Below, piece after piece: positions 1 through 64,000 of a DNA stretch of 64,000 nt (positions within the stretch are counted from its first letter, which is position 1; each line of letters begins with the position of its first letter). Below the pieces are notes generated by a model. That model was given only the letters and a program-made list of their open reading frames with translations, was not told the origin of the DNA and ran no database searches. Both the position numbers and the translations under genes were made by a program. This stretch comes from Streptomyces sp. GKU 895 (GTDB taxonomy: Bacteria; Actinomycetota; Actinomycetes; Streptomycetales; Streptomycetaceae), in NCBI GenBank assembly GCA_002027195.1, contig MWJO01000006.1:1-64000 (forward strand), given 5' to 3'.

Positions 1-2084
1 GGCTGACCGGCAGGGTGCGCAGCCGGTCCGTCACGCCCCGCTTCCCCACCACGCCGTGACGTCTCCCCCGCCACCCGCGGCAGCCGCCGCTCGGGCGCGA
101 TCCCGCCCAGCCGTTTCGCCGCCCACGCCAACGGCCGCACGGCGGCCAGCGCGTTGACCGCCCACGCCGTGCGCGTACGCGCCACCGCCCGCAGCCACAC
201 CGGCAGCCAACCCATCGCGTAGTGGGCGGCCGGCCTGCGCCGCCCGGCGTAGTGGTGGTGCAGGAACTCCGCCTTGTACGTGGCCATGTCCACCTCGACC
301 GGGCAGTCCGAGCGGCAGCCCTTGCAGGACAGGCACAGGTCCAGCGCCTCCCGCACCTCCTCCGAGCGCCAGCCGTCGGTCACCACCTCGCCCGCGAGCA
401 TCTCGTGCAGCAGCCGGGCGCGCCCGCGCGTGGAGTGCGCCTCCTCGCCGGTCGCCCGGAAGGACGGACACATGACCCCGGCGCCCGCGGACGTCGTACG
501 GCACTTCGCTACGCCCACGCAGCGGCGGACCGCCGCCGAGAAGTCGCCGCCGTCGCCGGGGTAGCCGAAGGCCACGTCGACCGGTTCGCGGGGGAGGACC
601 GAGAAGCGGAGGTTGGTGTCCAGCGGGGCCGGGCGGACCAGCATGCCGGGGTTGAGGAGGTCGTCCGGGTCCCAGACGGCCTTGGTGCGCTCGAAGAGGG
701 ACACCAGCTCCGTGCCGTACATCCGCGGCAGCAGCTCGGCCCGCGCCTGCCCGTCGCCGTGCTCCCCGGACAGTGAGCCGCCGTGGGCCACGACCAGGTC
801 GGCGAGTTCCTCGGAGAAGCGGCGGAAGCGGGCGACGCCCTTGTCGGTGAGCAGGTCGAAGTCGATGCGGACGTGGATGCAGCCGTCGCCGAAGTGGCCG
901 TACGGCGTCCCGCGCAAGCCGTGCGCGCCCAGCAAGCTTCTGAAGTCCCGCAGGTACGCGCCCAGTCGGCGTGGCGGCACCGCGCAGTCCTCCCAGCCGG
1001 GCCAGGCCTCGGAGCCGTCCGGCATCCGGGTCGCCGTGCCGGAGGCGTCCTCCCTGATGCGCCACAGCGCCCGCTGTCCGGCCGGGTCGGTCACCACCAG
1101 CGCGTCCACGACGTCCGCCGCCCGCACGACCGTCTCCGCACGCGCGCGTGCCTCGGCCTCGCTGTCGCCGCCCGTCTCCACGAACAGCCAGGCCCCGCCG
1201 CGCGGGAGGGCGGCCGCCGAGGGCACCAGGTCGGCCGCCATGCCCTCCACGGTCAGGGGATGGTGGGACAGCAGCCCAGCGGCGGCCTCGGCGGCCGCGC
1301 CCTCGTCCGCGTACCCCAGCACGGCCAGCGCACGCGCGCGGGGCGCCGCCACAAGGCGTACGACCGCTTCGGTGAGCACTCCGAGGGTGCCCTCGCTGCC
1401 GCAGAAGGCGCGGGCGACGTCGGCGCCGTGCTCTGGCAGCAGCGCGTCCAGTGCGTACCCGGAGATGCGGCGGGGCAGCTCCGGGAAGCCGGTGCGCAGC
1501 CGGGCGAGGTCGCCTGCCACCAGGTCGCGCAGGCCGTCGGGGGCGCCGGCCCAGTCCTGCCCGAGCCGCAGCCGCAGCCCGCGCGCGGTGATCACGTCGA
1601 GTTCCCGGACGCTGTCGGCGGTCGTGCCCCAGGCGACCGAGTGCGAGCCGCAGGAGTTGTTGCCGATCATCCCGCCGAGCGTGCAGCGGCTGTGGGTGGA
1701 GGGGTCGGGGCCGAAACGCAGGCCGTGCGGGGCGGCGGTGTCCTGGAGGCGGTCCAGGACCAGGCCGGGCTGGACGACCGCCGTACGGGACTCGGGGTCG
1801 AGGGAGACCAGGCGGTTCATGTGGCGGGTGAAGTCCAGCACCACGCCGGTGCCGGTGGCCTGGCCGGCGATCGACGTCCCGCCGCCGCGCGGCACCACGG
1901 GCACGCCGCGCTCCCGGCACACCGCGAGGACCGCCGCCACGTCGTCGGCGTCTCTCGGCGCCACCACCCCCAGCGGGACCCGCCGGTAATTGGACGCGTC
2001 CATGGTCATCAGCGCCCGGGACGTGACGTCGAACCCGACCTCACCCCGGACGGCCGCCCGCAGCGCCGACTCGAGATCCGTCAT
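1..2084 (-). CDS. FAD-binding oxidase / Fe-S protein (D-lactate/glycolate oxidase-like), 3' end outside window
   Basis: About 694 codons are visible and the frame is still open at base 1; the family is usually about 950-1000 aa, so roughly a quarter is missing. The N-terminal half is an FAD_binding_4 (GlcD-type) domain, with the glycine-rich GGGTSIAGQATGTG near residue 48 and GGMIGNNSCGSHS about 60 residues later. The visible C-terminal part carries cysteine clusters typical of a 4Fe-4S module (CVGVAKCR, then CLSCKGCRSDCP near residue 590). Such fusions oxidise 2-hydroxy acids (D-lactate, glycolate, 2-hydroxyglutarate) and pass electrons to the membrane quinone pool; the exact substrate cannot be read here. 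The ATG at 2084 starts MTDLESALRAAV, a normal N terminus for the family. Divergent from the conservon. Confidence 0.9.
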   Translation of the reverse strand, partial: MTDLESALRAAVRGEVGFDVTSRALMTMDASNYRRVPLGVVAPRDADDVAAVLAVCRERGVPVVPRGGGTSIAGQATGTGVVLDFTRHMNRLVSLDPESRTAVVQPGLVLDRLQDTAAPHGLRFGPDPSTHSRCTLGGMIGNNSCGSHSVAWGTTADSVRELDVITARGLRLRLGQDWAGAPDGLRDLVAGDLARLRTGFPELPRRISGYALDALLPEHGADVARAFCGSEGTLGVLTEAVVRLVAAPRARALAVLGYADEGAAAEAAAGLLSHHPLTVEGMAADLVPSAAALPRGGAWLFVETGGDSEAEARARAETVVRAADVVDALVVTDPAGQRALWRIREDASGTATRMPDGSEAWPGWEDCAVPPRRLGAYLRDFRSLLGAHGLRGTPYGHFGDGCIHVRIDFDLLTDKGVARFRRFSEELADLVVAHGGSLSGEHGDGQARAELLPRMYGTELVSLFERTKAVWDPDDLLNPGMLVRPAPLDTNLRFSVLPREPVDVAFGYPGDGGDFSAAVRRCVGVAKCRTTSAGAGVMCPSFRATGEEAHSTRGRARLLHEMLAGEVVTDGWRSEEVREALDLCLSCKGCRSDCPVEVDMATYKAEFLHHHYAGRRRPAAHYAMGWLPVWLRAVARTRTAWAVNALAAVRPLAWAAKRLGGIAPERRLPRVAGETSRRGGEAGRDGPAAHPAGQ

Positions 2085-2203
2085 GGCACCAGCATGCATC
2101 CGACCACTGACAGTGACGAAACACCGACGGTGACGAACCCACCGCGCGCCGCCGGAATCTGTGAACGCCTCCAGAACCTGCCCAGTTTGATCACCAACTC
2201 CCA

Positions 2204-2237
2204 TATAGTGAACGCTAATTGAGCGACAGGTGTCGCT
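2204..2237 (+). promoter_or_regulatory. Conservon promoter -10 and leader palindrome
   Basis: A TATAGT hexamer (2204-2209) lies about 75 bp upstream of the cvnA start. Just downstream is a perfect inverted repeat AGCGACA-GG-TGTCGCT (2222-2237). Its place at or just past the likely transcription start fits an operator or a 5' hairpin. No convincing -35 is seen. Assigning it to the conservon is inference. Confidence 0.4.
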
Positions 2238-2282
2238 TCTCGCCCAGGAATGCACAGCGGCCCCCGACCGAGGACCCGACTC

Positions 2283-4054
2283 ATGACCGCCCCAAACCTG
2301 CCCGGCGAACGACCCTCCGCCCGCGCCCTCCTGCCCGTCCCGCTGCTCACCGCCGTCCTCGCCGCGCTCGCGGTCGCCGGCGCCGTGGCCCGGGCACCGG
2401 AGTCGGTACGCCTCCCGCTCGCCCTCGGTGCCGGTGCGGGCGCGCTGCTGCTGACCGCGGCCGTCGCCGTGGCCGTCCACGCCAGGCAGCACACCCGGAT
2501 CACCCGCCGCCGCCTCGAAGCCGTCACCCTCGACGCCGGGCGGCTGCTCCAGGACCGGGCCCGGCAGAGCGCGGAGTTCGACCAGGAGCGCGTGCAGCTG
2601 ACCGAGGAACTGACCCACGAGCGGGCCCGGCACACCGCCGAACTCACCCGGGAACGCGCCCGCCTCACCGCCGAGTTGGAGGAGCAGCGGGCCCGCCTCA
2701 CCGCCGCGAACGCCCGCCTGACCGAGCGCGCCCGGCGCGCCGAGCAGGAGCGGTCCACCGCCCTGTCGGCCACCGCCAACGCGGCGGGCCGCATGCAGGC
2801 CCTGGCCACCGGCATGCTCGCCGACCTGCGCGCCATGGAGGAACGGCACGACGACGAGGACGTCCTCGCCGACCTCCTCCACCTCGACCACGCACCGCCC
2901 AGGCGGGCCGCCTCGCCGACTCCGTCGCCGTCCTCACCGGCGCCCGCTCCGGCCGCCGTTGGGCCCGCCCGATCGCCATGGAGTCGATCCTGCGCGGCGC
3001 GATGGGACGCATCAGCGGCTACCGGCGGGTGCGGGTGCACTCCGCCTGCGAGGCCGCCGTCGCCGGGCACGCCGCCGAAGGCGTGATGCACGCGCTCGCC
3101 GAACTCCTCGACAACGCAGCGAACTTCTCGCCGCCGTCCGCCGAGGTCCACGTGTACGTCGAGGAGGTCCCGGCCGGGGTCATCGTCTCCGTCGAGGACA
3201 GCGGCCTCGTCATGGGCGAGGTCCAACTCCGGCGCGCCGAACGGGCGGTGTCGGGCGACGACGCCGAACTCGGCGGCCTCACCGGCACCCGCCTCGGCCT
3301 CGCGGTCGTGGGCCGCCTGTCCCGCAAGTACGGCCTCACGGTCTCCTTCCGCCCCTCGGCCCGCGGCGGCACCGGCGTCCTGATGCTCGTCCCCCAGGAC
3401 ATCCTCGTACCGGAACAACTCGCGACCCCACCGCAGGGGGCGCTGACGCTTCCTCCGGTGGAGGGTGCGGGAGCGGGAGCGGTCAAGGAGACGGCAGCGG
3501 GTACGGCGGTACGGGCCGGCAGCACCTCGGCCGGACCGGAACCGAGCACGGAGGCGGACCCGGCGGCCCCGGACGCGCCGTCCGTCCCGGCCCCCGACCC
3601 GGTTCCCACCCACGAGTCCCCCGACCACAGCGCCGCCACCCTTCCCGACGACCTGCCCGCAGGTCGCTCCGAGGACCGCTCCGAAGGCAGCCCGGAAGGA
3701 CTCCCCGACGGACTGCCCAAGCGCCGCAGGGGTCGCGCCCTCGCCGAGGCCGAGCGGGAGCAGCGGGAACGGGTGCGCGCGCGTGCCGCCGAAGCGGCCG
3801 GGTCCAGCGGCTCCCCGCGCGCCACCGGTGTCCCGGGTTCCTCCGGTGCCGCTGGGTTCACCGGCTCCACCGGACACGCCAGGCCGGCCGACGGCGCCCC
3901 CGCCCGAGCCGTCCGCTTCAGCAGCTTCCGCCAAGCCGTGCGCAACACCCTCACCGACCAGAGCGACCCCGCGACTCCGGCGCCCGCGGAGACCCCCGAA
4001 CCGTCCACCCCGGCCCACACCCACCCCACCCCGGAAGGCGACCCCACGTCATGA
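2283..4054 (+). CDS. cvnA: CvnA: sensor-histidine-kinase-like ATPase of a conservon (one frameshift)
   Basis: Starts at ATG 2283. Two N-terminal membrane segments (about residues 14-36 and 44-68) are followed by a long charged coiled coil rich in ERARLTAEL-type heptads. Near 2893 the frame changes: inserting one C restores LDHATAQAGRLADSV and leads into a HATPase_c domain with N-box ELLDNAANFSPP, DSG and the lid GTRLGLAVVGRLSRKYGL. The C-terminal ~200 residues are Pro/Ala-rich and look disordered. No phosphoacceptor H-box is evident, as is usual for conservon A proteins, thought to act as membrane sensors for the downstream small GTPase. The stop overlaps the cvnB start in ATGA. The shift is most simply a missing base in a C run; a true null allele cannot be excluded. 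Confidence 0.9.
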
Positions 4055-4458
4055 CCGGCACGACCACCGCCGACGAGAAGCTCACCTGGCTCATCGAGGG
4101 CCTGCTGGAGCGCACCCCGGGCGCGCGGCACGCGCTCGTCCTCTCTCGGGACGGACTGAAGTTGTGCCGGACGCCGGAGCTCACCGTCGACCAGGCCGAC
4201 CAGCTCGCCGCGATCGCCGCCGGCATCCAGGCCCTGTCGCAGGGTGCGTCCGTGGAGTTCGGGGACGGCACCGGCGGCGTACGGTCGGCGATGACCGAGT
4301 TCTACGGCGGTGTCCTCTTCATCGTGGAGGCCGGTGAGGGCGCTCACCTGGCCGTCGTCACCACCGAGGACGCGGACGCCGGCCTCGTCGGGCACAACAT
4401 GAGCGAGCTCGTCGAACAGCTCGGCGCCCATCTGACCGCGCAGCCCCGGACGTCATGA
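4051..4458 (+). CDS. cvnB: CvnB: roadblock/LC7 domain protein
   Basis: A 135-aa protein of one roadblock/LC7 domain, opening with TTADEKLTWLIEGLLERTPGARHALVLSRDGL and containing the alternating beta/helix pattern ending FIVEAGEGAHLAVVTTEDADAG. In conservons this protein is the GTPase-partner (GAP/scaffold-like) subunit and binds CvnA, CvnC and CvnD at the membrane. It overlaps both neighbours by 4 bp (ATGA at 4051 and 4455), implying tight translational coupling. Length and start are standard for the family. Confidence 0.95.
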   Translation: MTGTTTADEKLTWLIEGLLERTPGARHALVLSRDGLKLCRTPELTVDQADQLAAIAAGIQALSQGASVEFGDGTGGVRSAMTEFYGGVLFIVEAGEGAHLAVVTTEDADAGLVGHNMSELVEQLGAHLTAQPRTS

Positions 4459-4802
4459 GCCGCCCCGGCAGGGACGACTCACCCGACCGTCTGTACACCC
4501 TCACCGGTGGCCGTGCGCACACCACCGCGGACAGCCCTTTCGACCTGGTGACGCTCGTGGTCGCCGAGTGCGATCCGACCCCCGGCATGCAGTCGGAGCA
4601 CGCGGCGATCCTGCGGCTGACCCAACTGCCGACGGCCGTCGTCGAGTTGGCGGCCGAGCTGAAACTGCCGGTGAGCATCACCAAGATCCTGCTCGGCGAC
4701 CTGCTCACGGCGGGCCGCGTCAGCGCCCGCCATCCCCGTAAAGCCGCCGTCCCCGATCCCGACGTCCTGGAACAGGTGCTCGTTGGACTCCGCAACCTCT
4801 GA
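4455..4802 (+). CDS. cvnC: CvnC: DUF742 protein
   Basis: A 115-aa DUF742 protein. It begins with the typical RLYTLTGGR-like segment (here DRLYTLTGGRAHTT) and ends with the helical stretch LPVSITKILLGDLLTAGRVSAR, which resembles a winged-helix half. DUF742 proteins are the third component of conservon complexes; their biochemical role is unsettled. Overlaps cvnB by ATGA and its end overlaps the likely cvnD start by about 20 bp. Confidence 0.94.
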   Translation: MSRPGRDDSPDRLYTLTGGRAHTTADSPFDLVTLVVAECDPTPGMQSEHAAILRLTQLPTAVVELAAELKLPVSITKILLGDLLTAGRVSARHPRKAAVPDPDVLEQVLVGLRNL

Positions 4803-5471
4803 GGCAGCCGTCGAGGCAGCCGCCCGCACCCCTCTGGGTGCACCGCCGACAACGGCCTCAAGATCGTCGTCGTCGGCGGTTTCGGCGTCGGCAAGACCAC
4901 CCTCGTCCGCTCGGTCAGCGAGATACGTCCCCTCAACACCGAGGAGACGATGACCCGGGCCGGTGAGCACATCGACGACATCAGCGAGGTCCGGGGGAAG
5001 TCGGCGACCACCGTCGCCTTCGACTTCGGCCGCATCACGCTCGACGCCCGCAATGTGCTGTACCTCTTCGGCGCCCCCGGTCAGGAGCGGTTCTGGTTCC
5101 TGTGGGACCGGCTGTTCTCGGGGACGCTCGGCGCGGTCGTCCTCGTCGACACCCGTCGTATCGACGACAGTTGGTACGCCATCGACCGGCTCGAGCACCA
5201 CGGCACGCCGTTCGTCGTGGCCTGCAACGACTTCGGCGGCCCGGCCTACGCCCCGGGGCAGATCCGCGACGCCCTCGACCTCGATCCGCAGGTCCCGCTG
5301 CTCGACTGCGACGCCCGCTCCCGGGCCTCGGGCAAGCAGGTCCTGATCACGCTGGTGGAGCACGTCCGGAACACGTACGCCGCCCAAGGCCCCGGCAAGA
5401 CGCAGAACGTACGCGAACAGGACGCGTACGCCACCCAAGCCCCCGTATCCGAACAGGAGTTGACGCGGTGA
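4783..5471 (+). CDS. cvnD: CvnD: small Ras-like GTPase of the conservon (one frameshift near start)
   Basis: The body has P-loop GGFGVGKTT, switch-2 FGAPGQERFWFLW in place of the usual DxxGQ, and ACNDFGG where NKxD is expected, the degenerate pattern known for conservon D (ATP/GTP-binding) proteins. The natural start is TTG 4783, inside cvnC, giving LDSATSEAAVEAAARTPLGAPP. That frame meets the GTPase frame only if one C is restored in the CCGCC run at about 4846 (giving PPDNGLKIVVVGG). The first in-frame ATG at 4950 would remove the P-loop and cannot be the real start. The stop overlaps the next gene's GTG start. The protein is expected to be membrane-associated through CvnA. Confidence 0.88.
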
Positions 5472-6673
5472 CCGCCCCCATACCCCTCAGCGGCCCCAGG
5501 TTCCAGACCGAACCGGCGCGGCTGTATCGGGAGATGCGGCGCGACCACGGTGCCGTCACGCCGGTCGTGCTCGACGGCGACATCCCGGCCTGGCTGGTGC
5601 TCGGCTACCGCGAGCTGCACCAGGTCACCGGCGATCCGGTGCTGTTCAGCCGGGACTCCGAGCTGTGGAACCAGTGGGACCGCATCCCCGACGACTGGCC
5701 GCTGCTGCCGATGATCGGCCGCAAGCAGCCGTCGATCCTCTACACGGTCGGCGAACGGCACCGCGAGCGGGCGGCGATGATCAGCGAGGCGCTGGAGGCG
5801 GTGAGCCCCTCCGAACTGCGGGCCTACGCCGAGAAGTTCGCCGACGAGCTGATCGACGCGGTGTGCGCCGAGGGCGAGACGGACATCGTCGGCAACTACG
5901 CGATGCTGCTGCCGGTCCGGGTCCTGGCCCGGCTGTACGGCTTCTCCGACGAGCAGGGTCCGGGCCTGGTCACCGCCCTCAACGACATGATCGACGGGCG
6001 GGAGCGGGCCCTCGCGGGCCAGACGCACCTCGCCGGCTCCATGTTCCGGCTCCTCGCCGACCGGCGTGCCGCACCGGCCGACGACGTGGTCTCGCGAATG
6101 CTCGCCCACCGCGGCGGGTTCACGGACGAGGAGATCGCCCAGGACCTGATGGTCATGATGGCGGCGGGCCACCAGCCGACCGCCGACTGGATCGGCAACT
6201 CGCTGCGGCTGATGCTGACCGACGAACGGTTCGCGGCCTCCCTGTTCGGCGGCCGCAACAGTGTCGCCGACGCCATGAACGAGGTCCTGTGGGAGGACAC
6301 GCCGACCCAGAACGTCGCCGGGCGGTGGGCGTCCCGCGACACCCAGCTCGGCGGGCGCCGGGTCCGCGCCGGCGACCTGCTGCTGCTCGGCCTCCAGGGC
6401 GCCAACTCCGACCCGCAGGTCCGCACCGACGGCTCCACGCTCACCGGCGGCAACAGCGCCCACTTCTCCTTCGGACACGGCGAGCACCGGTGCCCGTTCC
6501 CCGCGCAGGAGATCGCCGAGGTCATCGCGCGCACCGGCATCGAGGTCGTCCTGGACCGCCTGCCCGACATCGACCTCGCGGTCCCCGCCGACTCCCTGAC
6601 CCGCCGCCCCTCCCCGTGGCTGCGCGGCCTGACCGCCCTACCGGTCCGCTTCACACCGGTGCCGACCCACTGA
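5468..6673 (+). CDS. cvnE: Cytochrome P450, CYP157-like, conservon-linked; ExxR motif missing
   Basis: A 401-aa soluble P450 starting at GTG 5468 (GTGA overlap with cvnD). The heme-binding loop FGHGEHRC is present with Cys342. Two residues normally invariant or nearly so are changed: the K-helix ExxR reads EVLW (E272-W275), and the I-helix motif reads AGHQPT (Q236) where the neighbouring P450 has AGHETT. Loss of the ExxR arginine is the published hallmark of the CYP157 family, which sits in conservons of Streptomyces. It may therefore be a heme-binding regulator or a P450 with unusual chemistry; that is inference. The frame is intact over the whole length, so these changes are not sequencing artefacts of the type seen nearby. 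Confidence 0.93.
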   Translation: MTAPIPLSGPRFQTEPARLYREMRRDHGAVTPVVLDGDIPAWLVLGYRELHQVTGDPVLFSRDSELWNQWDRIPDDWPLLPMIGRKQPSILYTVGERHRERAAMISEALEAVSPSELRAYAEKFADELIDAVCAEGETDIVGNYAMLLPVRVLARLYGFSDEQGPGLVTALNDMIDGRERALAGQTHLAGSMFRLLADRRAAPADDVVSRMLAHRGGFTDEEIAQDLMVMMAAGHQPTADWIGNSLRLMLTDERFAASLFGGRNSVADAMNEVLWEDTPTQNVAGRWASRDTQLGGRRVRAGDLLLLGLQGANSDPQVRTDGSTLTGGNSAHFSFGHGEHRCPFPAQEIAEVIARTGIEVVLDRLPDIDLAVPADSLTRRPSPWLRGLTALPVRFTPVPTH

Positions 6674-6744
6674 GCCCACGCCGGTACCGGTCCGCTTCCC
6701 GCCTGTGCCCGCGCTCTGCCATCTACGTCCTCTTGGAGACCCCC

Positions 6745-7963
6745 ATGACCACTGACCTGGAACAGACGCGCATAGCCCTCGACCCGTTCGTCACCGACCT
6801 GGACGGCGAGAGCGCGCGGCTGCGGGAGGCGGGGCCGCTGGCCGCCGTGGAGTTGCCCGGCGGGGTGCCCGTCTGGGCGGTCACGCATCACGCCGAGGCG
6901 AAGGCGCTGCTGACCGACCCGCGGCTGGTGAAGGACATCAACGTGTGGGGTGCCTGGCAGCGCGGCGAGATCCCGGCGGACTGGCCGCTGATCGGCCTGG
7001 CCAACCCGGGCCGCTCCATGCTGACCGTCGACGCGCCGACCACCGCCGGATGCGCACGCTGGTCGCGCAGGCGCTCACGCCGCGCCGGGTGGAGGAGATG
7101 CGGGAGCGGATCACGGCGCTGACCGAGAAGCTGCTCGACGATCTCGAGGGCGACACCGTCGACCTGAAGGCGGCCTTCGCCTACCCGCTTCCCATGTACG
7201 TCATCGCCGACCTCATGGGCCTGGCCGAGGAGAAGCTGCCCCGCCTGAAGGAGCTGTTCGAGAAGTTCTTCTCGACGCAGACGCCGCCGGACGAGGTCAT
7301 CGCCACGCTGATGGAGCTGGCGGGCATCATGGCGGAGACCGTGGCCGCCAAGCGCGCCGAACCCGGCGACGACCTCACCTCGGCCCTCATCCAGGCCTCC
7401 GAGAACGGCGACCACCTCACCGACGAGGAGATCGTCTCCACGCTCCAGCTGATGGTCGCGGCGGGCCACGAGACGACGATCTCCCTCATCGTCAACGCGG
7501 TGGTCCAGCTGTCACTCCACCCGGTCCAGCGCGCCCTGGTCCTGGCGGGCGAGGTCGACTGGTCCTCCGTCGTCGAGGAGACGCTGCGCCACTCCACTCC
7601 CACCTCCCACGTCCTGATCCGCTTCGCGACGGAGGACGTCCAGGTCGGCGACAAGGTCCTCCCGGCGGGCGACGCGCTGATCGTGTCGTACGCGCGATCG
7701 GCCGCGACGAGCGGGCCCACGGCCCCACGGCGGGCGAGTTCGACATCACCCGCACCTCCCCCAACCGCCACATCAGCTTCGGCCACGGCCCTCACGTCTG
7801 CCCCGGCGCCGCCCTCTCCCGCCTGGAAGCGGGCGTGGCCCTCCCGGCCCTCTACGACCGCTTCCCGGACCTCGACCTGGCAGTCCCGGCGACAGAACTC
7901 CGCAACAAGCCGGTGGTGACACAGAACGACCTGTTCGAACTGCCGGTACGGCTGACCTCGTAG
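6745..7963 (+). CDS. cvnF: Cytochrome P450, CYP154-like (two frameshifts)
   Basis: Starts at ATG 6745 and ends at TAG 7961-7963, about 406 aa when repaired. Unlike its neighbour it has all classical motifs: I-helix AAGHETT, K-helix EETLR, and heme loop FGHGPHVCPGAALSR. The frame breaks twice: near 7038 (one G missing; restoring it gives DAPDHRRMRTLVAQ) and near 7690 (one G missing; restoring it gives VSYGAIGRDERAHG). Both are single-base losses in G/C runs, so I read the gene as intact. A conservon carrying a CYP157 followed by a CYP154-type P450 is a known Streptomyces arrangement. Substrate unknown. The gene ends the operon ahead of a strong hairpin. Confidence 0.88.
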
Positions 7964-7972
7964 ACCCGCTCC

Positions 7973-8008
7973 GACGGCCGTACGGGACGTCTCAGCCGTA
8001 CGGCCGTC
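7973..8008. terminator. Bidirectional terminator hairpin between P450 and kinase genes
   Basis: A perfect 13-bp inverted repeat, GACGGCCGTACGG / CCGTACGGCCGTC, with a 10-nt loop between two convergent genes. Its right arm touches the kinase stop codon. There is no U-tract, which is usual for Streptomyces terminators. Confidence 0.75.
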
Positions 8009-9509
8009 AGGCAGGCCGGTACCACAGGAAGGCGGAGGTCACGCCGGCACCGGCCGCCGACAGTCCCAGCCCGCTCAACAGGGCCGTCCACCAGACGAGG
8101 TCGTAGTGCACGGCGAAGGCGGCGGCGCCGATGACGCCCAGCAGGCCCGCGCTCAGCAGCACCAGCACGCCTCCTGCATCGCTCAGCCCCATCTCCTCGC
8201 CGCCCGTGTAGACGAAGGCCAGCAGCACGACGATCCCCACGCTGAGGCCGAGGCCGATGAGGAAGTCGTAGTACCAGGGGAAGTCGCCTCTCGCGGCGAC
8301 GAGCCACACGCAGCCGATCAGCAGCCCGAACCAGCCCAGACAGGACAGGCAGCTGACGCCGCCCTCTCCCATCGCCTCGCCCGTTCCGTAGCCGGCCGCC
8401 ACACCGACAAGGAAGAGGACCGTGGCGGCCACCGCCGAGCACACCACCGAGGTCACCGCACCGGCTCCGCCTCCTCCGAACAGCAGGCCGAACATGCCGA
8501 GGCCTGAGATCAGACCGGCACCGGCCGACTCGGGCCAGCTGTGCCGCCGCCAGCCGTCCGGCTCAGCGGGCTGCTGCACCGGGGGCGGAGGAGGGGCCGG
8601 GGCCGGTGCCTGCTTCCCGGGCCCCGTCGGCTTCTCGTGGCCCGGCGGTGCCCCCGTCCGGAACTCCTGCCGTACCCGCCGCTCGTCAACCCCTTCCAGC
8701 CGCTTCAACACCGCGGCGATGCCCGGCCGCTTGTCGACCCGCTTCTCCAGCAGGTCCATGACGAGGTCGTCCAACTGGTCAGGTATGTCTGCGCGGCGGC
8801 CCTGCGGTGCGAGTGGTGTCTCCGACTGGTGGCGCCGCATCATGTCGGGCCCCAGGAACGGCGGCCGCCCCGTCAACATGGCGTAGAGCACGCAACCGAG
8901 CGAATACAGGTCGGAGGCGACGCCCACGCCTTCGCCGCGGCACTGCTCCGGAGACATGTAGGCGGGGGTGCCCACGACGGCGCCCCGCTCGGTGATCTGG
9001 GTGACGCCGGTCTGATCCTCCTGGAAGCACGCGATCCCGAAGTCGAGGATCATCGCGTGGCCTTCATGGGTGATCTGGATGTTGGAAGGTTTGAGGTCAC
9101 GGTGGATCAGGCCCGCGTTGTGCGCCGCCTTCAGCCCCTGGCAGATCTCAGCGCCCCAGGCGACCACCTTCTTCACGGACAGCCGATGGCCGGGGGCCCG
9201 CTCGATGCGTTCCTCGAGTGACATGCCGTCGAGCAGTTGCATGACGAGGAACATGACGGCCCGGCCGTCCCGCTCGCCCCACCCGCGGTCGTAGGCATGG
9301 ACCACGTTCGTCCCCGCCAGCCGACCGGCGAGGTCCAGCTCCCGCTCGAACCGCCGCAGCATGTCCCGGTCGCCGAGGTGCCGCTCATGCATCAGCTTGA
9401 TGGCGACCTCGCGGCCCATCACATGATCACGCGCTCGCCAGACCTGCCCGAACCCACCGTTTCCGAGCCGCCACAGCAACTCGTACCGGCCCCCCTCGAG
9501 TCCGCTCAC
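8007..9509 (-). CDS. Transmembrane serine/threonine protein kinase
   Basis: 500 aa. The N-terminal ~265 residues are a complete Hanks kinase: glycine loop LGNGGFGQV (15-23), ATP lysine K38, catalytic HRDLKPSN with D138, DFG with D156, APE-equivalent SPEQ. A Pro/Ala linker (about 300-325) follows, then about five hydrophobic segments to the C terminus. There are no PASTA repeats or other extracellular sensor domain, so the membrane bundle itself, or a partner, would carry the input signal. It stands alone between a terminator and the divergent serC gene. Confidence 0.94.
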   Translation of the reverse strand: MSGLEGGRYELLWRLGNGGFGQVWRARDHVMGREVAIKLMHERHLGDRDMLRRFERELDLAGRLAGTNVVHAYDRGWGERDGRAVMFLVMQLLDGMSLEERIERAPGHRLSVKKVVAWGAEICQGLKAAHNAGLIHRDLKPSNIQITHEGHAMILDFGIACFQEDQTGVTQITERGAVVGTPAYMSPEQCRGEGVGVASDLYSLGCVLYAMLTGRPPFLGPDMMRRHQSETPLAPQGRRADIPDQLDDLVMDLLEKRVDKRPGIAAVLKRLEGVDERRVRQEFRTGAPPGHEKPTGPGKQAPAPAPPPPPVQQPAEPDGWRRHSWPESAGAGLISGLGMFGLLFGGGGAGAVTSVVCSAVAATVLFLVGVAAGYGTGEAMGEGGVSCLSCLGWFGLLIGCVWLVAARGDFPWYYDFLIGLGLSVGIVVLLAFVYTGGEEMGLSDAGGVLVLLSAGLLGVIGAAAFAVHYDLVWWTALLSGLGLSAAGAGVTSAFLWYRPA

Positions 9510-9525
9510 CGCACTCGCCCCCTAA

Positions 9526-10773
<1,248 letters not shown>

Positions 10774-10821
10774 CTGAAGCTGTAACTTCCTTGTAAAAAG
10801 CGGTAGTTGCGTCACTTGTTG

Positions 10822-10848
10822 CAGGGCCCTGTCGGTGACAGGGCCCTG
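10822..10848 (+). terminator. serC terminator
   Basis: A perfect 12-bp stem CAGGGCCCTGTC / GACAGGGCCCTG around a 3-nt loop, about 50 bp after the serC stop. Confidence 0.85.
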
Positions 10849-10869
10849 TTCGTCGGGTACGGCTGGGGC

Positions 10870-11132
10870 ATGAACAGACCGATACCGGGCACTGTGACGG
10901 GTCCGTCGGCCGACATCGGGCAAGCACAGCGTGGAACTGACCTGCTCGGCGTGCGACGCCGCCCTCGTGGCCGAGGTCCGCGACGAGGCCCATTACCGCA
11001 GGACCACCGTCATCCTGCGGACTCTTGCCGCACTGTCCGTACTCCCTGTTCTTCATCAAGAGCTCCGGCTACACCGGCGTCAGCTTGCTCAAGGCCCCCA
11101 AGCTCCACTCGCTCCATGCGGTGCGCGGCTGA
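10870..11132 (+). CDS. Small zinc-ribbon protein, reading frame broken by about three indels
   Basis: Read straight, no frame is coding throughout. With small indels the pieces join: MNRPIPGTVTGPSADIG (from ATG 10870), then KHSVELTCSACDAALVAEVRDEAHYRR, then SCPHCPYSLFFIKSSGYTGVSLLKAPKLHSLHAVRG with stop 11130-11132. The result is about 87 aa with two CxxC knuckles (CSAC and CPHC), a compact zinc ribbon. I do not recognise a named family. The reconstruction is mine. The indels around 10920, 10993-11035 and 11030 are mostly missing G/C bases, like others in this window, but a decayed gene is possible. Confidence 0.45.
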
Positions 11133-11149
11133 CGTCCGTCGACGACGAA

Positions 11150-11179
11150 CAGGGCGCCCGGTGTTCACCGGGCGCCCTG
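11150..11179 (-). terminator. Terminator downstream of the Tap-like peptidase gene
   Basis: Perfect 14-bp stem CAGGGCGCCCGGTG / CACCGGGCGCCCTG with a TT loop. It lies about 60 bp past the stop of the minus-strand peptidase gene and just past the plus-strand zinc-ribbon gene, so it may serve both. Between it and the peptidase gene are three copies of CAGTCCTGCTT (11187-11225). Confidence 0.8.
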
Positions 11180-11237
11180 CGTATTCAGTCCTGCTTTCCA
11201 GTCCTGCTTTTCCAGTCCTGCTTCAGCGCGTGTCGGC

Positions 11238-12833
11238 TCAGCCGCGGAAGCCGAGGAGACCGTGCAGACCCGCCCCGCTCGGCGCGGTGGCCGGCTGGTC
11301 GGCGGCCGGCGTGGACATCGCCGAGGCCGTGGCGGCCGGCTTGGGGTCGGGGGTCTTCTGGCAGACCGCGTCGGCCACACCGCTGCCGCGCGGCACCGTG
11401 CCGTCGGTGAGGTACTTCACCAGGTACTTGTCGAGGCAGGCGTTGCCGCTCAGCGAGATGCCGTGGTTGCCGCCGCCCTGCTCCACGACCAGGCTGGAGT
11501 GCTTGAGCAGACGGTGGACGGTGACGCCGCCCTGGTACGGGGTGGCCGCGTCGTCCGTCGCCTGGAACAGCAGCACCGGAGGCAGCTTGGTGTTGGCGAC
11601 GTTCACCGGCTTCAGGGTCTTCGTCGGCCAGAACGCGCACGGCGCGTTGTACCAGGCGTTGTTCCAGGCCATGAACGGGGCCTTGTCGTACACCTTCCAG
11701 TTGTCCTTCTGCCACTGCTTCCAGTCGCGCGGCCAGGAGGCGTCACGGCACTGCACGGCGGTGTAGACGCTGTAGCCGTTGTCACCGGAGGCGTCGATGG
11801 CCGCCATGTTCTCGTACAGCGTGACCAGCGGGGCGGTCTTCTTGTCGTTCGCGTACGCGGCGAACGCCTTGGCCAGGTCGGGCCAGTAGCCGTTGTAGTA
11901 GCCGCCCGGGATGAAGATGTCCTCCAGCTCGGAGGCGCCCACCTTGCCGCCGGCCGGCGTCTTGGCGAGATCCGCCCGCATCGCGTACCACTTGGCCTCG
12001 ATCTTGGCCGGGTCGGTGCCGAGCTTGTACGTGCTGTCGTACTTGGCGATCCAGGCCATCAGCGCCTTCTGCCGGGCGTCGAAGGCGTAGTCCTGCGAGA
12101 GGTTGGCGTCGTACCAGACACCGTCGGGGTCGACGATGGAGTCCAGCACCAGGCGGCGCACCCGGTTCGGGAAGAGCTTGCCGTAGACCTGGCCCAGGTA
12201 GGTGCCGTACGAGTAACCGAAGTAGTTGATCTTCGACGCGCCGAGCGCCTTGCGGATCGAGTCCATGTCCTTCACGGCGCTGATCGTGTTGATGTACGGC
12301 AACACGTCCTTGTACTTGGTGCCGCAGGCCGTGGCGAAGGACTTGGCGCGCTTGAGGTTGGCCTTCTCGATCGCGGCCGTGCCGGGCACGGAGTCCGGGC
12401 GGACCGGGTTGAAGTAGCCCGGCTTGCAGTCCAGGGCGGGCTTGCTCTTGCCGACGCCGCGCGGGTCGAAGCCGATGACGTCGTACTGGCTCGCGACCGC
12501 CTTGGGGAGCGCGGACGCGACGAAGCCGGCGAGGGTCAGGCCGCTGCCGCCGGGGCCGCCGGGGTTGACCAGAAGCGGACCCTGGTAGCGCTGCGCGGTG
12601 TGCGGTACGCGGGACAGGGCGAGGGTTATCTTCCGCCCCGTGGGTTTCGCGTAGTTCAGCGGCACCTTCACCGACGCGCACTGGAGGGTCGGGTAGTCGT
12701 CCGTGCCGCACTTCCTCCAGGTGACGCTCGACGCCTGGGCGGACTGCTGGGCGTCGGCCTGGGCCGGGACGGCGATGAGCGAGCCGGCGACGACGACGGT
12801 CGCACCGCACAGCACGGCTGTACTTCTTCTCAT
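11238..12833 (-). CDS. Secreted alpha/beta-hydrolase, tripeptidyl aminopeptidase (Tap/SlpD) type
   Basis: 531 aa with a Sec signal peptide (RR-STAVLCGATVVVAGSLIAVPAQA, cleavage near 27). The alpha/beta-hydrolase fold has oxyanion segment NPGGPGGSG, FDPRGVGKS and the nucleophile elbow GYSYG (Ser about 205). The C-terminal TAP-like domain contains the catalytic Asp region (LLFQATDDAATPY) and the His in QGGGNHGIS. The family removes N-terminal tripeptides from secreted proteins or acts as a lipoprotein-like peptidase; here no lipobox is seen, so it should be free in the medium. The last ~45 residues are Ala/Pro/Thr-rich. Monocistronic, with its own terminator. Confidence 0.94.
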   Translation of the reverse strand: MRRSTAVLCGATVVVAGSLIAVPAQADAQQSAQASSVTWRKCGTDDYPTLQCASVKVPLNYAKPTGRKITLALSRVPHTAQRYQGPLLVNPGGPGGSGLTLAGFVASALPKAVASQYDVIGFDPRGVGKSKPALDCKPGYFNPVRPDSVPGTAAIEKANLKRAKSFATACGTKYKDVLPYINTISAVKDMDSIRKALGASKINYFGYSYGTYLGQVYGKLFPNRVRRLVLDSIVDPDGVWYDANLSQDYAFDARQKALMAWIAKYDSTYKLGTDPAKIEAKWYAMRADLAKTPAGGKVGASELEDIFIPGGYYNGYWPDLAKAFAAYANDKKTAPLVTLYENMAAIDASGDNGYSVYTAVQCRDASWPRDWKQWQKDNWKVYDKAPFMAWNNAWYNAPCAFWPTKTLKPVNVANTKLPPVLLFQATDDAATPYQGGVTVHRLLKHSSLVVEQGGGNHGISLSGNACLDKYLVKYLTDGTVPRGSGVADAVCQKTPDPKPAATASAMSTPAADQPATAPSGAGLHGLLGFRG

Positions 12834-12977
12834 GAAGGTCCTTCAGAGAGCATGGGCGTTGGACAAGGTTCGGAGGATGGGCGGTCCCGGCGCGATCTTT
12901 TCGGAAAAGCGTGCCAACGGAGAACATCTCGACCGAAAATTTGAACCAAAAATGTGAACCAGCTGTGCGACAGAGCG

Positions 12978-13008
12978 GGGCGCCCGGCGAACACTCCGCC
13001 GGACGCCC
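12978..13008 (-). terminator. Terminator of the cellulase gene
   Basis: GGGCGCCCGGCG pairs with CGCCGGACGCCC (11 of 12 positions) just 10 bp beyond the cellulase stop codon. Confidence 0.7.
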
Positions 13009-13017
13009 GCCCTCCGC

Positions 13018-15510
<2,493 letters not shown>

Positions 15511-15514
<4 letters not shown>

Positions 15515-16485
15515 GCGGTCGCCTCCTCGGTCTCCGATTCCGTGCGGTGTCCGGTCAGGCGCAGGAACACGTCGTCGAGACTGGGCCTGCGCAGCCCGAT
15601 GTCCTCCACCCGGACGCCCTCGTCCTGGAGGGTGCGGGCGACCTCGGTGAGTGCGGCGACCCGGTCGACGACAGGGGCGTGGACCCGCAACTCGCCCTCG
15701 TCGGCCTCGGGTTCGCCGTCCGAGACCCGGGCGACGACTTTCACCACCTGCGGGATGTCGGCCCGTTCGGCGAGGACGACCTCGATCCGGTCGCCGCCGA
15801 TCCTGCCCTTCAGCCCGTCCGGGGTGTCGTCGGCGATGGCCCGCCCCTGGTCGATGACGGTGATGCGGGAGGCCAGCCGGTCGGCCTCCTCCAGGTACTG
15901 CGTGGTGAGCAGCACGGTGGTCCCGCTCGCGACCAACGCCCTTACGGACTCCCACACTTCGCCGCGGCTGCGCGGGTCGAGGCCGGTGGTCGGCTCGTCG
16001 AGGAAGAGGACGGCCGGGGCGAGGATCATGGAGGCGGCCAGGTCGAGGCGGCGCCGCATGCCGCCGCTGTACTTGCCGACGCCCTTGTCCGCGGCGTCGG
16101 TGAGGTCGAACTGCTCCAGCAGCTCCACGGCCCGCGCCTTGGCGCGCCGCCCGCCGAGGTGAAACAGGCGGCCGAACATCTCCAGGTTCTGCCGTCCGGT
16201 GAGCACCTCGTCGACGGCCGCGTACTGGCCGGTGAGCCCGATGCGCGCCCGCACGTCACGGGCCCGCGAGGCGACGTCCAGACCGGCCACCTCCGCCCGC
16301 CCGCCGTCGAGCCGGACGAGCGTGGACAGGATGCGTACGGCGGTGGTCTTGCCGGCGCCGTTGGGCCCGAGCAGCCCGTGCACGGTGCCCTCGCGGACGG
16401 CCAGGTCGAAGCCGTCGAGGGCGCGTTTCTCGCCGTACCGCTTCTCCAGCGCCTCGGCGCGGACGGCGTATCCGTCGGTGGTCAT
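15511..16485 (-). CDS. ABC transporter ATP-binding protein, DrrA-like
   Basis: 324 aa from ATG 16485. Walker [11 protein letters not shown]-loop [18 protein letters not shown], signature [12 protein letters not shown], Walker [13 protein letters not shown], and a C-terminal DUF4162-type extension ending [10 protein letters not shown], all typical of the daunorubicin-resistance ATPase subfamily. It energises the permease encoded downstream. The start lies next to the divergent TetR gene across a region with paired operator-like repeats. Confidence 0.95.
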
Positions 16486-16516
16486 GGCTCCCCCTTGTTC
16501 TCCGTGCCCGCCATTA

Positions 16517-16558
16517 ACTGAGTACACCGTACCCGATTGCGCGTACGCCGTACTCAGT
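16517..16558. promoter_or_regulatory. Divergent operator region for TetR regulator and ABC exporter
   Basis: The outer arms ACTGAGTAC (16517-16525) and GTACTCAGT (16550-16558) form a perfect 9-bp inverted repeat. Inside each arm is a second GTAC (GTACACCGTAC and GTACGCCGTAC), giving two half-operators. It sits between the two divergent starts (16485 and 16587), the usual site for a TetR autoregulator. Confidence 0.7.
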
Positions 16559-16586
16559 TTTTTTCGTACGGCATTAAGCTGCCCCC

Positions 16587-17348
16587 ATGACGAGCAGTGC
16601 GGAGACCAGTGGCAGCGGCGACATCGCGCGCACGCTCGAACTGCTGTGGGACACCGGCAAACGACCCAGTCGCGGCCCCAAGCCCAGGCTCACCCTGGAC
16701 CGGATCGTGGAAACGGCCGTCCGGGTCGCGGACGCCGAGGGCCTGGAAGCGCTGTCGATGCGCCGGATCGCCACCGAGCTCGGCACGGGCACCATGTCGC
16801 TGTACCGCTACGTCCCCGGCAAGGGCGAGCTCCTCGACCTGATGCTGGACCGGGTACAGCGCCCGTCGGAGAACCCGGCGGACCTGGGCGACGGGGGCTG
16901 GCGCTCAGCCCTGGAGGCGCTGGGCCGGGCCACCCTCGCCCTCTACCGTCGCCACCCCTGGCTGCTCCAGGTCAACCAGTCCCGCCCGATCCTCGGCCCC
17001 AGCGCCCTCGACGGCATGGAGAAGATCCTCAGCCGAATCAAGCCGATGGGCCTGACCGACCCCGAGCTGGTCTCGGCGATCATCATGGTCGACGGTTATG
17101 TCGTCGGCGCCGCCCGCACCCAGCTGTACCAGCAGGAGGTGGAACGCCGGACGGGCCTGACGGACGCGGAGTTCTGGCAGGCGCAGGTGCCGATGCTGGA
17201 GAAGGTCATGGCCTCCGGCCGCTACCCGCTCCTCGCCGGGCTCTCCGAGGACGCATTCGGATCGGACTTCGACCACTTCGAGTTCGGGTTGCAGCGGATC
17301 CTCGACGGCCTGGAAGTGCTCGTGTCACAGCGCGGCTCGGGCGACTGA
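16587..17348 (+). CDS. TetR/AcrR-family regulator with TetR_C-type ligand domain
   Basis: 253 aa. Helix-turn-helix at about residues 35-80 (LDRIVETAVRVADAEGLEALSMRRIATELGTGTMSLYRYV). The C-terminal part (ALYRRHPWLLQVNQSRPILGPSAL) matches the TetR_C_1 effector domain. The divergent exporter and palindromic operator between them suggest a repressor released by the exporter's substrate; the ligand is unknown. Confidence 0.94.
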   Translation: MTSSAETSGSGDIARTLELLWDTGKRPSRGPKPRLTLDRIVETAVRVADAEGLEALSMRRIATELGTGTMSLYRYVPGKGELLDLMLDRVQRPSENPADLGDGGWRSALEALGRATLALYRRHPWLLQVNQSRPILGPSALDGMEKILSRIKPMGLTDPELVSAIIMVDGYVVGAARTQLYQQEVERRTGLTDAEFWQAQVPMLEKVMASGRYPLLAGLSEDAFGSDFDHFEFGLQRILDGLEVLVSQRGSGD

Positions 17349-17354
17349 TCACGG

Positions 17355-18338
17355 TCACTTCCGGGGCCGCGACAGCCGCCGGAACCCGAAGACGACGGCG
17401 ACGACGGCCGCGACGGCGAGGGCGCCGACCTTGACGGTGCCGTTGCCGTCACCGTCGCCCCCGCTGCCGCCCTGGGCCGAGCTCCCGCCCCCGGAAGACG
17501 AACCGGACGATCCGCCGCCACCGCCGGGCGCGTCCTGCGCCACGACCTCGCTCCCCTCACCCTCGCTGCCGAGCATGAGCTTGGTGCCGTCGGCGGAGTA
17601 ACTGACGGACTCCCCTTGCCCGAGGGGCACGCTGAGCCGCCCCTCCTTCTTCAGGTCGCCGCCGTTCCAGTCGTACCAGATGCCGCCGAAGTACCCGCGT
17701 ACGGCGAGGTGTCGGCCGTCCGGCGAGAACGCGGCGTCGGTGGCCCAGAGGTCGACGGGCTTGACGGGCTTGAAGACGTTGGTGCCGGAGGTGGAGAGCT
17801 TGGCGGGCCCCTCATACAGATGCCCGCCGTCCTCCTGCTTGTCGATGATGTAGACGCGCCCGGTCCTGGGATGGACGACCATCGACTCGGCGTCGCGCGA
17901 ACCGTCCGTGTACTTCACGACGTACTGCTTGGCGCGGATGGTCTGGTCGACGAGCTTCTTGGGCTCGGGAAGCTGGTAGATCCAGACGTACGGCCAGCTC
18001 ACCCCGTCGTTGTCGCCGATGTCCCCCACATAGATCTGGTTGTCGGGCCCGATGGAGATGGCCTCGACGTCCCGCTGCTGCCCGACCCCGGCGAGGGTGA
18101 TGCGGGCGACGGTCTTCCCGGTGCCGCTGTCGACGGCGTAGAGGTAGCTGCCGGTGTCCTGGTCGTTGTGCGTCCAGTAGATGCCGGGGTGCTGGTGGGA
18201 GGCGGCGAGGCCGCTGGACTCGGTGATGCGGGGGTCCTCGATGGTGAAGCCCTTGTCCCCGTCAGCCGCGGCGACGGGCCCCGCGCCCAGGAGAACGAGC
18301 AGGGCAGAGGCTCCGACGACACCCATTAGCGCACGCAT
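17355..18338 (-). CDS. Secreted/membrane-anchored beta-propeller-like protein of unknown role
   Basis: About 327 aa from ATG 18338. Signal peptide (MRALMGVVGASALLVLLGAGPVAAA), then a ~225-residue body with repeating blade-like motifs (ESSGLAASHQHPGIYWTHNDQDTGSYLYAVD; DVEAISIGPDNQIYVGDIGDND; DAAFSPDGRHLAVR). A Gly/Ser-rich stretch follows, then a single C-terminal membrane helix (VGALAVAAVVAVVFGFRRL) with positive residues after it. The topology is a surface propeller tethered to the membrane. It is conserved in Streptomyces as far as I recall, with no assigned function. An upstream in-frame start at 18404 lacks support. Confidence 0.85.
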   Translation of the reverse strand: MRALMGVVGASALLVLLGAGPVAAADGDKGFTIEDPRITESSGLAASHQHPGIYWTHNDQDTGSYLYAVDSGTGKTVARITLAGVGQQRDVEAISIGPDNQIYVGDIGDNDGVSWPYVWIYQLPEPKKLVDQTIRAKQYVVKYTDGSRDAESMVVHPRTGRVYIIDKQEDGGHLYEGPAKLSTSGTNVFKPVKPVDLWATDAAFSPDGRHLAVRGYFGGIWYDWNGGDLKKEGRLSVPLGQGESVSYSADGTKLMLGSEGEGSEVVAQDAPGGGGGSSGSSSGGGSSAQGGSGGDGDGNGTVKVGALAVAAVVAVVFGFRRLSRPRK

Positions 18339-18433
18339 GCGGTCAAGCTTGCCATCCCCGTACGGGGAGAGGCGGGCGGCCGGGTGGCGACTCTCACACC
18401 CCACCTCTGCCCGGGATCGTTCATCATGATCGG

Positions 18434-19117
18434 ATGCTCAGGTTCATGCCCGTCGGCGACTCCATGACGATCGGAAGCGCGGGCGAACACACATGGCGTT
18501 ACCGGATGTGGCAGCACCTGCGCGACACGTACGGCGGCCCGTTCGCCGTGGTGGGCCCGCGCGAGACCCTGCACGACAAGGCGACGGACGCGCCGACGTC
18601 GTACGAGTACGCCGACCCCGACTTTCCCAGCGCCCACCTCGCCGGGTGGGGCGAGGGCTGGCTGCACATGGCACCGCTGATCGGTGAGGCGGTGCGCTCG
18701 TGCCGGGCGAACGTCCTCATGGTCTCCCTGGGCCTGATCGACCTGGGCTTCTACACGAACGCCGAGCAGACCGCGGACAACGCCCGCGCCTTCATCGCGG
18801 CGGCGCGGGAAGCGAACCCGCGCGTCCGGATGATCGTCCTCCCCGTCCTCACCAACATCCGCGTCGAGGAGGACGCCGACTTCGCGGCCCAGGTCACCCT
18901 GTTCAACGAGCTGCTCGCGAAGACGGTCGCCGACCTGGACGAGCCCCGCTCGCCGCTGCTGCTGGCGTCGCCGCCGCAGTCGTACGACTTCAGGGTCGAC
19001 ACGTACGACGGCACACATCCGAACGCCGACGGTGAGCACAAGATCGCGGGGGCGTTCGCGGAGGCGATGCACCAGGCGTGGGGATGGGGACAGCCGTACG
19101 AGGCCGGAACAGGCTGA
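18434..19117 (+). CDS. SGNH/GDSL-family hydrolase, cytoplasmic
   Basis: 227 aa. Block I MPVGDSMTIGS contains the nucleophile Ser; block V DGTHPNADGEHKIA holds the catalytic Asp/His pair. The usual block II Gly and block III Asn are weakly conserved (MVSLGLIDLGF replaces the common GTND). There is no signal peptide, unlike many Streptomyces SGNH esterases. Substrate unknown; esterase or lipase activity is likely. Confidence 0.85.
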   Translation: MLRFMPVGDSMTIGSAGEHTWRYRMWQHLRDTYGGPFAVVGPRETLHDKATDAPTSYEYADPDFPSAHLAGWGEGWLHMAPLIGEAVRSCRANVLMVSLGLIDLGFYTNAEQTADNARAFIAAAREANPRVRMIVLPVLTNIRVEEDADFAAQVTLFNELLAKTVADLDEPRSPLLLASPPQSYDFRVDTYDGTHPNADGEHKIAGAFAEAMHQAWGWGQPYEAGTG

Positions 19118-19201
19118 CTGAATATCGGCGCACCCCGGTGACTCTGCGTATCGTTGTACTGCGCGGCTGCACCTGTCCGTGGGGCAGCCGGGAGCGCCAC
19201 G

Positions 19202-19795
19202 ATGACCGTCCTTGAAGACAGGATCGAGATGGCCGACGCCGACGCCAACACCGAGCGCTTGGACGAGTGGTTCGAGCGGCTGGAGCGGATGCCCGTCCCC
19301 GAGGGTTACAGGGTCGAGATCGTCGAGGGCAACGTTCACATGACGCCGCAGCGGGACACGCACTGGATCATCATCCGCCGAATCGTGCGGGCGCTGGAGG
19401 ATAAGTTCGGGATGCATGTCAAAGCGTTCTCGGACGTCCGTATCGACTTCCCGGGTCACGAGAACGGCTTCTGTCCGGACGTCGCCCTGCTCAAGGACTC
19501 GGCGAAGAAGGACAGCACGGGCCATTGGCGCTGGCAGGACGTCGTGTTCGTCGCCGAGGTCATCTCCAAGGGCACGGCCGCCAACGATTACGGTCCGAAG
19601 AGGTTCGCCTACGCGGAGGCCGAGGTCCCCCTGTACGTCATCGCCGACCCCTATCAGGGCCGCTGCTCCATCTACACCGACCCCAAGCAGGGCGACTACG
19701 CCGAGCCCACGAGGGTCGATTTCGGCACCGACCTCGACCTGACCGGCACCGTGGTCGACCTCGTCCTCAAGACCGACGAATTCCCCCGGGACTGA
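19202..19795 (+). CDS. Uma2 family (DUF820) PD-(D/E)xK nuclease-like protein, copy 1
   Basis: 197 aa from ATG 19202. Fold landmarks of the Uma2 family: YRVEIVEGNVHMTPQ (first acidic region), RIDFPGHENGFCPDVALL (PDV motif), and VFVAEVISKGTAANDYGPKRFAYAEAEVPLYVIADP (ExxSKGT...K...Y). These keep the PD-(D/E)xK catalytic layout. Families like this are abundant in Streptomyces and cyanobacteria without known function. The 3' end overlaps the convergent hypothetical by 29 bp. It lies beside an Scr1/DUF397 pair, as does the second Uma2 gene at 40250. Confidence 0.92.
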   Translation: MTVLEDRIEMADADANTERLDEWFERLERMPVPEGYRVEIVEGNVHMTPQRDTHWIIIRRIVRALEDKFGMHVKAFSDVRIDFPGHENGFCPDVALLKDSAKKDSTGHWRWQDVVFVAEVISKGTAANDYGPKRFAYAEAEVPLYVIADPYQGRCSIYTDPKQGDYAEPTRVDFGTDLDLTGTVVDLVLKTDEFPRD

Positions 19796-20195
19796 GCCCG
19801 CACCCCACCTCCCACAGCAACTCCCCGTCCACGAACGGCACTCCGGCCGACGGCACCGACCGCCACCCCAGCGGCCAGGTGACCCCGGTCAGCGCGGGCA
19901 CCCCCACGTAAGCCATTCCGCCGTGACTGCGCGTCAGCACCCTTACTCCTGGCGGCCATACGTAGGCTGCGCCGGTTTGCGGGGGCAACAGGAAGTACAT
20001 GTTCCGGTCACCCGTGGACTCGGCGACGATCGGCCCCGCGTCGAAGTCCGTACAGCGCAGCAGCTCGGAGGCGACGCGCTCGGCCAGTGGTGCCCTCATC
20101 CGTACGGCGTCGAAGTGCACGCCGGCGAGGCGCAGGGCGTGCCCGACGTCGGGGATCCAGAGCGGGATCCAGGGGGCGTCGATTCTTTCGTTCAT
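19767..20195 (-). CDS. Hypothetical protein next to an Scr1-type regulator
   Basis: 142 aa from ATG 20195. Motifs: HFDAVRMRAPLAERVASELL, YFLLPPQTG, VRVLTRSHGGMAYVGVPALTG and GWRSVP. From memory this layout occurs in many small Streptomyces proteins coded beside Xre/DUF397 genes, and it faintly resembles the N-terminal part of Prim-Pol-like bifunctional primase/polymerase proteins. I would not assign a function. Divergent from the regulator at 20278. Confidence 0.7.
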   Translation of the reverse strand: MNERIDAPWIPLWIPDVGHALRLAGVHFDAVRMRAPLAERVASELLRCTDFDAGPIVAESTGDRNMYFLLPPQTGAAYVWPPGVRVLTRSHGGMAYVGVPALTGVTWPLGWRSVPSAGVPFVDGELLWEVGCGLSPGGIRRS

Positions 20196-20277
20196 GCGCA
20201 AATCGTTGCGGGCGCTCACATACTGTGACCAGGGGTTCGCAAGGGTGGTGCAGGGCTGTGCACTTGGGGAGGTTGTT

Positions 20278-21090
20278 GTGCACGCAGGTGAACAAGGGCC
20301 GGGAAACCTCGAGATGTTCGGCTCGTTGCTGAGGTTCTTCCGCGAGCGGGCCGGGATGACACAAGATGCGCTGGCCCATCGCGTCGGGTACTCCAAGTCC
20401 CAAGTGGCCATGGTGGAAAGGGGAGAGCGGGCACCCAAGGGGCAGTTGATCGAGATCGCGGACGAGTCGCTCGGTGCACAAGGTGCACTGATGGCGGCTG
20501 GGAGGAAGCTGAGGGTCAGCAGGTTCCCGTCCTGGTTCGAGGACTACGCGGTGCTGGAAGCAAGGGCCAGCGCGATCTACATGTACGCCAACCACGTGAT
20601 CCCCGGCCTGCTCCAGACGCAGCACTACGCTCGGGCCACCTTCGAGGTTCACCGACCGTCCCTGGACGACGAGGAGATCGAGGCGCGGCTCGCCGCCCGC
20701 CTCGATCGGCAACAGGTCTTGGAGCGCAAGCCCACGCCTGTCGTCGCCTTCGTGCTGGAGGAGCACGTCCTCAGGCGCCCCCTGGGCGGCGACCAGGTAC
20801 TCAAAGAGCAGTTGGGCCACATCCTCGATGTCGGCAGGCGCCGCAACATCGAGATCCAGGTGATGCCGACCAACCGCGAGGACCACGCCGGTCTCAACGG
20901 CCCCATGATCCTGCTGGAGACCGACGAGCCCGACCGCATCACCTACGTCGAGGGCCCCAACAACGGCTACTTCGTCAGCCAACAGCCGGAGCTGGGCCAG
21001 ATGTTCGCACGGTATGGCATTCTGCGAGCGCAGGCCCTCAATCCCGGGGAGTCCGCTCAGTTGATCAGCGAGGTGGCAGGCAGCCTATGA
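20278..21090 (+). CDS. Scr1-family Xre/HTH regulator (WhiJ-like), copy 1
   Basis: 270 aa from GTG 20278, chosen for the GGGGAGG ribosome-binding site 5 bp upstream; the next ATG (20314) lacks one. HTH_31 domain at about residues 15-75 (LRFFRERAGMTQDALAHRVGYSKSQVAMVERGERAP), then the DUF5753/Scr1 ligand-like domain (IPGLLQTQHYARA; VVAFVLEEHVLRRPLGG; NIEIQVMPTNREDHAGLNGPM). Such proteins pair with DUF397 partners and are treated as antitoxin-like regulators of development. It overlaps the DUF397 gene by ATGA. Confidence 0.94.
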   Translation: MHAGEQGPGNLEMFGSLLRFFRERAGMTQDALAHRVGYSKSQVAMVERGERAPKGQLIEIADESLGAQGALMAAGRKLRVSRFPSWFEDYAVLEARASAIYMYANHVIPGLLQTQHYARATFEVHRPSLDDEEIEARLAARLDRQQVLERKPTPVVAFVLEEHVLRRPLGGDQVLKEQLGHILDVGRRRNIEIQVMPTNREDHAGLNGPMILLETDEPDRITYVEGPNNGYFVSQQPELGQMFARYGILRAQALNPGESAQLISEVAGSL

Positions 21091-21266
21091 GCACGGACCT
21101 GAACTGGTTCAAGAGCAGCTATAGCAGCGGCCAGGGCGGCGAGTGCATCGAAGTGGCCGTCACGCCCACCACCATCCACATCCGCGACTCAAAAACCCCC
21201 GAAACCGAGGCCCCCCACCTCCACCTCACCCCCACCACCTGGTCGACCTTCCTGAAGTCCCTCTAG
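21087..21266 (+). CDS. DUF397 protein (partner of Scr1 regulator), copy 1
   Basis: 59 aa. Carries the whole DUF397 signature: WFKSSYSSGQGGECIEVA and IHIRDSKTPE, ending TTWSTFLKSL. Translationally coupled to the upstream regulator. DUF397 proteins are thought to act as effectors or toxin-like partners of Scr1/WhiJ-type repressors. Confidence 0.95.
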   Translation: MSTDLNWFKSSYSSGQGGECIEVAVTPTTIHIRDSKTPETEAPHLHLTPTTWSTFLKSL

Positions 21267-21271
21267 GGCAT

Positions 21272-22210
21272 CTAGAACATCCCGTTGTCGTTCGCCGAAG
21301 TCGCCGGCACGTCCTGGATCACGTCCCAGTGCTCGACGATCTTCCCGCCCCGCACCCGGAACAGATCCACGACCGCCTGCCCCCGCTCCCCCGGCGCGTT
21401 CACGTAGTGGCTGTGGACCGCGACCAGGTCCCCCTCCGCGATGACCCGCTTCGGCGTGACCTTCAACTCCGGGAACTGCTCGAAGAACGCGCCCAGGCCC
21501 GCCTTCACACCCTCCACCCCGTTGGGGATGTTCGGGTTGTGCTGGTCGTACTCGGGCCCCCAGTACCGGTCGATCGCCGACAGGTCCTTCTTCACCAGCA
21601 GCTGATCGAACGCGGCTGTCACCAGCTTCTTGTTGTACGCCGTGAGAAAGCCCGGCCCCGGCCGCTCCGTCCGCGGCCAACTCACCGTGGAGAACATGTC
21701 GTTGCCGTTGGCGGACTTCTCCGGCACGTCCTGGCCGACGTCCCAGTGCTCGGCGATCTTCCCGCCCTGGAAGCGGAAGATGTCGAAGACGGCGGAGCCC
21801 CGCGTGCCCGGCGTGAGGACGACGTTCGAATGCACGAGGACGAGGTCGCCCTCGGAGATCACCCGCTTGATGTCGTACTTGGCGTCGGGGAACTGCTGGT
21901 GCAGCGCGACGCCGAGGTTCTTCAGCGTCTCCGCGCCGTCCGGCGCTTGCGGGTTGTGCTGGATGTAGTCCCGCCGTACGAAACGGTCGACGACCGCGGT
22001 GTCCCCGCGCTCGAACACACCCTTGAGGACACGGGCCGCCACGTCCTTCTGGTAACCGAGGCGGGCGGAATCGCCGGGTACGCCGTGGCCGGCGCGACCC
22101 GCCGTGGCGGCGTGCGGTGCCGCGAGGGCCGGAACAGCGGCGGCACCCAGCACGGCGGTGGAGGCGGCGAGGGCGACAACGGCCCTGCGGACGGAGCTGG
22201 TGGGGAGCAT
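21272..22210 (-). CDS. Secreted protein with two tandem SnoaL-like domains
   Basis: 312 aa from ATG 22210. Sec signal peptide (about 1-31, ALAAPHA). Two homologous SnoaL/NTF2-like halves follow: the first has YIQHNPQAPDGAETLKNL ... KIAEHWDVGQDVPEKSANGNDMF, the second YDQHNPNIPNGVEGVKAG ... KIVEHWDVIQDVPATSANDNGMF. The halves clearly arose by duplication. Single-domain relatives are annotated as SnoaL-like aldol-condensation-type proteins, but catalytic chemistry is unproven and the secreted location is odd for a polyketide cyclase fold. Convergent with the DUF397 gene, 5 bp between the stops. Confidence 0.88.
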   Translation of the reverse strand: MLPTSSVRRAVVALAASTAVLGAAAVPALAAPHAATAGRAGHGVPGDSARLGYQKDVAARVLKGVFERGDTAVVDRFVRRDYIQHNPQAPDGAETLKNLGVALHQQFPDAKYDIKRVISEGDLVLVHSNVVLTPGTRGSAVFDIFRFQGGKIAEHWDVGQDVPEKSANGNDMFSTVSWPRTERPGPGFLTAYNKKLVTAAFDQLLVKKDLSAIDRYWGPEYDQHNPNIPNGVEGVKAGLGAFFEQFPELKVTPKRVIAEGDLVAVHSHYVNAPGERGQAVVDLFRVRGGKIVEHWDVIQDVPATSANDNGMF

Positions 22211-22387
22211 GCGACACTCCGGGAATAGATATTGAAAGTTCAAGCTGACACTTCCCGAAGGAAAGCACTAACCATCAGTTAGCGTCAACCCCCCCGGCGC
22301 CCGCCGCGCTCCCCGGCGCTCCCGGCGCCCCGCCGCACCCCAACCACCCTTGCCTAGAGCGCACTCCACGCCGTTGGCTAAGAACCC

Positions 22388-23380
22388 ATGAAGTACACGC
22401 AGCTCGGACGCACGGGACTCAAGGTCAGCCGACTCGTCCTCGGCACCATGAACTTCGGCCCGCAGACGGACGAAGCCGACAGCCACGCGATCATGGACGC
22501 GGCGCTGGACGCGGGCATCAACTTCTTCGACACCGCCAACGTCTACGGCTGGGGCGAGAACAAGGGCCGTACCGAGGAGATCATCGGCACCTGGTTCGCG
22601 AAGAACCCCACCCATCGCGACAAGGTCGTCCTCGCCACCAAGGTGTACGGCAACATGGGCGCCGACGGCGAGGCCTGGCCCAACCACGACAAGCTCTCCG
22701 CCGTGAACATCCGGCGGGCCGTCGACGCGTCGCTCAAGCGCCTCCAGACCGACCACATCGACGTCTACCAGTTCCACCACATCGACCGCGCCACCCCCTT
22801 CGAGGAGATCTGGCAGGCGATCGACGTCCTGGTCCAGCAGGGCAAGATCCTGTACGCCGGTTCCTCCAACTTCCCCGGCTACAAGATCGCCCAGGCCAAC
22901 GAGATCGCCGCCCGCCGCGGCGGCACCATCGGCCTGGTCAGCGAGCAGTGCCTCTACAACCTCTTCGAGCGCCGCGCCGAGATGGAGGTCATCCCGGCGG
23001 CCCAGGAGTACGGCCTCGGCGTGATCCCCTGGTCGCCGCTGCACGGCGGCATGCTGGGCGGGGTCATCAAGAAGGAGGTCGAGGGCGGTCGCCGCGCCTC
23101 GGGCCGTACGGCGGAGGCGCTCACCGATCCGGCCGTACGCGCGAAGATCCAGTCGTACGAGGATCTCCTCGACAAGCACGGCCTGGAGCCCGGCGAGGCG
23201 GCCCTGGCCTGGCTGCTCACCCGCCCCGGCGTCACGGGCCCGATCGTCGGCCCGCGCACGGCGGAGCAACTGGAATCGGCGATCCGAGCCTCGGAGCTGG
23301 ACCTGAGCGAAGAGCTCCTGACCGACCTCGACGAGATCTTCCCGGGTCCTGGACCGTCCCCGGAGGCCTTCGCCTGGTAG
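22388..23380 (+). CDS. Aldo/keto reductase
   Basis: 330 aa. Tetrad residues visible: Asp in FFDTANVYG, Tyr in the same segment, Lys in VVLATKVYG and His in YQFHHID. C-terminal NADP-binding GPRTAEQLESAIRASEL. It is most like the AKR12/AKR11 group that includes sugar-side-chain and general stress reductases. NADPH-dependent carbonyl reduction is expected; the substrate is unknown. Divergent from the SnoaL-like gene. Confidence 0.95.
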   Translation: MKYTQLGRTGLKVSRLVLGTMNFGPQTDEADSHAIMDAALDAGINFFDTANVYGWGENKGRTEEIIGTWFAKNPTHRDKVVLATKVYGNMGADGEAWPNHDKLSAVNIRRAVDASLKRLQTDHIDVYQFHHIDRATPFEEIWQAIDVLVQQGKILYAGSSNFPGYKIAQANEIAARRGGTIGLVSEQCLYNLFERRAEMEVIPAAQEYGLGVIPWSPLHGGMLGGVIKKEVEGGRRASGRTAEALTDPAVRAKIQSYEDLLDKHGLEPGEAALAWLLTRPGVTGPIVGPRTAEQLESAIRASELDLSEELLTDLDEIFPGPGPSPEAFAW

Positions 23381-23403
23381 TACCGGTGACGGCAAACGCC
23401 CTC

Positions 23404-23471
23404 CAGGGGCGCGGGGAACTGCGCGACCAGCCACCTCCGGCCCGCAGCCGAAAGAGAACCCGCAGTTCCCC
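23404..23471 (+). repeat. Streptomyces intergenic repeat with hairpin, copy 1
   Basis: The sequence beginning AGGGGCGCGGGGAACTGCGC and continuing GACCAGCCACC is a block that recurs between genes in many Streptomyces genomes (recalled, not searched). Its GGGGAACTGCG (23413-23423) is matched by CGCAGTTCCCC (23461-23471), a perfect 11-bp stem, so it could also end transcription of the aldo/keto reductase gene. A related copy in the opposite orientation is at 56955-57017. Confidence 0.6.
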
Positions 23472-23476
23472 GGCCG

Positions 23477-23566
23477 TCACTTACCGAGCGCCGCCGCCAA
23501 CGCCACAACGCCAAACATCAGCACCAGCACAACGGCCATGATCCGGTTCCGGGTCTTCGGGTCCAC
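23477..23566 (-). CDS. 29-aa single-helix membrane microprotein
   Basis: GTG at 23566 preceded by a GGGGGG-type ribosome-binding site. The peptide is a short basic start (VDPKTRNRI) followed by one hydrophobic helix (MAVVLVLMFGVVALAAALGK). It lies just downstream of thpR on the same strand, with about 11 bp between, so it would be co-transcribed. The composition is too regular for chance, but there is no functional clue. Confidence 0.5.
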   Translation of the reverse strand: MDPKTRNRIMAVVLVLMFGVVALAAALGK

Positions 23567-23577
23567 GCCCCCCGAGC

Positions 23578-24150
23578 CTAACCGGCCCCTCCGAACGCCC
23601 ACCGCCCGACCACCTCGTACCGCGGCTGCTCCCCCGGCACCCCCGACCGCGGCAGGCTGCTCCGCACGAGCGCCAGCTCACCCACGGTCCACGCCCGACC
23701 CGTGAAACCGGCCAGCGCCCCCACGTACGGCCGCACATCCACCTCCGACCGGCTCCGCGCCACGGTCAGATGCGCCTTGTACCGCCGGTGCTCCCCCATG
23801 TCGACGCCCGCCTTGCGCCCCGCCGCCTCCGCCCGCTCGGCCAGCAGCCGCAGGGCGGCCATGTCCCCGTCGGCACCGATCCACAGGGCCCGGCCCCGCC
23901 CGAACTGCCCGCCTCGATGCAGGGCCAGGTCGAAGGGATCCGTACGTCCCGCCGCGCGCTCCAGCCTCGCCGACAGGTCCGGTACGACGTCGTCGTCGAC
24001 CTCGCCGTAGAACGCCAGCGTGAAGTGCCAGCCGGGCCGGCCGGTCCAGCGCAGCGCATCCGCCCCCGGAAGCCCCTTCAACGCCGCCAGCTCGGCCGCG
24101 AGTTCCTCGGCCACGTCCTCCGGCGGCAGCACCGCGGCGAAAAGTCTCAT
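23578..24150 (-). CDS. thpR: RNA 2',3'-cyclic phosphodiesterase (2H phosphoesterase, LigT/ThpR)
   Basis: 190 aa. Two HxTx motifs of the 2H superfamily: HFTLAF near residue 42 and HLTVAR near 128. It opens 2',3'-cyclic phosphate at RNA ends (and ligates 2'-5' in vitro). I chose ATG 24150 (MRLFAAVLPPED, the usual start); an in-frame GTG at 24159 adds three residues and cannot be excluded. Divergent from the GNAT gene. Confidence 0.93.
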   Translation of the reverse strand: MRLFAAVLPPEDVAEELAAELAALKGLPGADALRWTGRPGWHFTLAFYGEVDDDVVPDLSARLERAAGRTDPFDLALHRGGQFGRGRALWIGADGDMAALRLLAERAEAAGRKAGVDMGEHRRYKAHLTVARSRSEVDVRPYVGALAGFTGRAWTVGELALVRSSLPRSGVPGEQPRYEVVGRWAFGGAG

Positions 24151-24184
24151 GCCCGTCACCTTGGCAAAGATCTACGCTGCCGTC

Positions 24185-24706
24185 ATGGCGATCACCATCA
24201 GGAACGGCGACCACGACGACATCCCGGCGATACTCGGCATGCTGGACAGCTGTGTGGAGTGGCTGGTCGCACAGGGGCGTACCGGGCAGTGGGGATCGAA
24301 GCCGCTGTCGGAGAGCCCGAAGACGGTCGAGTCCGTCACGCGGTACATGGACGACGGCATCACCTACATCGCGGAGGTCGACGGCGTACCGGCCGCCACC
24401 CTCAGCCTCACCGACGCGCCCGGCGCCTATCTGGCCCATCTCCCCGCCCCCGGCGAGCCCGAGCGGTACATCCACTGGCTGGCCTCGGAGCGCCGCTTCA
24501 AGGGCCGGGGCGTGGGCAGCGCCCTCATCGAGCACGCGGCCGAGGAGACCCGGCGGGCGGGGGTCTCGCTGCTCCGCGTGGACTGCTACGCGGGCGACGA
24601 CGGCAAGCTCGTCCGCTACTACGAGAACAACGGCTTCAGCCGCGTCGAGGCCTTCACGGTCGGGGAGCAGGAGTGGCCCGGGCAGTTGCTGGCCCGGAGG
24701 GTCTGA
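24185..24706 (+). CDS. GNAT-family N-acetyltransferase
   Basis: 173 aa. Acetyl-CoA binding loop ERRFKGRGVGSALIEHA (R/Q-x-x-G-x-G/A) and C-terminal YYENNGFSRVEAF are classical GNAT motifs. No operon partner; the acceptor substrate is unknown. Confidence 0.92.
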   Translation: MAITIRNGDHDDIPAILGMLDSCVEWLVAQGRTGQWGSKPLSESPKTVESVTRYMDDGITYIAEVDGVPAATLSLTDAPGAYLAHLPAPGEPERYIHWLASERRFKGRGVGSALIEHAAEETRRAGVSLLRVDCYAGDDGKLVRYYENNGFSRVEAFTVGEQEWPGQLLARRV

Positions 24707-24728
24707 CACCCCCCGGGCCCAGTGGCGC

Positions 24729-26078
24729 TCACGCCGCCGGCGCCAGCTGCTCCTGCGCCTGTCGCGGCACGAAGCGGACGTGCGGGTGGCCGTGGTTCCA
24801 GCCGACCGACAGCCGCAGGTTGCCGACCCTGGCGAGGACCAGGCCGATGACGACCGCCGCGCCCGCGGCGATCGCGCCGCCGACCGCCAGGCCCGCCCGG
24901 ACGCCGTACGCGTCGGTGATCCAGCCGGCGATCGGTGCGCCGAGCGGGGCGCCGCCCATGAACACCATCATGTAGAGGGACATCACGCGGCCGCGCATGG
25001 CCGGGTCGGTGCTCAGCTGGACGCTGCTGTTGGCGGTGACGTTGACCGTCATGCCGAACATGCCGATCGGCATCATCAGCAGGGCGAACAGCCACAGGGA
25101 GGGGGCGAGGGAGGCCACCATCTCCAGCGTGCCGAAGGCCACCGCGCCGACCACCAGCACCCGCATCCGGGCGGTGCCGCGGCGGGCGGCGAGCAGGGCG
25201 CCCGCGAGGGAGCCGACCGCCATGACGGTGTTGAAGAGGCTGTAGGAGCCGGCGCCCGCGTGGAAGACGTCGTCGGCGAAGGCCGACAGGTACACGGGGA
25301 AGTTGAAGCCGAAGGTCGACACGAACCCGACGAGCACGATCGTCCAGATCAGGTCCGGGCGGCCCGCGACGTAGTGGAGCCCTTCCCGCAGCTGGCCCTT
25401 GCCGCGCGGGGCGCGCTGCACGACGTACAGCTCACGGGCGCGCATGAGGAGCAGGCCGGTGATCGGGGCGATGAAGCTCAGGCCGTTCGCCAGGAACGCC
25501 CAGCCCGTGCCGACGCCCGTGATCATCAGACCCGCGACGGCGGGGCCGATCAGGCGGGCCGACTGGAAGTTCGCGGAGTTCAGGCTGACGGCGTTCTGGA
25601 GCTGGTCGGGGCCGACCATCTCGGAGACGAAGGTCTGCCGGGCCGGGTTGTCGACGACCGTGGCGAGGCCGACGGCGAAGGCGGCCAGGTAGACGTGCCA
25701 GACCTCGACGTGACCGGTCAGGGTCAGGAAGGCGAGCGCCAGGCCGGTGAGGGCCATGGCCGACTGGGTGACGAGGAGGGTCGGGCGCTTCGGGAGGCGG
25801 TCGACGAGGACGCCGCCGTAGAGGCCGAACAGGAGCATCGGCAGGAACTGGAGGGCCGTCGTGACACCGACGGCGGTCGCGGAGCCGGTGAGGCTGAGGA
25901 CCAGCCAGTCCTGGGCGATGCGCTGCATCCAGGTGCCGGTGTTGGACACGACCTGCCCCAGGAAGAACAGGCGGTAGTTGCGGTTCCTGAGTGAGCTGAA
26001 CATCGAGGACCTGCCAGGGTCCTCGAGGGTCGGGGTGGACGGTGCGGGGGCGGAGTCTGCTCCGGATCCCGTACTCAA
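24729..26078 (-). CDS. MFS transporter, enterobactin/macrolide-exporter type (MFS_3)
   Basis: 449 aa from TTG 26078; the start is fixed by an AGGAGG ribosome-binding site about 9 bp upstream (LSTGSGADSAPAP). Twelve hydrophobic segments. Hallmarks: FSSLRNRNYRLFFLGQVVSNTGTWMQRIAQDWLVL at the N terminus and FGLYGGVLVDRLPKR in the loop after TM2. It lies directly downstream of a MarR-type gene and is probably co-transcribed and controlled by it; efflux of an aromatic or antibiotic-like compound is the likely role. Confidence 0.92.
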   Translation of the reverse strand: MSTGSGADSAPAPSTPTLEDPGRSSMFSSLRNRNYRLFFLGQVVSNTGTWMQRIAQDWLVLSLTGSATAVGVTTALQFLPMLLFGLYGGVLVDRLPKRPTLLVTQSAMALTGLALAFLTLTGHVEVWHVYLAAFAVGLATVVDNPARQTFVSEMVGPDQLQNAVSLNSANFQSARLIGPAVAGLMITGVGTGWAFLANGLSFIAPITGLLLMRARELYVVQRAPRGKGQLREGLHYVAGRPDLIWTIVLVGFVSTFGFNFPVYLSAFADDVFHAGAGSYSLFNTVMAVGSLAGALLAARRGTARMRVLVVGAVAFGTLEMVASLAPSLWLFALLMMPIGMFGMTVNVTANSSVQLSTDPAMRGRVMSLYMMVFMGGAPLGAPIAGWITDAYGVRAGLAVGGAIAAGAAVVIGLVLARVGNLRLSVGWNHGHPHVRFVPRQAQEQLAPAA

Positions 26079-26104
26079 AAGGGTTCGCCTCCTCTTTTGT
26101 CGGC

Positions 26105-26542
26105 TTACAGGTGTGCGAGCTTCTCCAGCACGGGGGCGGCGGCACGCAGTTTCGCCCACTCGTCCTCGTCGAGTCCGTCGACCAGGTCGGCCAGGAAGGC
26201 GTTGCGCTTGGCGCGGCTCTCGGCGAGCATCGCCTCCGCCTGCTCCGTCTTCGTGACGACCTTCTGGCGGCGGTCCTCGGGGTGCGGCTCCAGCCGGACG
26301 AGTCCCTTGGCCTCCAGCAGCGCCACGATGCGGGTCATCGACGGCGGCTGTACGTGCTCCTTGCGGGCGAGCTCACCGGGGGTGGCCTTGCCGCAGAGGG
26401 AGAGGGTGCCCAGGACCGACATCTCGGTGGGGCTCAGCGACTCGTCGACCCGCTGGTGCTTCAGTCGGCGCGACAGCCGCATCACGGCGGAGCGCAGGGA
26501 GTTCACGGCGGCAGCGTCGTCGCCATGGGTAAGGTCCGGCAT
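26105..26542 (-). CDS. MarR-family transcriptional regulator
   Basis: 145 aa from ATG 26542 (MPDLTHGDDAAAVNSLRSAVMRL). Winged-helix region LSPTEMSVLGTLSLCGKATPGELARKEHVQPPSMTRIVALLEAKGLVRLEPHPEDRRQ. Likely controls itself and the MFS gene. An alternative ATG at 26560 lies inside the palindromic operator, which makes it less likely. Confidence 0.93.
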   Translation of the reverse strand: MPDLTHGDDAAAVNSLRSAVMRLSRRLKHQRVDESLSPTEMSVLGTLSLCGKATPGELARKEHVQPPSMTRIVALLEAKGLVRLEPHPEDRRQKVVTKTEQAEAMLAESRAKRNAFLADLVDGLDEDEWAKLRAAAPVLEKLAHL

Positions 26543-26548
26543 CTCTTT

Positions 26549-26566
26549 AGAGTAACTCATTACTCT
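26549..26566. promoter_or_regulatory. Probable MarR operator
   Basis: AGAGTAA-CTCA-TTACTCT: perfect 7-bp arms with a 4-bp spacer, immediately upstream of the MarR start. AT-rich in an otherwise GC-rich region, as expected for a MarR site. Confidence 0.65.
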
Positions 26567-26693
26567 CGCTAAACAAGCTGGCGCGCGCGAGGATTCCCGT
26601 GAGCCTGGCCACCGAAACCGGACCTTCACCCGTACGAGTGAGACGGCAGCGGAAAGTGAACGGCGCCCGGACCGGCCCGCGACCCTCGTGTTC

Positions 26694-26876
26694 ATGGGGA
26701 CCAGCGTGCTCAGCCTGCGGATAGACGGGGAGCTGCTCGACCGGCTCCGGGACCATGCGGCCAAAAGGGGAATGAGCGTCCAGGACTATGTGATCCGGAC
26801 GCTCATTCGGGACGACTTCGACGAGCGGTTCCAGACCGCCGTCGAGGAGACGGAGAAGTTCTACGGCCTCACCTGA
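26694..26876 (+). CDS. Ribbon-helix-helix (CopG/Arc-like) small protein
   Basis: 60 aa. A short beta strand SVLSLRIDGELLDRLRDHAAKRGMSVQDYVIRTLIRDD matches the RHH fold (strand-helix-helix). RHH proteins are usually antitoxins or small repressors; no toxin gene is adjacent, so a stand-alone DNA-binding role is likelier. An in-frame GTG at 26688 adds two residues. Confidence 0.8.
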   Translation: MGTSVLSLRIDGELLDRLRDHAAKRGMSVQDYVIRTLIRDDFDERFQTAVEETEKFYGLT

Positions 26877-26886
26877 GGCCGGTCGA

Positions 26887-28338
26887 TCAGGTCAGCCCCA
26901 GGGCCGGCATCAGGTAGTAGAAGGCGAACACGGCGGAGACGACGTACATCGCGACCGGGATCTCCTTGGCCCGCCCGGCCGCCAGGCGCAGCACCACGAA
27001 GGTGATGAAGCCCATGCCGATGCCGTTGGTGATGGAGTAGGTGAACGGCATCATCACCATCGTGATGAAGGCCGGGATCGCGATCGTGTAGTCGGCCCAG
27101 TCGATCTCCTTGACCGAGTTGGCCAGGATCATGAAGCCGACCGCGAGCAGCGCCGGGGTGGCCGCCTGGGACGGGACCATCGTGGCGACGGGCGTGAGGA
27201 ACAGCGCCACCGCGAACAGGCCGCCGGTGACGAGGTTGGCGAAGCCCGTGCGGGCGCCCTCACCGACGCCGGCCGTCGACTCGACGAAGGCGGTGGTGGC
27301 GGACGAGGAGCTCGCGCCGCCCGCCGCGACGGCGAGGCCGTCCACGAAGAGGACCTTGTTGATGCCGGGCATCTGGCCCTGGGCGTCGGTCAGCTTGGCC
27401 TCGTCGCTGACGCCCATGATCGTGCCCATCGCGTCGAAGAAGCACGACAGCAGCACGGTGAAGACGAAGAGGATGCCGGTCAGCACACCGACCTTGTCGA
27501 AGCCGCCGAACAGGCTGACGTCACCGATCAGGCCGAAGTCGGGGCTCTCGACCGGGTTGCCGGGCCACTTCGGCGTCGTCAGACCCCAGGACGGGACGTT
27601 GGCGACGGCCTCGATGATCATCGCCACGACGGTCATGGCGACGATCGAGATCAGGATCGCGCCGGGCACCTTGCGGACGATCAGCGCGAGCGTGAGCAGC
27701 GCGCCGAGGATGAAGATCAGGACCGGCCAGCCGTTGAGGTGACCGTCGGCGCCGAGCTGGAGCGGGACGGTGGTGTGGGCGGCGTCCGGGATGCGGGAGA
27801 CGAAGCCGGAGTCGACGAGTCCGATCAGCATGATGAACAGGCCGATACCGATGCTGATCGCCTTGCGCAGGCTGAAGGGCACCGCGTTCATCACGCGCTC
27901 GCGCAGACCGGTCGCCACCAGCAGCATCACGATGAAGCCCGCGAGCACCACCATGCCCATGGCGTCCGGCCACGACATCCGGGGGGCCAGCTGGAGGGCG
28001 ACGACCGAGTTCACGCCGAGACCGGCGGCCAGCGCGATCGGCACGTTGCCGATGACGCCCATGAGGAGCGTGGTGAAGGCCGCGGTGACACAGGTGGCGG
28101 TGACGAGCTGGCCGTTGTCGAGCTGGTGCCCGTACATGTCCTTCGCGCTGCCCAGGATGATCGGGTTCAGCACGATGATGTAGGCCATCGCGAAGAAGGT
28201 GGCGAAACCGCCGCGGACCTCGCGGGCGAGGCTGCTGCCGCGCTCGGAGATCTTGAAGTAGCGGTCGAGGGCGCCGTACGCGGGCGTGCCGCCCGGCTGT
28301 TCGGGCGCGGGAGCCTTGGCGGTGGCCGAGGTGGACAT
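26887..28338 (-). CDS. NCS2-family purine permease (AzgA/PbuG type)
   Basis: 483 aa, about 12-14 membrane segments. AzgA-branch motifs: REVRGGFATFFAMAYIIVLNPIIL near residues 40-62, GLGVNSVVAL, and FFDAMGTIMGVSDEA. Predicted H+ symporter for hypoxanthine, guanine or adenine. A canonical promoter places transcription start at or next to the ATG, so the mRNA may be leaderless. Paired divergently with DUF2530, its usual neighbour. Confidence 0.94.
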   Translation of the reverse strand: MSTSATAKAPAPEQPGGTPAYGALDRYFKISERGSSLAREVRGGFATFFAMAYIIVLNPIILGSAKDMYGHQLDNGQLVTATCVTAAFTTLLMGVIGNVPIALAAGLGVNSVVALQLAPRMSWPDAMGMVVLAGFIVMLLVATGLRERVMNAVPFSLRKAISIGIGLFIMLIGLVDSGFVSRIPDAAHTTVPLQLGADGHLNGWPVLIFILGALLTLALIVRKVPGAILISIVAMTVVAMIIEAVANVPSWGLTTPKWPGNPVESPDFGLIGDVSLFGGFDKVGVLTGILFVFTVLLSCFFDAMGTIMGVSDEAKLTDAQGQMPGINKVLFVDGLAVAAGGASSSSATTAFVESTAGVGEGARTGFANLVTGGLFAVALFLTPVATMVPSQAATPALLAVGFMILANSVKEIDWADYTIAIPAFITMVMMPFTYSITNGIGMGFITFVVLRLAAGRAKEIPVAMYVVSAVFAFYYLMPALGLT

Positions 28339-28344
28339 TGGATG

Positions 28345-28373
28345 TTCCTACGAGCAGAAGTGGACAGAGTCAA
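28345..28373 (-). promoter_or_regulatory. Promoter of the NCS2 permease gene, probably leaderless mRNA
   Basis: On the minus strand: TTGACT (28373-28368), 17-bp spacer, TAGGAA (28350-28345), then only 6 bp to the ATG at 28338. The spacing is ideal for the principal sigma factor and leaves no room for a ribosome-binding site. Confidence 0.65.
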
Positions 28374-28471
28374 ACAGTTTCAGTATGAACATATAAACCC
28401 GGAGTTAGCTATCTCCGCGCGTAGAACTGATCGTCGGCGGAGCACCCGGAACCGCCTCGTAAGCTGTGCCC

Positions 28472-28732
28472 ATGGCGAAGTGGACCCCTCAGCACGAGGC
28501 ACCGGAGCCCCTGGAGGGCCCCATCGTGCCGACCATCATCGGCGGCACGATCCTCTGGTTCGTCCTCTTCCTCGTCCAGCTCCCCTTCTACGGCTGGTTC
28601 GACGACCGCGGACACGCCTGGTGGGTGTGGACCTGCCTGGCCGGCGCGGGGCTCGGGCTGATCGGCATCTACTACGTCCGGCGCCGCGACGCGGCCATCA
28701 AGCGGGCCGAGGCCCTACGGGAAGCCGAGTAG
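28472..28732 (+). CDS. DUF2530 membrane protein
   Basis: 86 aa with two membrane helices (IIGGTILWFVLFLVQLPFYGW and WWVWTCLAGAGLGLIGIYYV) and a basic/acidic C-terminal tail (RRRDAAIKRAEALREAE). DUF2530 proteins are small actinobacterial membrane proteins commonly coded next to NCS2 permeases; a role in transport is inferred from that context only. Confidence 0.92.
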   Translation: MAKWTPQHEAPEPLEGPIVPTIIGGTILWFVLFLVQLPFYGWFDDRGHAWWVWTCLAGAGLGLIGIYYVRRRDAAIKRAEALREAE

Positions 28733-28839
28733 GCCCGTACTACCTGGGCACCACTCGGCCCGGCCGCCTCTCCTCCCCAGGTCGGAACTTCCGTCCACTC
28801 GGCGGGTGAAGCCGCAAAACCGCACGTACCGTCGAATGC

Positions 28840-31239
28840 ATGACGCACATCGACGCGGGCGCCGAACTCGATCCTGTGCATCCCGTACCCATGCCCGCCC
28901 CCGTGGCGAACGGCGGGCTGAGCACCGCCGAGGTCGCCGAGCGGGTGGCGCGCGGGGCGGTCAACGACGTGCCGGTGCGCAGCAGCCGGTCGTTCGGCGA
29001 GATCGTCCGCGCGAACGTCTTCACCCGGTTCAACGCGATCATCGGCGTGCTGTGGCTGGTCATGCTGTTCGTCGCGCCGTTCCAGGACAGCCTGTTCGGG
29101 TACGTGATCATCGCCAACACCGGCATCGGCATCATCCAGGAGTGGCGGGCGAAGAAGACCCTCGACTCCCTGGCCGTGATCGGTGAGGCGAAGCCGACGG
29201 TACGGAGGGACGGCCAGGCGCTCGAAGTCAGTACGTCGGAGATCGTGCTCGACGACCTGATCGAGATCGGGCCCGGCGACAAGGCGGTCGTGGACGGGGT
29301 GTGCGTCGAGGCGGACGGCCTGGAGATCGACGAGTCACTGCTCACCGGTGAGGCCGACCCGGTCGTCAAGCACCCCGGCGACCCGGTCATGTCCGGGAGT
29401 TTCGTCGTCGCGGGCGGGGGCGCGTTCCAGGCCACCAAGGTGGGGCGCGAGGCGTACGCCGCCCAACTCGCCGAGGAGGCCTCCCGCTTCACGCTGGTCC
29501 ACTCCGAGCTGCGGACCGGCATCTCCACGATCCTCAAGTACGTGACCTGGATGATGGTCCCGGCGGCGATCGGCCTGGTGATCACGCAACTGGTCGTCAA
29601 GAGTCACGACTTGAAGGAGTCCATCGCCCGTACGGTCGGCGGCATCGTCCCGATGGTCCCGGAGGGGCTGGTCCTCCTCACCTCCGTCGCCTTCGCGATC
29701 GGCGTGATCCGGCTTGGCCGAAAACAGTGCCTCGTGCAGGAGCTGCCGGCCATCGAGGGCCTCGCCCGCATCGACACCGTCTGCCTCGACAAGACGGGCA
29801 CGCTGACCGAGGGCGGCATGGACGTCACCGAGCTGCGCGTGCTGGGCGGCAGCGACGAGACGTACGTACGCAAGGTGCTCGGCGCCCTGGGGGAATCGGA
29901 CCCGCGCCCGAACGCTTCGTTGCAGGCCATCATCGACGCCTACCCGGACGCCGAGGACTGGCGCTGCACCGAGTCGCTCCCCTTTTCCTCCGCCCGCAAG
30001 TACAGCGGGGCGAGCTTCAGCGAGGGCAACGGGGAGTCGAGCACCTGGCTGCTGGGGGCGCCCGACGTGCTGCTGAATCCCGATGATCCGGCCCTGGCGG
30101 AGACCGGGCGGCTCAACGAGCAGGGCCTGCGCGTCCTGCTGCTGGCCCGGGCGACCGGCGACCTCGACGATCCCGAGGTCGCCCGCGGTGCCTCCGCCGC
30201 CGCTCTCGTCGTCCTGGAGCAGCGGCTGCGGCCCGACGCGGCCGACACCCTGCGCTACTTCGCCGAGCAGGACGTCCGCGCCAAGGTCATCTCCGGTGAC
30301 AACGCGGTGTCGGTGGGCGCGGTGGCCGGGAAGCTGGGCCTGACGGGTACGGCGGTCGACGCCCGTAGGCTCCCCTCGGACCAGGACGGGATGGCGCAGG
30401 CGCTCGACGAGGGCACGGTGTTCGGGCGGGTCACCCCGCAGCAGAAGCGGGACATGGTGGGGGCGTTGCAGTCCCACGGGCACACGGTCGCGATGACCGG
30501 CGACGGCGTGAACGACGTCCTGGCGCTCAAGGACGCGGACATCGGCGTCTCGATGGGCTCGGGGTCGGAGGCCACGCGCGCGGTCGCCCAGATCGTCCTC
30601 CTCAACAACAGCTTCGCCACGCTGCCGGACGTGGTGGCGGAGGGACGCCGGGTCATCGGGAACATCACGCGGGTGGCGACGCTGTTCCTGGTGAAGACGG
30701 TGTACTCGGTGCTGCTGGCGGTGCTGGTGGTGTGCTGGCAGGTCGAATATCCCTTCCTGCCCCGCCACTTGACCCTGCTGTCGACGCTGACGATCGGCGT
30801 ACCGGCGTTCTTCCTGGCGCTGGCGCCCAACAAGGAGCGGGCGAAGCCGCATTTCGTACGGCGGGTGATGCGGTACTCGATCCCGGGCGGGCTGGTGGCC
30901 GGGGTGGCGACCTTCGTGACGTATCTGATCGCCCGTCACTACTACACCGGCGAAGGCTCCTTGGACGCGGAGACGAGCGTCGCGACCCTGACCCTGTTCC
31001 TGATCTCGATGTGGGTGCTGGCCATCATCGCCCGGCCGTACACGTGGTGGCGGGTGGTGCTGGTGGCGTCGATGGGCGCGGGCTTCCTGCTGGTCCTGGC
31101 CGTGCCGTGGTTGCAGGACTTCTTCGCGCTGAAGCTGGTGGGGCTGACGATGCCGTGGATAGCGGTGGGGATCTCGGTGGTGGCGGCGGCCGCCCTGGAG
31201 GTGACATGGAAGTGGGTCGACCGCCGCGTTCCCGCATGA
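28840..31239 (+). CDS. P-type cation-transporting ATPase (HAD-IC)
   Basis: 799 aa. Actuator TGE in LLTGEADPV, phosphorylation site D317 in CLDKTGTLTEGG, and hinge TGDGVNDVLALKDADIG. It lacks an N-terminal heavy-metal-binding domain, and its membrane layout (four segments before and six after the catalytic core) places it with P2/P3-like ATPases such as MgtA-type; its close relatives are annotated only as HAD-IC P-type ATPases. MVPEGLVLL in M4 provides the conserved proline/acid pair of Ca/Mg/K-type pumps. Ion specificity is not deducible. Confidence 0.93.
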   Translation: MTHIDAGAELDPVHPVPMPAPVANGGLSTAEVAERVARGAVNDVPVRSSRSFGEIVRANVFTRFNAIIGVLWLVMLFVAPFQDSLFGYVIIANTGIGIIQEWRAKKTLDSLAVIGEAKPTVRRDGQALEVSTSEIVLDDLIEIGPGDKAVVDGVCVEADGLEIDESLLTGEADPVVKHPGDPVMSGSFVVAGGGAFQATKVGREAYAAQLAEEASRFTLVHSELRTGISTILKYVTWMMVPAAIGLVITQLVVKSHDLKESIARTVGGIVPMVPEGLVLLTSVAFAIGVIRLGRKQCLVQELPAIEGLARIDTVCLDKTGTLTEGGMDVTELRVLGGSDETYVRKVLGALGESDPRPNASLQAIIDAYPDAEDWRCTESLPFSSARKYSGASFSEGNGESSTWLLGAPDVLLNPDDPALAETGRLNEQGLRVLLLARATGDLDDPEVARGASAAALVVLEQRLRPDAADTLRYFAEQDVRAKVISGDNAVSVGAVAGKLGLTGTAVDARRLPSDQDGMAQALDEGTVFGRVTPQQKRDMVGALQSHGHTVAMTGDGVNDVLALKDADIGVSMGSGSEATRAVAQIVLLNNSFATLPDVVAEGRRVIGNITRVATLFLVKTVYSVLLAVLVVCWQVEYPFLPRHLTLLSTLTIGVPAFFLALAPNKERAKPHFVRRVMRYSIPGGLVAGVATFVTYLIARHYYTGEGSLDAETSVATLTLFLISMWVLAIIARPYTWWRVVLVASMGAGFLLVLAVPWLQDFFALKLVGLTMPWIAVGISVVAAAALEVTWKWVDRRVPA

Positions 31240-31252
31240 CGGGGGTTACTGC

Positions 31253-31312
31253 TTAATGGCCTTAATGGCCTTAATGGCCTTACTGGCCTTACTGGCCTTA
31301 CTGGCCTTACTG
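31253..31312 (+). repeat. 9-bp tandem repeat forming a ladder of stop codons
   Basis: Tandem TTAATGGCC units (3) followed by TTACTGGCC units (4). Read on the minus strand this continues the secreted protein gene as TAAGGCCAG x4 then TAAGGCCAT x3: the unit is three codons long, so every unit puts another in-frame TAA after the true stop (31309-31307). Confidence 0.8.
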
Positions 31313-32161
31313 GACGTCGATGAAGTCGCCTGTGGCGTTGACGGCCGACGTCGTCGCGGTGCCCGCGAAGCTGTAGCGGTAGTAGCCGTCGGCGGAGGCC
31401 GTGACCGTGGTGCTCAGGCCGCCCGTGGAGCTGGACGTGACGGTCTTGACCGTGGTGTAGGTGCTGGAGCCCTTCTTGCGGAACTGCAGCTTCACCGACT
31501 GGCCGGAGTAGCCGGCGTACTTCAGGGTCTCCCAGTTGGCGCGGGTCAGCTTGCCGGTGACGGTGATGGTCCTGCCCTTGCGCACCGGCTCCGGGGAGGC
31601 GTTGGCGGTGAGCTTGGCGAGGCGCAGCAGCTTGGTGGTGGCGAGGCCGCCCTGGTCCTTGTAGCCGATCTTGCTGAAGTCGAGGTTGTTGCTGTTCGGG
31701 TCCTGGCCGTTGAAGTCGACGGCTTCGGCGGCGCCCTTCCAGGTACCGGCGTCGGCGTTGCCGAGGCCGCCTTCGTCCTCGCCGCCCGGCTCGAGTTCGA
31801 TGGTGCCGGTGCAGGTGGCCGTGGTGGCCGAGGTGACGGTGCAGGTGGCCGGGTCGCCGCCGAAGATCTCACCGCTGCTGTCGGAGCCGTCGAACGAGCC
31901 CTGGTAGAGGAACGGGTCGGTGAAGAAGTCCGACGCGGTGGGGTCGACATCGGAGTCGTGGGTCAGCGTGTAACTGACCTTCGTGCTGACGCTCCCGGTG
32001 CCGACCTTGACCGAGGAGGCGATCTTGAAGTTGGAGAAGCTGACGTCCAGCGTGTAGGGGGTGCCGGAGTCGGCGGCCTGGGCGGCCGGGACGGCGAGGC
32101 CGGTGAGGGCCAGGGCGCCGGTGACGGCGGAGACGGCGGCCACGGTGGCTCTGATGCGCAT
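31307..32161 (-). CDS. Secreted two-domain protein, Ig-like C terminus (paralog 1)
   Basis: 284 aa from ATG 32161. Signal peptide MRIRATVAAVSAVTGALALTGLAVPAAQA. The N-terminal domain has the cysteine pair CTVTSATTATC. The C-terminal ~100 residues (LTANASPEPVRKGRTITVTGKLTRANW ... YAGYSGQSVKLQFRKKGSSTYTTVKTV ... DGYYRYSFAG ... DFIDVQ) are near-identical to those of the products at 35717 and 36548. The fold looks like a bacterial Ig/calcium-free beta-sandwich. Function unknown; probably a cell-wall or exoprotein. Its stop is followed by the stop-codon repeat array. Confidence 0.85.
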   Translation of the reverse strand: MRIRATVAAVSAVTGALALTGLAVPAAQAADSGTPYTLDVSFSNFKIASSVKVGTGSVSTKVSYTLTHDSDVDPTASDFFTDPFLYQGSFDGSDSSGEIFGGDPATCTVTSATTATCTGTIELEPGGEDEGGLGNADAGTWKGAAEAVDFNGQDPNSNNLDFSKIGYKDQGGLATTKLLRLAKLTANASPEPVRKGRTITVTGKLTRANWETLKYAGYSGQSVKLQFRKKGSSTYTTVKTVTSSSTGGLSTTVTASADGYYRYSFAGTATTSAVNATGDFIDVQ

Positions 32162-32191
32162 GTGCGTTCCCCAGGGGGAGAGTTGATCTAG

Positions 32192-32216
32192 GAGTCTGTT
32201 GACTCGTGGGATCAGA
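32192..32216 (-). promoter_or_regulatory. Conserved palindromic upstream element, copy 1
   Basis: On the minus strand TCTGATC-N4-GAGTCAACAGACTC, 30 bp before the start of secreted paralog 1. GAGTC/GACTC is a perfect 5-bp inverted repeat around AACA. The same block precedes paralog 2 (35611-35635). Confidence 0.65.
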
Positions 32217-32434
32217 TCCGTGGCCTGGGGAGTGGGTTGTAGGGCCCTACGCCGAATTTGCCGACTTTGTCGTTACATGCGGGTTGCTTGATCGTCGTAT
32301 GGGATGCGCATGACGAAACCGGGGGTCAGCGGCGCCGGCGGAGGGAGGGGGCCGGGGAGCGGGCGGCTCCCGGGCGCGGGGACGAAGACCAACTCGGCGG
32401 TACCTTCGTCGCACGCGAGACGAGGAGAGTCATC

Positions 32435-35400
32435 GTGAGCAAGTTCGTGCGGCCCGCAGCCGAGGGAGCCGACCCGTTCGGGACCGCCCGTCTCAGGCGG
32501 GGCGTGCTCGACGCCTGGGCGACCAGCCCCGCCCGGTTCCGCGAGGATGCCAACGCCGAGGAGGACCTCGTCCTCGGCGGCTACCGGGACCGGCTCGTCG
32601 CGAGCTCGCCCAGAACGCCGCCGACGCGGCGCGCGCGCGGGAGTGGCCGGGCGACTGCGGCTGACCCTGCGCGACGGCGTCCTCGTCGCCGCCAACACCG
32701 GCGCCCCGCTGGACGCCGCCGGTGTCGAGTCCCTCTCCACCCTGCGCGCCTCCGCCAAGCGGGACACCTCCGCGGGCACGCCCTCCGTCGGGCGGTTCGG
32801 CGTCGGATTCGCCGCCGTCCTCGCCGTCACGGACGAGCCCGCGGTCGTCGGCCGGCACGGCGGTGTCCGCTGGTCCTCGCCGAGGCCCGCGACCTCGCCG
32901 CCGACACCGCCGGCACAGCCCAGGGCTCGGCGACGAGATCCGGCGGCGTGACGGGCACGTCCGCTGCTCGCTGCCGCTTCGCCGCCGAGGCACCGCCCCG
33001 ACGGCTACGACACCGCCGTCATCCTGCCGCTGCGCGGCACCGCCGCCGCCGACCTCGCCGAGCGGCTGCTGCGCGCCGTCGACGACGCCCTGCTCTCGCC
33101 CTGCCCGGCCTGGAGGTCGTGATCGAGGCGGGCACCGACGCCCGCACCCTGCGTCGCCGCGCCGACGGCGTCTTCGTCGTCGTGGAGGACGTACGGGACG
33201 GGGAGACCGGGACCACCACCTGGCGGGTCGCCTCCGCCCACGGCCCGCTCACCGCCGACCTCCTCGCCGACCGCCCCGTCGAGGAGCGGCTGCGGCCCCA
33301 CTGGTCGGTCACCTGGGCCGTGCCGGTGGACGCGGAGGGCGCGCCCGTCCGGCCCCGCACCCATCCCGTCGTGCACGCCCCGACCCCCAGCGACGAGCCC
33401 CTCGGCGTCCCCGCCCTGCTCATCGCCTCCTTCCCCCTCGACCCCACCCGGCGGCACGCGGCCGCGGCCCGCTGACCGACTTCCTCGTGCAGCGGGCGGC
33501 GGACGCGTACGCCGACCTGCTCGCCGCCTGGCGACCGGTGGGCGTCGGGATCATCGACCTCGTGCCCGGACCGCTGGGCAAGGGCGAGCTGGACGGCGCG
33601 CTGCGCCACGCCGTCCTGGAGCGGCTGCCGCGCACCGCGTTCCTGCCGCCCGCCCTGGAGCCCACGGACGATCTGCCCGAGGCACTGCGGCCGAGGGAGG
33701 CCGAGGTCGTCGAGGGCGCGGGGGCGGACACCGTCAGCGTGCTCGCCGAGGTGCTGCCGACTCTCCTCCCCGCCGGACTCGAACGCCGCGTGGAACTGCG
33801 GACGCTGGGCGTCGCCCGCGTGCCGCTCACCGACGCGATCGACCGGCTCGCCGGGCTGGAGAAGGAGCCCGGCTGGTGGCGGCGGCTCTACGACAGCCTC
33901 GCCGGCGTCGACCCGGACCGGCTGTCCGGGCTGCCCGTACCGCTGGCCGACGGCCGGACCACCATCGGGCCCCGGCAGGTGCTGCTGCCCACGTCCGAGG
34001 GTGCCCCGGTCGAGCCGGAGACGCTGGCCCGGCTCGGCCTGAAGGTCGCGCATCCCGACGGCGCCCACCCGCTGCTGGAAAAGCTCGGCGCGCTGCCCGC
34101 GTCCCCCCGAGCCGTCCTGACCACCCCCCAGGTACGGGCCGCCGTCGCCGCCTCCCTGGACGACGAGGGCGGGCTCGACTGGGAGCAGGACACCCTGGAC
34201 GCGGAGGAACTCGCCGACACCGTGCTGGCGTTGGTGCGGGACGCGGGTCTCGAACCCGGTGACGAGCCCTGGCTCGGCGCACTCGCCCTCCCCGACGAGG
34301 ACGGCGAACCGGCCCCCGCCGGTGAACTGGTCTTCCCCGGCAGCCCCTTCCACCAGGTCATGCGGGAAGGCGAACTGGCCACGGTGGACCCGGAGTTGGC
34401 GGCCCGCTGGGGCGAACAGCCCCTCGCCGCCTGTGGCGTACTGGCCACCTTCGCCCTCGTCCGCGCCACCGACGTCGTCCTCGACCCGGACGAACTGGAG
34501 CCGCGCGACGGGGACTTCGCCGAGCCCGACGACGCCGGACTGCTGGACGCCGTCGACGTGTGGAGCGAGGACGTCCTGGACCGCTTCCCGGACTCGCCGG
34601 TGCCGCCGGTCGCCACCGAGCTGGTCGCCGTACGGGACCTGGAACTCGTCGACGAGGAACGCTGGCCCCAGGCCCTCGCGCTCCTCGCCCAGCCGCCCCT
34701 GCGGGACGCGCTCACCCAGCAGGTGCGCATCCTGCTCGCGGACGGCACCCATGAAGTCGTACGGCCGTACACCGCATGGTGGCTGCGCGGGCACCCGGTC
34801 CTGGACGGCCGACGCCCGGCGGGCCTGCTGGCGGCCGGCGGGGACCCCCTCCTCCGCGGCCTGTACGACGAGGCCGACGCGACCGGGTTCGACGACGAGC
34901 AGGTGCTGCGGGCGCTGGGCGTCCGCACGTCCGTCGCCGCGCTCCTCGACGAGCCGGGCGGCGCGGCGGAACTCCTGGACCGCCTGGCAGACCCCGAGCG
35001 GGAGGTGACCGGGGCTCAACTGCATGCCCTCTACGGGGCGTTGGCCGACCTCGACCCGGAACAGGTCACTCTCCCCGACGAGTTGCGGGCCGTGGTGGAC
35101 GGGCGGGTGGAGGTCGTGGACGCGGCCGACGCCGTGGTCGTCGACTCCCCGGATCTGCTGCCCTTCACCGAGGGTGTGCCACTGCTGCCGGTACGTCCGA
35201 CACGGGCCGCGGAACTGGCGGAGCTGTTCCAGGTGCGGCGCCTGAGCGAGTCGGTCACGGGATCGGTGGACTCGAAGGGCACCGAGCACGACGTACCGGA
35301 CCCGGTACGGGTCCTGCTCGGTCCGCGGACCCCGTCCTCCTACGTCGAGCACGAGGAGCTCGTCGTGGACGGCGTGGAGATCGACTGGCGCCTGACCGGC

Positions 35401-35550
35401 GACGGGGTCCTGCACGCGGCCACCCTGGAGGGCGTCGCGGCCGGCCTGGCGTGGGCGGCGGGACAGTGGCCGCGGCGGTTCGAGGTGGCGGCGCTGCTGG
35501 AGGATCCGTCGCGGACGGAGGAACTGGCGCGGGACCGCTGGTTCGACTGA
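32435..35550 (+). CDS. Sacsin-type N-terminal ATPase domain protein (many frameshifts in first third)
   Basis: GTG 32435, preceded by GAGGAGAG, starts MSKFVRPAAEGADPFGTARLRRGVLDAW. Repaired length about 1040 aa. The N-terminal GHKL-like ATPase region reads ELAQNAADAA, NTGAPLDAAGVESLSTLRASAK and FGVGFAAVLA in alternating frames. From about 33480 to the stop the frame is intact. Between about 32597 and 33470 some nine single-base losses are needed to join the frames, nearly all in C or G runs. The family (sacsin N-terminal ATPase-like) occurs singly in most Streptomyces; a chaperone role is inferred from the domain only. Either an assembly problem or a recent pseudogene; the intact 2-kb tail favours the former. 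Confidence 0.82.
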
Positions 35551-35610
35551 CCCCGAAATCTCTCGCACAAATTTTTCACCGGCCGTACAACCATTCCCAC
35601 GCGTCACGAA

Positions 35611-35635
35611 TCTGATCACGTGAGTCAACAGACTC
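35611..35635 (+). promoter_or_regulatory. Conserved palindromic upstream element, copy 2
   Basis: TCTGATC-ACGT-GAGTCAACAGACTC, about 81 bp upstream of secreted paralog 2. Matches copy 1 in both half-motifs and in the 4-bp spacing; flanking bases (CACG before TCTGATC) are also shared. Could be an operator or the stem of a leader RNA hairpin. Confidence 0.65.
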
Positions 35636-35716
35636 ACCGATCACTTTGGGCCCAGGCGTGCTGACACGACCGTGGGGGACGATCTCCGTCGGGGCCCCTC
35701 TTCACGTGGGGAACGC

Positions 35717-36496
35717 ATGCGCATTCGAGTCCTCGGGGCTGCCGTCACCGGTGCCCTGGCCCTGTCCGCCCTCGCCGTGCCGGCCGCCCAGGCCGACACC
35801 GTCGTAGGCGACACCAAGATCTCGAACGTCGTCGTGAACGGTGGCAAGGCTGTCGTCGTCGGCGCGACCGCCACCAAGACGATCTCCGTGACCTTCAAGG
35901 TCACGGACGATTCGGGTGTCAAGGACGCCATGGCCATCCTGTGGCACGGCTCGGACTTCGACAACTCCGACAGCGGCGCCGTGGCCACCACCGACGACGC
36001 CTACGCCAACTGCACCGCAACGAGCTCCACCACCGCGAACTGCAAGGCCAGCTACGAGATCGAGGCGGGGGCCAACGCCGTCAACAAGGTCGCCGGCACC
36101 TGGAAGGTCTGGGGCATCGCCTCGGGCAAGGACGCCGACTACGTCCAGAAGGACAACGTGAAGACCTTCCAGGTCCAGCGTCTGTCCAAGCTGACGGCCA
36201 ACGCCTCCCCGGAGCCCGTGAAGAAGGGCAAGACCATCACGGTCACCGGCAAGCTGACCCGCGCCAACTGGGACGCGGCGACGTACTCCGGCTACTCCGG
36301 CCAGTCGGTGAAGCTGCAGTTCCGCAAGAAGGGCGCCAGCACCTACACGACCGTGAAGACCATCAAGACCACCTCCACGGGCGGTCTGAGCACCACGGTC
36401 ACCGCGTCGGCCGACGGCTACTACCGCTACAGCTTCGCGGGCACCTCGACCACCCCGGCGGTCTCCGCCACGGGTGACTACATCGACGTGCAGTAG
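35717..36496 (+). CDS. Secreted two-domain protein, Ig-like C terminus (paralog 2)
   Basis: 259 aa. Signal peptide (MRIRVLGAAVTGALALSALAVPAAQA). The N-terminal domain differs from paralogs 1 and 3 but keeps the cysteine pair (CTATSSTTANC). The C-terminal domain LTANASPEPVKKGKTITVTGKLTRANWDAATYSGYSGQSVKLQFRKK is close to both. Only 51 bp separate it from paralog 3 and no promoter is evident there, so the two are probably one transcript. Confidence 0.87.
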   Translation: MRIRVLGAAVTGALALSALAVPAAQADTVVGDTKISNVVVNGGKAVVVGATATKTISVTFKVTDDSGVKDAMAILWHGSDFDNSDSGAVATTDDAYANCTATSSTTANCKASYEIEAGANAVNKVAGTWKVWGIASGKDADYVQKDNVKTFQVQRLSKLTANASPEPVKKGKTITVTGKLTRANWDAATYSGYSGQSVKLQFRKKGASTYTTVKTIKTTSTGGLSTTVTASADGYYRYSFAGTSTTPAVSATGDYIDVQ

Positions 36497-36547
36497 TCAG
36501 CCGCACACCCGCACCCGCACTCTCTTCTTTCTCAGCTGAGGAAACAC

Positions 36548-37411
36548 ATGCGTATTCGCGCCACCGTGGCCGCCGTCTCCGGCGCCCTGGCCCTCTCCGC
36601 CCTGGCCGTCCCGGCCGCGCAGGCGGACAGCTCCACCTACCGTGCCGACGCCGCCAAGGCGTTCGCCGCCGCCACCTCGGGCAAGAGTGCGTTCAGCACC
36701 GCCGTCGAGGGCAACCTGGACGTCTCCTTCTCGAACCTGAAGATCGCCAAGGCGGTCAAGGTCGGCATCAAGGACCACGTCTCCACCAAGGTCACCTACA
36801 CGCTGACCCACGCCGCGGACATCGACATCGCGGACGAGGAGAACTTCGCCAACGGCCCCTTCATCTACAAGGGTTCGTTCGACGCCCCGGTCAACGAGCT
36901 CTTCGGCGTCAAGGCGGCCACCTGCACGCCCACCTCGGAGACCACCGCCGACTGCGCGGGCCTGATCGACATCTACCCGTCCGACGCCGAGCTGATCAAC
37001 TCCGACGCCGGCACCTGGCACGCGGGCGGTCTCGCCATCAACTCCGCCGGTGACTACGGGATCCAGGGCGACCTGGGCACCACCCTCGTCCAGCGCAACT
37101 CCAAGCTGACGGTCAACGCCTCGCCGGAGCCGGTGAAGAAGGGCAAGACCATCACGGTCACCGGCAAGCTCTCCCGGGCCAACTGGGAGGACAACGAGTA
37201 CCACGGGTACTCCGGCCAGTCGGTGAAGCTGCAGTTCCGCAAGAAGGGCTCCAGCACCTACACCACGGTGAAGACGATCAAGACCAACTCGACGGGCAAC
37301 CTCAAGACGACCGTCACCGCCGCCGCCGACGGCTACTTCCGCTACTCCTTCGCGGGCACCACGACCACCCCGGCGGTCTCCGCCGCGGGTGACTTCGTCG
37401 ACGTGCAGTAA
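36548..37411 (+). CDS. Secreted two-domain protein, Ig-like C terminus (paralog 3)
   Basis: 287 aa. Signal peptide MRIRATVAAVSGALALSALAVPAAQA is nearly identical to that of paralog 1, and its N-terminal domain (LDVSFSNLKIAKAVKVGIKDHVSTKVTYTLTH) also matches paralog 1 (LDVSFSNFKIASSVKVGTGSVSTKVSYTLTH) better than paralog 2. The C-terminal Ig-like domain is conserved. So the trio arose by at least two duplications, one of them now inverted across the sacsin-like gene. Followed by a hairpin. Confidence 0.87.
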   Translation: MRIRATVAAVSGALALSALAVPAAQADSSTYRADAAKAFAAATSGKSAFSTAVEGNLDVSFSNLKIAKAVKVGIKDHVSTKVTYTLTHAADIDIADEENFANGPFIYKGSFDAPVNELFGVKAATCTPTSETTADCAGLIDIYPSDAELINSDAGTWHAGGLAINSAGDYGIQGDLGTTLVQRNSKLTVNASPEPVKKGKTITVTGKLSRANWEDNEYHGYSGQSVKLQFRKKGSSTYTTVKTIKTNSTGNLKTTVTAAADGYFRYSFAGTTTTPAVSAAGDFVDVQ

Positions 37412-37435
37412 GCCTCACCGAGCACCATCTCCGCA

Positions 37436-37466
37436 CGCCGGTCCCGGAAGCCGTCCGGGGCCGGCG
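37436..37466. terminator. Terminator between secreted paralog 3 and the DUF397 gene
   Basis: CGCCGGTCCCGGA pairs with TCCGGGGCCGGCG (one G-U) around a 5-nt loop, between two convergent genes. Confidence 0.7.
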
Positions 37467-37476
37467 TTCGTGTTGC

Positions 37477-37686
37477 TCACCGCGAGGCGTAGGGGAGGAA
37501 GCTCTCCCAGGCGGCCGGGGTGACGGCGAGGCGGGGGCTGGTGTCGCGGTACTTGGAGTCGCGGATGTGGATGGTGGTGGGGGTGGGGGCCACTTCGACG
37601 CAGGATTCACCATCGGTGCCGCCGCTGTAGCTGCTCTTGAACCACGCCAGTTCGGAGACGTCCCCGGCGGAGGCCTTGCGGATCAT
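37477..37686 (-). CDS. DUF397 protein, copy 2
   Basis: 69 aa. LAWFKSSYSGGTDGESCVEVA and IHIRDSKYRD are the DUF397 signature. Overlaps the upstream Scr1 regulator gene in ATGA, the same coupling as the pair at 20278-21266. Confidence 0.95.
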   Translation of the reverse strand: MIRKASAGDVSELAWFKSSYSGGTDGESCVEVAPTPTTIHIRDSKYRDTSPRLAVTPAAWESFLPYASR

Positions 37687-38534
37687 GTTTCTCCCAGCAT
37701 CTGCTCAATGAAGGCCAGCGACTCCCTCGACGGAAGAGCCTGCGCCCGGATCGTGCCATACCGCAGCTCGATGACGTGAAGCTGCCTCGGATCAGTGACC
37801 GGCCGTCCGCTGAAGGCGCCGTCGGAGCGTCCCACCGCCGTGCCGTCCGGGAACTTCAGCAACTCGATCCTGCCGTCCAGGCCTGGATGGGCGTCCGTGT
37901 TCGTCGGCATGACCTGGAGTGTGACGTTGCGCAACCGCCCCACCTCCAGCAGATGTGCGAGCTGCTGCCGCCAGACCATTGTGCCTCCGACCTGTCGGCG
38001 CAGAGGTGCCTCTTCCAGCACGAAGTGCATCGACGGGGCCGGGTCCCGCTCGAAGACCGACTGCCGAGCCAGCCGAGCGGCCACCATCCGGTCCACGTCG
38101 TCCGGCGAATAGGGCGGCTGTGCCGCTTCGATCAGAGCCCGCGCGTGCTCCGGCGTCTGTAGCAGCCCAGCAATGATGTTGCACTCGTACAGCCCGATCT
38201 CAACTGCCTGGGCCTCCATCTTCGCCAGCGCCCGCACCTTCCTCGGATACCGGACCTTCTTCACGTCCTCCCAAGACGCCGAGACCAGCCCACCCGCCCC
38301 CAGCACCTCGTCGGCCTTGTCCAGATACTCCTGGCGGGGAATCCGCTTCCCGCCCTCGATCTTGTAGACCAGGTCCTCGCCGTACCCGACCGCCGCCGCG
38401 AACTCGGGCACCCGCATCCCCACCGCCTCGCGCCGCAGCCGCAGTTGGCGCCCCACCGTCGCGATGACCGCGACGCCCCACTCGTCGTCCGGGTCGACCT
38501 CCCACCCCGGCTCCTCCGCCGTCTCCACCGACAT
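37683..38534 (-). CDS. Scr1-family Xre/HTH regulator (WhiJ-like), copy 2
   Basis: 283 aa from ATG 38534. HTH near residues 28-85 (VGRQLRLRREAVGMRVPEFAAAVGYGEDLVYKIEGGKRIP) followed by the DUF5753 domain (IAGLLQTPEHARALIEAA; MHFVLEEAPLRRQVGG; VTLQVMPTNTDAHPGLDG). Divergent from the ATPase gene at 38690 across a 155-bp region, the arrangement known from abaA/whiJ-type loci. Only moderately similar to copy 1. Confidence 0.94.
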   Translation of the reverse strand: MSVETAEEPGWEVDPDDEWGVAVIATVGRQLRLRREAVGMRVPEFAAAVGYGEDLVYKIEGGKRIPRQEYLDKADEVLGAGGLVSASWEDVKKVRYPRKVRALAKMEAQAVEIGLYECNIIAGLLQTPEHARALIEAAQPPYSPDDVDRMVAARLARQSVFERDPAPSMHFVLEEAPLRRQVGGTMVWRQQLAHLLEVGRLRNVTLQVMPTNTDAHPGLDGRIELLKFPDGTAVGRSDGAFSGRPVTDPRQLHVIELRYGTIRAQALPSRESLAFIEQMLGET

Positions 38535-38689
38535 CCCGCACCCCTCCGCCGTACGACCGTGCCGCAACGCCCCCTACCCGTACGCACCGTCCGGACAGCC
38601 TGGACACAGCTGGACAAGCCTTGGACAGTCGCTCTACGCATCGGAGTCGTCACTGTTCACGGTAGGCGCACGCGACCACGCTGAGTGAC

Positions 38690-39154
38690 GTGATCCCCAA
38701 CTTCAGCATTCAGCTCTCCCCCACACCTCGAGGCGCCCGCCTCGCCCGTCTGCTCGCGACCGAGCAACTGCGGTGCTGGGGACTGCCGTCGGATCCGGCG
38801 GAGCAGATCGTGGCGGAGCTGGCGGCGAACGCCGTGACGCACGGCCGCGTCCCGGGGCGGGACTTCCGGCTCACGCTCTACGTCGTCGGCGACACCCTGC
38901 GCATCGAGGTCACAGACACCCGTGCGGACCTCGAACCCCGACCCGAACAGGTGTCCCCCGAGGCGGAGTCGGGACGCGGTCTCGCCCTCGTGGCGGCGCT
39001 CGCGTCCCGCTGGGGCGTCTCGGAAGGCCCGGCACCACGCAAGACGGTATGGGCCGAGGTCACCCCGGCTCCCCAAGTCCCCCTGTTCGTACCGGAACCC
39101 GGTTTCCCGCGCTTCGGTGAAAGGGGCGCCCTTTCCAAAGGACCACGACGGTGA
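38690..39154 (+). CDS. ATP-binding protein, anti-sigma-factor kinase-like (HATPase_c_2)
   Basis: 154 aa from GTG 38690. N-box IVAELAANAVTHGRVPGRDF, D-box IEVTDTRADLEPRP, and G-box ESGRGLALVAALASRWGV make a complete RsbW/SpoIIAB-like GHKL fold. In Streptomyces such proteins sit next to Scr1/DUF397 pairs; whether they phosphorylate an anti-anti-sigma factor is untested for this subgroup. Confidence 0.92.
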   Translation: MIPNFSIQLSPTPRGARLARLLATEQLRCWGLPSDPAEQIVAELAANAVTHGRVPGRDFRLTLYVVGDTLRIEVTDTRADLEPRPEQVSPEAESGRGLALVAALASRWGVSEGPAPRKTVWAEVTPAPQVPLFVPEPGFPRFGERGALSKGPRR

Positions 39155-39277
39155 AAGAAACCCACCAAGCCCCACCCCTCCCGCCCACGGCGGCTGCTCA
39201 CCCGCCCGGGTGAACATCGCCAACTGAGCTGGATTTCGGTCCGGTTGCTTGCTCTAGGCTCGCCGCAGACATACAAC

Positions 39278-39313
39278 GGCCCTCGCCGGGACTGGCATCC
39301 CATTGCGAGGGCC
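39278..39313 (+). ncRNA. Leader RNA hairpin upstream of the HTH/zinc-ribbon gene
   Basis: GGCCCTCGC (39278-39286) pairs perfectly with GCGAGGGCC (39305-39313); inside, GGGA (39288-39291) can pair with TCCC (39298-39301) around CTGGCA. I recall very similar leaders before the same gene family in other Streptomyces. It ends 32 bp before the start codon, so it could be an attenuator or a protein-binding leader. Class unknown. Confidence 0.45.
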
Positions 39314-39345
39314 TCACCACCAAGGAAGAAACCCAAGACTTCCCG

Positions 39346-40197
39346 ATGGATACCCAAAACCTTAGCGCGCCCTCTCGCGCCCAGTCCCGTACGACGGGCA
39401 AAAATCACCCCCGCACCGGCGGTGGCCTCATCCACGAGCACACCCGCCACACCACCCGCTTCACGGTGATCGGCAACCACCTCGCCCAGCATCCGGAGAT
39501 GTCGCTGCTCGCGATCGGACTCGGCACTCACATCCAGTCGCTGCCCAAGGGCGCGCAGGTGGACATCAAATCCCTCACGGCCCGGTTCCCCGAGGGCTCG
39601 ACCCGGATCGCCGCCGCCATGCGCGAACTGGAGACCCACGGCTATCTGCGCCGCGAGCACGAGCGCGTCTCCGGCGGCCGCATCATCACGCGCACCGTCT
39701 CCTGCAACCAGCCCGGTGCCCGGCGCGACCGTACCCACACCGAGCCTGCGCCGCCGAAGAAGCCTCGCCCGCCCCGCAAGAAGCCCCTCCACGCAGTCCC
39801 GCGCCCGGGCTACCCCGCGCCCCAGCTCCTCCAGCGGCCACCGACCTCCTCGCCCGCCTCCACCGCGACGACCCCCGCCTGCTGCTGTCGGCCTGCGACG
39901 CAGCCCACTTGGCCCCGGGAGTCGCGGCGTGGCTGGAACGCGACGTCCCCGCCACACTCGTACGCGAAGCCCTGACCCGGGACCTCCCACCCGAGCCCCT
40001 GCACCCGCCCCGCGGCCTTCCTGGCCCACCGCCTGACGGCCCAGCTACCGCCCCTGCCACCGCCGTACCGCGCCCTCGCACCGAAACCGGCCGCCCCGCA
40101 CCCATGGCAGGAGTGCCCCGGCTGCAAGCGGGTGTTCCGCGCCCCCGAACCGGGCCGCTGCCGCGACTGCCGAACCGATCTCCCGGAGGCCACTTAG
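39346..40197 (+). CDS. HTH protein with C-terminal zinc ribbon (two frameshifts)
   Basis: ATG 39346 after an AAGGAAG ribosome-binding site. The N-terminal winged helix spans about residues 35-115 (HTTRFTVIGNHLAQHPEMSLLAIGLGTHIQSLP ... GSTRIAAAMRELETHGYLRREHERV). A Pro/Lys-rich linker follows. Restoring a G near 39835 gives AATDLLARLHRDDPRLLLSACDAAHLAPGVAAWLERDVP, and a second correction near 40010 gives FLAHRLTAQLPPLP, ending CPGCKRVFRAPEPGRCRDC, a CxxC/CxxC zinc ribbon, then TAG 40195-40197. Total about 283 aa. The family is widespread in Streptomyces as helix-turn-helix domain protein; role unknown. The second shift fits an extra C rather than a missing base. Confidence 0.8.
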
Positions 40198-40249
40198 CAT
40201 GAGAGCGACGATCCTTGCCCCTGGGCACAGACGACGAGGAGCGAGCGCC

Positions 40250-40843
40250 ATGACCATCGCCCCGGACAACGCGCGGCAGGGCGCTTCCCACCTGTACCGG
40301 GCCATGCGGAACTTCCTGCAGTCCGTGGACGACACGCTGCCCGGGAAGTTCGAGATCACCAAGGAAGGGATCGTCCACGACATGATGTCGCCGGGAGGGC
40401 CTCACGAGGTCACGGCTGCCCACATCAGCCGCCGCCTGGAAAAGATCATGCCGGACGAGCTGCTGGCCCACACCGGCGCACCCGACGTAGAGGACGAACC
40501 CGAGGGCATCATGCGCCATCCCGACGTGATGGTGCTCGCATGGGCCGACCTGAACGTCCAGGGTTCGATCGACCCTCACACGCTCATCGCCGCCATCGAG
40601 GTGGTCTCCAAGTCCAACCCGAACAACGACTGGGTCACCAAGATGCGCGACTACCCCCTCATGGGCATCCCCGTCTACGCGATCTTCGACCCCCGCACCG
40701 GCACCGGCGCCGTCCTCACCGACATCCACTCCACCCCCGACGGCCCGCGCTACGCGACCCGCAAGGACTTCGTCTACGGCGAGGACGTCACCATCGGCGA
40801 CTGGACGATCTCCACCGCCAGCCTGCCCCGCTACGAGAGCTGA
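40250..40843 (+). CDS. Uma2 family (DUF820) PD-(D/E)xK nuclease-like protein, copy 2
   Basis: 197 aa from ATG 40250 (GAGGAGCGAGCG upstream). Landmarks: FEITKEGIVHDMMSPGG, PDVMVLAWADL (PDV), AAIEVVSKSNPNNDWVTKMRDYPLMGIPVYAIFDP (ExxSKSN...K...Y). Same length as copy 1 at 19202 but only distantly similar, so an ancient family rather than a recent duplication. It lies on the same strand 52 bp after the HTH/zinc-ribbon gene and may share its transcript. Confidence 0.92.
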   Translation: MTIAPDNARQGASHLYRAMRNFLQSVDDTLPGKFEITKEGIVHDMMSPGGPHEVTAAHISRRLEKIMPDELLAHTGAPDVEDEPEGIMRHPDVMVLAWADLNVQGSIDPHTLIAAIEVVSKSNPNNDWVTKMRDYPLMGIPVYAIFDPRTGTGAVLTDIHSTPDGPRYATRKDFVYGEDVTIGDWTISTASLPRYES

Positions 40844-40857
40844 GCCGCCGGGCAGCC

Positions 40858-41784
40858 CTACGAGTGCCCCAGCTCCGCCGCCGCCTCGTCCGGGACGTCC
40901 GGGACCGAACCCGAGTCCGCCGCCGGGCGGAGGGGGAAGGCGTCGACCTTCGTCTCGTCGATCACCGGGGGCGCCGGGCGGGGCGGCTTCGGCATGATCG
41001 CTGCCTCCGAGTGGCCGCCGCAGCCGTACGCCAGGGACACCACCCTGCCGTCCGCCGGGGCGAACTCGTTGGCGCAGATGCCGAAGGCCTGGCCGAGGGA
41101 GCCGCCGATCGGGGTGAGGAAGCCGCAGCTGACGCAGGTGGCGGGGGCCGCCTGGGCCATGGGGGTCTTGGAGCCGAACGCCTCCTCCCAGCGGTCCGCG
41201 GCGCTGTGCAGGCCGTAGCGGGACAGCACGCGGGCGCGGCGCATGCCGAGTTCCTCGGCGATCGCGGCGATCGTGCCGCGTGTGGGTGCGACCGGGAGGT
41301 TCGACGGGGTGCCCGCGGTGACCTCCGCGTCCTCCGCCTCCACCAGCTCGGCCATCTCCTCCGAGACCGGCGAGTTCGGGAACGGCTCGTCCTCGCCGGA
41401 GTAGCCGGGCTCCAGGCGGAGATCGTCGGCCTCGGTGGGGAGGAGGTCGCCGGGGCCCATGTCGCCGGGGCGCAGGCGCTCGCTCCACGGAACCCATTCG
41501 GGGGCGAGGAGGGCGTCCGGGCCGGGGAGGAGGACGACCTCGTCGAGGGTCACCACCTTCGCGCGGGACGCCCTCGCCACCGTCACCGCCCAGCGCCAGC
41601 CGCGGTAGCCGAGTTCCTTGCACTCGAAGAAGTGCGTGACGACACGGTCGCCCTCGGAGACCGCACCCGCGTGCTCCCCGACCACGCCGGGAGCCGCCGC
41701 CTCCTCGGCTGCGGCGCGGGCGAGGTCGACGGCCTCGGCGCACAGGCGGTCGGGGGTGCGGCTTCGCGTGGTCGCTGCGCTCAC
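40858..41784 (-). CDS. DUF3027 domain protein
   Basis: 308 aa from GTG 41784. Core features: VVTHFFECKELGYRGWRWAVTVARASRAKVVTLDEVVLLPGPDALLAPEWVPWSERLRPGD, the standard DUF3027 segment, and a C-terminal cysteine motif ATCVSCGFLTPIGGSLGQAFGICANEFAPADGRVVSLAYGCGGHSE that should bind zinc. Conserved as a single copy in actinobacteria, function unknown. Convergent with Uma2 copy 2. Confidence 0.93.
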   Translation of the reverse strand: MSAATTRSRTPDRLCAEAVDLARAAAEEAAAPGVVGEHAGAVSEGDRVVTHFFECKELGYRGWRWAVTVARASRAKVVTLDEVVLLPGPDALLAPEWVPWSERLRPGDMGPGDLLPTEADDLRLEPGYSGEDEPFPNSPVSEEMAELVEAEDAEVTAGTPSNLPVAPTRGTIAAIAEELGMRRARVLSRYGLHSAADRWEEAFGSKTPMAQAAPATCVSCGFLTPIGGSLGQAFGICANEFAPADGRVVSLAYGCGGHSEAAIMPKPPRPAPPVIDETKVDAFPLRPAADSGSVPDVPDEAAAELGHS

Positions 41785-42101
41785 AGGTATCGCTTCTCTC
41801 CTACGCCGTCTCTCTGGTGCGCCTGCCTGAAAGCGCGGTGGGGCGGACGGAGCGGACCGGGGGGCCGCGTCGACGTCCGCGCCCGCTCACGCTCGGGCGC
41901 ACCTGTCCATCCATTCTGCGGGATGGCTGAGATACGCACGCTACCTGCTCGCGTGCGTACGGCCTACACCGACGGGACGTTTACCGTCCTTCCGACCGCC
42001 TTCCGGCTGCCTCATGACCGCCTTCCGACCGCCTTCCGACCGCCAGGAAAGCGCGGACATACGCGCGGTAACCGCACTACGAAGCCCTGACTCGGGGCAC
42101 T
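41785..42101. other. Intergenic region with short GACCGCCTTCC repeats
   Basis: 317 bp without a gene between the divergent DUF3027 and MFS genes. It must hold both promoters. The part at 41989-42054 is built of tandem copies of CCTTCCGACCG with one interrupted unit. No operator palindrome or RNA motif was recognised. Confidence 0.5.
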
Positions 42102-43508
42102 ATGAACGTCGTGGCAACCGCGAAGACGCCCCAAGGGGCCACCGGGATCAAGGGCAGCGGCAGGACGCGAGGTTCCCTGCGTTCCGTCGGGCGTGCCCTG
42201 CACTTCCCGGTGTCCGGGCCCGCCCGCGGCATCCGCAAGGCCACGCACGCCCATGGCGCGGGGGAATCCGGCCTCGGCAAGCTGATCGAGCTGCACGGTG
42301 TGAACGGCGCGGGCGATGTGATGATCACGGTCGCGCTCGCCTCGACCGTGTTCTTCTCCGTCCCCACCGACGAGGCCCGCGGGCGTGTCGCCCTCTACCT
42401 CGCCATCACGATGGCGCCCTTCACGGTCCTCGCCCCGGTGATCGGCCCGCTCCTCGACCGGCTCCCGCACGGCCGCCGCGCCGCGATGGCCGGTGCCATG
42501 CTGGCCCGGGCGCTGCTCGCGCTCGTGCTGTCCGGAGCCGTCGTCAGCGGCAGCCTGGAGATGTATCCGGCGGCCCTCGGGGTGCTCGTCGCGTCCAAGG
42601 CGTACGGGGTGGTGCGAAGCGCCGTCGTGCCGCGGCTGCTGCCGCCCCGGTTCTCCCTCGTCAAGGCCAACTCCCGCGTCACGCTCGGCGGGCTCCTCGC
42701 CACCGGCATCGCCGCGCCGATCGGCGCCGGGTTGCAGGCGATCGGGCCGCGCTGGCCGCTCTACGGCGCCTTCGTGATCTTCCTCGCGGGGACCTTCCTG
42801 TCCTTCACGCTGCCGCCGAAGGTCGACTCCGCCAAGGGCGAGGACGTCGCCCTGCTCGCCGCCGACGAGAAACATCTGCACGGGCCCCACCGGCAGCCGG
42901 TCAAGCGCCCGGGCCTGCGGACCGTCGGCATCGCCGTCACCCACGCCCTGGGCGCCAACGCCGCCCTGCGCTGGCTGTCCGGCTTCCTGACCTTCTTCCT
43001 CGCCTTCCTGCTGCGCGAGCACCCGCTGACCGGCGAGAGCGCGGCCGTCTCCCTCGGGATAGTGGCCGTCTCGGCGGGTGTGGGCAACGCGCTCGGCACG
43101 GCGGTCGGCGCCGGGCTGCGCTCCCGCGCGCCGGAGATCATCATCGTGACCGTCCTCGCGGTCGTCCTCGGTACGGCGATCACGGCGGCGATCTTCTTCG
43201 GCGCGTTCCTCGTCGCCGTCCTCACCGCGGTCACCGGCTTCACGCTGGCCCTCGCCAAGCTGTCCCTGGACGCGCTGATCCAGCGGGACGTGCCCGAACA
43301 GGTGCGCACCTCGGCGTTCGCCCGCTCGGAGACGATGCTCCAGATGGCCTGGGTGTTCGGCGGCGCGGTCGGCATCGTGATGCCCCTCAACGGCACGCTG
43401 GGCCTCGCGGTGGCCGCCGCGGTCATCGCCGCGGGCTGGCTGACGACGGTGAAGGGGCTGCTCGGCTCGGCCCGCCACGGGGGCGGTCCGCGCACGCGCG
43501 TGGCGTAA
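42102..43508 (+). CDS. MFS transporter, actinobacterial (MFS_1/3-like)
   Basis: 468 aa, about 12 membrane segments after an unusually long cytoplasmic N-terminal tail (about 60 residues). Segments include FSVPTDEARGRVALYLAITMAPFTVLAPVIGPLLDRLPHGRRAAM (TM2-loop signature) and a long charged central loop (SAKGEDVALLAADEKHLHGPHRQPVKRPG). Common next to DUF3027 in Streptomyces; substrate unknown. Confidence 0.92.
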   Translation: MNVVATAKTPQGATGIKGSGRTRGSLRSVGRALHFPVSGPARGIRKATHAHGAGESGLGKLIELHGVNGAGDVMITVALASTVFFSVPTDEARGRVALYLAITMAPFTVLAPVIGPLLDRLPHGRRAAMAGAMLARALLALVLSGAVVSGSLEMYPAALGVLVASKAYGVVRSAVVPRLLPPRFSLVKANSRVTLGGLLATGIAAPIGAGLQAIGPRWPLYGAFVIFLAGTFLSFTLPPKVDSAKGEDVALLAADEKHLHGPHRQPVKRPGLRTVGIAVTHALGANAALRWLSGFLTFFLAFLLREHPLTGESAAVSLGIVAVSAGVGNALGTAVGAGLRSRAPEIIIVTVLAVVLGTAITAAIFFGAFLVAVLTAVTGFTLALAKLSLDALIQRDVPEQVRTSAFARSETMLQMAWVFGGAVGIVMPLNGTLGLAVAAAVIAAGWLTTVKGLLGSARHGGGPRTRVA

Positions 43509-43570
43509 CGAACAGGGCACGCCGTACCCCGCATAAAGAGACTGCTGCACCTGCCCGATAGCCTTCCGCC

Positions 43571-44074
43571 ATGACCACGATGCAAGCCGCTGTGCGACGC
43601 CGCCGCGCCGTCGCCCTCGCCGGCGCCGTTTCCGCCGGACTGCTCGTCCTGGCGGCCTGTGACAAGCCGACGCCCCGCGCGACCGTGACGGTCGGCAAGA
43701 ACTCCATCAGCGCCGAGGCCACCTGCTACGAGGACGGTGACGACCTCGGCCAGGAGAAGGCCACCAAGTGCGCCCTGAAGAAGGCGTCCGACGCGATCGA
43801 GGTCTCCCAGAGCGAGACCCTCCGCATCGGCGTCGACCCGAAGATCGCGGACACCGGCTGGGCGCTGTGGATCAACGGCCAGCAGGTCACGAACGTCTAC
43901 AAGAAGACGTACTACTCGTTCCAGGGCGTCGACCTCTTCGCCGACCAGCAGGGCCAGGCCGCGCCGAAGACGCTGTACATCAGCATCGTCGAGCAGGACA
44001 AGCCCAAGAGCGCGGGCGCCAGCAAGGAGTTCAAGGGCGTCTGGAACTTCAAGCTCCACAACGCCGACGCCTGA
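43571..44074 (+). CDS. DUF2771 lipoprotein
   Basis: 167 aa. N-terminal basic stretch, hydrophobic core and lipobox LVLAAC (Cys at about 29) mark a lipoprotein. The body (ATVTVGKNSISAEATCYEDGDDL ... ETLRIGVDPKIADTGWALWINGQQV) is the DUF2771 domain. Sits 13 bp before mqnB and may be transcribed with it. Function unknown. Confidence 0.92.
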   Translation: MTTMQAAVRRRRAVALAGAVSAGLLVLAACDKPTPRATVTVGKNSISAEATCYEDGDDLGQEKATKCALKKASDAIEVSQSETLRIGVDPKIADTGWALWINGQQVTNVYKKTYYSFQGVDLFADQQGQAAPKTLYISIVEQDKPKSAGASKEFKGVWNFKLHNADA

Positions 44075-44087
44075 TCCGCCGTACGCC

Positions 44088-44726
44088 ATGCGCATCCTCG
44101 TAGCCACCGCGGTCCCGGTCGAACGGGATGCGGTGGCTCGTGCGTTGACGGGCATGGACGCGGACGTGATCGCCGCCGGGGTGGGGCCCGCCCTCGCCGC
44201 CGCCGCGACCGCGACCGCCCTCGCCACCGCCTCCTACGGTCTCGTCGTCTCCGCGGGGATCGCGGGCGGCTTCCCGCCGGACGCGCCTGTCGGGTCGCTC
44301 GTCGTCGCCGACGAGATCACCGCGGCCGATCTGGGCGCCGAGACGGCCGAGGGGTTCCTGCCGGTCACCGAGCTCGGCTTCGGGACCGTCACCCACCGTC
44401 CGCCGGAACCACTCGTACGAGATGCCGTCGCCGCCACCGGCGCCCGCGCCGGAGCCGTCCTCACCGTCTCCACGGTGACCGGCACCGCCACCCGCGCCGC
44501 CCTCCTGAAGGGCCGTCACCCCACCGCGCTCGCCGAGGCGATGGAGGGCTTCGGGGTCGCCGAGGCCGCCGCGCTGCACGGTGTGCCGGTGCTGGAGATC
44601 CGGGCCGTCTCCAACCCCGTCGGCCCGCGCGACCGCGCCGCCTGGCGGATCGGCGACGCGCTCGAGGCCCTGACCGAGGGCTTCGGGAAGCTCGCACCCG
44701 TACTGGAGAGTTGGAAGACGGTATGA
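44088..44726 (+). CDS. mqnB: Futalosine hydrolase MqnB
   Basis: 212 aa, nucleosidase fold: MRILVATAVPVERDAVARAL at the start, SAGIAGGFPPDAPVGSLVVADE, and C-terminal AMEGFGVAEAAALHGVPVLEIRAVSNPVGPRDR with the substrate-binding ExE/SN pair. It removes hypoxanthine from futalosine to give dehypoxanthine futalosine, the second step of the menaquinone pathway used by Streptomyces. Overlaps mqnD in ATGA. Confidence 0.95.
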   Translation: MRILVATAVPVERDAVARALTGMDADVIAAGVGPALAAAATATALATASYGLVVSAGIAGGFPPDAPVGSLVVADEITAADLGAETAEGFLPVTELGFGTVTHRPPEPLVRDAVAATGARAGAVLTVSTVTGTATRAALLKGRHPTALAEAMEGFGVAEAAALHGVPVLEIRAVSNPVGPRDRAAWRIGDALEALTEGFGKLAPVLESWKTV

Positions 44727-45580
44727 GCCCCTTGAATCCCGTGAAAATGCAGATCGCCTACTCGCCCTGCCCGAACGACACCTTCGTCTTCGACGCCCTC
44801 GCGCACGGCCGGGTGCCGGACGCGCCCGCGCTGGACGTCACGTTCGCGGACATCGACATCACCAATGGCATGGCCGAGCGCGGTGAGTTCGATGTGCTGA
44901 AGGTGTCGTACGCCGTGCTGCCGTACGTCCTCGACGAGTACGCGCTGCTGCCCTGCGGCGGCGCGCTGGGGCGGGGCTGCGGGCCGCTGGTGCTGACCCG
45001 GGAGGCGGGGGCCGACCTGGCCGGGCGGACGGTCGCGGTGCCCAGCGAGCGGTCGACGGCGTATCTGCTGTTCCGGCTGTGGGCGGCGGACACGCTGCCG
45101 GGCGGGGTCGGCGAGATCGTCGTCATGCCGTTCCACGAGATCATGCCGGCCGTGCGGGACGGGAAGGTCGACGCCGGACTCGTCATCCACGAGGCGCGCT
45201 TCACGTACCAGAACTACGGGCTGCACAAGCTCGCCGACATGGGCGAGCACTGGGAGGACACCACCGGGCTGCCCATCCCGCTCGGCGCGATCATCGCGAA
45301 GCGGTCGCTGGGCGCCGAGACGCTGACGCGGCTCGCCGACTCCGTCCGCGCCTCCGTGCGCGCCGCCTGGGACGAGCCCGAGGTGTCCCGGCCGTACGTC
45401 ATGGAGCACGCCCAGGAGATGGACCCGGCCGTCGCCGACCAGCACATCGGGCTGTACGTCAACGAGTTCACGGCGGATCTCGGCGAGGACGGGTACGCGG
45501 CGGTCAGGGGTCTGCTGACGCGTGCGGCGGCCGAGGGACTGGTACCGCCCCTCGGCCCGAACGCACTGGAATTCCCCTAG
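44723..45580 (+). CDS. mqnD: 1,4-dihydroxy-6-naphthoate synthase MqnD
   Basis: 285 aa. Periplasmic-binding-protein-like fold; typical motifs IAYSPCPNDTFVFDALAHGR at the start, KVSYAVLPYVLDEYALLPCGGALGRGCGPL, and VDAGLVIHEARFTYQNYGLHKLADMGEHWE with the catalytic His. It converts cyclic dehypoxanthine futalosine to 1,4-dihydroxy-6-naphthoate, the last dedicated step before prenylation. mqnA, mqnC and mqnE are not in this window. Confidence 0.96.
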   Translation: MSPLNPVKMQIAYSPCPNDTFVFDALAHGRVPDAPALDVTFADIDITNGMAERGEFDVLKVSYAVLPYVLDEYALLPCGGALGRGCGPLVLTREAGADLAGRTVAVPSERSTAYLLFRLWAADTLPGGVGEIVVMPFHEIMPAVRDGKVDAGLVIHEARFTYQNYGLHKLADMGEHWEDTTGLPIPLGAIIAKRSLGAETLTRLADSVRASVRAAWDEPEVSRPYVMEHAQEMDPAVADQHIGLYVNEFTADLGEDGYAAVRGLLTRAAAEGLVPPLGPNALEFP

Positions 45581-45603
45581 AAATCCACCAGTCCGTACGC
45601 CCT

Positions 45604-45987
45604 CTATACGTCGAGTTGATCGGCGACCGCGCGCAGCAGGCCGGCGATCTTCTTTCCGGCGACCTTGTCGGGGTAGCGGCCGCGCTCCAGCATCGGCGTG
45701 ATGTTCTCCAGGAGGGTCGTCAAATCCTGGACGATGGACGCCAGTTCGTCCGGCTTCTTTCGGGTGGCGGCCGCGACCGACGGGGTCGGGTCCAGGATGA
45801 CGACCGAAAGGGCCTGGTCACCGCGCTGTCCGGCGACGACGCCGAACTCCACGCGCTGGCCCGGCTTCAGTGTCTCGACTCCGGCGGGGAGGACCGAGGA
45901 ATGGACGAAGACGTCACCGCCGTCGTCGCGGGAGAGAAAGCCGAAGCCCTTCTCGCTGTTGAACCACTTGACCTTGCCGGTAGGCAC
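45604..45987 (-). CDS. Cold-shock domain protein with C-terminal extension
   Basis: 127 aa from GTG 45987 (GAGGA ribosome-binding site 6 bp upstream). Residues 1-66 are a cold-shock domain with RNP1 KGFGFLSRDD and RNP2-like VFVHSSV. Unlike the 66-67-aa Streptomyces CspA proteins it has a ~60-residue helical tail (DELASIVQDLTTLLENITPMLERGRYPDKVAGKKIAGLLRAVADQL), which may mediate oligomerisation. Expected to bind single-stranded RNA/DNA. Confidence 0.93.
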   Translation of the reverse strand: MPTGKVKWFNSEKGFGFLSRDDGGDVFVHSSVLPAGVETLKPGQRVEFGVVAGQRGDQALSVVILDPTPSVAAATRKKPDELASIVQDLTTLLENITPMLERGRYPDKVAGKKIAGLLRAVADQLDV

Positions 45988-46051
45988 GTCTGTTCCTCGT
46001 CCTCGTACTCGTCGGAAAACTGCTTCTGAAAACGGCTCTTGATAGCACTGG

Positions 46052-46071
46052 GGCGGGTCGTCGGACCCGCC
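46052..46071 (-). promoter_or_regulatory. Leader hairpin of the cold-shock gene
   Basis: Perfect 8-bp stem GGCGGGTC / GACCCGCC with a 4-nt loop, 65-84 bp upstream of the cold-shock start. A long structured leader is common for csp mRNAs; it may instead lie upstream of the promoter. Confidence 0.4.
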
Positions 46072-46151
46072 GGTACCAAGGCTAATGGTCTTAGGGCCGG
46101 TGACAAGACGTCGCCCGGTTGTTCCTTCGGGCAGGGAACTACCCTGGTCCG

Positions 46152-46403
46152 GTGCGTGACAAAACCCAAGCGAATTCCGCCGGGCCCGGTGACCGACTGA
46201 TCCGTGCCGGTGCCATCGTGTTCTTCGTCGGTACGGTGGCCACACTCGTCACCGTGGCCCCGCTGTTTCTCGGTACGACGCCCTTTCCGACGTACATGTT
46301 CGGACTGAGCATGCTCATGGGCGTCGGCTTCCTGATCGCCGCCGCGGGAGTGCTGCGGTCGGTCGCGGCGGGACGGCGTCAGGCGCGGGCCGCCGGGAGG
46401 TAG
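46152..46403 (+). CDS. Small two-helix membrane protein
   Basis: 83 aa from GTG 46152 (VRDKTQANSAGPGDRLIRAGAI). Two hydrophobic helices (AGAIVFFVGTVATLVTVAPLFL and MFGLSMLMGVGFLIAAAGVL) and a basic C-terminal tail. Conserved in Streptomyces as a hypothetical next to the cold-shock gene, as far as I recall. Its 3' end overlaps the convergent HAD gene by 25 bp. Confidence 0.8.
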   Translation: MRDKTQANSAGPGDRLIRAGAIVFFVGTVATLVTVAPLFLGTTPFPTYMFGLSMLMGVGFLIAAAGVLRSVAAGRRQARAAGR

Positions 46404-47023
46404 CCGGCGAACCAGGCCGGGAACTCCGTGAGGTCGGCCAGGACCACGTCCGCGCCGGCCTCGGTGAGCTCCGCCACGCTGCACGGGCCCGTCGCCACGG
46501 CCACCGACAGCGCCTCGGCGGTACGGGCTCCGCGCACGTCGCCGAGGTGGTCGCCGACGTAGACCGACGCGCCGTGCTCGCGCAGCGCCACCGCCTTCTG
46601 CTCGGCCCACAGGTCGCCGATGACCGCGTCGGGATCGAGCCCGAGGTGCTCGACGTGCAGCTTGGCGCTCGGCTCGTACTTCGCGGTCACGACGATCGCG
46701 CGCCCGCCCGCCGCGCGCACGGCCGCGACGGCCTCCCGAGCGCCGTCCATCGCGGGCGTCGCGGCGATGGCGATCGCCGGGTACATCGACCGGTACAGCT
46801 CGGCCATCTCCGCCACCCGCTCCGCCGGGAACCAGTGGGCTATCTCCTCCACCAGCGGCGGCCCGAGACGGGTGACCGCGAGGTCGGCGTCGATGTACGT
46901 CCCCGTCCGCTCGGCGAGCGCCACGTAACAGGCGTGGATGCCGGGCCGGGAGTCGATGAGGGTCATGTCGAGGTCGAAGCCGACGGTCGGGGCGGAGATG
47001 GGTGCAGAGGCCATATGGGTCAT
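46379..47023 (-). CDS. HAD-superfamily hydrolase (phosphoglycolate phosphatase-like)
   Basis: 214 aa. HAD motif I GFDLDMTLIDSRPG, motif II IVVTAKYEPSAK, motif III K in AEQKAVAL, motif IV VYVGDHLGDVRGARTA. The cap domain (residues about 28-95) is of the Gph type. It should dephosphorylate a small phospho-compound; the substrate is unknown. Start 47023 (MTHMASAP); an internal ATG at 47014 is possible. Confidence 0.92.
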   Translation of the reverse strand: MTHMASAPISAPTVGFDLDMTLIDSRPGIHACYVALAERTGTYIDADLAVTRLGPPLVEEIAHWFPAERVAEMAELYRSMYPAIAIAATPAMDGAREAVAAVRAAGGRAIVVTAKYEPSAKLHVEHLGLDPDAVIGDLWAEQKAVALREHGASVYVGDHLGDVRGARTAEALSVAVATGPCSVAELTEAGADVVLADLTEFPAWFAGYLPAARA

Positions 47024-47066
47024 TGTGCCCGGACCGCATGAGGGCCGGACAGCGGATAAAACCGGC

Positions 47067-48032
47067 CTACCGCTGCCGCTGTGAGCGCCACACCACGAAC
47101 AGGGCCGACGCCACCGCCGCGCCCCGCACCACCCAGGGCCAGGTGTCGGCGACCGCGGCGTTCATCTGCCCCTCGGCGATGGGCTCGCCCCAGCGGCCCT
47201 CGGTCCTGCCCCACAGCCATACGATCCCGGCGGTGAGCGCCAGGCCGGGCAGGTACATCACGGCCCACTTGGTCTCCGTGTCGGTCAGCCGCCGGGAGGC
47301 GTAGGCGATGAGCCAGCCGACGAGCAGCACGACGAGGTTGCCGATCACGGCGCCGACGACCAGGCAGCCGGCGGCGAGCAGCAGCAGGGGGTTGGTCCAC
47401 TTGCCCTTCGGCAGGGAGAACAGGCGCCGGCGCCGGGGGGCCACGGCCTCCTCTTCCGCCGATGTCTCCTCCGCCGCCTTCTCGACCGGCGGTTTCGGGG
47501 TCTCCTTCGGCGGCGGGGGCTTGAGCAGCTCGGGGATCTCCACGCCGCCGACGAAGCCGGGGACGCTCTCGCCGGCGCCGAACGGGGAGCCCTCCGTCCG
47601 CCACCAGTCCGGCGGGAGCGTGCTGTTCCCGAGCTCGGACGCGCCGGCGAGGTGCGGCGGGGCCGGGGCCTCGTCCGGGGTCTCGGCGGGACGCGGCTTG
47701 GGGATGATCCGGCGCAGCCCCTTGGGGCGCGGCTCCGCGACGTCCCGGTCCCGCTGCACGGGTACGGCGGTGGGGGTGGGCGTGGGAGCCGACGCGGTCT
47801 GCGGGGCGCCGCCGGCCGCGGTGACGACCTCGTCGGGGCTGCCGAGCCGGTCGATGATGCCGCGTACGGCCGCGGGGCTGTCCACGGGCGCCTTGGCGCG
47901 GCGCCGGTCGATCTCGTTGCGCAGCTCGGAGACGAGGCGCATGCGGGTGCCGGACGGCAACTGCCGCTGCTGCGCGACGTCGCCGACGCGGCTCAGATAC
48001 TCGTAGACGACCTGATCGCTCTCGATACCCAC
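47067..48032 (-). CDS. DUF1700-like N-terminal helix plus multi-pass membrane protein
   Basis: 321 aa from GTG 48032 (GGAGGGA ribosome-binding site). The N-terminal ~65 residues (YEYLSRVGDVAQQRQLPSGTRMRLVSELRNEIDRRRAK ... AVRGIIDRLGSPDEVVTAA) resemble the helical domain found in HAAS/DUF1700-type membrane regulators. A Pro-rich linker is followed by four hydrophobic segments at the C terminus. Function unknown; the layout suggests a membrane protein whose cytosolic helical domain senses or docks a partner. Confidence 0.8.
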   Translation of the reverse strand: MGIESDQVVYEYLSRVGDVAQQRQLPSGTRMRLVSELRNEIDRRRAKAPVDSPAAVRGIIDRLGSPDEVVTAAGGAPQTASAPTPTPTAVPVQRDRDVAEPRPKGLRRIIPKPRPAETPDEAPAPPHLAGASELGNSTLPPDWWRTEGSPFGAGESVPGFVGGVEIPELLKPPPPKETPKPPVEKAAEETSAEEEAVAPRRRRLFSLPKGKWTNPLLLLAAGCLVVGAVIGNLVVLLVGWLIAYASRRLTDTETKWAVMYLPGLALTAGIVWLWGRTEGRWGEPIAEGQMNAAVADTWPWVVRGAAVASALFVVWRSQRQR

Positions 48033-48185
48033 GAAGTCCCTCCGGGGGGCGGCGCGTTGAAACCCCCGGAGTGACGGTATCGCGCGCGGGGCGGCCGACG
48101 TAGCCGCGTACGGTCGTGCCGCCGGGGCGGGTTCCGACGCCCGAGCCACCCCTCACCGTCGTACCGACCGGATACCGTGGGTCGG

Positions 48186-50724
48186 ATGAGCACCCCGGCC
48201 ACCCCGCCCCGCTCCCTCGCCGAAGCCCTCCGGGCCACGGGACGACGTCTCCCTGGCCGCACTGCTGCGGGCCCGCCCCGACCTCATCACCCCCGTCCCC
48301 ACCGACCTCACCCAGCTCGCCACCCGCGCGGGACGCGTGCCTCGGTCGTGCGCGCCCTCGAACGCCTGGACCGGTTCGCGCTGCAGACCGCGGAGGCGCT
48401 GGCCGTGGCCGGGGACCCGGCGTCGTACGAGGAGCTGCTCGGGCTGATGGCCGGGGACGCCGGGGACCACGCCGTCGCCGCCGCGCTGCCCCGCGCGGTG
48501 GGCACGCTGCGCGAGCAGGCGCTGGTGTGGGGCGAGGACACGCGGCTGCGGCTGGTGCGCACCGCGCGGGAGCTGCTCGCGCCCTCGCCGCAGCATCCGT
48601 CACCGACCGGGCTCGGGCCGACCGTGCAGGAGGCGTCCGCGGGGATGTCGCCGGGGCGGATCCAGGAGATCGTGGCCGCGGCCGGGCTGCCGTCCACCCA
48701 CGACTCGGTGTCGGCGGTGGCCGCGCTGACCGGGCTGTTCACCGACCGCAAGCGGATGGCGAAGCTGCTCGGCGGGCTGCCGGAGGAGTCCCTCGACGTG
48801 CTGCGGCGGCTGATGTGGGGGCCGCCGTACGGGCAGGTCACCGCCGATCCGGCGCCCCGGCTGCGGCGGCTGCTGGACCTCGGGCTGCTGCTGCCGACGG
48901 CGCCGGGGACGGTCGTGCTGCCGCGTGAGGTCGCGCTGCATCTGCGGGGCGGGCTCGCGCACCGGGCGACCGAGCCGGTGCCGCCGGTCGTGGAGGCGGC
49001 GGCCTCGTACCGTCCACAGGTTGTGGACGCGACGGCGGCCGGGCAGGCGTACACCGCGCTGGCGACCGTCGAGGAGCTGCTGAAGGACTGGGACGAGGGC
49101 GGGCCCGCGGTGCTGCGGGCCGGCGGGCTGAGCGTGCGGGACCTGAAGCGGACCGCGGTCGCCCTCGACGTGCCCGAGCCGGTCGCCGCGTTCTGGGTCG
49201 AACTGGCCTACGCGGCGGGGCTGCTGGCCTCCGACGGCGAGGCCGACGAGCGGTACGCGGCGACCCCGGCGTACGACGAGTGGCTGGAACAGCCCCCCGC
49301 GGAGCGCTGGGCGCGGCTCGCACAGGCGTGGCTGGCGGCGACGCGGACGCCGGGACTGGTCGGCGGCCGGGACGCGAAGGAGCGGGCCCTGTCGGCGCTG
49401 GGTCCCGGCCTCGACCGCAGCGCCGCGTCGGAGGTACGACACCGGGTGCTGACCCTGCTGGCGGGGCTGCCGGAGGGGGCAGCACCGGCGGCGGAGTCGG
49501 TGCTGGCGCGACTGCGCTGGGAACGGCCGCAGCGCCGCGAGGACGACCTGCGCTCGCGACTCGCCCAGTGGACCCTCAGCGAGGCCGAGCTGCTGGGCAT
49601 CACGGGGCGCGGGGCACTGTCGGCGCACGGGCGGGCGTTGCTGGGGCCGGCGGCCGCCTCCGTCCGGGCCGCCGCGCAGGAACCGAAGCAGCCCGACGAG
49701 CCGACCGGCCCGGCGACAGGCTGCCCGTGCACCACCACCCCGTACCGGCACCCCACCCGGAACCCCTCTCCGCCGCCGAGCAGGCCGTCGCCGTCGCGGC
49801 CGCCGGGCGGTTGCTCGCGCCGTTGCTGCCCGAGCCGCTCGACCATGTGCTGCTCCAGGCGGACCTGACGGCGGTGGCGCCCGGGCCGTTGCGGCGGCCG
49901 CTCGCCGACATGCTGGACGTGCTCGCGGACGTGGAGTCGAAGGGCGGGGCGACCGTGTACCGGTTCACGCCCGGCTCGGTGCGGCGGGCGCTGGACGCCG
50001 GGCAGTCCGCCTCCGATCTGCACGCCTTCCTGGCCGCGCACTCCCGTACGCCGGTGCCGCAGCCGCTCGCCTATCTGATCGACGACGTGGCCCGCAAGCA
50101 CGGGCATCTCCGGGTCGGCGCGGCCTCCGCGTACGTCCGCTGCGACGACGACGCCGTGCTGAACGAGATCCTCGCCGACAAGCGGGCCGCGGGGCTGGGG
50201 CTCCGGCGTCTCGCCCCCACGGTCCTCGCCTCGCAGGCCGATCCGGCGGCCCTGCTGGACGGGCTGCGCTCGATGGGGTTCGCGCCGGCCGCCGAGTCCG
50301 CCGAGGGCGACGTCCTGATCGCCCGCGCACACGCCCACCGCACCCCGCCGCGCACCGCCCCCGAGCCGGTGCCGGACGGCCCGCCGGTGCCGGACGCCAC
50401 GCTGCTGGCGGCGGCGATCCGCGCGATCCGGGCCGGTGACCTGGCCTCCACGACCCCGCGCAAGCAGACCCCCGCGGCGGCCCCACCGGTGAGCTCCCGC
50501 GCACCAGCCCCGCCGAGACCCTCGCCACGATGCAGGCCGCCGTCCTCACCGGCGAGGCCCTGTGGATCGGCTACGTCAACGCCGAGGGCGCCGCCAGCCA
50601 GCGCGTCATCGCCCCGGTCCGGGTGGAGGGCGGCTTCGTGACGGCGTACGACCACACGGCGGACGAGGTACGGACGTACCCGCTGCACCGGATCACGGGC
50701 GTGGCCGAACTCGCAGGCGACTAG
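48186..50724 (+). CDS. Helicase C-terminal domain (XPB/Ssl2 N-terminal-like, WYL-like end) protein (four frameshifts)
   Basis: ATG 48186. Repaired length about 845 aa. Breaks: near 48238 (two bases lost) and 48333 (one G lost) cancel out and restore DDVSLAALLRARPDLITPVP; near 49719 (one base; gives DRLPVHHHPVPAPHPEPLSAAEQ); near 50487 (one C; gives APTGELPRTSPAETLATMQ). The central part (MSPGRIQEIVAAAGLPSTHDSVSAVAALTGLFTDRKRMAKLLGGL) and late part (PQPLAYLIDDVARKHGHLRVGAASAYVRCDD) match the helicase-associated family named helicase C-terminal domain-containing, and the last 70 residues (LWIGYVNAEGAASQRVIAPVRVEGGFVTAYDH) resemble a WYL domain. Stop TAG lies in the IS end. Coded upstream of the XPB helicase, with which it probably works. 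Confidence 0.85.
50721..50724. repeat. Candidate target-site duplication CTAG, left copy
   Basis: CTAG occurs immediately outside both proposed ends of the insertion element (50721-50724 and 52058-52061). YTAR targets are typical of IS5-group elements. Confidence 0.5.
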
Positions 50725-50732
50725 GGCGTGTT

Positions 50733-51062
50733 TTACAACTCGCTGACCTGCTTGGTGGGCCGTCCGGGGAAGTCGCGGGCGGCCATCCAGATGGTGAGGT
50801 CGCGGGCGATGTCGTTGACGCTCGTGGCCGTCGTGACCTCGTGCTCGTTGCGGGAGGTGTCACGGCGGACGATCTCGTAGCCGCCCTCGTCGAGGACGGC
50901 CACGGAGGCGAACCAGACAGGATCGTCCTCGTCGGGCTGGACGACCACGAAGGTGTTGTCGGAGTCGTTGAGGTCGCTGATCATCATGAACAGCGCGTCC
51001 TCAGAGGGGTCGTCGATGCGGTCGCCGTTCTCGCTGTCGGCGCCGTAGTACTGAGCCCCCAT
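50733..51062 (-). CDS. Hypothetical acidic protein inside the proposed IS ends
   Basis: 109 aa from ATG 51062. Acidic and compact: ENGDRIDDPSEDALFMMISDLNDSDNTFVVVQPDEDDPVWFASVAVLDEGGYEIVRRD. The pattern of beta strands with a buried Trp recalls Imm1-like immunity proteins, but the match is weak and I do not assign it. Its stop codon TAA overlaps the left inverted repeat. If the IS limits are right it is a passenger gene; otherwise it is a resident gene next to which the IS landed. Confidence 0.65.
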   Translation of the reverse strand: MGAQYYGADSENGDRIDDPSEDALFMMISDLNDSDNTFVVVQPDEDDPVWFASVAVLDEGGYEIVRRDTSRNEHEVTTATSVNDIARDLTIWMAARDFPGRPTKQVSEL

Positions 51063-51133
51063 CGTTGCCTCTCCCTCACCCTGAGCACCTGGTCGCGGTC
51101 AGCATGGCACGTGGCACCGACAGTTCAGGCCGG

Positions 51134-52003
51134 TCATAACCATTCGCCGATGGCGGCGATCAGAACGGTGGCTTCGAAGCGGACGGCGAGTTTGTCGAAC
51201 CTGGTGGCGACCGCGCGGTTGCGCTTGAGCCGGTTGATTCCGCACTCGACCGCGTGCCGGGCCTTGTAGTCCTCGCGGTCGAACGCTGGAGGCCGCCCGC
51301 CGGCTTTGCCGCGCCGTCTGCGGTTGGCGGCCTGGTCGGCGGGCTCCGGGATCGTGCAGCGAATTCCGCGCTTTCGAAGGTAGGCCCGGTTGGCGCGGGA
51401 GGAGTACGCCTTGTCGCCCCGTACCCGCAGCGGCCGGACACGAGGACGGCCCGGTCCGGTGCGGGGCACCCGGATGCCTTCCAGGACGGCGGCGAACTGA
51501 GGACTGTCACCACGCTGACCTGCGGTGACCAGCAACGACAGCGGCCGTTGTCCTTGCTCGCAGGCCAGATGGATCTTGGTGGTGAAGCCTCCCCGTGACC
51601 GGCCCAGGCCGTGGTCGTCGGGCTCGGTGCGGGTTCCGCCCGGCGGTTCCTTCTGTGCCTGTCCGTCACGGCGGGCGCCTGCGGCGTGTTGATGGGCTCG
51701 GCAGATCGTGGAGTCCACGTTGACCTCCCACGTGATCAGCCCGTCCGCATCCGCCCGGGCTTGCAGCCGGGTCAGCAGTTCGGGCCAGGTGCCGTCACGT
51801 TGCCAGCGGCGAAAGAGCCCGTAGACGGTCTGCCACGGCCCGTACTCCGACGGCAGATCCCGCCATGGAGCACCGGTCCGCACCCGCCACCGGATCCCGT
51901 CGATCAGCCTCCGCCGGCCCAACGATGGCCGCCCCAGCACTGCGACCGGCAACAGCGGCTCCAGCACAGCCCACTGCCCGTCAGAAAGATCCCCTCGCCC
52001 CAC
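51134..52003 (-). CDS. IS5-family transposase, full length
   Basis: 289 aa from GTG 52003. N-terminal DUF4096-type domain ([14 protein letters not shown] ... [36 protein letters not shown]), then a DDE domain with Asp in [15 protein letters not shown], Asp in VRGDKAYSS and Glu in [23 protein letters not shown]. All in one frame, so probably active. The penultimate codon is TTA (51139-51137), which makes full-length translation depend on the bldA tRNA. Confidence 0.95.
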
Positions 52004-52065
52004 ACCGCGATCATCACGGCACAGGGCAAGGGGCGAAGCCCACTTCTAAAACACGGCCTAGGCGG

Positions 52066-52611
52066 CTAGCAGTCGCTCACGGGGGCGTCCGCGGGCAGGC
52101 CGAAGTGGGTGCGGGCGGCGGCCTCCAGGGGCGAGGCCGTGACGGTGTCGTCGAGTTCGGCGCGGGTGAAGTGACCGAAGTGGGCCTGCGTCCACTCCGC
52201 GTACCCCGCCCCTTCGGGGGCCTGCTCCTGCGACACGATCCGGTAGCCGCCGACCGCGTCCGCGTCCCGCTCCAGGCGCAGCACCTGCGGGACGTGGGCG
52301 CCGGAGCACTCGACCAGGGCGTGCGCCTGGACGCCGTACTCCATGCAGAGCGTGTCGACGCCCGCCCGCACGACCCCGTCCCGCTCGTCCAGCTCCAGGG
52401 CCTCCGCGTGGCAGAACCAGCGCGCGTCGAGCTCGGGGACGCTCTCGCCGTACCCGGTGCCGTGCGACTCGGCGACGAGGCGGGCCTCTATCGCCGGACG
52501 TATCTCCTGCCACAGGTCGCTGTCGACGTCCTGCGGCCACACCACCCACGCCCCCGTGGCCACCAGCACCGCAGTGGCCCCGAGCCCGAACCCCCACCTC
52601 ACCACCGACAC
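52066..52611 (-). CDS. Hypothetical secreted or membrane-anchored protein
   Basis: 181 aa from GTG 52611. One N-terminal hydrophobic segment (WGFGLGATAVLVATGAWVVWP) without a clear cleavage site or lipobox, then a soluble domain with four cysteines (WFCHAEAL, DTLCMEYG, LVECSGAH, final SDC). Probably an extracytoplasmic disulfide-bonded domain. No family recognised. Divergent from the XPB helicase. Confidence 0.75.
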   Translation of the reverse strand: MSVVRWGFGLGATAVLVATGAWVVWPQDVDSDLWQEIRPAIEARLVAESHGTGYGESVPELDARWFCHAEALELDERDGVVRAGVDTLCMEYGVQAHALVECSGAHVPQVLRLERDADAVGGYRIVSQEQAPEGAGYAEWTQAHFGHFTRAELDDTVTASPLEAAARTHFGLPADAPVSDC

Positions 52612-52744
52612 GCGTGCTCCTCACTCCGCCGGTCCCCGCCCGACTAGACAGACAAGACGGGGCAGAGGTTGCGCCGACGGCCGGATCGGTTCCCGCCGGT
52701 ATGCGGCACACTGGACGTTTGGCCCGTGCGGAAGGGAAGTGCAC

Positions 52745-54388
52745 GTGAACGGACCGCTGATCGTCCAGTCGGACAAGACCCTGCTCCTGGAAGTCGACCA
52801 CGAGCAGGCCGACGAGTGTCGTCGGGCCATCGCGCCGTTCGCGGAGCTGGAGCGGGCGCCGGAGCACATCCACACGTACCGGGTGACGCCGCTCGGCCTG
52901 TGGAACGCCCGGGCCGCCGGGCACGACGCCGAGCAGGTGGTCGACGCGCTCGTGCAGTACAGCCGGTATCCGGTGCCGCACGCGCTGCTCGTCGACGTCG
53001 CCGAGACCATGGACCGGTACGGACGGCTGACGCTCAGCAAGCACCCCGCGCACGGGCTCGTCCTGACCACCACCGACCGGCCCGTGCTGGAGGAGATCCT
53101 GCGGTCGAAGAAGGTCGCGCCGCTGGTGGGGGCGCGGATCGACCCGGACACCGTCATCGTGCATCCGTCCGAGCGGGGACAGATCAAGCAGACGCTGCTG
53201 AAGCTGGGCTGGCCGGCCGAGGACCTCGCCGGGTACGTCGACGGCGAGGCGCACCCGATCGAGCTGGCCGAGGACGGGTGGGCGCTGCGGCCGTACCAGA
53301 AGCAGGCCGTGGAGAACTTCTGGCACGGCGGGTCCGGGGTCGTGGTGCTGCCCTGCGGTGCCGGGAAGACCCTCGTCGGGGCCGGGGCCATGGCACAGGC
53401 CAAGTCGACCACGCTCATCCTCGTCACCAACACCGTCTCCGCCCGGCAGTGGAAGCACGAGCTGGTGAAGCGGACCTCGCTGACCGAGGACGAGATCGGC
53501 GAGTACAGCGGGACGAGGAAGGAGATCCGGCCCGTCACCATCGCCACCTACCAGGTGCTCACCACCCGGCGTAAGGGTGTCTATCCGCACCTGGAGCTGT
53601 TCGACTCCCGGGACTGGGGGCTGATCGTCTACGACGAGGTGCATCTGCTGCCCGCGCCCGTCTTCAAGTTCACCGCCGATCTCCAGGCGCGGCGGCGCCT
53701 CGGGCTCACGGCCACCCTCGTCCGGGAGGACGGGCGGGAGTCGGACGTCTTCTCGCTCATCGGCCCCAAGCGGTTCGACGCGCCCTGGAAGGAGATCGAG
53801 GCGCAGGGCTACATCGCGCCCGCCGACTGTGTCGAGGTCCGGGTCAACCTGACCGACTCCGAGCGGCTCGCGTACGCCACCGCCGAGCAGGAGGAGAAGT
53901 ACCGCTTCTGTGCGACGACCGCGACGAAGCGGAAGGTCACGGAGGCGCTGGTCCGGCGGTTCGCCGGGCAGCAGATCCTGGTGATCGGGCAGTACATCGA
54001 CCAGCTCGACGAGCTCGGGGAGCACCTCGGGGCGCCGGTCATCAAGGGCGAGACGCCCAACGCCCAGCGCGAGAAGCTCTTCGACGCCTTCCGGGAGGGC
54101 GAGATCAGCGTCCTGGTCGTCTCGAAGGTCGCGAACTTCTCCATCGACCTGCCGGAGGCCACCGTCGCGATCCAGGTGTCGGGCACCTTCGGGTCACGGC
54201 AGGAGGAGGCGCAGCGGCTGGGTCGGGTGCTACGGCCCAAGGCGGACGGGCACCAGGCGCACTTCTACTCGGTGGTCGCCCGGGACACGATCGACCAGGA
54301 CTTCGCCGCGCACCGGCAGCGGTTCCTGGCGGAGCAGGGGTACGCCTACCGGATCGTGGACGCCGACGAACTGCTGACGGAGGGCTGA
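52745..54388 (+). CDS. XPB/Rad25-type DNA repair helicase
   Basis: 547 aa from GTG 52745. N-terminal DRD-like region (LIVQSDKTLLLEVDHEQADECRRAIAPFAELERAPEHIHTYRVTPLGLWNA), then SF2 motifs: Walker A LPCGAGKT, DEVH box VYDEVHLLP, SAT-like LTATLVREDG, motif V VANFSIDLPEA and VI QRLGRVLRPKADG. Bacterial XPB homologues act as 3'-5' helicases/ATPases in repair or transcription-coupled processes. The frame is intact. Confidence 0.95.
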   Translation: MNGPLIVQSDKTLLLEVDHEQADECRRAIAPFAELERAPEHIHTYRVTPLGLWNARAAGHDAEQVVDALVQYSRYPVPHALLVDVAETMDRYGRLTLSKHPAHGLVLTTTDRPVLEEILRSKKVAPLVGARIDPDTVIVHPSERGQIKQTLLKLGWPAEDLAGYVDGEAHPIELAEDGWALRPYQKQAVENFWHGGSGVVVLPCGAGKTLVGAGAMAQAKSTTLILVTNTVSARQWKHELVKRTSLTEDEIGEYSGTRKEIRPVTIATYQVLTTRRKGVYPHLELFDSRDWGLIVYDEVHLLPAPVFKFTADLQARRRLGLTATLVREDGRESDVFSLIGPKRFDAPWKEIEAQGYIAPADCVEVRVNLTDSERLAYATAEQEEKYRFCATTATKRKVTEALVRRFAGQQILVIGQYIDQLDELGEHLGAPVIKGETPNAQREKLFDAFREGEISVLVVSKVANFSIDLPEATVAIQVSGTFGSRQEEAQRLGRVLRPKADGHQAHFYSVVARDTIDQDFAAHRQRFLAEQGYAYRIVDADELLTEG

Positions 54389-54411
54389 GGGGCAGGGCAG
54401 GGCTGAGGGGG

Positions 54412-54597
54412 CTACTTCCTTCGGCGGATGCCGGCCTCTTCGCCGTACTCGCCGAGGATGATCACCTGGAACGCGGCGCCGGCGAAGACGCGTATCGCGC
54501 GAAGGGTGTCGCCGAGGCGGTGCGTGGGGTGGGTGTCGGTGAGGGGGGTCGCTCCGGAAGGGCGACCGGGGGCTGGGGTGAGGGTCGCTGCACTCAT
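54412..54597 (-). CDS. Small conserved hypothetical protein
   Basis: 61 aa from ATG 54597. Thr/Pro-rich start then HRLGDTLRAIRVFAGAAFQVIILGEYGEEAGIRRRK. The amphipathic helix and basic end look like a small DNA- or membrane-associated protein. From memory it is frequently found between XPB and helD in Streptomyces; function unknown. Confidence 0.65.
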   Translation of the reverse strand: MSAATLTPAPGRPSGATPLTDTHPTHRLGDTLRAIRVFAGAAFQVIILGEYGEEAGIRRRK

Positions 54598-54859
54598 GTC
54601 TCCATGGTGGCTTCCGAGGCATGAGGAGGGCATCGGCCCAAGGTCCCGACTTGCTGTGATACCTGAGTCGTAGGGGCCGTAGGGCCGCGTCCCCTAGGGG
54701 TGCGGGCCGCCGGAAATCCATTGGCGGCCTCTTACCGCGCTCACCTAGAATCTCCGCTCTTGCCCGCCTCCCTCGACGGAGCGCCGCCGTCCGGACGGAA
54801 ACCGGCCGGCACCTCGCAGCAGCAGCCACCCAGCCCGCAGCACCTTCGGAGGCACCCCC

Positions 54860-56920
54860 TTGTCCACGCCCGTCGACGACCCCGCGCCCCTGGACGACCC
54901 GCTCGGCCGCGAGCGCGGCCATCTCGCCGCGTCCCGTGCGGCCCTGCGCGCCATGCGGGAGGACGCCGAGTCCCTCGACATCAAGGACGTCACCGCGAAC
55001 TGGGTCAACGCCCAGATCCTGGAACGCCAGATCAACGAGCGGATCGCGGCCCTCGCCGACCTCAGCGACACCCCGCTCTTCTTCGGCCGCCTCGACTACC
55101 TGCACGCGCCCGGCACGGACCTGGCCGAGGGCGCGGAGGGCGAGCGCTTCTACATCGGGCGGCGGCACGTCCACGACCACGACGGCGACCCGATGGTCAT
55201 CGACTGGCGTGCGCCGGTCTCGCAGCCGTTCTACCGGGCGTCCAAGAAGGACCCGATGGACGTGGGCCTGCGCCGCCGCTTCGGGTACACGCGCGGTGAC
55301 ATCACGGCGTACGAGGACGAGCACCTCTCCGACCCGGCCGAGGCCGCCACCACCAGCAAGCTTCTCCAGCAGGAGATCGAGCGGCCGCGCGTCGGCCCGA
55401 TGCGCGACATCGTCGCCACCATCCAGCCCGAGCAGGACGAGATCGTGCGGTCGGGGCTGGGCGGCACGGTGTGCGTGCAGGGCGGGCCGGGGACCGGGAA
55501 GACCGCCGTCGGTCTGCACCGGGTGGCGTATCTGCTGTACGCCCACCGCGAGCGGCTGGCCCGCACCGGCACCCTGGTCATCGGGCCGAACCGGTCCTTC
55601 CTGCACTACATCGAGCAGGTGCTGCCCGCGCTGGGCGAGTTGAGCGTGCAGCAGGCCACGGTCGACGACCTGGTGGCGAAGGGCGTCGAGGTACGCGGCG
55701 GCGACGACGCGGCCGCCGCGGTCATCAAGGGCGACGCGCGGATGGCGGAGGTCCTGCGGCGGGCCGTCTACTCGCACGTGACGATGCCGACCGAGCCGGT
55801 CGTCGTCGTGCGCGGCTCGCGCCGGTGGCGGGTCCCGGCCTACGAACTGGAGGACATCGTCCGCGAGTTGCTCGACCGCGACATCCGCTACGGCGCCGCC
55901 CGCGACGCCCTCCCGCAGCGCATCGCGCACGCCGTGCTGGTGCAGATGGAGCGCTCGGGCGAGGCGCCGGACGACCGGGTGCAGGACTCGGTGGCACGCA
56001 ATACGGCGGTGAAGGCGGCCGTGAAGCAGATCTGGCCGCCGGTCGACCCGGCGAAGCTGGTACTGCGGCTGCTGACGGACGCGGACTTCCTCGCCGCGCA
56101 CGCGGAGGGGATCCTCGACGAGGACGAGCAGAAGACGATCCTGTGGGCGAAGCCGGTCCGTTCGGTGAAGTCGGCCAAGTGGTCCGCCGCGGACGCGGTG
56201 TTGATCGACGAGGCGGCGGACGTCGTCGAGCGCACGCACTCGCTCGGGCATGTGGTGCTCGACGAGGCGCAGGACCTGTCCCCCATGCAGTACCGGGCGG
56301 TCGGCCGCCGCTGCACCACCGGCTCGGCGACCGTCCTCGGCGACCTGGCGCAGGGCACCACGCCCTGGGCGACCCGGAGTTGGGACGAGGCGCTCGCCCA
56401 CCTCGGAAAAACGGACGGCGTGATCGAGGAGCTGACGGCCGGTTTCCGGGTGCCGACGGACGTCATCACGTACGCCTCCCGGCTGCTCCCGCACATCGCG
56501 CCGGGGCTGACGCCGGTGGCGTCGGTCCGTGAGAACCCCGGCTTCTTCGACCTCCGCGCGATCACCGGCACGGCCGAGGTGGTCGCCGCCTGCGAGGAGC
56601 TGCTGCGCAACGAGGGCTCGACGGGCCTGATCGCGGCGGACGCCCGCGTCCCGGCCCTGGCGGAGGCGCTCGACGCGGCCGGCATCGGCTACCTCGCGCC
56701 CGGCGAGGAGACGACCGAGGAGACCCGGCTGACGCTGGTACCGGCGTCGTTGGCGAAGGGGCTTGAGTACGACTACGTGGTCCTGGACGAGCCGCAGGCG
56801 GTTGTCGACGGGGAGCCGGATGAGCGGACGGGGTTGCGGCGGTTGTATGTGGCGCTCACTCGTGCGGTGTCGGGGTTGATCGTGACCCATGCGGCGCCGC
56901 TGCCGGTTCAGCTCGGCTAA
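54860..56920 (+). CDS. helD: HelD-type UvrD-like ATPase (RNA polymerase-recycling motor)
   Basis: 686 aa from TTG 54860 (GGAGG ribosome-binding site). The N-terminal coiled-coil region (RERGHLAASRAALRAMREDAESLDIKDVTANWVNAQILERQINERIAALADL) precedes UvrD motifs: Walker A GGPGTGKTAVGLHR, II VLDEAQDLSPMQYRAVGRR, III GDLAQGTTPW and the C-terminal LVPASLAKGLEYDYVVLDEPQ ... LYVALTRAVSGL. HelD proteins dislodge stalled RNA polymerase; the actinobacterial class can protect against rifampicin (HelR). Which subclass this is cannot be settled by eye. A TAGAAT -10 sits at 54746-54751. Confidence 0.9.
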   Translation: MSTPVDDPAPLDDPLGRERGHLAASRAALRAMREDAESLDIKDVTANWVNAQILERQINERIAALADLSDTPLFFGRLDYLHAPGTDLAEGAEGERFYIGRRHVHDHDGDPMVIDWRAPVSQPFYRASKKDPMDVGLRRRFGYTRGDITAYEDEHLSDPAEAATTSKLLQQEIERPRVGPMRDIVATIQPEQDEIVRSGLGGTVCVQGGPGTGKTAVGLHRVAYLLYAHRERLARTGTLVIGPNRSFLHYIEQVLPALGELSVQQATVDDLVAKGVEVRGGDDAAAAVIKGDARMAEVLRRAVYSHVTMPTEPVVVVRGSRRWRVPAYELEDIVRELLDRDIRYGAARDALPQRIAHAVLVQMERSGEAPDDRVQDSVARNTAVKAAVKQIWPPVDPAKLVLRLLTDADFLAAHAEGILDEDEQKTILWAKPVRSVKSAKWSAADAVLIDEAADVVERTHSLGHVVLDEAQDLSPMQYRAVGRRCTTGSATVLGDLAQGTTPWATRSWDEALAHLGKTDGVIEELTAGFRVPTDVITYASRLLPHIAPGLTPVASVRENPGFFDLRAITGTAEVVAACEELLRNEGSTGLIAADARVPALAEALDAAGIGYLAPGEETTEETRLTLVPASLAKGLEYDYVVLDEPQAVVDGEPDERTGLRRLYVALTRAVSGLIVTHAAPLPVQLG

Positions 56921-56954
56921 GAAAGTGCCTCATGATGCCGGGCGCCGAGTGCGG

Positions 56955-57017
56955 GTGCGCTGTGGCTGGTCGCGCCCGCGCGGCGGAGCCGCACATCGAA
57001 ACAGCCCCGCGCCCCTT
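56955..57017 (-). repeat. Streptomyces intergenic repeat, copy 2
   Basis: On the minus strand AAGGGGCGCGGGGCTGTTTCG, then GCGGCTCCGCCGCGCGG and GCGCGACCAGCCAC. It shares the AGGGGCGCGGGG and GCGCGACCAGCCAC blocks with the copy at 23404-23471. Lies between the convergent helD and cutC genes. Confidence 0.6.
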
Positions 57018-57029
57018 AGCGGCGGCAGC

Positions 57030-57722
57030 TCACCCGGCATCCAAAACGCGGCGCCAGTTCGCTACCGCCTTCGGCGACACCGGGTGCGCCCAGCCTCCCG
57101 GCCTCGCCGCTCCCCCGATGTGGAACGCGTCCACTCCCGCCGCCAGCAGCTCCGGCACGTGGGTCAGCTCCAGCCCGCCGCCCACCAGGAGCTGCTGCTC
57201 GTAACCCGGCTCCCCCGCCCTCGCCGCCTCCGCGAGCAGCGTGGGGAGCCCGGTCGCGACGCCCTCCGCCGAACCGGCCGTGAGGTAGGTGTCCAGCCCC
57301 GGCAGGTCCGCCAGCTGCTTGCGCAGGGCGTCCCGGTCGGCGGTGTGGTCGATGGCGCGGTGGAACGTCCAGGAGCAGCCGTCCAGTTCGGCGATGACCC
57401 GCTCCACGGCCGCCAGGTCCACGCCCCCCTCCGCGTCGAGGAACCCGAGCACGAACTGGTCCGCGCCGGCCGCCCTCATCTCACCGGCGACCCGGACCAG
57501 CCGGTCCACGTCCCCCGCCGCGAAGCCGTCCGCCAGGCGGAGCATCACGCGCAGGTCGATGCCGACGGCGGCCCGGATCGCGGCGAAGGCCGCCACGGAC
57601 GGGGTCAGACCGTCGGCCGCCATGTCGGTCACCAGCTCCAGCCGGTCCGCGCCACCGGCCTGTGCCGCGATCGCGTCCTCGGCGTCGAGGGCGATGACCT
57701 CGAGGACTGCACGCTTGCTCAT
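57030..57722 (-). CDS. cutC: Copper homeostasis protein CutC
   Basis: 230 aa, TIM-barrel of the CutC family: LEVIALDAEDAIAAQAGGADRLELVTDMAADGLTPS at the start, VMLRLADGFAAGD, FHRAIDHTADRDALRKQL, and GGLELTHVPELLAAGVDAFHIGG. CutC was named for copper tolerance in E. coli; its enzymatic role in actinobacteria is not established. Confidence 0.95.
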   Translation of the reverse strand: MSKRAVLEVIALDAEDAIAAQAGGADRLELVTDMAADGLTPSVAAFAAIRAAVGIDLRVMLRLADGFAAGDVDRLVRVAGEMRAAGADQFVLGFLDAEGGVDLAAVERVIAELDGCSWTFHRAIDHTADRDALRKQLADLPGLDTYLTAGSAEGVATGLPTLLAEAARAGEPGYEQQLLVGGGLELTHVPELLAAGVDAFHIGGAARPGGWAHPVSPKAVANWRRVLDAG

Positions 57723-57791
57723 GGGACCCCGTTCGTAGGCGTAGGCGACAGGTCTAGTCCAATCTCAGGGTACGCCAGCCCCTCGGAAGAA

Positions 57792-58457
57792 TCAGAAGAA
57801 GATGTTCAGCTCCGCCGCCTCCGCCCCGGCCAGCTCGAAGGCCCGCCCCTCCACCGGACGGCCCGCGTACAGCCGTACGAGGGTGGCGGCGTCCCCGATG
57901 TACCGGGCCGGCGTCCGCTCCCCCGACGCCGCGCCCAGGGTGAGCGGTTCGTCGACGTCGTCGAGGTCGGCGTGCAGGGGCAGCGTCCCCTTGTGCCGGG
58001 TGAGCCGGGACAGCAGCAGGAGGGCGTGCGGCAGGCCGGGGCCCGCGTAGGCGCCCGGTTCGCCGAGCGCGTCGCGTACGTCCCCGCCGTGCACCCACTC
58101 CCCCAGCGCGGCCATGTCCAGCACCCCGCCCGCCTTGGCGATCACCGGCCCGGCCTCGGTCATGCCGCGTTCCAGCTCGTCCACGACCTGCGCGTTGCTC
58201 CATTCGGCGCGCTCGGCGATGTCCCGGTCGTTCGCCTCCGGTGAGAAGACGTCCTTCTCGAAGCGGCTCTCCACGATCCGCATCAGCGCGGACGAGCAGT
58301 GCGCCACCACGTCCCGGACCGTCCAGCCGGGACACCCGGCCGTGGGCAGGGCGAAGTCGGCGTCGGGGCGGGACCGCAGGAGCGGGATCAGCCCGTCGCG
58401 CTCGGTGGTGAGGAGGAGGCCGGGGAGTTCGGGGTCGCGTACGTCAGCAGTCGTCAT
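57792..58457 (-). CDS. Maleylpyruvate isomerase family mycothiol-dependent protein
   Basis: 221 aa from ATG 58457. MDMPI N-terminal four-helix bundle with GWTVRDVVAHCSSALMRI (metal-ligand His) and LGEWVHGGDVRDALGEP (His/Asp), then the mycothiol_S-type C-terminal domain. Expected to use mycothiol and a divalent metal for thiol transfer; substrate unknown. Divergent from the HD gene. Confidence 0.92.
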   Translation of the reverse strand: MTTADVRDPELPGLLLTTERDGLIPLLRSRPDADFALPTAGCPGWTVRDVVAHCSSALMRIVESRFEKDVFSPEANDRDIAERAEWSNAQVVDELERGMTEAGPVIAKAGGVLDMAALGEWVHGGDVRDALGEPGAYAGPGLPHALLLLSRLTRHKGTLPLHADLDDVDEPLTLGAASGERTPARYIGDAATLVRLYAGRPVEGRAFELAGAEAAELNIFF

Positions 58458-58500
58458 GCCGCCCAACCTGCCAGGCGGCGGGGGGCGCGACAATGAGGTC

Positions 58501-59148
58501 ATGGCCGATCTCGACGACCTCCGTTCCCGTTGGCTACGCGCGCTGCTCGCGGCACGCACCGACGACTCCTGCGCCATCAACCCGTACCGGTACGCCGACG
58601 CCCTGCTGCGGCGCTGGCAGGAGCCGCAGCGCCGGTACCACACCGTGGAGCACCTGGCGGCGGTCCTCGACCGGATCGACGTACTGGAGGAGTACGCCGC
58701 CGATCCGAACGCCGTCCGTCTGGCCGCCTGGTTCCATGACGCGGTGTATCTGCCCGAGCGGTCGGAGAACGAGGAGCGCTCCGCCCGGCTCGCCGAGCGC
58801 GCCCTCCCCGAGGCCGGCGTCCCCTCGGCGACCACCGCCGAAGTCGCGCGGCTCGTGCGGCTCACCGTCACCCACGACCCCGCCGCCGACGACCGTGACG
58901 GACAGGTACTGTGCGACGCCGACCTCGCGATCCTCGCCGCCCCGCCCTCCGCGTACGCCGCGTACACGGCCGCCGTGCGCGAGGAGTACCACTTCGTCCC
59001 CAACGAGGCCTTCCGGGAGGGGCGTTCGGCGGTCCTGCGGCACCTTCTCGATCTGCCGAGGCTGTTCCGGACGCCGTACGGCGCCGAGCACTGGGAGTCC
59101 ACCGCCCGTTACAACCTCGCCGCCGAGCTGGAAATGCTGTCGCCCTGA
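58501..59148 (+). CDS. HD-domain predicted metal-dependent phosphohydrolase
   Basis: 215 aa. RRYHTVEHLAAVL and AAWFHDAVYLPERSENEERSARLAERAL hold the H...HD metal ligands, with a further Asp in LCDADLAILAAPP. Similar proteins are called HD family hydrolases or methyl-accepting-like; the substrate is unknown. 26 bp before the next gene on the same strand, so probably co-transcribed. Confidence 0.92.
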   Translation: MADLDDLRSRWLRALLAARTDDSCAINPYRYADALLRRWQEPQRRYHTVEHLAAVLDRIDVLEEYAADPNAVRLAAWFHDAVYLPERSENEERSARLAERALPEAGVPSATTAEVARLVRLTVTHDPAADDRDGQVLCDADLAILAAPPSAYAAYTAAVREEYHFVPNEAFREGRSAVLRHLLDLPRLFRTPYGAEHWESTARYNLAAELEMLSP

Positions 59149-59174
59149 GGGCAGCGGGCTCATAGCCTGCCCTC

Positions 59175-60296
59175 ATGGGAAACAGGGGTGCGGAGCGGGT
59201 GGAAGAGGCCGTCGCGGGGGCCGTGGCGGTGCTGCGGGGCGCCGTCGAGCGGGACTGGGACGGCGTGCGGGCCGGGCGGTGCGAGTGGAGCTGCCGGGAG
59301 ACGGCCCAGCACATCGCGCAGGACCTGATCGTGTACGCGGGGCGGCTGGCCGGGCGGGTGCAGGACACCTACCGGCCCTTCGACATCGTCGTCGACGACG
59401 GCACGGACAACGCGCGCGTCCTCCAACTCATCGAGGGCGGCGCGGTGTTGCTCAGCGCGACGATCCGGGTGACGCCGCCCCGGGCCCGCGCCTACCACCC
59501 GCGGCCGTACTATTCCGCCAACCCCGAGGGCTTCGCCGCGCTCGCCGTCGGTGAGGTGCTGCTGCACACCCACGACATCGCCGAGGGCCTCGGCCTGCCC
59601 TACGAACCCCCGTCCGAACTCGCCGAGTTCGTGCTCACCCGCATGTTCCCGCACATCCAGCCGGGACCCGAGCACTGGCCCACGCTGCTGTGGGCCACCG
59701 GCCGCGGCGAGCTGCCCGGCCGCACCCCGGTCACCGAGTGGGACTGGTACAACAACCTCGTCCTGCCCACCGACCGCCTCACCCTGGAGGGCCTCACCCC
59801 CGCGGCCGCCGCCGACCTGCGCCTGGGCGGTGACGGCGGCTACGACTGGGTCGCCGACGGCCCCTACGACGGCACCCGGGAGGCCTCCGGGATGCTGGTC
59901 AAGGCGTACGAGGCGGGCGTGCACCGCCCGGAGTGGGGCGTGTTCGTCCTCGTCCGGCGCGAGGACGGCAAGGCGGTCGGCGGCATGGGCTTCCACGGTG
60001 CCCCGGACGAGGACGGCCGCGCGGAGGTCGGCTACGACCTCGCCCCCTCCGCCCGCGGCCGGGGCTACGCCACGGAGGCGCTGGGCGCACTGAGCGAGTG
60101 GGCGCTGGCGCGGGACGACGTACGGCTGCTCATGGCGACGATCGAGGAGACGAACCGCGCCTCCCAGGCCGTGGTCACCCGCGCCGGATACTCCCGGGCG
60201 ACGGTGGAGGAGCAGCGGGACGTACACGCCCACGAACAGCACGCGCCGCACGAGCAGGACACCGACCTCCGGCTGTACCTGCGCAGGCGCCCCTAG
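59175..60296 (+). CDS. Fusion of an MDMPI-like (DinB-fold) domain and a GNAT acetyltransferase
   Basis: 373 aa. Residues about 5-225 are a maleylpyruvate-isomerase N-terminal-like helical bundle (EWSCRETAQHIAQDLIVYAGRLAGRV with the first His; ALAVGEVLLHTHDIAEGLGLPYE with HxHD). Residues about 215-372 are a GNAT domain (GVFVLVRREDGKAVGGMGFHGAP; VGYDLAPSARGRGYATEALGALSEWAL; ETNRASQAVVTRAGY). The two parts are in one uninterrupted frame with no stop or frameshift. It joins a possible mycothiol-using domain to an acetyl-CoA-using one. The 3' end overlaps the convergent DUF4031 gene by 4 bp. Confidence 0.88.
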   Translation: MGNRGAERVEEAVAGAVAVLRGAVERDWDGVRAGRCEWSCRETAQHIAQDLIVYAGRLAGRVQDTYRPFDIVVDDGTDNARVLQLIEGGAVLLSATIRVTPPRARAYHPRPYYSANPEGFAALAVGEVLLHTHDIAEGLGLPYEPPSELAEFVLTRMFPHIQPGPEHWPTLLWATGRGELPGRTPVTEWDWYNNLVLPTDRLTLEGLTPAAAADLRLGGDGGYDWVADGPYDGTREASGMLVKAYEAGVHRPEWGVFVLVRREDGKAVGGMGFHGAPDEDGRAEVGYDLAPSARGRGYATEALGALSEWALARDDVRLLMATIEETNRASQAVVTRAGYSRATVEEQRDVHAHEQHAPHEQDTDLRLYLRRRP

Positions 60297-60562
60297 GCGA
60301 GGGGGCGCCCCTTCGGCCGCCGCAGCCCCGACTCCGTCAGCAGCCGCACCACCTCGCGGCTGCTGACCTCCACCGCGCCGGCGGCGACCACGTCCGCGTA
60401 CCGGTGCGAGGGGATGTCGTAGTGGTCGCGTTCGAAGGCCCGGCGCGGGACGCCCAAGGTGTCGGCGAACGCGTGGAGTTCGTCGTACGACTCGTCGCTC
60501 ACCAGGTGGGACCACATCCGGCCGTGCCCCGGCCAGGAGGGCGGGTCGATGTAGACGGTCAC
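60293..60562 (-). CDS. DUF4031 protein
   Basis: 89 aa from GTG 60562, overlapping the upstream gene in GTGA. The whole DUF4031 pattern is present: YIDPPSWPGHGRMWSHLVSDESYDELHAFADTLGVPRRAFERDHYDIPSHRYADVVAAGA. Small predicted metal-binding (His-rich) protein of unknown function. Confidence 0.93.
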   Translation of the reverse strand: MTVYIDPPSWPGHGRMWSHLVSDESYDELHAFADTLGVPRRAFERDHYDIPSHRYADVVAAGAVEVSSREVVRLLTESGLRRPKGRPLA

Positions 60563-60954
60563 GAGGAGGGCGTCCCGCCGCCCGCCGAGCCCAGCGCGCC
60601 CACGGACGCGACCTTCACGCCCGCCTTGTGGCACACCCAGTGCGGATCGGGCCCGAGTTCCGGCTCCACCTCCAGCGCGTGCGGGTCACCGGCCCCGCAC
60701 ACCGGGCACAGCGGCCAGCGGCCGTACCGCTCCAGGAGCGCGTCCTGGACGTCCTGCGCGACCAGCCCCGCCACGAACTCCGCACCGTCCGGCCACTGCT
60801 CCACCCACCAGCGACGCTGTACGACGGACTCCTCGACGAGCGACACCACGTCGGCGTCGGCGACCTCTCCCGCGACCAGATCGGCGAGCACCAGGGCGCG
60901 TGCCGCGTGCAACGCCTGCTCCAATGGGCTTACGGGGAGGCCGGAGGGATCCAT
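60559..60954 (-). CDS. Hypothetical protein with a zinc-knuckle-like motif
   Basis: 131 aa from ATG 60954. Helical N-terminal part (LEQALHAARALVLADLVAGEVADADVVSLVEESVVQRRWWVEQWPDGAEFVAGLVAQDVQDALLERYG) followed by CPVCGAGDPHALEVEPELGPDPHWVCHKAG, a CxxC...CH zinc site. Translationally coupled to DUF4031. Conserved in Streptomyces as far as I recall; function unknown. Confidence 0.85.
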   Translation of the reverse strand: MDPSGLPVSPLEQALHAARALVLADLVAGEVADADVVSLVEESVVQRRWWVEQWPDGAEFVAGLVAQDVQDALLERYGRWPLCPVCGAGDPHALEVEPELGPDPHWVCHKAGVKVASVGALGSAGGGTPSS

Positions 60955-61009
60955 GCACCCATTGTGCGCACTCTTGACCACGGCACCGAGCCGAAAATAT
61001 CTTTCATGT

Positions 61010-61939
61010 GTGACCCAGGAAGTGAAGGAAATTTTCGGCAGCGCCTCGGGCGGCCCGGGCACACCGCCCGCGCCCGCCGCGCTCGCCGCCAAGGTGCGCA
61101 CCCTCGCCCCTTCCATGACCCGCTCCATGCAGCGGGTCGCCGAGGCCGTCGCCGGTGACCCGGCCGGCTGCGCGGCCCTGACGGTCACCGGCCTCGCGGA
61201 ACTGACCGGCACCAGCGAGGCGACCGTCGTCCGCACCGCCCGCATCCTCGGCTACCCCGGCTACCGCGACCTGCGCCTCGCCCTCGCCGGTCTCGCCGCG
61301 CAGCAGCAGTCGGGGCGGGCGCCCGCGATCACGACGGACATCGCGGTGGACGACCCCATCGCCGACGTCGTCGCGAAACTCGCGTACGACGAGCAGCAGA
61401 CGCTCGCCGACACGGCCGCCGGTCTGGACACCGTGCAACTCGCGGCGGCCGTCGCCGCGGCGGCTACCGCCCGCCGTATCGACGTGTACGGCGTGGGGGC
61501 GTCCGGGCTGGTCGCCCAGGACCTGGTGCAGAAGCTGCTGCGGATAGGGCTGATAGCCCACGCCCACAGCGATCCGCATCTCGCCGTCACCAACGCCGTG
61601 CAGCTGAAGGCGGGGGACGTCGCCATCGCGATCACGCACTCCGGGGCGACGGGGGATGTCATCGAGCCGCTGCGGGTCGCGTTCGAGCGCGGGGCCACGA
61701 CGGTCGCGATCACCGGGCGGCCGGACAGTTCGGTGACGCAGTACGCGGACCATGTGCTGACGACGTCCACGGCCCGGGAGAGCGAGCTGCGGCCGGCGGC
61801 GATGTCGTCGCGGACCAGCCAGCTGCTGGTCGTGGACTGCCTGTTCGTGGGAGTGGCACAAAGGACGTACGAGACCGCGGCGCCGGCGCTCGCCTCGTCG
61901 TACGAGGCGTTGGCGCACCGGCATCGCGGGAGAACGTGA
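61010..61939 (+). CDS. MurR/RpiR-family regulator with SIS domain
   Basis: 309 aa from GTG 61010. N-terminal HTH_6 (SMQRVAEAVAGDPAGCAALTVTGLAELTGTSEATVVRTARILGYPGYRDLRLAL), then a SIS sugar-phosphate domain (DVYGVGASGLVAQDLVQKLLRIG; AIAITHSGATGDVIEPLRVAFERGATTVAIT). Located directly upstream of murQ, so it probably senses MurNAc-6-phosphate and controls this operon. Close spacing and the absence of a ribosome-binding site suggest a short or no leader. Confidence 0.93.
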   Translation: MTQEVKEIFGSASGGPGTPPAPAALAAKVRTLAPSMTRSMQRVAEAVAGDPAGCAALTVTGLAELTGTSEATVVRTARILGYPGYRDLRLALAGLAAQQQSGRAPAITTDIAVDDPIADVVAKLAYDEQQTLADTAAGLDTVQLAAAVAAAATARRIDVYGVGASGLVAQDLVQKLLRIGLIAHAHSDPHLAVTNAVQLKAGDVAIAITHSGATGDVIEPLRVAFERGATTVAITGRPDSSVTQYADHVLTTSTARESELRPAAMSSRTSQLLVVDCLFVGVAQRTYETAAPALASSYEALAHRHRGRT

Positions 61940-61989
61940 CAGCCCGCGCACCCCTCCCTTACGTGAACCACGTGAAAGAGCCGCCCCCC

Positions 61990-62925
61990 ATGACCTCCAC
62001 CTCCGATCCCCGTGTGCTGCGCGCCGAGTTGGAAACCCTCACCACCGAGGCCTTCCGGCCCGAGCTCGCCGACATCGACCAGTTGCCCACCCTCGACATC
62101 GCCCGGCTGATGAACGGCGAGGACGTCACCGTGCCCACCGCCGTCGCCGAGCGGCTGCCCGAGATCGCCGCCGCCATCGACGCGATCGCCGCCCGGATGG
62201 CCCAGGGCGGCCGGCTCGTGTACGCCGGTGCCGGTACCGCCGGGCGGCTCGGCGTGCTGGACGCCTCCGAGTGCCCGCCGACCTTCAACACCGACCCCGC
62301 GCAGGTCGTCGGCCTGATCGCGGGCGGCCGGGAAGCCATGGTCACCTCGGTCGAAGGCGCCGAGGACTCCAAGGAACTGGCGAGAGCCGACCTGGACGCC
62401 CTGAAGCTGACGCCCCTGGACACCGTGGTCGGCGTCTCCGCCTCCGGTCGTACCCCTTATGCCATCGGCGCCGTCGAACACGCCCGCGCGCAGGGCGCGT
62501 TGACGATCGGGCTGTCCTGCAACGCGCACAGCGCGCTGGCCGCCGCCGCGGAGCACGGCATCGAGGTGGTCGTCGGCCCCGAACTGGTCACCGGCTCCAC
62601 CCGGCTCAAGGCGGGCACCGCCCAGAAGCTGGTCCTGAACATGCTGTCGACGATCACGATGATCCGGCTGGGCAAGACGTACGGGAACCTGATGGTCGAC
62701 GTACGCGCCTCCAACGAGAAGCTCCGGGCGCGCTCCCGGCGGATCGTCGCGCTCGCCACGGGTGCGGGGGACGACGAGATCGAGCGGGCGCTGGCGGAGA
62801 CGGACGGCGAGGTGAAGAACGCCATCCTGGTGATCCTCACCGGCGTGGACGGCCCCGCGGCCACCCGCCTTCTGGAGGAGTCCGGCGGCCATCTGCGTGC
62901 CGCGCTGGCGGCGGCGGGCGGCTGA
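61990..62925 (+). CDS. murQ: N-acetylmuramic acid 6-phosphate etherase MurQ
   Basis: 311 aa from ATG 61990. SIS fold: LVYAGAGTAGRLGVLDASECPPTFNTDPAQVVGLIAGG with the catalytic Glu in ASECPPT, GVSASGRTPYAIGAV, and LVTGSTRLKAGTAQKLVLNMLSTITMIRLGKTYGNLMVD. It cleaves the lactyl ether of MurNAc-6-P to GlcNAc-6-P plus D-lactate in peptidoglycan recycling. It is flanked by its regulator and a PTS permease. Confidence 0.97.
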   Translation: MTSTSDPRVLRAELETLTTEAFRPELADIDQLPTLDIARLMNGEDVTVPTAVAERLPEIAAAIDAIAARMAQGGRLVYAGAGTAGRLGVLDASECPPTFNTDPAQVVGLIAGGREAMVTSVEGAEDSKELARADLDALKLTPLDTVVGVSASGRTPYAIGAVEHARAQGALTIGLSCNAHSALAAAAEHGIEVVVGPELVTGSTRLKAGTAQKLVLNMLSTITMIRLGKTYGNLMVDVRASNEKLRARSRRIVALATGAGDDEIERALAETDGEVKNAILVILTGVDGPAATRLLEESGGHLRAALAAAGG

Positions 62926-62941
62926 CCCGCACGCTCGGCGG

Positions 62942-64000
62942 ATGACCACCTCGTACGACGCCGCCGCGGCCCTCCTCCCCCTGGTCGGCGGCCCCGCCAA
63001 CGTCACCTCCGTCGCCCACTGCATGACCCGGCTGCGGCTGGGCCTGGCCGACCCGTCGCTGGTGGACGGGGAGGCGTTGCGGGCGCTGCCGGGGGTGCTG
63101 GGGGTGGTCGAGGACGACGACACGTATCAGATCGTTCTCGGGCCGGGGGCGGTCGCGCGGGTGACGGCCGACTTCGAGGCGCTGCTGCGGAAGGAGACGC
63201 GGAAGGCGCGCAACGCGACCCCGCTGAAGATGGCGCTGCGCCGGGTGGCGAACGTCTTCGTCCCGCTCATCCCGGCGCTGATCGGCTGCGGCATCCTCGC
63301 GGGCCTCAACGGGCTCCTGGTGAACACCGGTTGGCTGCCCGGGCTGACGCCGGCCCTGTCTGCCATCGCCTCCGCCTTCATGTCCCTCATCGCGGTCTTC
63401 GTCGGCTACAACACCGCCAAGGAGTTCGGCGGCACACCGGTGCTGGGCGGGGCGGTCGCGGCCGTCGTCGTCTACCCGGGGGTCGCGAAGGTGACGGCCT
63501 TCGGCGTCGCGCTGGCCCCCGGGCAGGGCGGTGTGCTCGGCGCGCTGGCGGCCGCGTTGCTCGGGACGTACGTGGAGAAGTGGTGCCGCGGCCGGGTGCC
63601 GGGCACGCTGGACGTCCTGATCACCCCGACCCTGACGGTCCTGGTGTCCGGCCTGACGACCCTGTACGTCCTCATGTACGCCGCCGGCACGGTCTCCTCG
63701 GCGATCGGCACGGCGGCGAACTGGCTGCTGTCGACGACGGGCGCCTTCGCGGGCGCGGTCCTCGGCGGGCTGTTCCTCCCCCTGGTGATGCTGGGCCTGC
63801 ACCAGGCCCTGATCCCCCTCCACGCCACCCTCATCGAACAGCAGGGCTCGACCACTCTCCTCCCCCTGCTGGCCATGGCGGGCGCCGGACAGGTGGGCGC
63901 GGCGGCCGCGGTGTACGTCCGCCTGCGCCACGACACCGCCCTGCGTACGACGATCAAGTCGGCCCTGCCCGCCGGGTTGCTGGGCGTGGGCGAGCCGCTG
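62942..64000 (+). CDS. PTS EIIBC permease, MurNAc (MurP)-like, cut by window end
   Basis: 353 codons visible from ATG 62942. The EIIB domain comes first, with phospho-acceptor Cys in VAHCMTRLRLGLAD (about residue 28). The EIIC membrane domain follows (VFVPLIPALIGCGILAGLNGLLV; FVGYNTAKEFGGTPVLGG; LGLHQALIPLHATLIEQQGSTTLLPLLAMAGAGQVGAAAAVY), ending in GVGEPL at the window edge. EIIA is not fused here. Adjacent murQ points to MurNAc uptake with phosphorylation, but family relatives also carry GlcNAc or sucrose. Confidence 0.9.
   Translation, partial: MTTSYDAAAALLPLVGGPANVTSVAHCMTRLRLGLADPSLVDGEALRALPGVLGVVEDDDTYQIVLGPGAVARVTADFEALLRKETRKARNATPLKMALRRVANVFVPLIPALIGCGILAGLNGLLVNTGWLPGLTPALSAIASAFMSLIAVFVGYNTAKEFGGTPVLGGAVAAVVVYPGVAKVTAFGVALAPGQGGVLGALAAALLGTYVEKWCRGRVPGTLDVLITPTLTVLVSGLTTLYVLMYAAGTVSSAIGTAANWLLSTTGAFAGAVLGGLFLPLVMLGLHQALIPLHATLIEQQGSTTLLPLLAMAGAGQVGAAAAVYVRLRHDTALRTTIKSALPAGLLGVGEPL

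What the first reader, a model, noticed from the sequence alone, without database searches (positions are those of the whole stretch)
5468..6673. P450 lacking the ExxR motif and the I-helix acid inside a conservon
The K-helix reads EVLW (272-275) and the I-helix AGHQPT (Q236) while the heme loop with Cys342 is intact. Loss of the ExxR arginine is described for the CYP157 family; here the acid/alcohol pair of the I helix is also changed (Q for E). The frame is whole, so this is not an indel artefact. It sits between the conservon GTPase and a fully canonical CYP154-like P450. The combination suggests a redox or ligand sensor, or a P450 partner subunit, instead of a monooxygenase.
Basis: partly seen in the sequence, partly recalled or inferred. 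Interest (0 to 1): 0.72.

Follow-up and report, generated by a model that had tools for sequence, protein, structure and literature searches.

The report
Likely P450-derived sensor in bacterial signalling
This Streptomyces gene codes for a protein built like a P450 enzyme that has lost the usual catalytic motifs but keeps the heme-binding cysteine; it belongs to the already described CYP157A type, sits in a GTPase signalling operon beside a normal P450 gene, and likely works as a sensor part of that signalling switch instead of as an enzyme.

Summary
In detail: the intact frame at 5468-6673 reads EVLW where ExxR belongs and AGHQPT in the I helix. It is not new. The same three motifs (GHQPT, EVLW, FSFGHGEHRCPFPA) are printed for a CYP157A P450 in a 2013 table. 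Two corrections: the I-helix alcohol is lost too (T to P237), and the heme loop keeps Cys342 but not the CxG glycine.

What the survey adds is a rule. In four genomes searched without regard to motif, 11 of 39 conservons carry a P450. The first P450 after cvnD lacks the ExxR arginine in 11 of 11. A neighbouring P450, where present (6), keeps ExxR in 6 of 6. In one tree the 41 non-ExxR rows form one side of a branch against 35 ExxR rows, and include proteins only 33-41% identical to this one. Among 204 distinct non-ExxR sequences Cys is kept in 204 and Trp found in 202. In 88 of 89 loci the P450 start overlaps the cvnD stop by 4 bases.

Likely reading (inferred): a heme-thiolate pseudo-P450 that senses a small molecule for the sensor-less kinase CvnA, with the canonical neighbour acting on the same molecule. 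A partner-subunit role or unusual catalysis is not excluded.

The parts
2283..4054 (+). cvnA, histidine-kinase-like protein; two hydrophobic segments about 5 residues apart, HATPase_c; frame changes near 2890-2910
4051..4458 (+). cvnB, Roadblock/LC7 protein
   Evidence: Pfam PF03259, 83.9 bits
4455..4802 (+). cvnC, DUF742 protein
   Evidence: Pfam PF05331, 118.5 bits
4783..5471 (+). cvnD, conservon GTPase; frame changes near 4840 by comparison with L021; start at 4783 read by eye
   Evidence: sequence reading; Pfam PF03029, 77.1 bits, on 4950-5468
5468..6673 (+). CYP157A-type CvnE: P450 fold without ExxR, I-helix acid/alcohol pair or CxG glycine; Cys342 kept; GTG start overlaps the cvnD stop by 4 bases
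6164..6184 (+). I-helix motif AGHQPTA (codons 233-239)
6281..6292 (+). K-helix EVLW (codons 272-275) in place of ExxR
6491..6508 (+). Cys342 and altered heme loop CPFPAQ (codons 342-347)
6745..7963 (+). CYP154C-type canonical P450 (AGHETT, EETLR, HVCPG) in three frame pieces in this assembly

Best explanation
The protein is a CYP157A-type CvnE, a P450 fold that has lost the ExxR arginine, the I-helix acid and alcohol and the CxG glycine but keeps its cysteine, and it is likely a heme-containing sensor subunit predicted to bind a small molecule and to switch the sensor-less conservon kinase CvnA. Shown here: the motif losses, their fixation under constraint, the 4-base overlap with cvnD, the position next to a canonical P450, and a CvnA in which no sensory domain was found. 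Inferred: heme is bound through Cys342 with His98, Arg286 and His340 around it; O2 activation is lost; the protein contacts CvnA and/or CvnD; the neighbouring CYP154 makes or removes the ligand; the signal then passes to the GTPase CvnD.
For: Motifs: in 56 close orthologues W275, C342, R286 and P237 are 56 of 56 and Q236 54 of 56. In 50 orthologues with both P450s the K helix (majority fraction 0.970) and I helix (0.942) are the two best conserved of nine regions of the 157 protein (mean 0.863), and these two and the heme loop (0.909) are more conserved than in the active neighbour (0.808, 0.873, 0.858). dN/dS is 0.186 against 0.165 for CYP154, so this is not decay. Coupling: an in-frame start overlaps the cvnD stop by 4 bases in 88 of 89 loci. 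Sensor-less kinase: Pfam finds only HATPase_c above cut-off in CvnA (window C-terminal part; two near relatives whole), and the two hydrophobic segments of the window's CvnA lie about 5 residues apart. A 2026 paper reports that CvnE and CvnF go overwhelmingly with CvnA proteins lacking sensory domains, that the GAF accessory CvnF8 binds CvnA8 and stimulates its autophosphorylation, and that AlphaFold2 places CvnE11 on the HATPase domains of CvnA11 (PMC13343842, passages). Rule: the first P450 after cvnD is non-ExxR in 11 of 11 conservons of four genomes, in both P450-bearing ones of the window genome, and in 11 of 11 loci (six of these I had already met through the window protein). Sensor plus enzyme: a P450 lies within 500 bp of 6 of 11 conservon P450s against 4 of 82 other P450s (Fisher P 1e-4). 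The neighbours come from more than one P450 lineage; their label needs at least 5 changes on well-supported branches.
Against: No binding, spectrum or phenotype was measured here, and heme content is inferred from residues. In one clade (C) 19 of 23 loci have the 157 + 154 pair with no conservon gene found within 5.6 kb upstream, so the conservon is not always linked. Distance matrices tie 157 more closely to CYP154 (partial r 0.46) than to CvnD (0.25) or CvnA (0.19), which favours the partner-subunit rival. His340 is Tyr or Phe in 26 of 118, and Arg286 is replaced in 14 of 204 distinct non-ExxR sequences. In the B-C loop, C helix, K-beta segment, L helix and C-terminal loop the neighbour is as well or better conserved. 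The AlphaFold2 model was poor (mean pLDDT 52) and gives no support.
Confidence: 0.5

Rival explanations
1. The protein is likely a non-catalytic partner subunit of the neighbouring canonical P450: it would form a hetero-P450 complex that stabilises, delivers substrate to or regulates the CYP154, as EryCII does for the glycosyltransferase EryCIII.
For: The 157 + 154 pair persists without a linked conservon in 19 of 23 clade C loci. The partial correlation of distance matrices is highest with CYP154 and exceeds CvnA in 293 and CvnD in 294 of 300 resamplings. EryCII is a P450 homologue that activates a partner protein (PMC3391682, passages); NCBIfam TIGR04515 (P450-derived glycosyltransferase activator) is a match far below its cut-off (79.1 bits, cut-off 343).
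Against: No P450 on either strand follows in 6 of 56 close orthologues that keep conservon and CvnE, nor in L082 of clade C: at least two losses, the six being unresolved among themselves in the tree. In clade D the neighbour is a different canonical P450 on the opposite strand (20 of 22), and in groups E and F no canonical P450 lies directly beside it (0 of 12; L135 and L137 have one on the far side). EryCII has lost the heme cysteine; here Cys is kept in 204 of 204 distinct sequences.
Confidence: 0.22
2. It is still an enzyme, with chemistry that would need neither the ExxR arginine nor the acid/alcohol pair, such as an isomerase, dehydratase or peroxide-driven reaction.
For: Cys and most heme-contact residues are kept. 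Some P450 reactions need no O2 activation; the cyclization of a dipentaenone by CYP154A1 is listed in PMC7369989 (table passage), its redox-free nature being recalled. Five CYP157C-like loci still have ETT and CPG.
Against: Acid, alcohol, CxG glycine and C-helix Arg are all missing together in 95 of 118 and in 50 of 86 further distinct non-ExxR sequences, whereas all four are present in 132 of 138 distinct ExxR sequences. C-helix conservation is lower than in CYP154 (0.831 against 0.931), as expected if ferredoxin docking no longer matters (inference).
Confidence: 0.2
3. It is a decaying pseudogene or a sequencing artefact.
For: Other genes of the same operon change frame in this assembly.
Against: The frame is open, W275 and P237 occur in all 56 close orthologues, and dN/dS is 0.186.
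Confidence: 0.01

Closest known systems
CYP157A P450s (Svu023 of Streptomyces virginiae IBL14; CYP157A2 of S. avermitilis)
   Same: GHQPT, EVLW and FSFGHGEHRCPFPA are identical to Svu023 as printed in Table 2 of PMC3599690. That paper gives EVLW for CYP157A2 and EQSLW for CYP157C1 and C2, and says that CYP157 genes are linked to upstream conservons.
   Different: Nothing in the three printed motifs. No named CYP157 sequence was in hand for an identity test.
CvnE, the cytochrome P450 accessory protein of conservons / actinobacterial G protein systems (PMC13343842, PMC8510531)
   Same: P450 gene directly after cvnD; CvnA without a detected sensory domain.
   Different: The passages read do not mention a missing ExxR (CYP157 has 0 hits in PMC13343842). 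In the motif-blind test here the first-position P450 is non-ExxR in 11 of 11.
CYP154 family (CYP154C1, PDB 1gwi)
   Same: Best match among solved structures: 157 bits with the sequence, 223 bits with the family profile. A CYP154C-type gene is the neighbour in the operon.
   Different: The CYP154 neighbours are canonical (E, T, ExxR and CxG in 75 of 75) and the two put into the tree lie on the ExxR side.
EryCII / DesVIII (TIGR04515), P450-derived glycosyltransferase activators
   Same: P450 fold reused as a non-enzymatic partner.
   Different: They lack the heme cysteine (PMC3391682, passages); here it is invariant, and the TIGR04515 score is far below its cut-off.

Membership tests
Cytochrome P450 superfamily | P450 fold by sequence and an axial cysteine in FxxGxxxC | tested here: met
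   phmmer hits to 366 distinct PDB sequences, best CYP154C1; Cys342 aligned
Cytochrome P450 superfamily | Pfam PF00067 gathering score | tested here: not met
   16.2 bits against a cut-off of 22.8
Functional P450 monooxygenase | ExxR, I-helix acid/alcohol pair, CxG | tested here: not met
   EVLW, Q236-P237, CPF
CYP157 | K helix without the ExxR arginine (ExxW) | tested here: met
   EVLW 272-275; identical motifs printed for Svu023/157A
CYP157 | more than 40% (family) and 55% (subfamily) identity to named members | not tested
   no named CYP157 sequence obtained; the relatives listed with a source name are called 'cytochrome P450', 'cytochrome' or hypothetical protein
CYP157 | linked to a conservon | tested here: met
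   cvnA-D at 2283-5471
CvnE | P450 gene directly after cvnD, with a CvnA lacking NIT/HAMP sensor domains | tested here: met
   4-base overlap with cvnD (88 of 89 relatives); only HATPase_c above cut-off in CvnA
CvnE | physical interaction with CvnA | not testable with these tools
   no complex prediction or binding assay available
P450-derived glycosyltransferase activators (TIGR04515) | NCBIfam cut-off and loss of the heme cysteine | tested here: not met
   79.1 bits against 343; Cys342 present

The most novel reading that the evidence does not exclude
Conservon P450s of the first position (CvnE) are one old clade of heme-thiolate pseudo-P450 receptors, not just the CYP157 family: each is co-translated with the GTPase CvnD, has traded ExxR for ExxW, and works as a receptor-enzyme pair with a canonical P450, the enzyme having been swapped for P450s of different lineages while the receptor stayed.
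Probability: 0.35. Interest if true: 0.78.

Novelty: new member of a known kind. Interest (0 to 1): 0.5.

Why it matters
The missing ExxR of CYP157 was reported in 2006 (title seen in reference lists; paper not held), and the 2026 paper says that CvnE proteins have not been assessed biochemically (PMC13343842, passage). If the rule found here holds, the first P450 of a conservon is a signalling subunit by descent and the canonical P450 next door points to its ligand: give the products of that enzyme to the purified subunit and look for binding. It would also mean that surveys which count CYP157 among the P450s of secondary metabolism (PMC7369989, passages) mix receptors with enzymes. Pfam's P450 model misses this protein.

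Tried and rejected
Pseudogene or artefact: rejected. A hidden ExxR elsewhere: rejected. 'Q236 is a new feature': rejected. 'CYP157 always needs a linked conservon' and 'CYP157 always needs CYP154': both rejected by loci that lack one or the other. My first impression that clade D has no P450 partner came from looking at one strand only; the opposite strand shows a canonical P450 in 20 of 22.

AlphaFold2 with 30 sequences gave mean pLDDT 52; not used, and no fold search was run. In the PDB search with the family profile the best of the 60 rows shown is CYP154C1, so I saw no solved member of the clade. The Pfam scan of the cvnA N-terminus used the wrong frame; it was repeated in the right frame. 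CvnB in the script was translated one base off and its CvnB hits are not used; corrected. The first pool count (96 further non-ExxR and 65 further ExxR sequences) held genes fetched twice; the counts given here are those, made after removing 27 repeats. Rupasinghe et al. 2006 is not held; only its title was seen, in citing papers. Family names beyond CYP157 and CYP154 for other conservon P450s were not assigned.

Limits: the 118 loci were chosen by me from 149 listed non-own matches, mostly to avoid short contigs; 31 were dropped unseen. The 60 regions were chosen by me from the list and were found with the window protein, so they say nothing about how often the first P450 is non-ExxR. The four genomes of the motif-blind test were chosen by me from the 13 for their few contigs. 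The 60 loci are best-ranked matches of a mixed profile (6 non-ExxR and 5 ExxR rows) in 13 genomes chosen by me, and six of its 11 cvnD-adjacent P450s had been found before with the window protein. In L311 and L315 the first P450, and in L313 the second, lie in two frame pieces. The trees are of the quick kind; group A was thinned to 25 of 56 loci plus the window. Related sequences are not independent.

Full report
WHAT IS THERE. The frame 5468-6673 (+) encodes a 401-residue P450-like protein. Its best solved relative is CYP154C1 (1gwi, 157 bits). Against that protein ExxR reads EVLW (272-275), the I helix reads AGHQPT (E to Q236 and the conserved Thr to P237), Cys342 is kept, and the CxG glycine is replaced with two residues inserted (CPFPAQ against CP--GA). 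The C-helix Arg present in all 75 neighbouring CYP154s is Ala102. Pfam's P450 model scores it below its cut-off (16.2 against 22.8 bits).

SURROUNDINGS. Upstream lie cvnA (only HATPase_c above cut-off), cvnB (Roadblock), cvnC (DUF742) and cvnD. The GTG start overlaps the cvnD stop by four bases (read). Downstream lies a CYP154C-type P450 with canonical motifs. In this assembly the CYP154 gene lies in three frame pieces and cvnA in two, and cvnD changes frame near 4840 (read against L021). Four near relatives (L139, L140, L142, L143) have cvnA and the CYP154 gene in one frame each. The breaks are therefore probably sequence errors of this draft (190 contigs, completeness 84.8). The CYP157A gene is intact.

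IS IT KNOWN. Yes. Table 2 of PMC3599690 (passage) prints G-HQPT, E-VLW and F-SFGHGEHRCPFPA for Svu023, a CYP157A, and A-FETT, E-QILW and HECPG for Svu024, a CYP157C. It cites Rupasinghe 2006 for the missing ExxR and for linkage to conservons. The two CvnE papers (PMC8510531, PMC13343842; passages) treat CvnE as a P450 accessory whose role is not known and that goes with sensor-less CvnA; the second has no mention of CYP157. In the search listings and passages seen I met no statement that conservon P450s in general lack ExxR.

CENSUS IN STREPTOMYCES. Of 149 listed non-own matches in 150 genomes I fetched 118 loci. W275, C342 and R286 are 118 of 118. Position 236 is Q 86, L 21, E 6, P 4, D 1; position 237 is P 92, T 20, L 3, A 2, S 1. 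By identity: group A (69-91%, n 56) has conservon in 55 and CYP154 next in 50; B (n 5) 4 and 4; C (56-64%, n 23) conservon in 4, CYP154 in 21; D (50-54%, n 22) conservon in 22, CYP154 in 0; E (n 6) conservon in 2, CYP154 in 0; F (CYP157C-like, n 6) conservon in 6, CYP154 in 0. In D, 20 of 22 instead have a canonical P450 of another lineage (AGGETT/AETLR) downstream on the opposite strand; with L103 that makes 21, 17 of them 30-154 bases away and four 0.65-1.7 kb away. Five of the six F loci keep ETT, CPG and the C-helix Arg and have lost only the ExxR arginine. A+B+C without L103 is a clade (100/98, 93-row tree); within the 118 loci it is the only one with CYP154 next door.

CONSTRAINT. In 47 group A loci the mean pairwise distance is 0.189 for CYP157A and 0.204 for CYP154. 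Median dN/dS is 0.186 and 0.165. In 50 loci the regions that would look broken (K helix 0.970, I helix 0.942, heme loop 0.909 majority fraction) are above the protein's own mean (0.863) and above the same regions of the active CYP154. The C helix is below the mean (0.831, against 0.931 in CYP154). The B-C loop, K-beta segment, L helix and C-terminal loop are as well or better conserved in CYP154. The changed motifs look like selected features, not decay.

A TEST THAT DOES NOT ASK FOR THE MOTIF. In four genomes, chosen for few contigs from 13, I listed all DUF742 hits (39) and all P450s found with a mixed profile at E 1e-10 (102 hits). Eleven conservons have a same-strand P450 within 5 kb. All 11 first P450s lack the Arg (10 W, 1 H); the same-strand second P450s (4) and the opposite-strand neighbours (2) are all ExxR. 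In the window genome, which has 10 DUF742 hits, two conservons have a P450 right behind, both W: the window and contig C189 (EQSLW). Eleven distinct cvnD-adjacent P450s among 60 loci from 13 genomes are all W; six of them were already known to me from the window-protein search. Exceptions to W among non-ExxR proteins are K in L223 and L234 and H in L311. Exceptions to 'second is ExxR': five loci found with the window protein (L225, L229, L246, L264, L273) have two non-ExxR P450s in tandem.

ONE CLADE, MORE THAN ONE PARTNER LINEAGE. After removing repeats the pool holds 204 distinct non-ExxR sequences (202 W, 2 K; Cys in 204) and 138 distinct ExxR sequences. In a tree of 76 P450s the 41 non-ExxR rows (two of them identical) lie on one side of a branch with SH-aLRT 100; the tree is of the quick kind and unrooted. 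First-position P450s outside the CYP157A/D-like group, in one piece, are 33-41% identical to the window protein. Neighbouring canonical P450s fall in more than one lineage; the label needs 6 changes, 5 forced by starred branches. Conservon P450s have another P450 within 500 bp in 6 of 11 cases, other P450s of the same genomes in 4 of 82 (P 1e-4).

COUPLING. In 88 of 89 loci with cvnD an in-frame ATG/GTG overlaps the cvnD stop by four bases. Partial correlations of distance matrices are highest with CYP154 (0.46, 5-95% 0.32-0.55), then CvnD (0.25) and CvnA (0.19); these are weak, related data and fit both the sensor and the partner reading.

HOW IT LIKELY WORKS (inferred). A P450 fold that holds heme by Cys342 but cannot activate O2 is well suited to bind a small molecule and report it. 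CvnA here has two membrane segments and no sensor domain that Pfam finds. The GAF accessory CvnF8 binds and stimulates CvnA8 in another conservon (PMC13343842). I propose that CvnE does the same with a P450-type pocket and that the canonical P450 acts on the same molecule as producer or remover. The pairs without a conservon and the strong tie to CYP154 keep the partner-subunit rival alive; the kept cysteine keeps unusual catalysis alive.

VERDICT. The window protein is an ordinary CYP157A. The value lies in the rule that conservon first-position P450s belong to one ExxR-less clade and often stand beside a canonical P450, which makes their function testable.

Noticed in passing
window 2283-7963: Four frame changes in a few kb (cvnA, cvnD, CYP154 twice) in an otherwise conserved operon; near relatives have cvnA and CYP154 in one frame, so probably draft errors.
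   Followed up: partly
L083, L084, L087-L094, L096, L098-L102, L104 (and L081, L085): Free-standing CYP157 + CYP154 gene pairs with no conservon gene found within 5.6 kb upstream; in the two loci looked at more closely (L083, L092) the best-conserved ORFs listed are the two P450 genes and their shadow frames.
   Followed up: partly
L103, L105, L107-L125, L222, L227, L233, L261, L267, L272, L312, L316: A canonical P450 of a separate lineage (AGGETT, AETLR/AESLR) on the opposite strand beside the conservon non-ExxR P450.
   Followed up: partly
L225, L229, L246, L264, L273: Tandem pairs of two non-ExxR P450s behind one conservon, in genomes of one other family (f18).
   Followed up: no
L064, L067: Two sister orthologues without CYP154 next door have an acid at position 236 (D, E); one event, so only suggestive.
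   Followed up: no
L223, L234: Lys instead of Trp at the ExxR arginine position, each beside a canonical P450.
   Followed up: no
window genome contig C189:30931-32109: A second conservon P450 in the same genome, K helix EQSLW (as printed for CYP157C).
   Followed up: partly
window 8007-9509 (-) and 9541-10773 (+): A Ser/Thr protein kinase gene and a serC-like aminotransferase gene, named by eye from the translations; the serC-like start also follows CvnE directly in L073 and L075, which lack CYP154.
   Followed up: no
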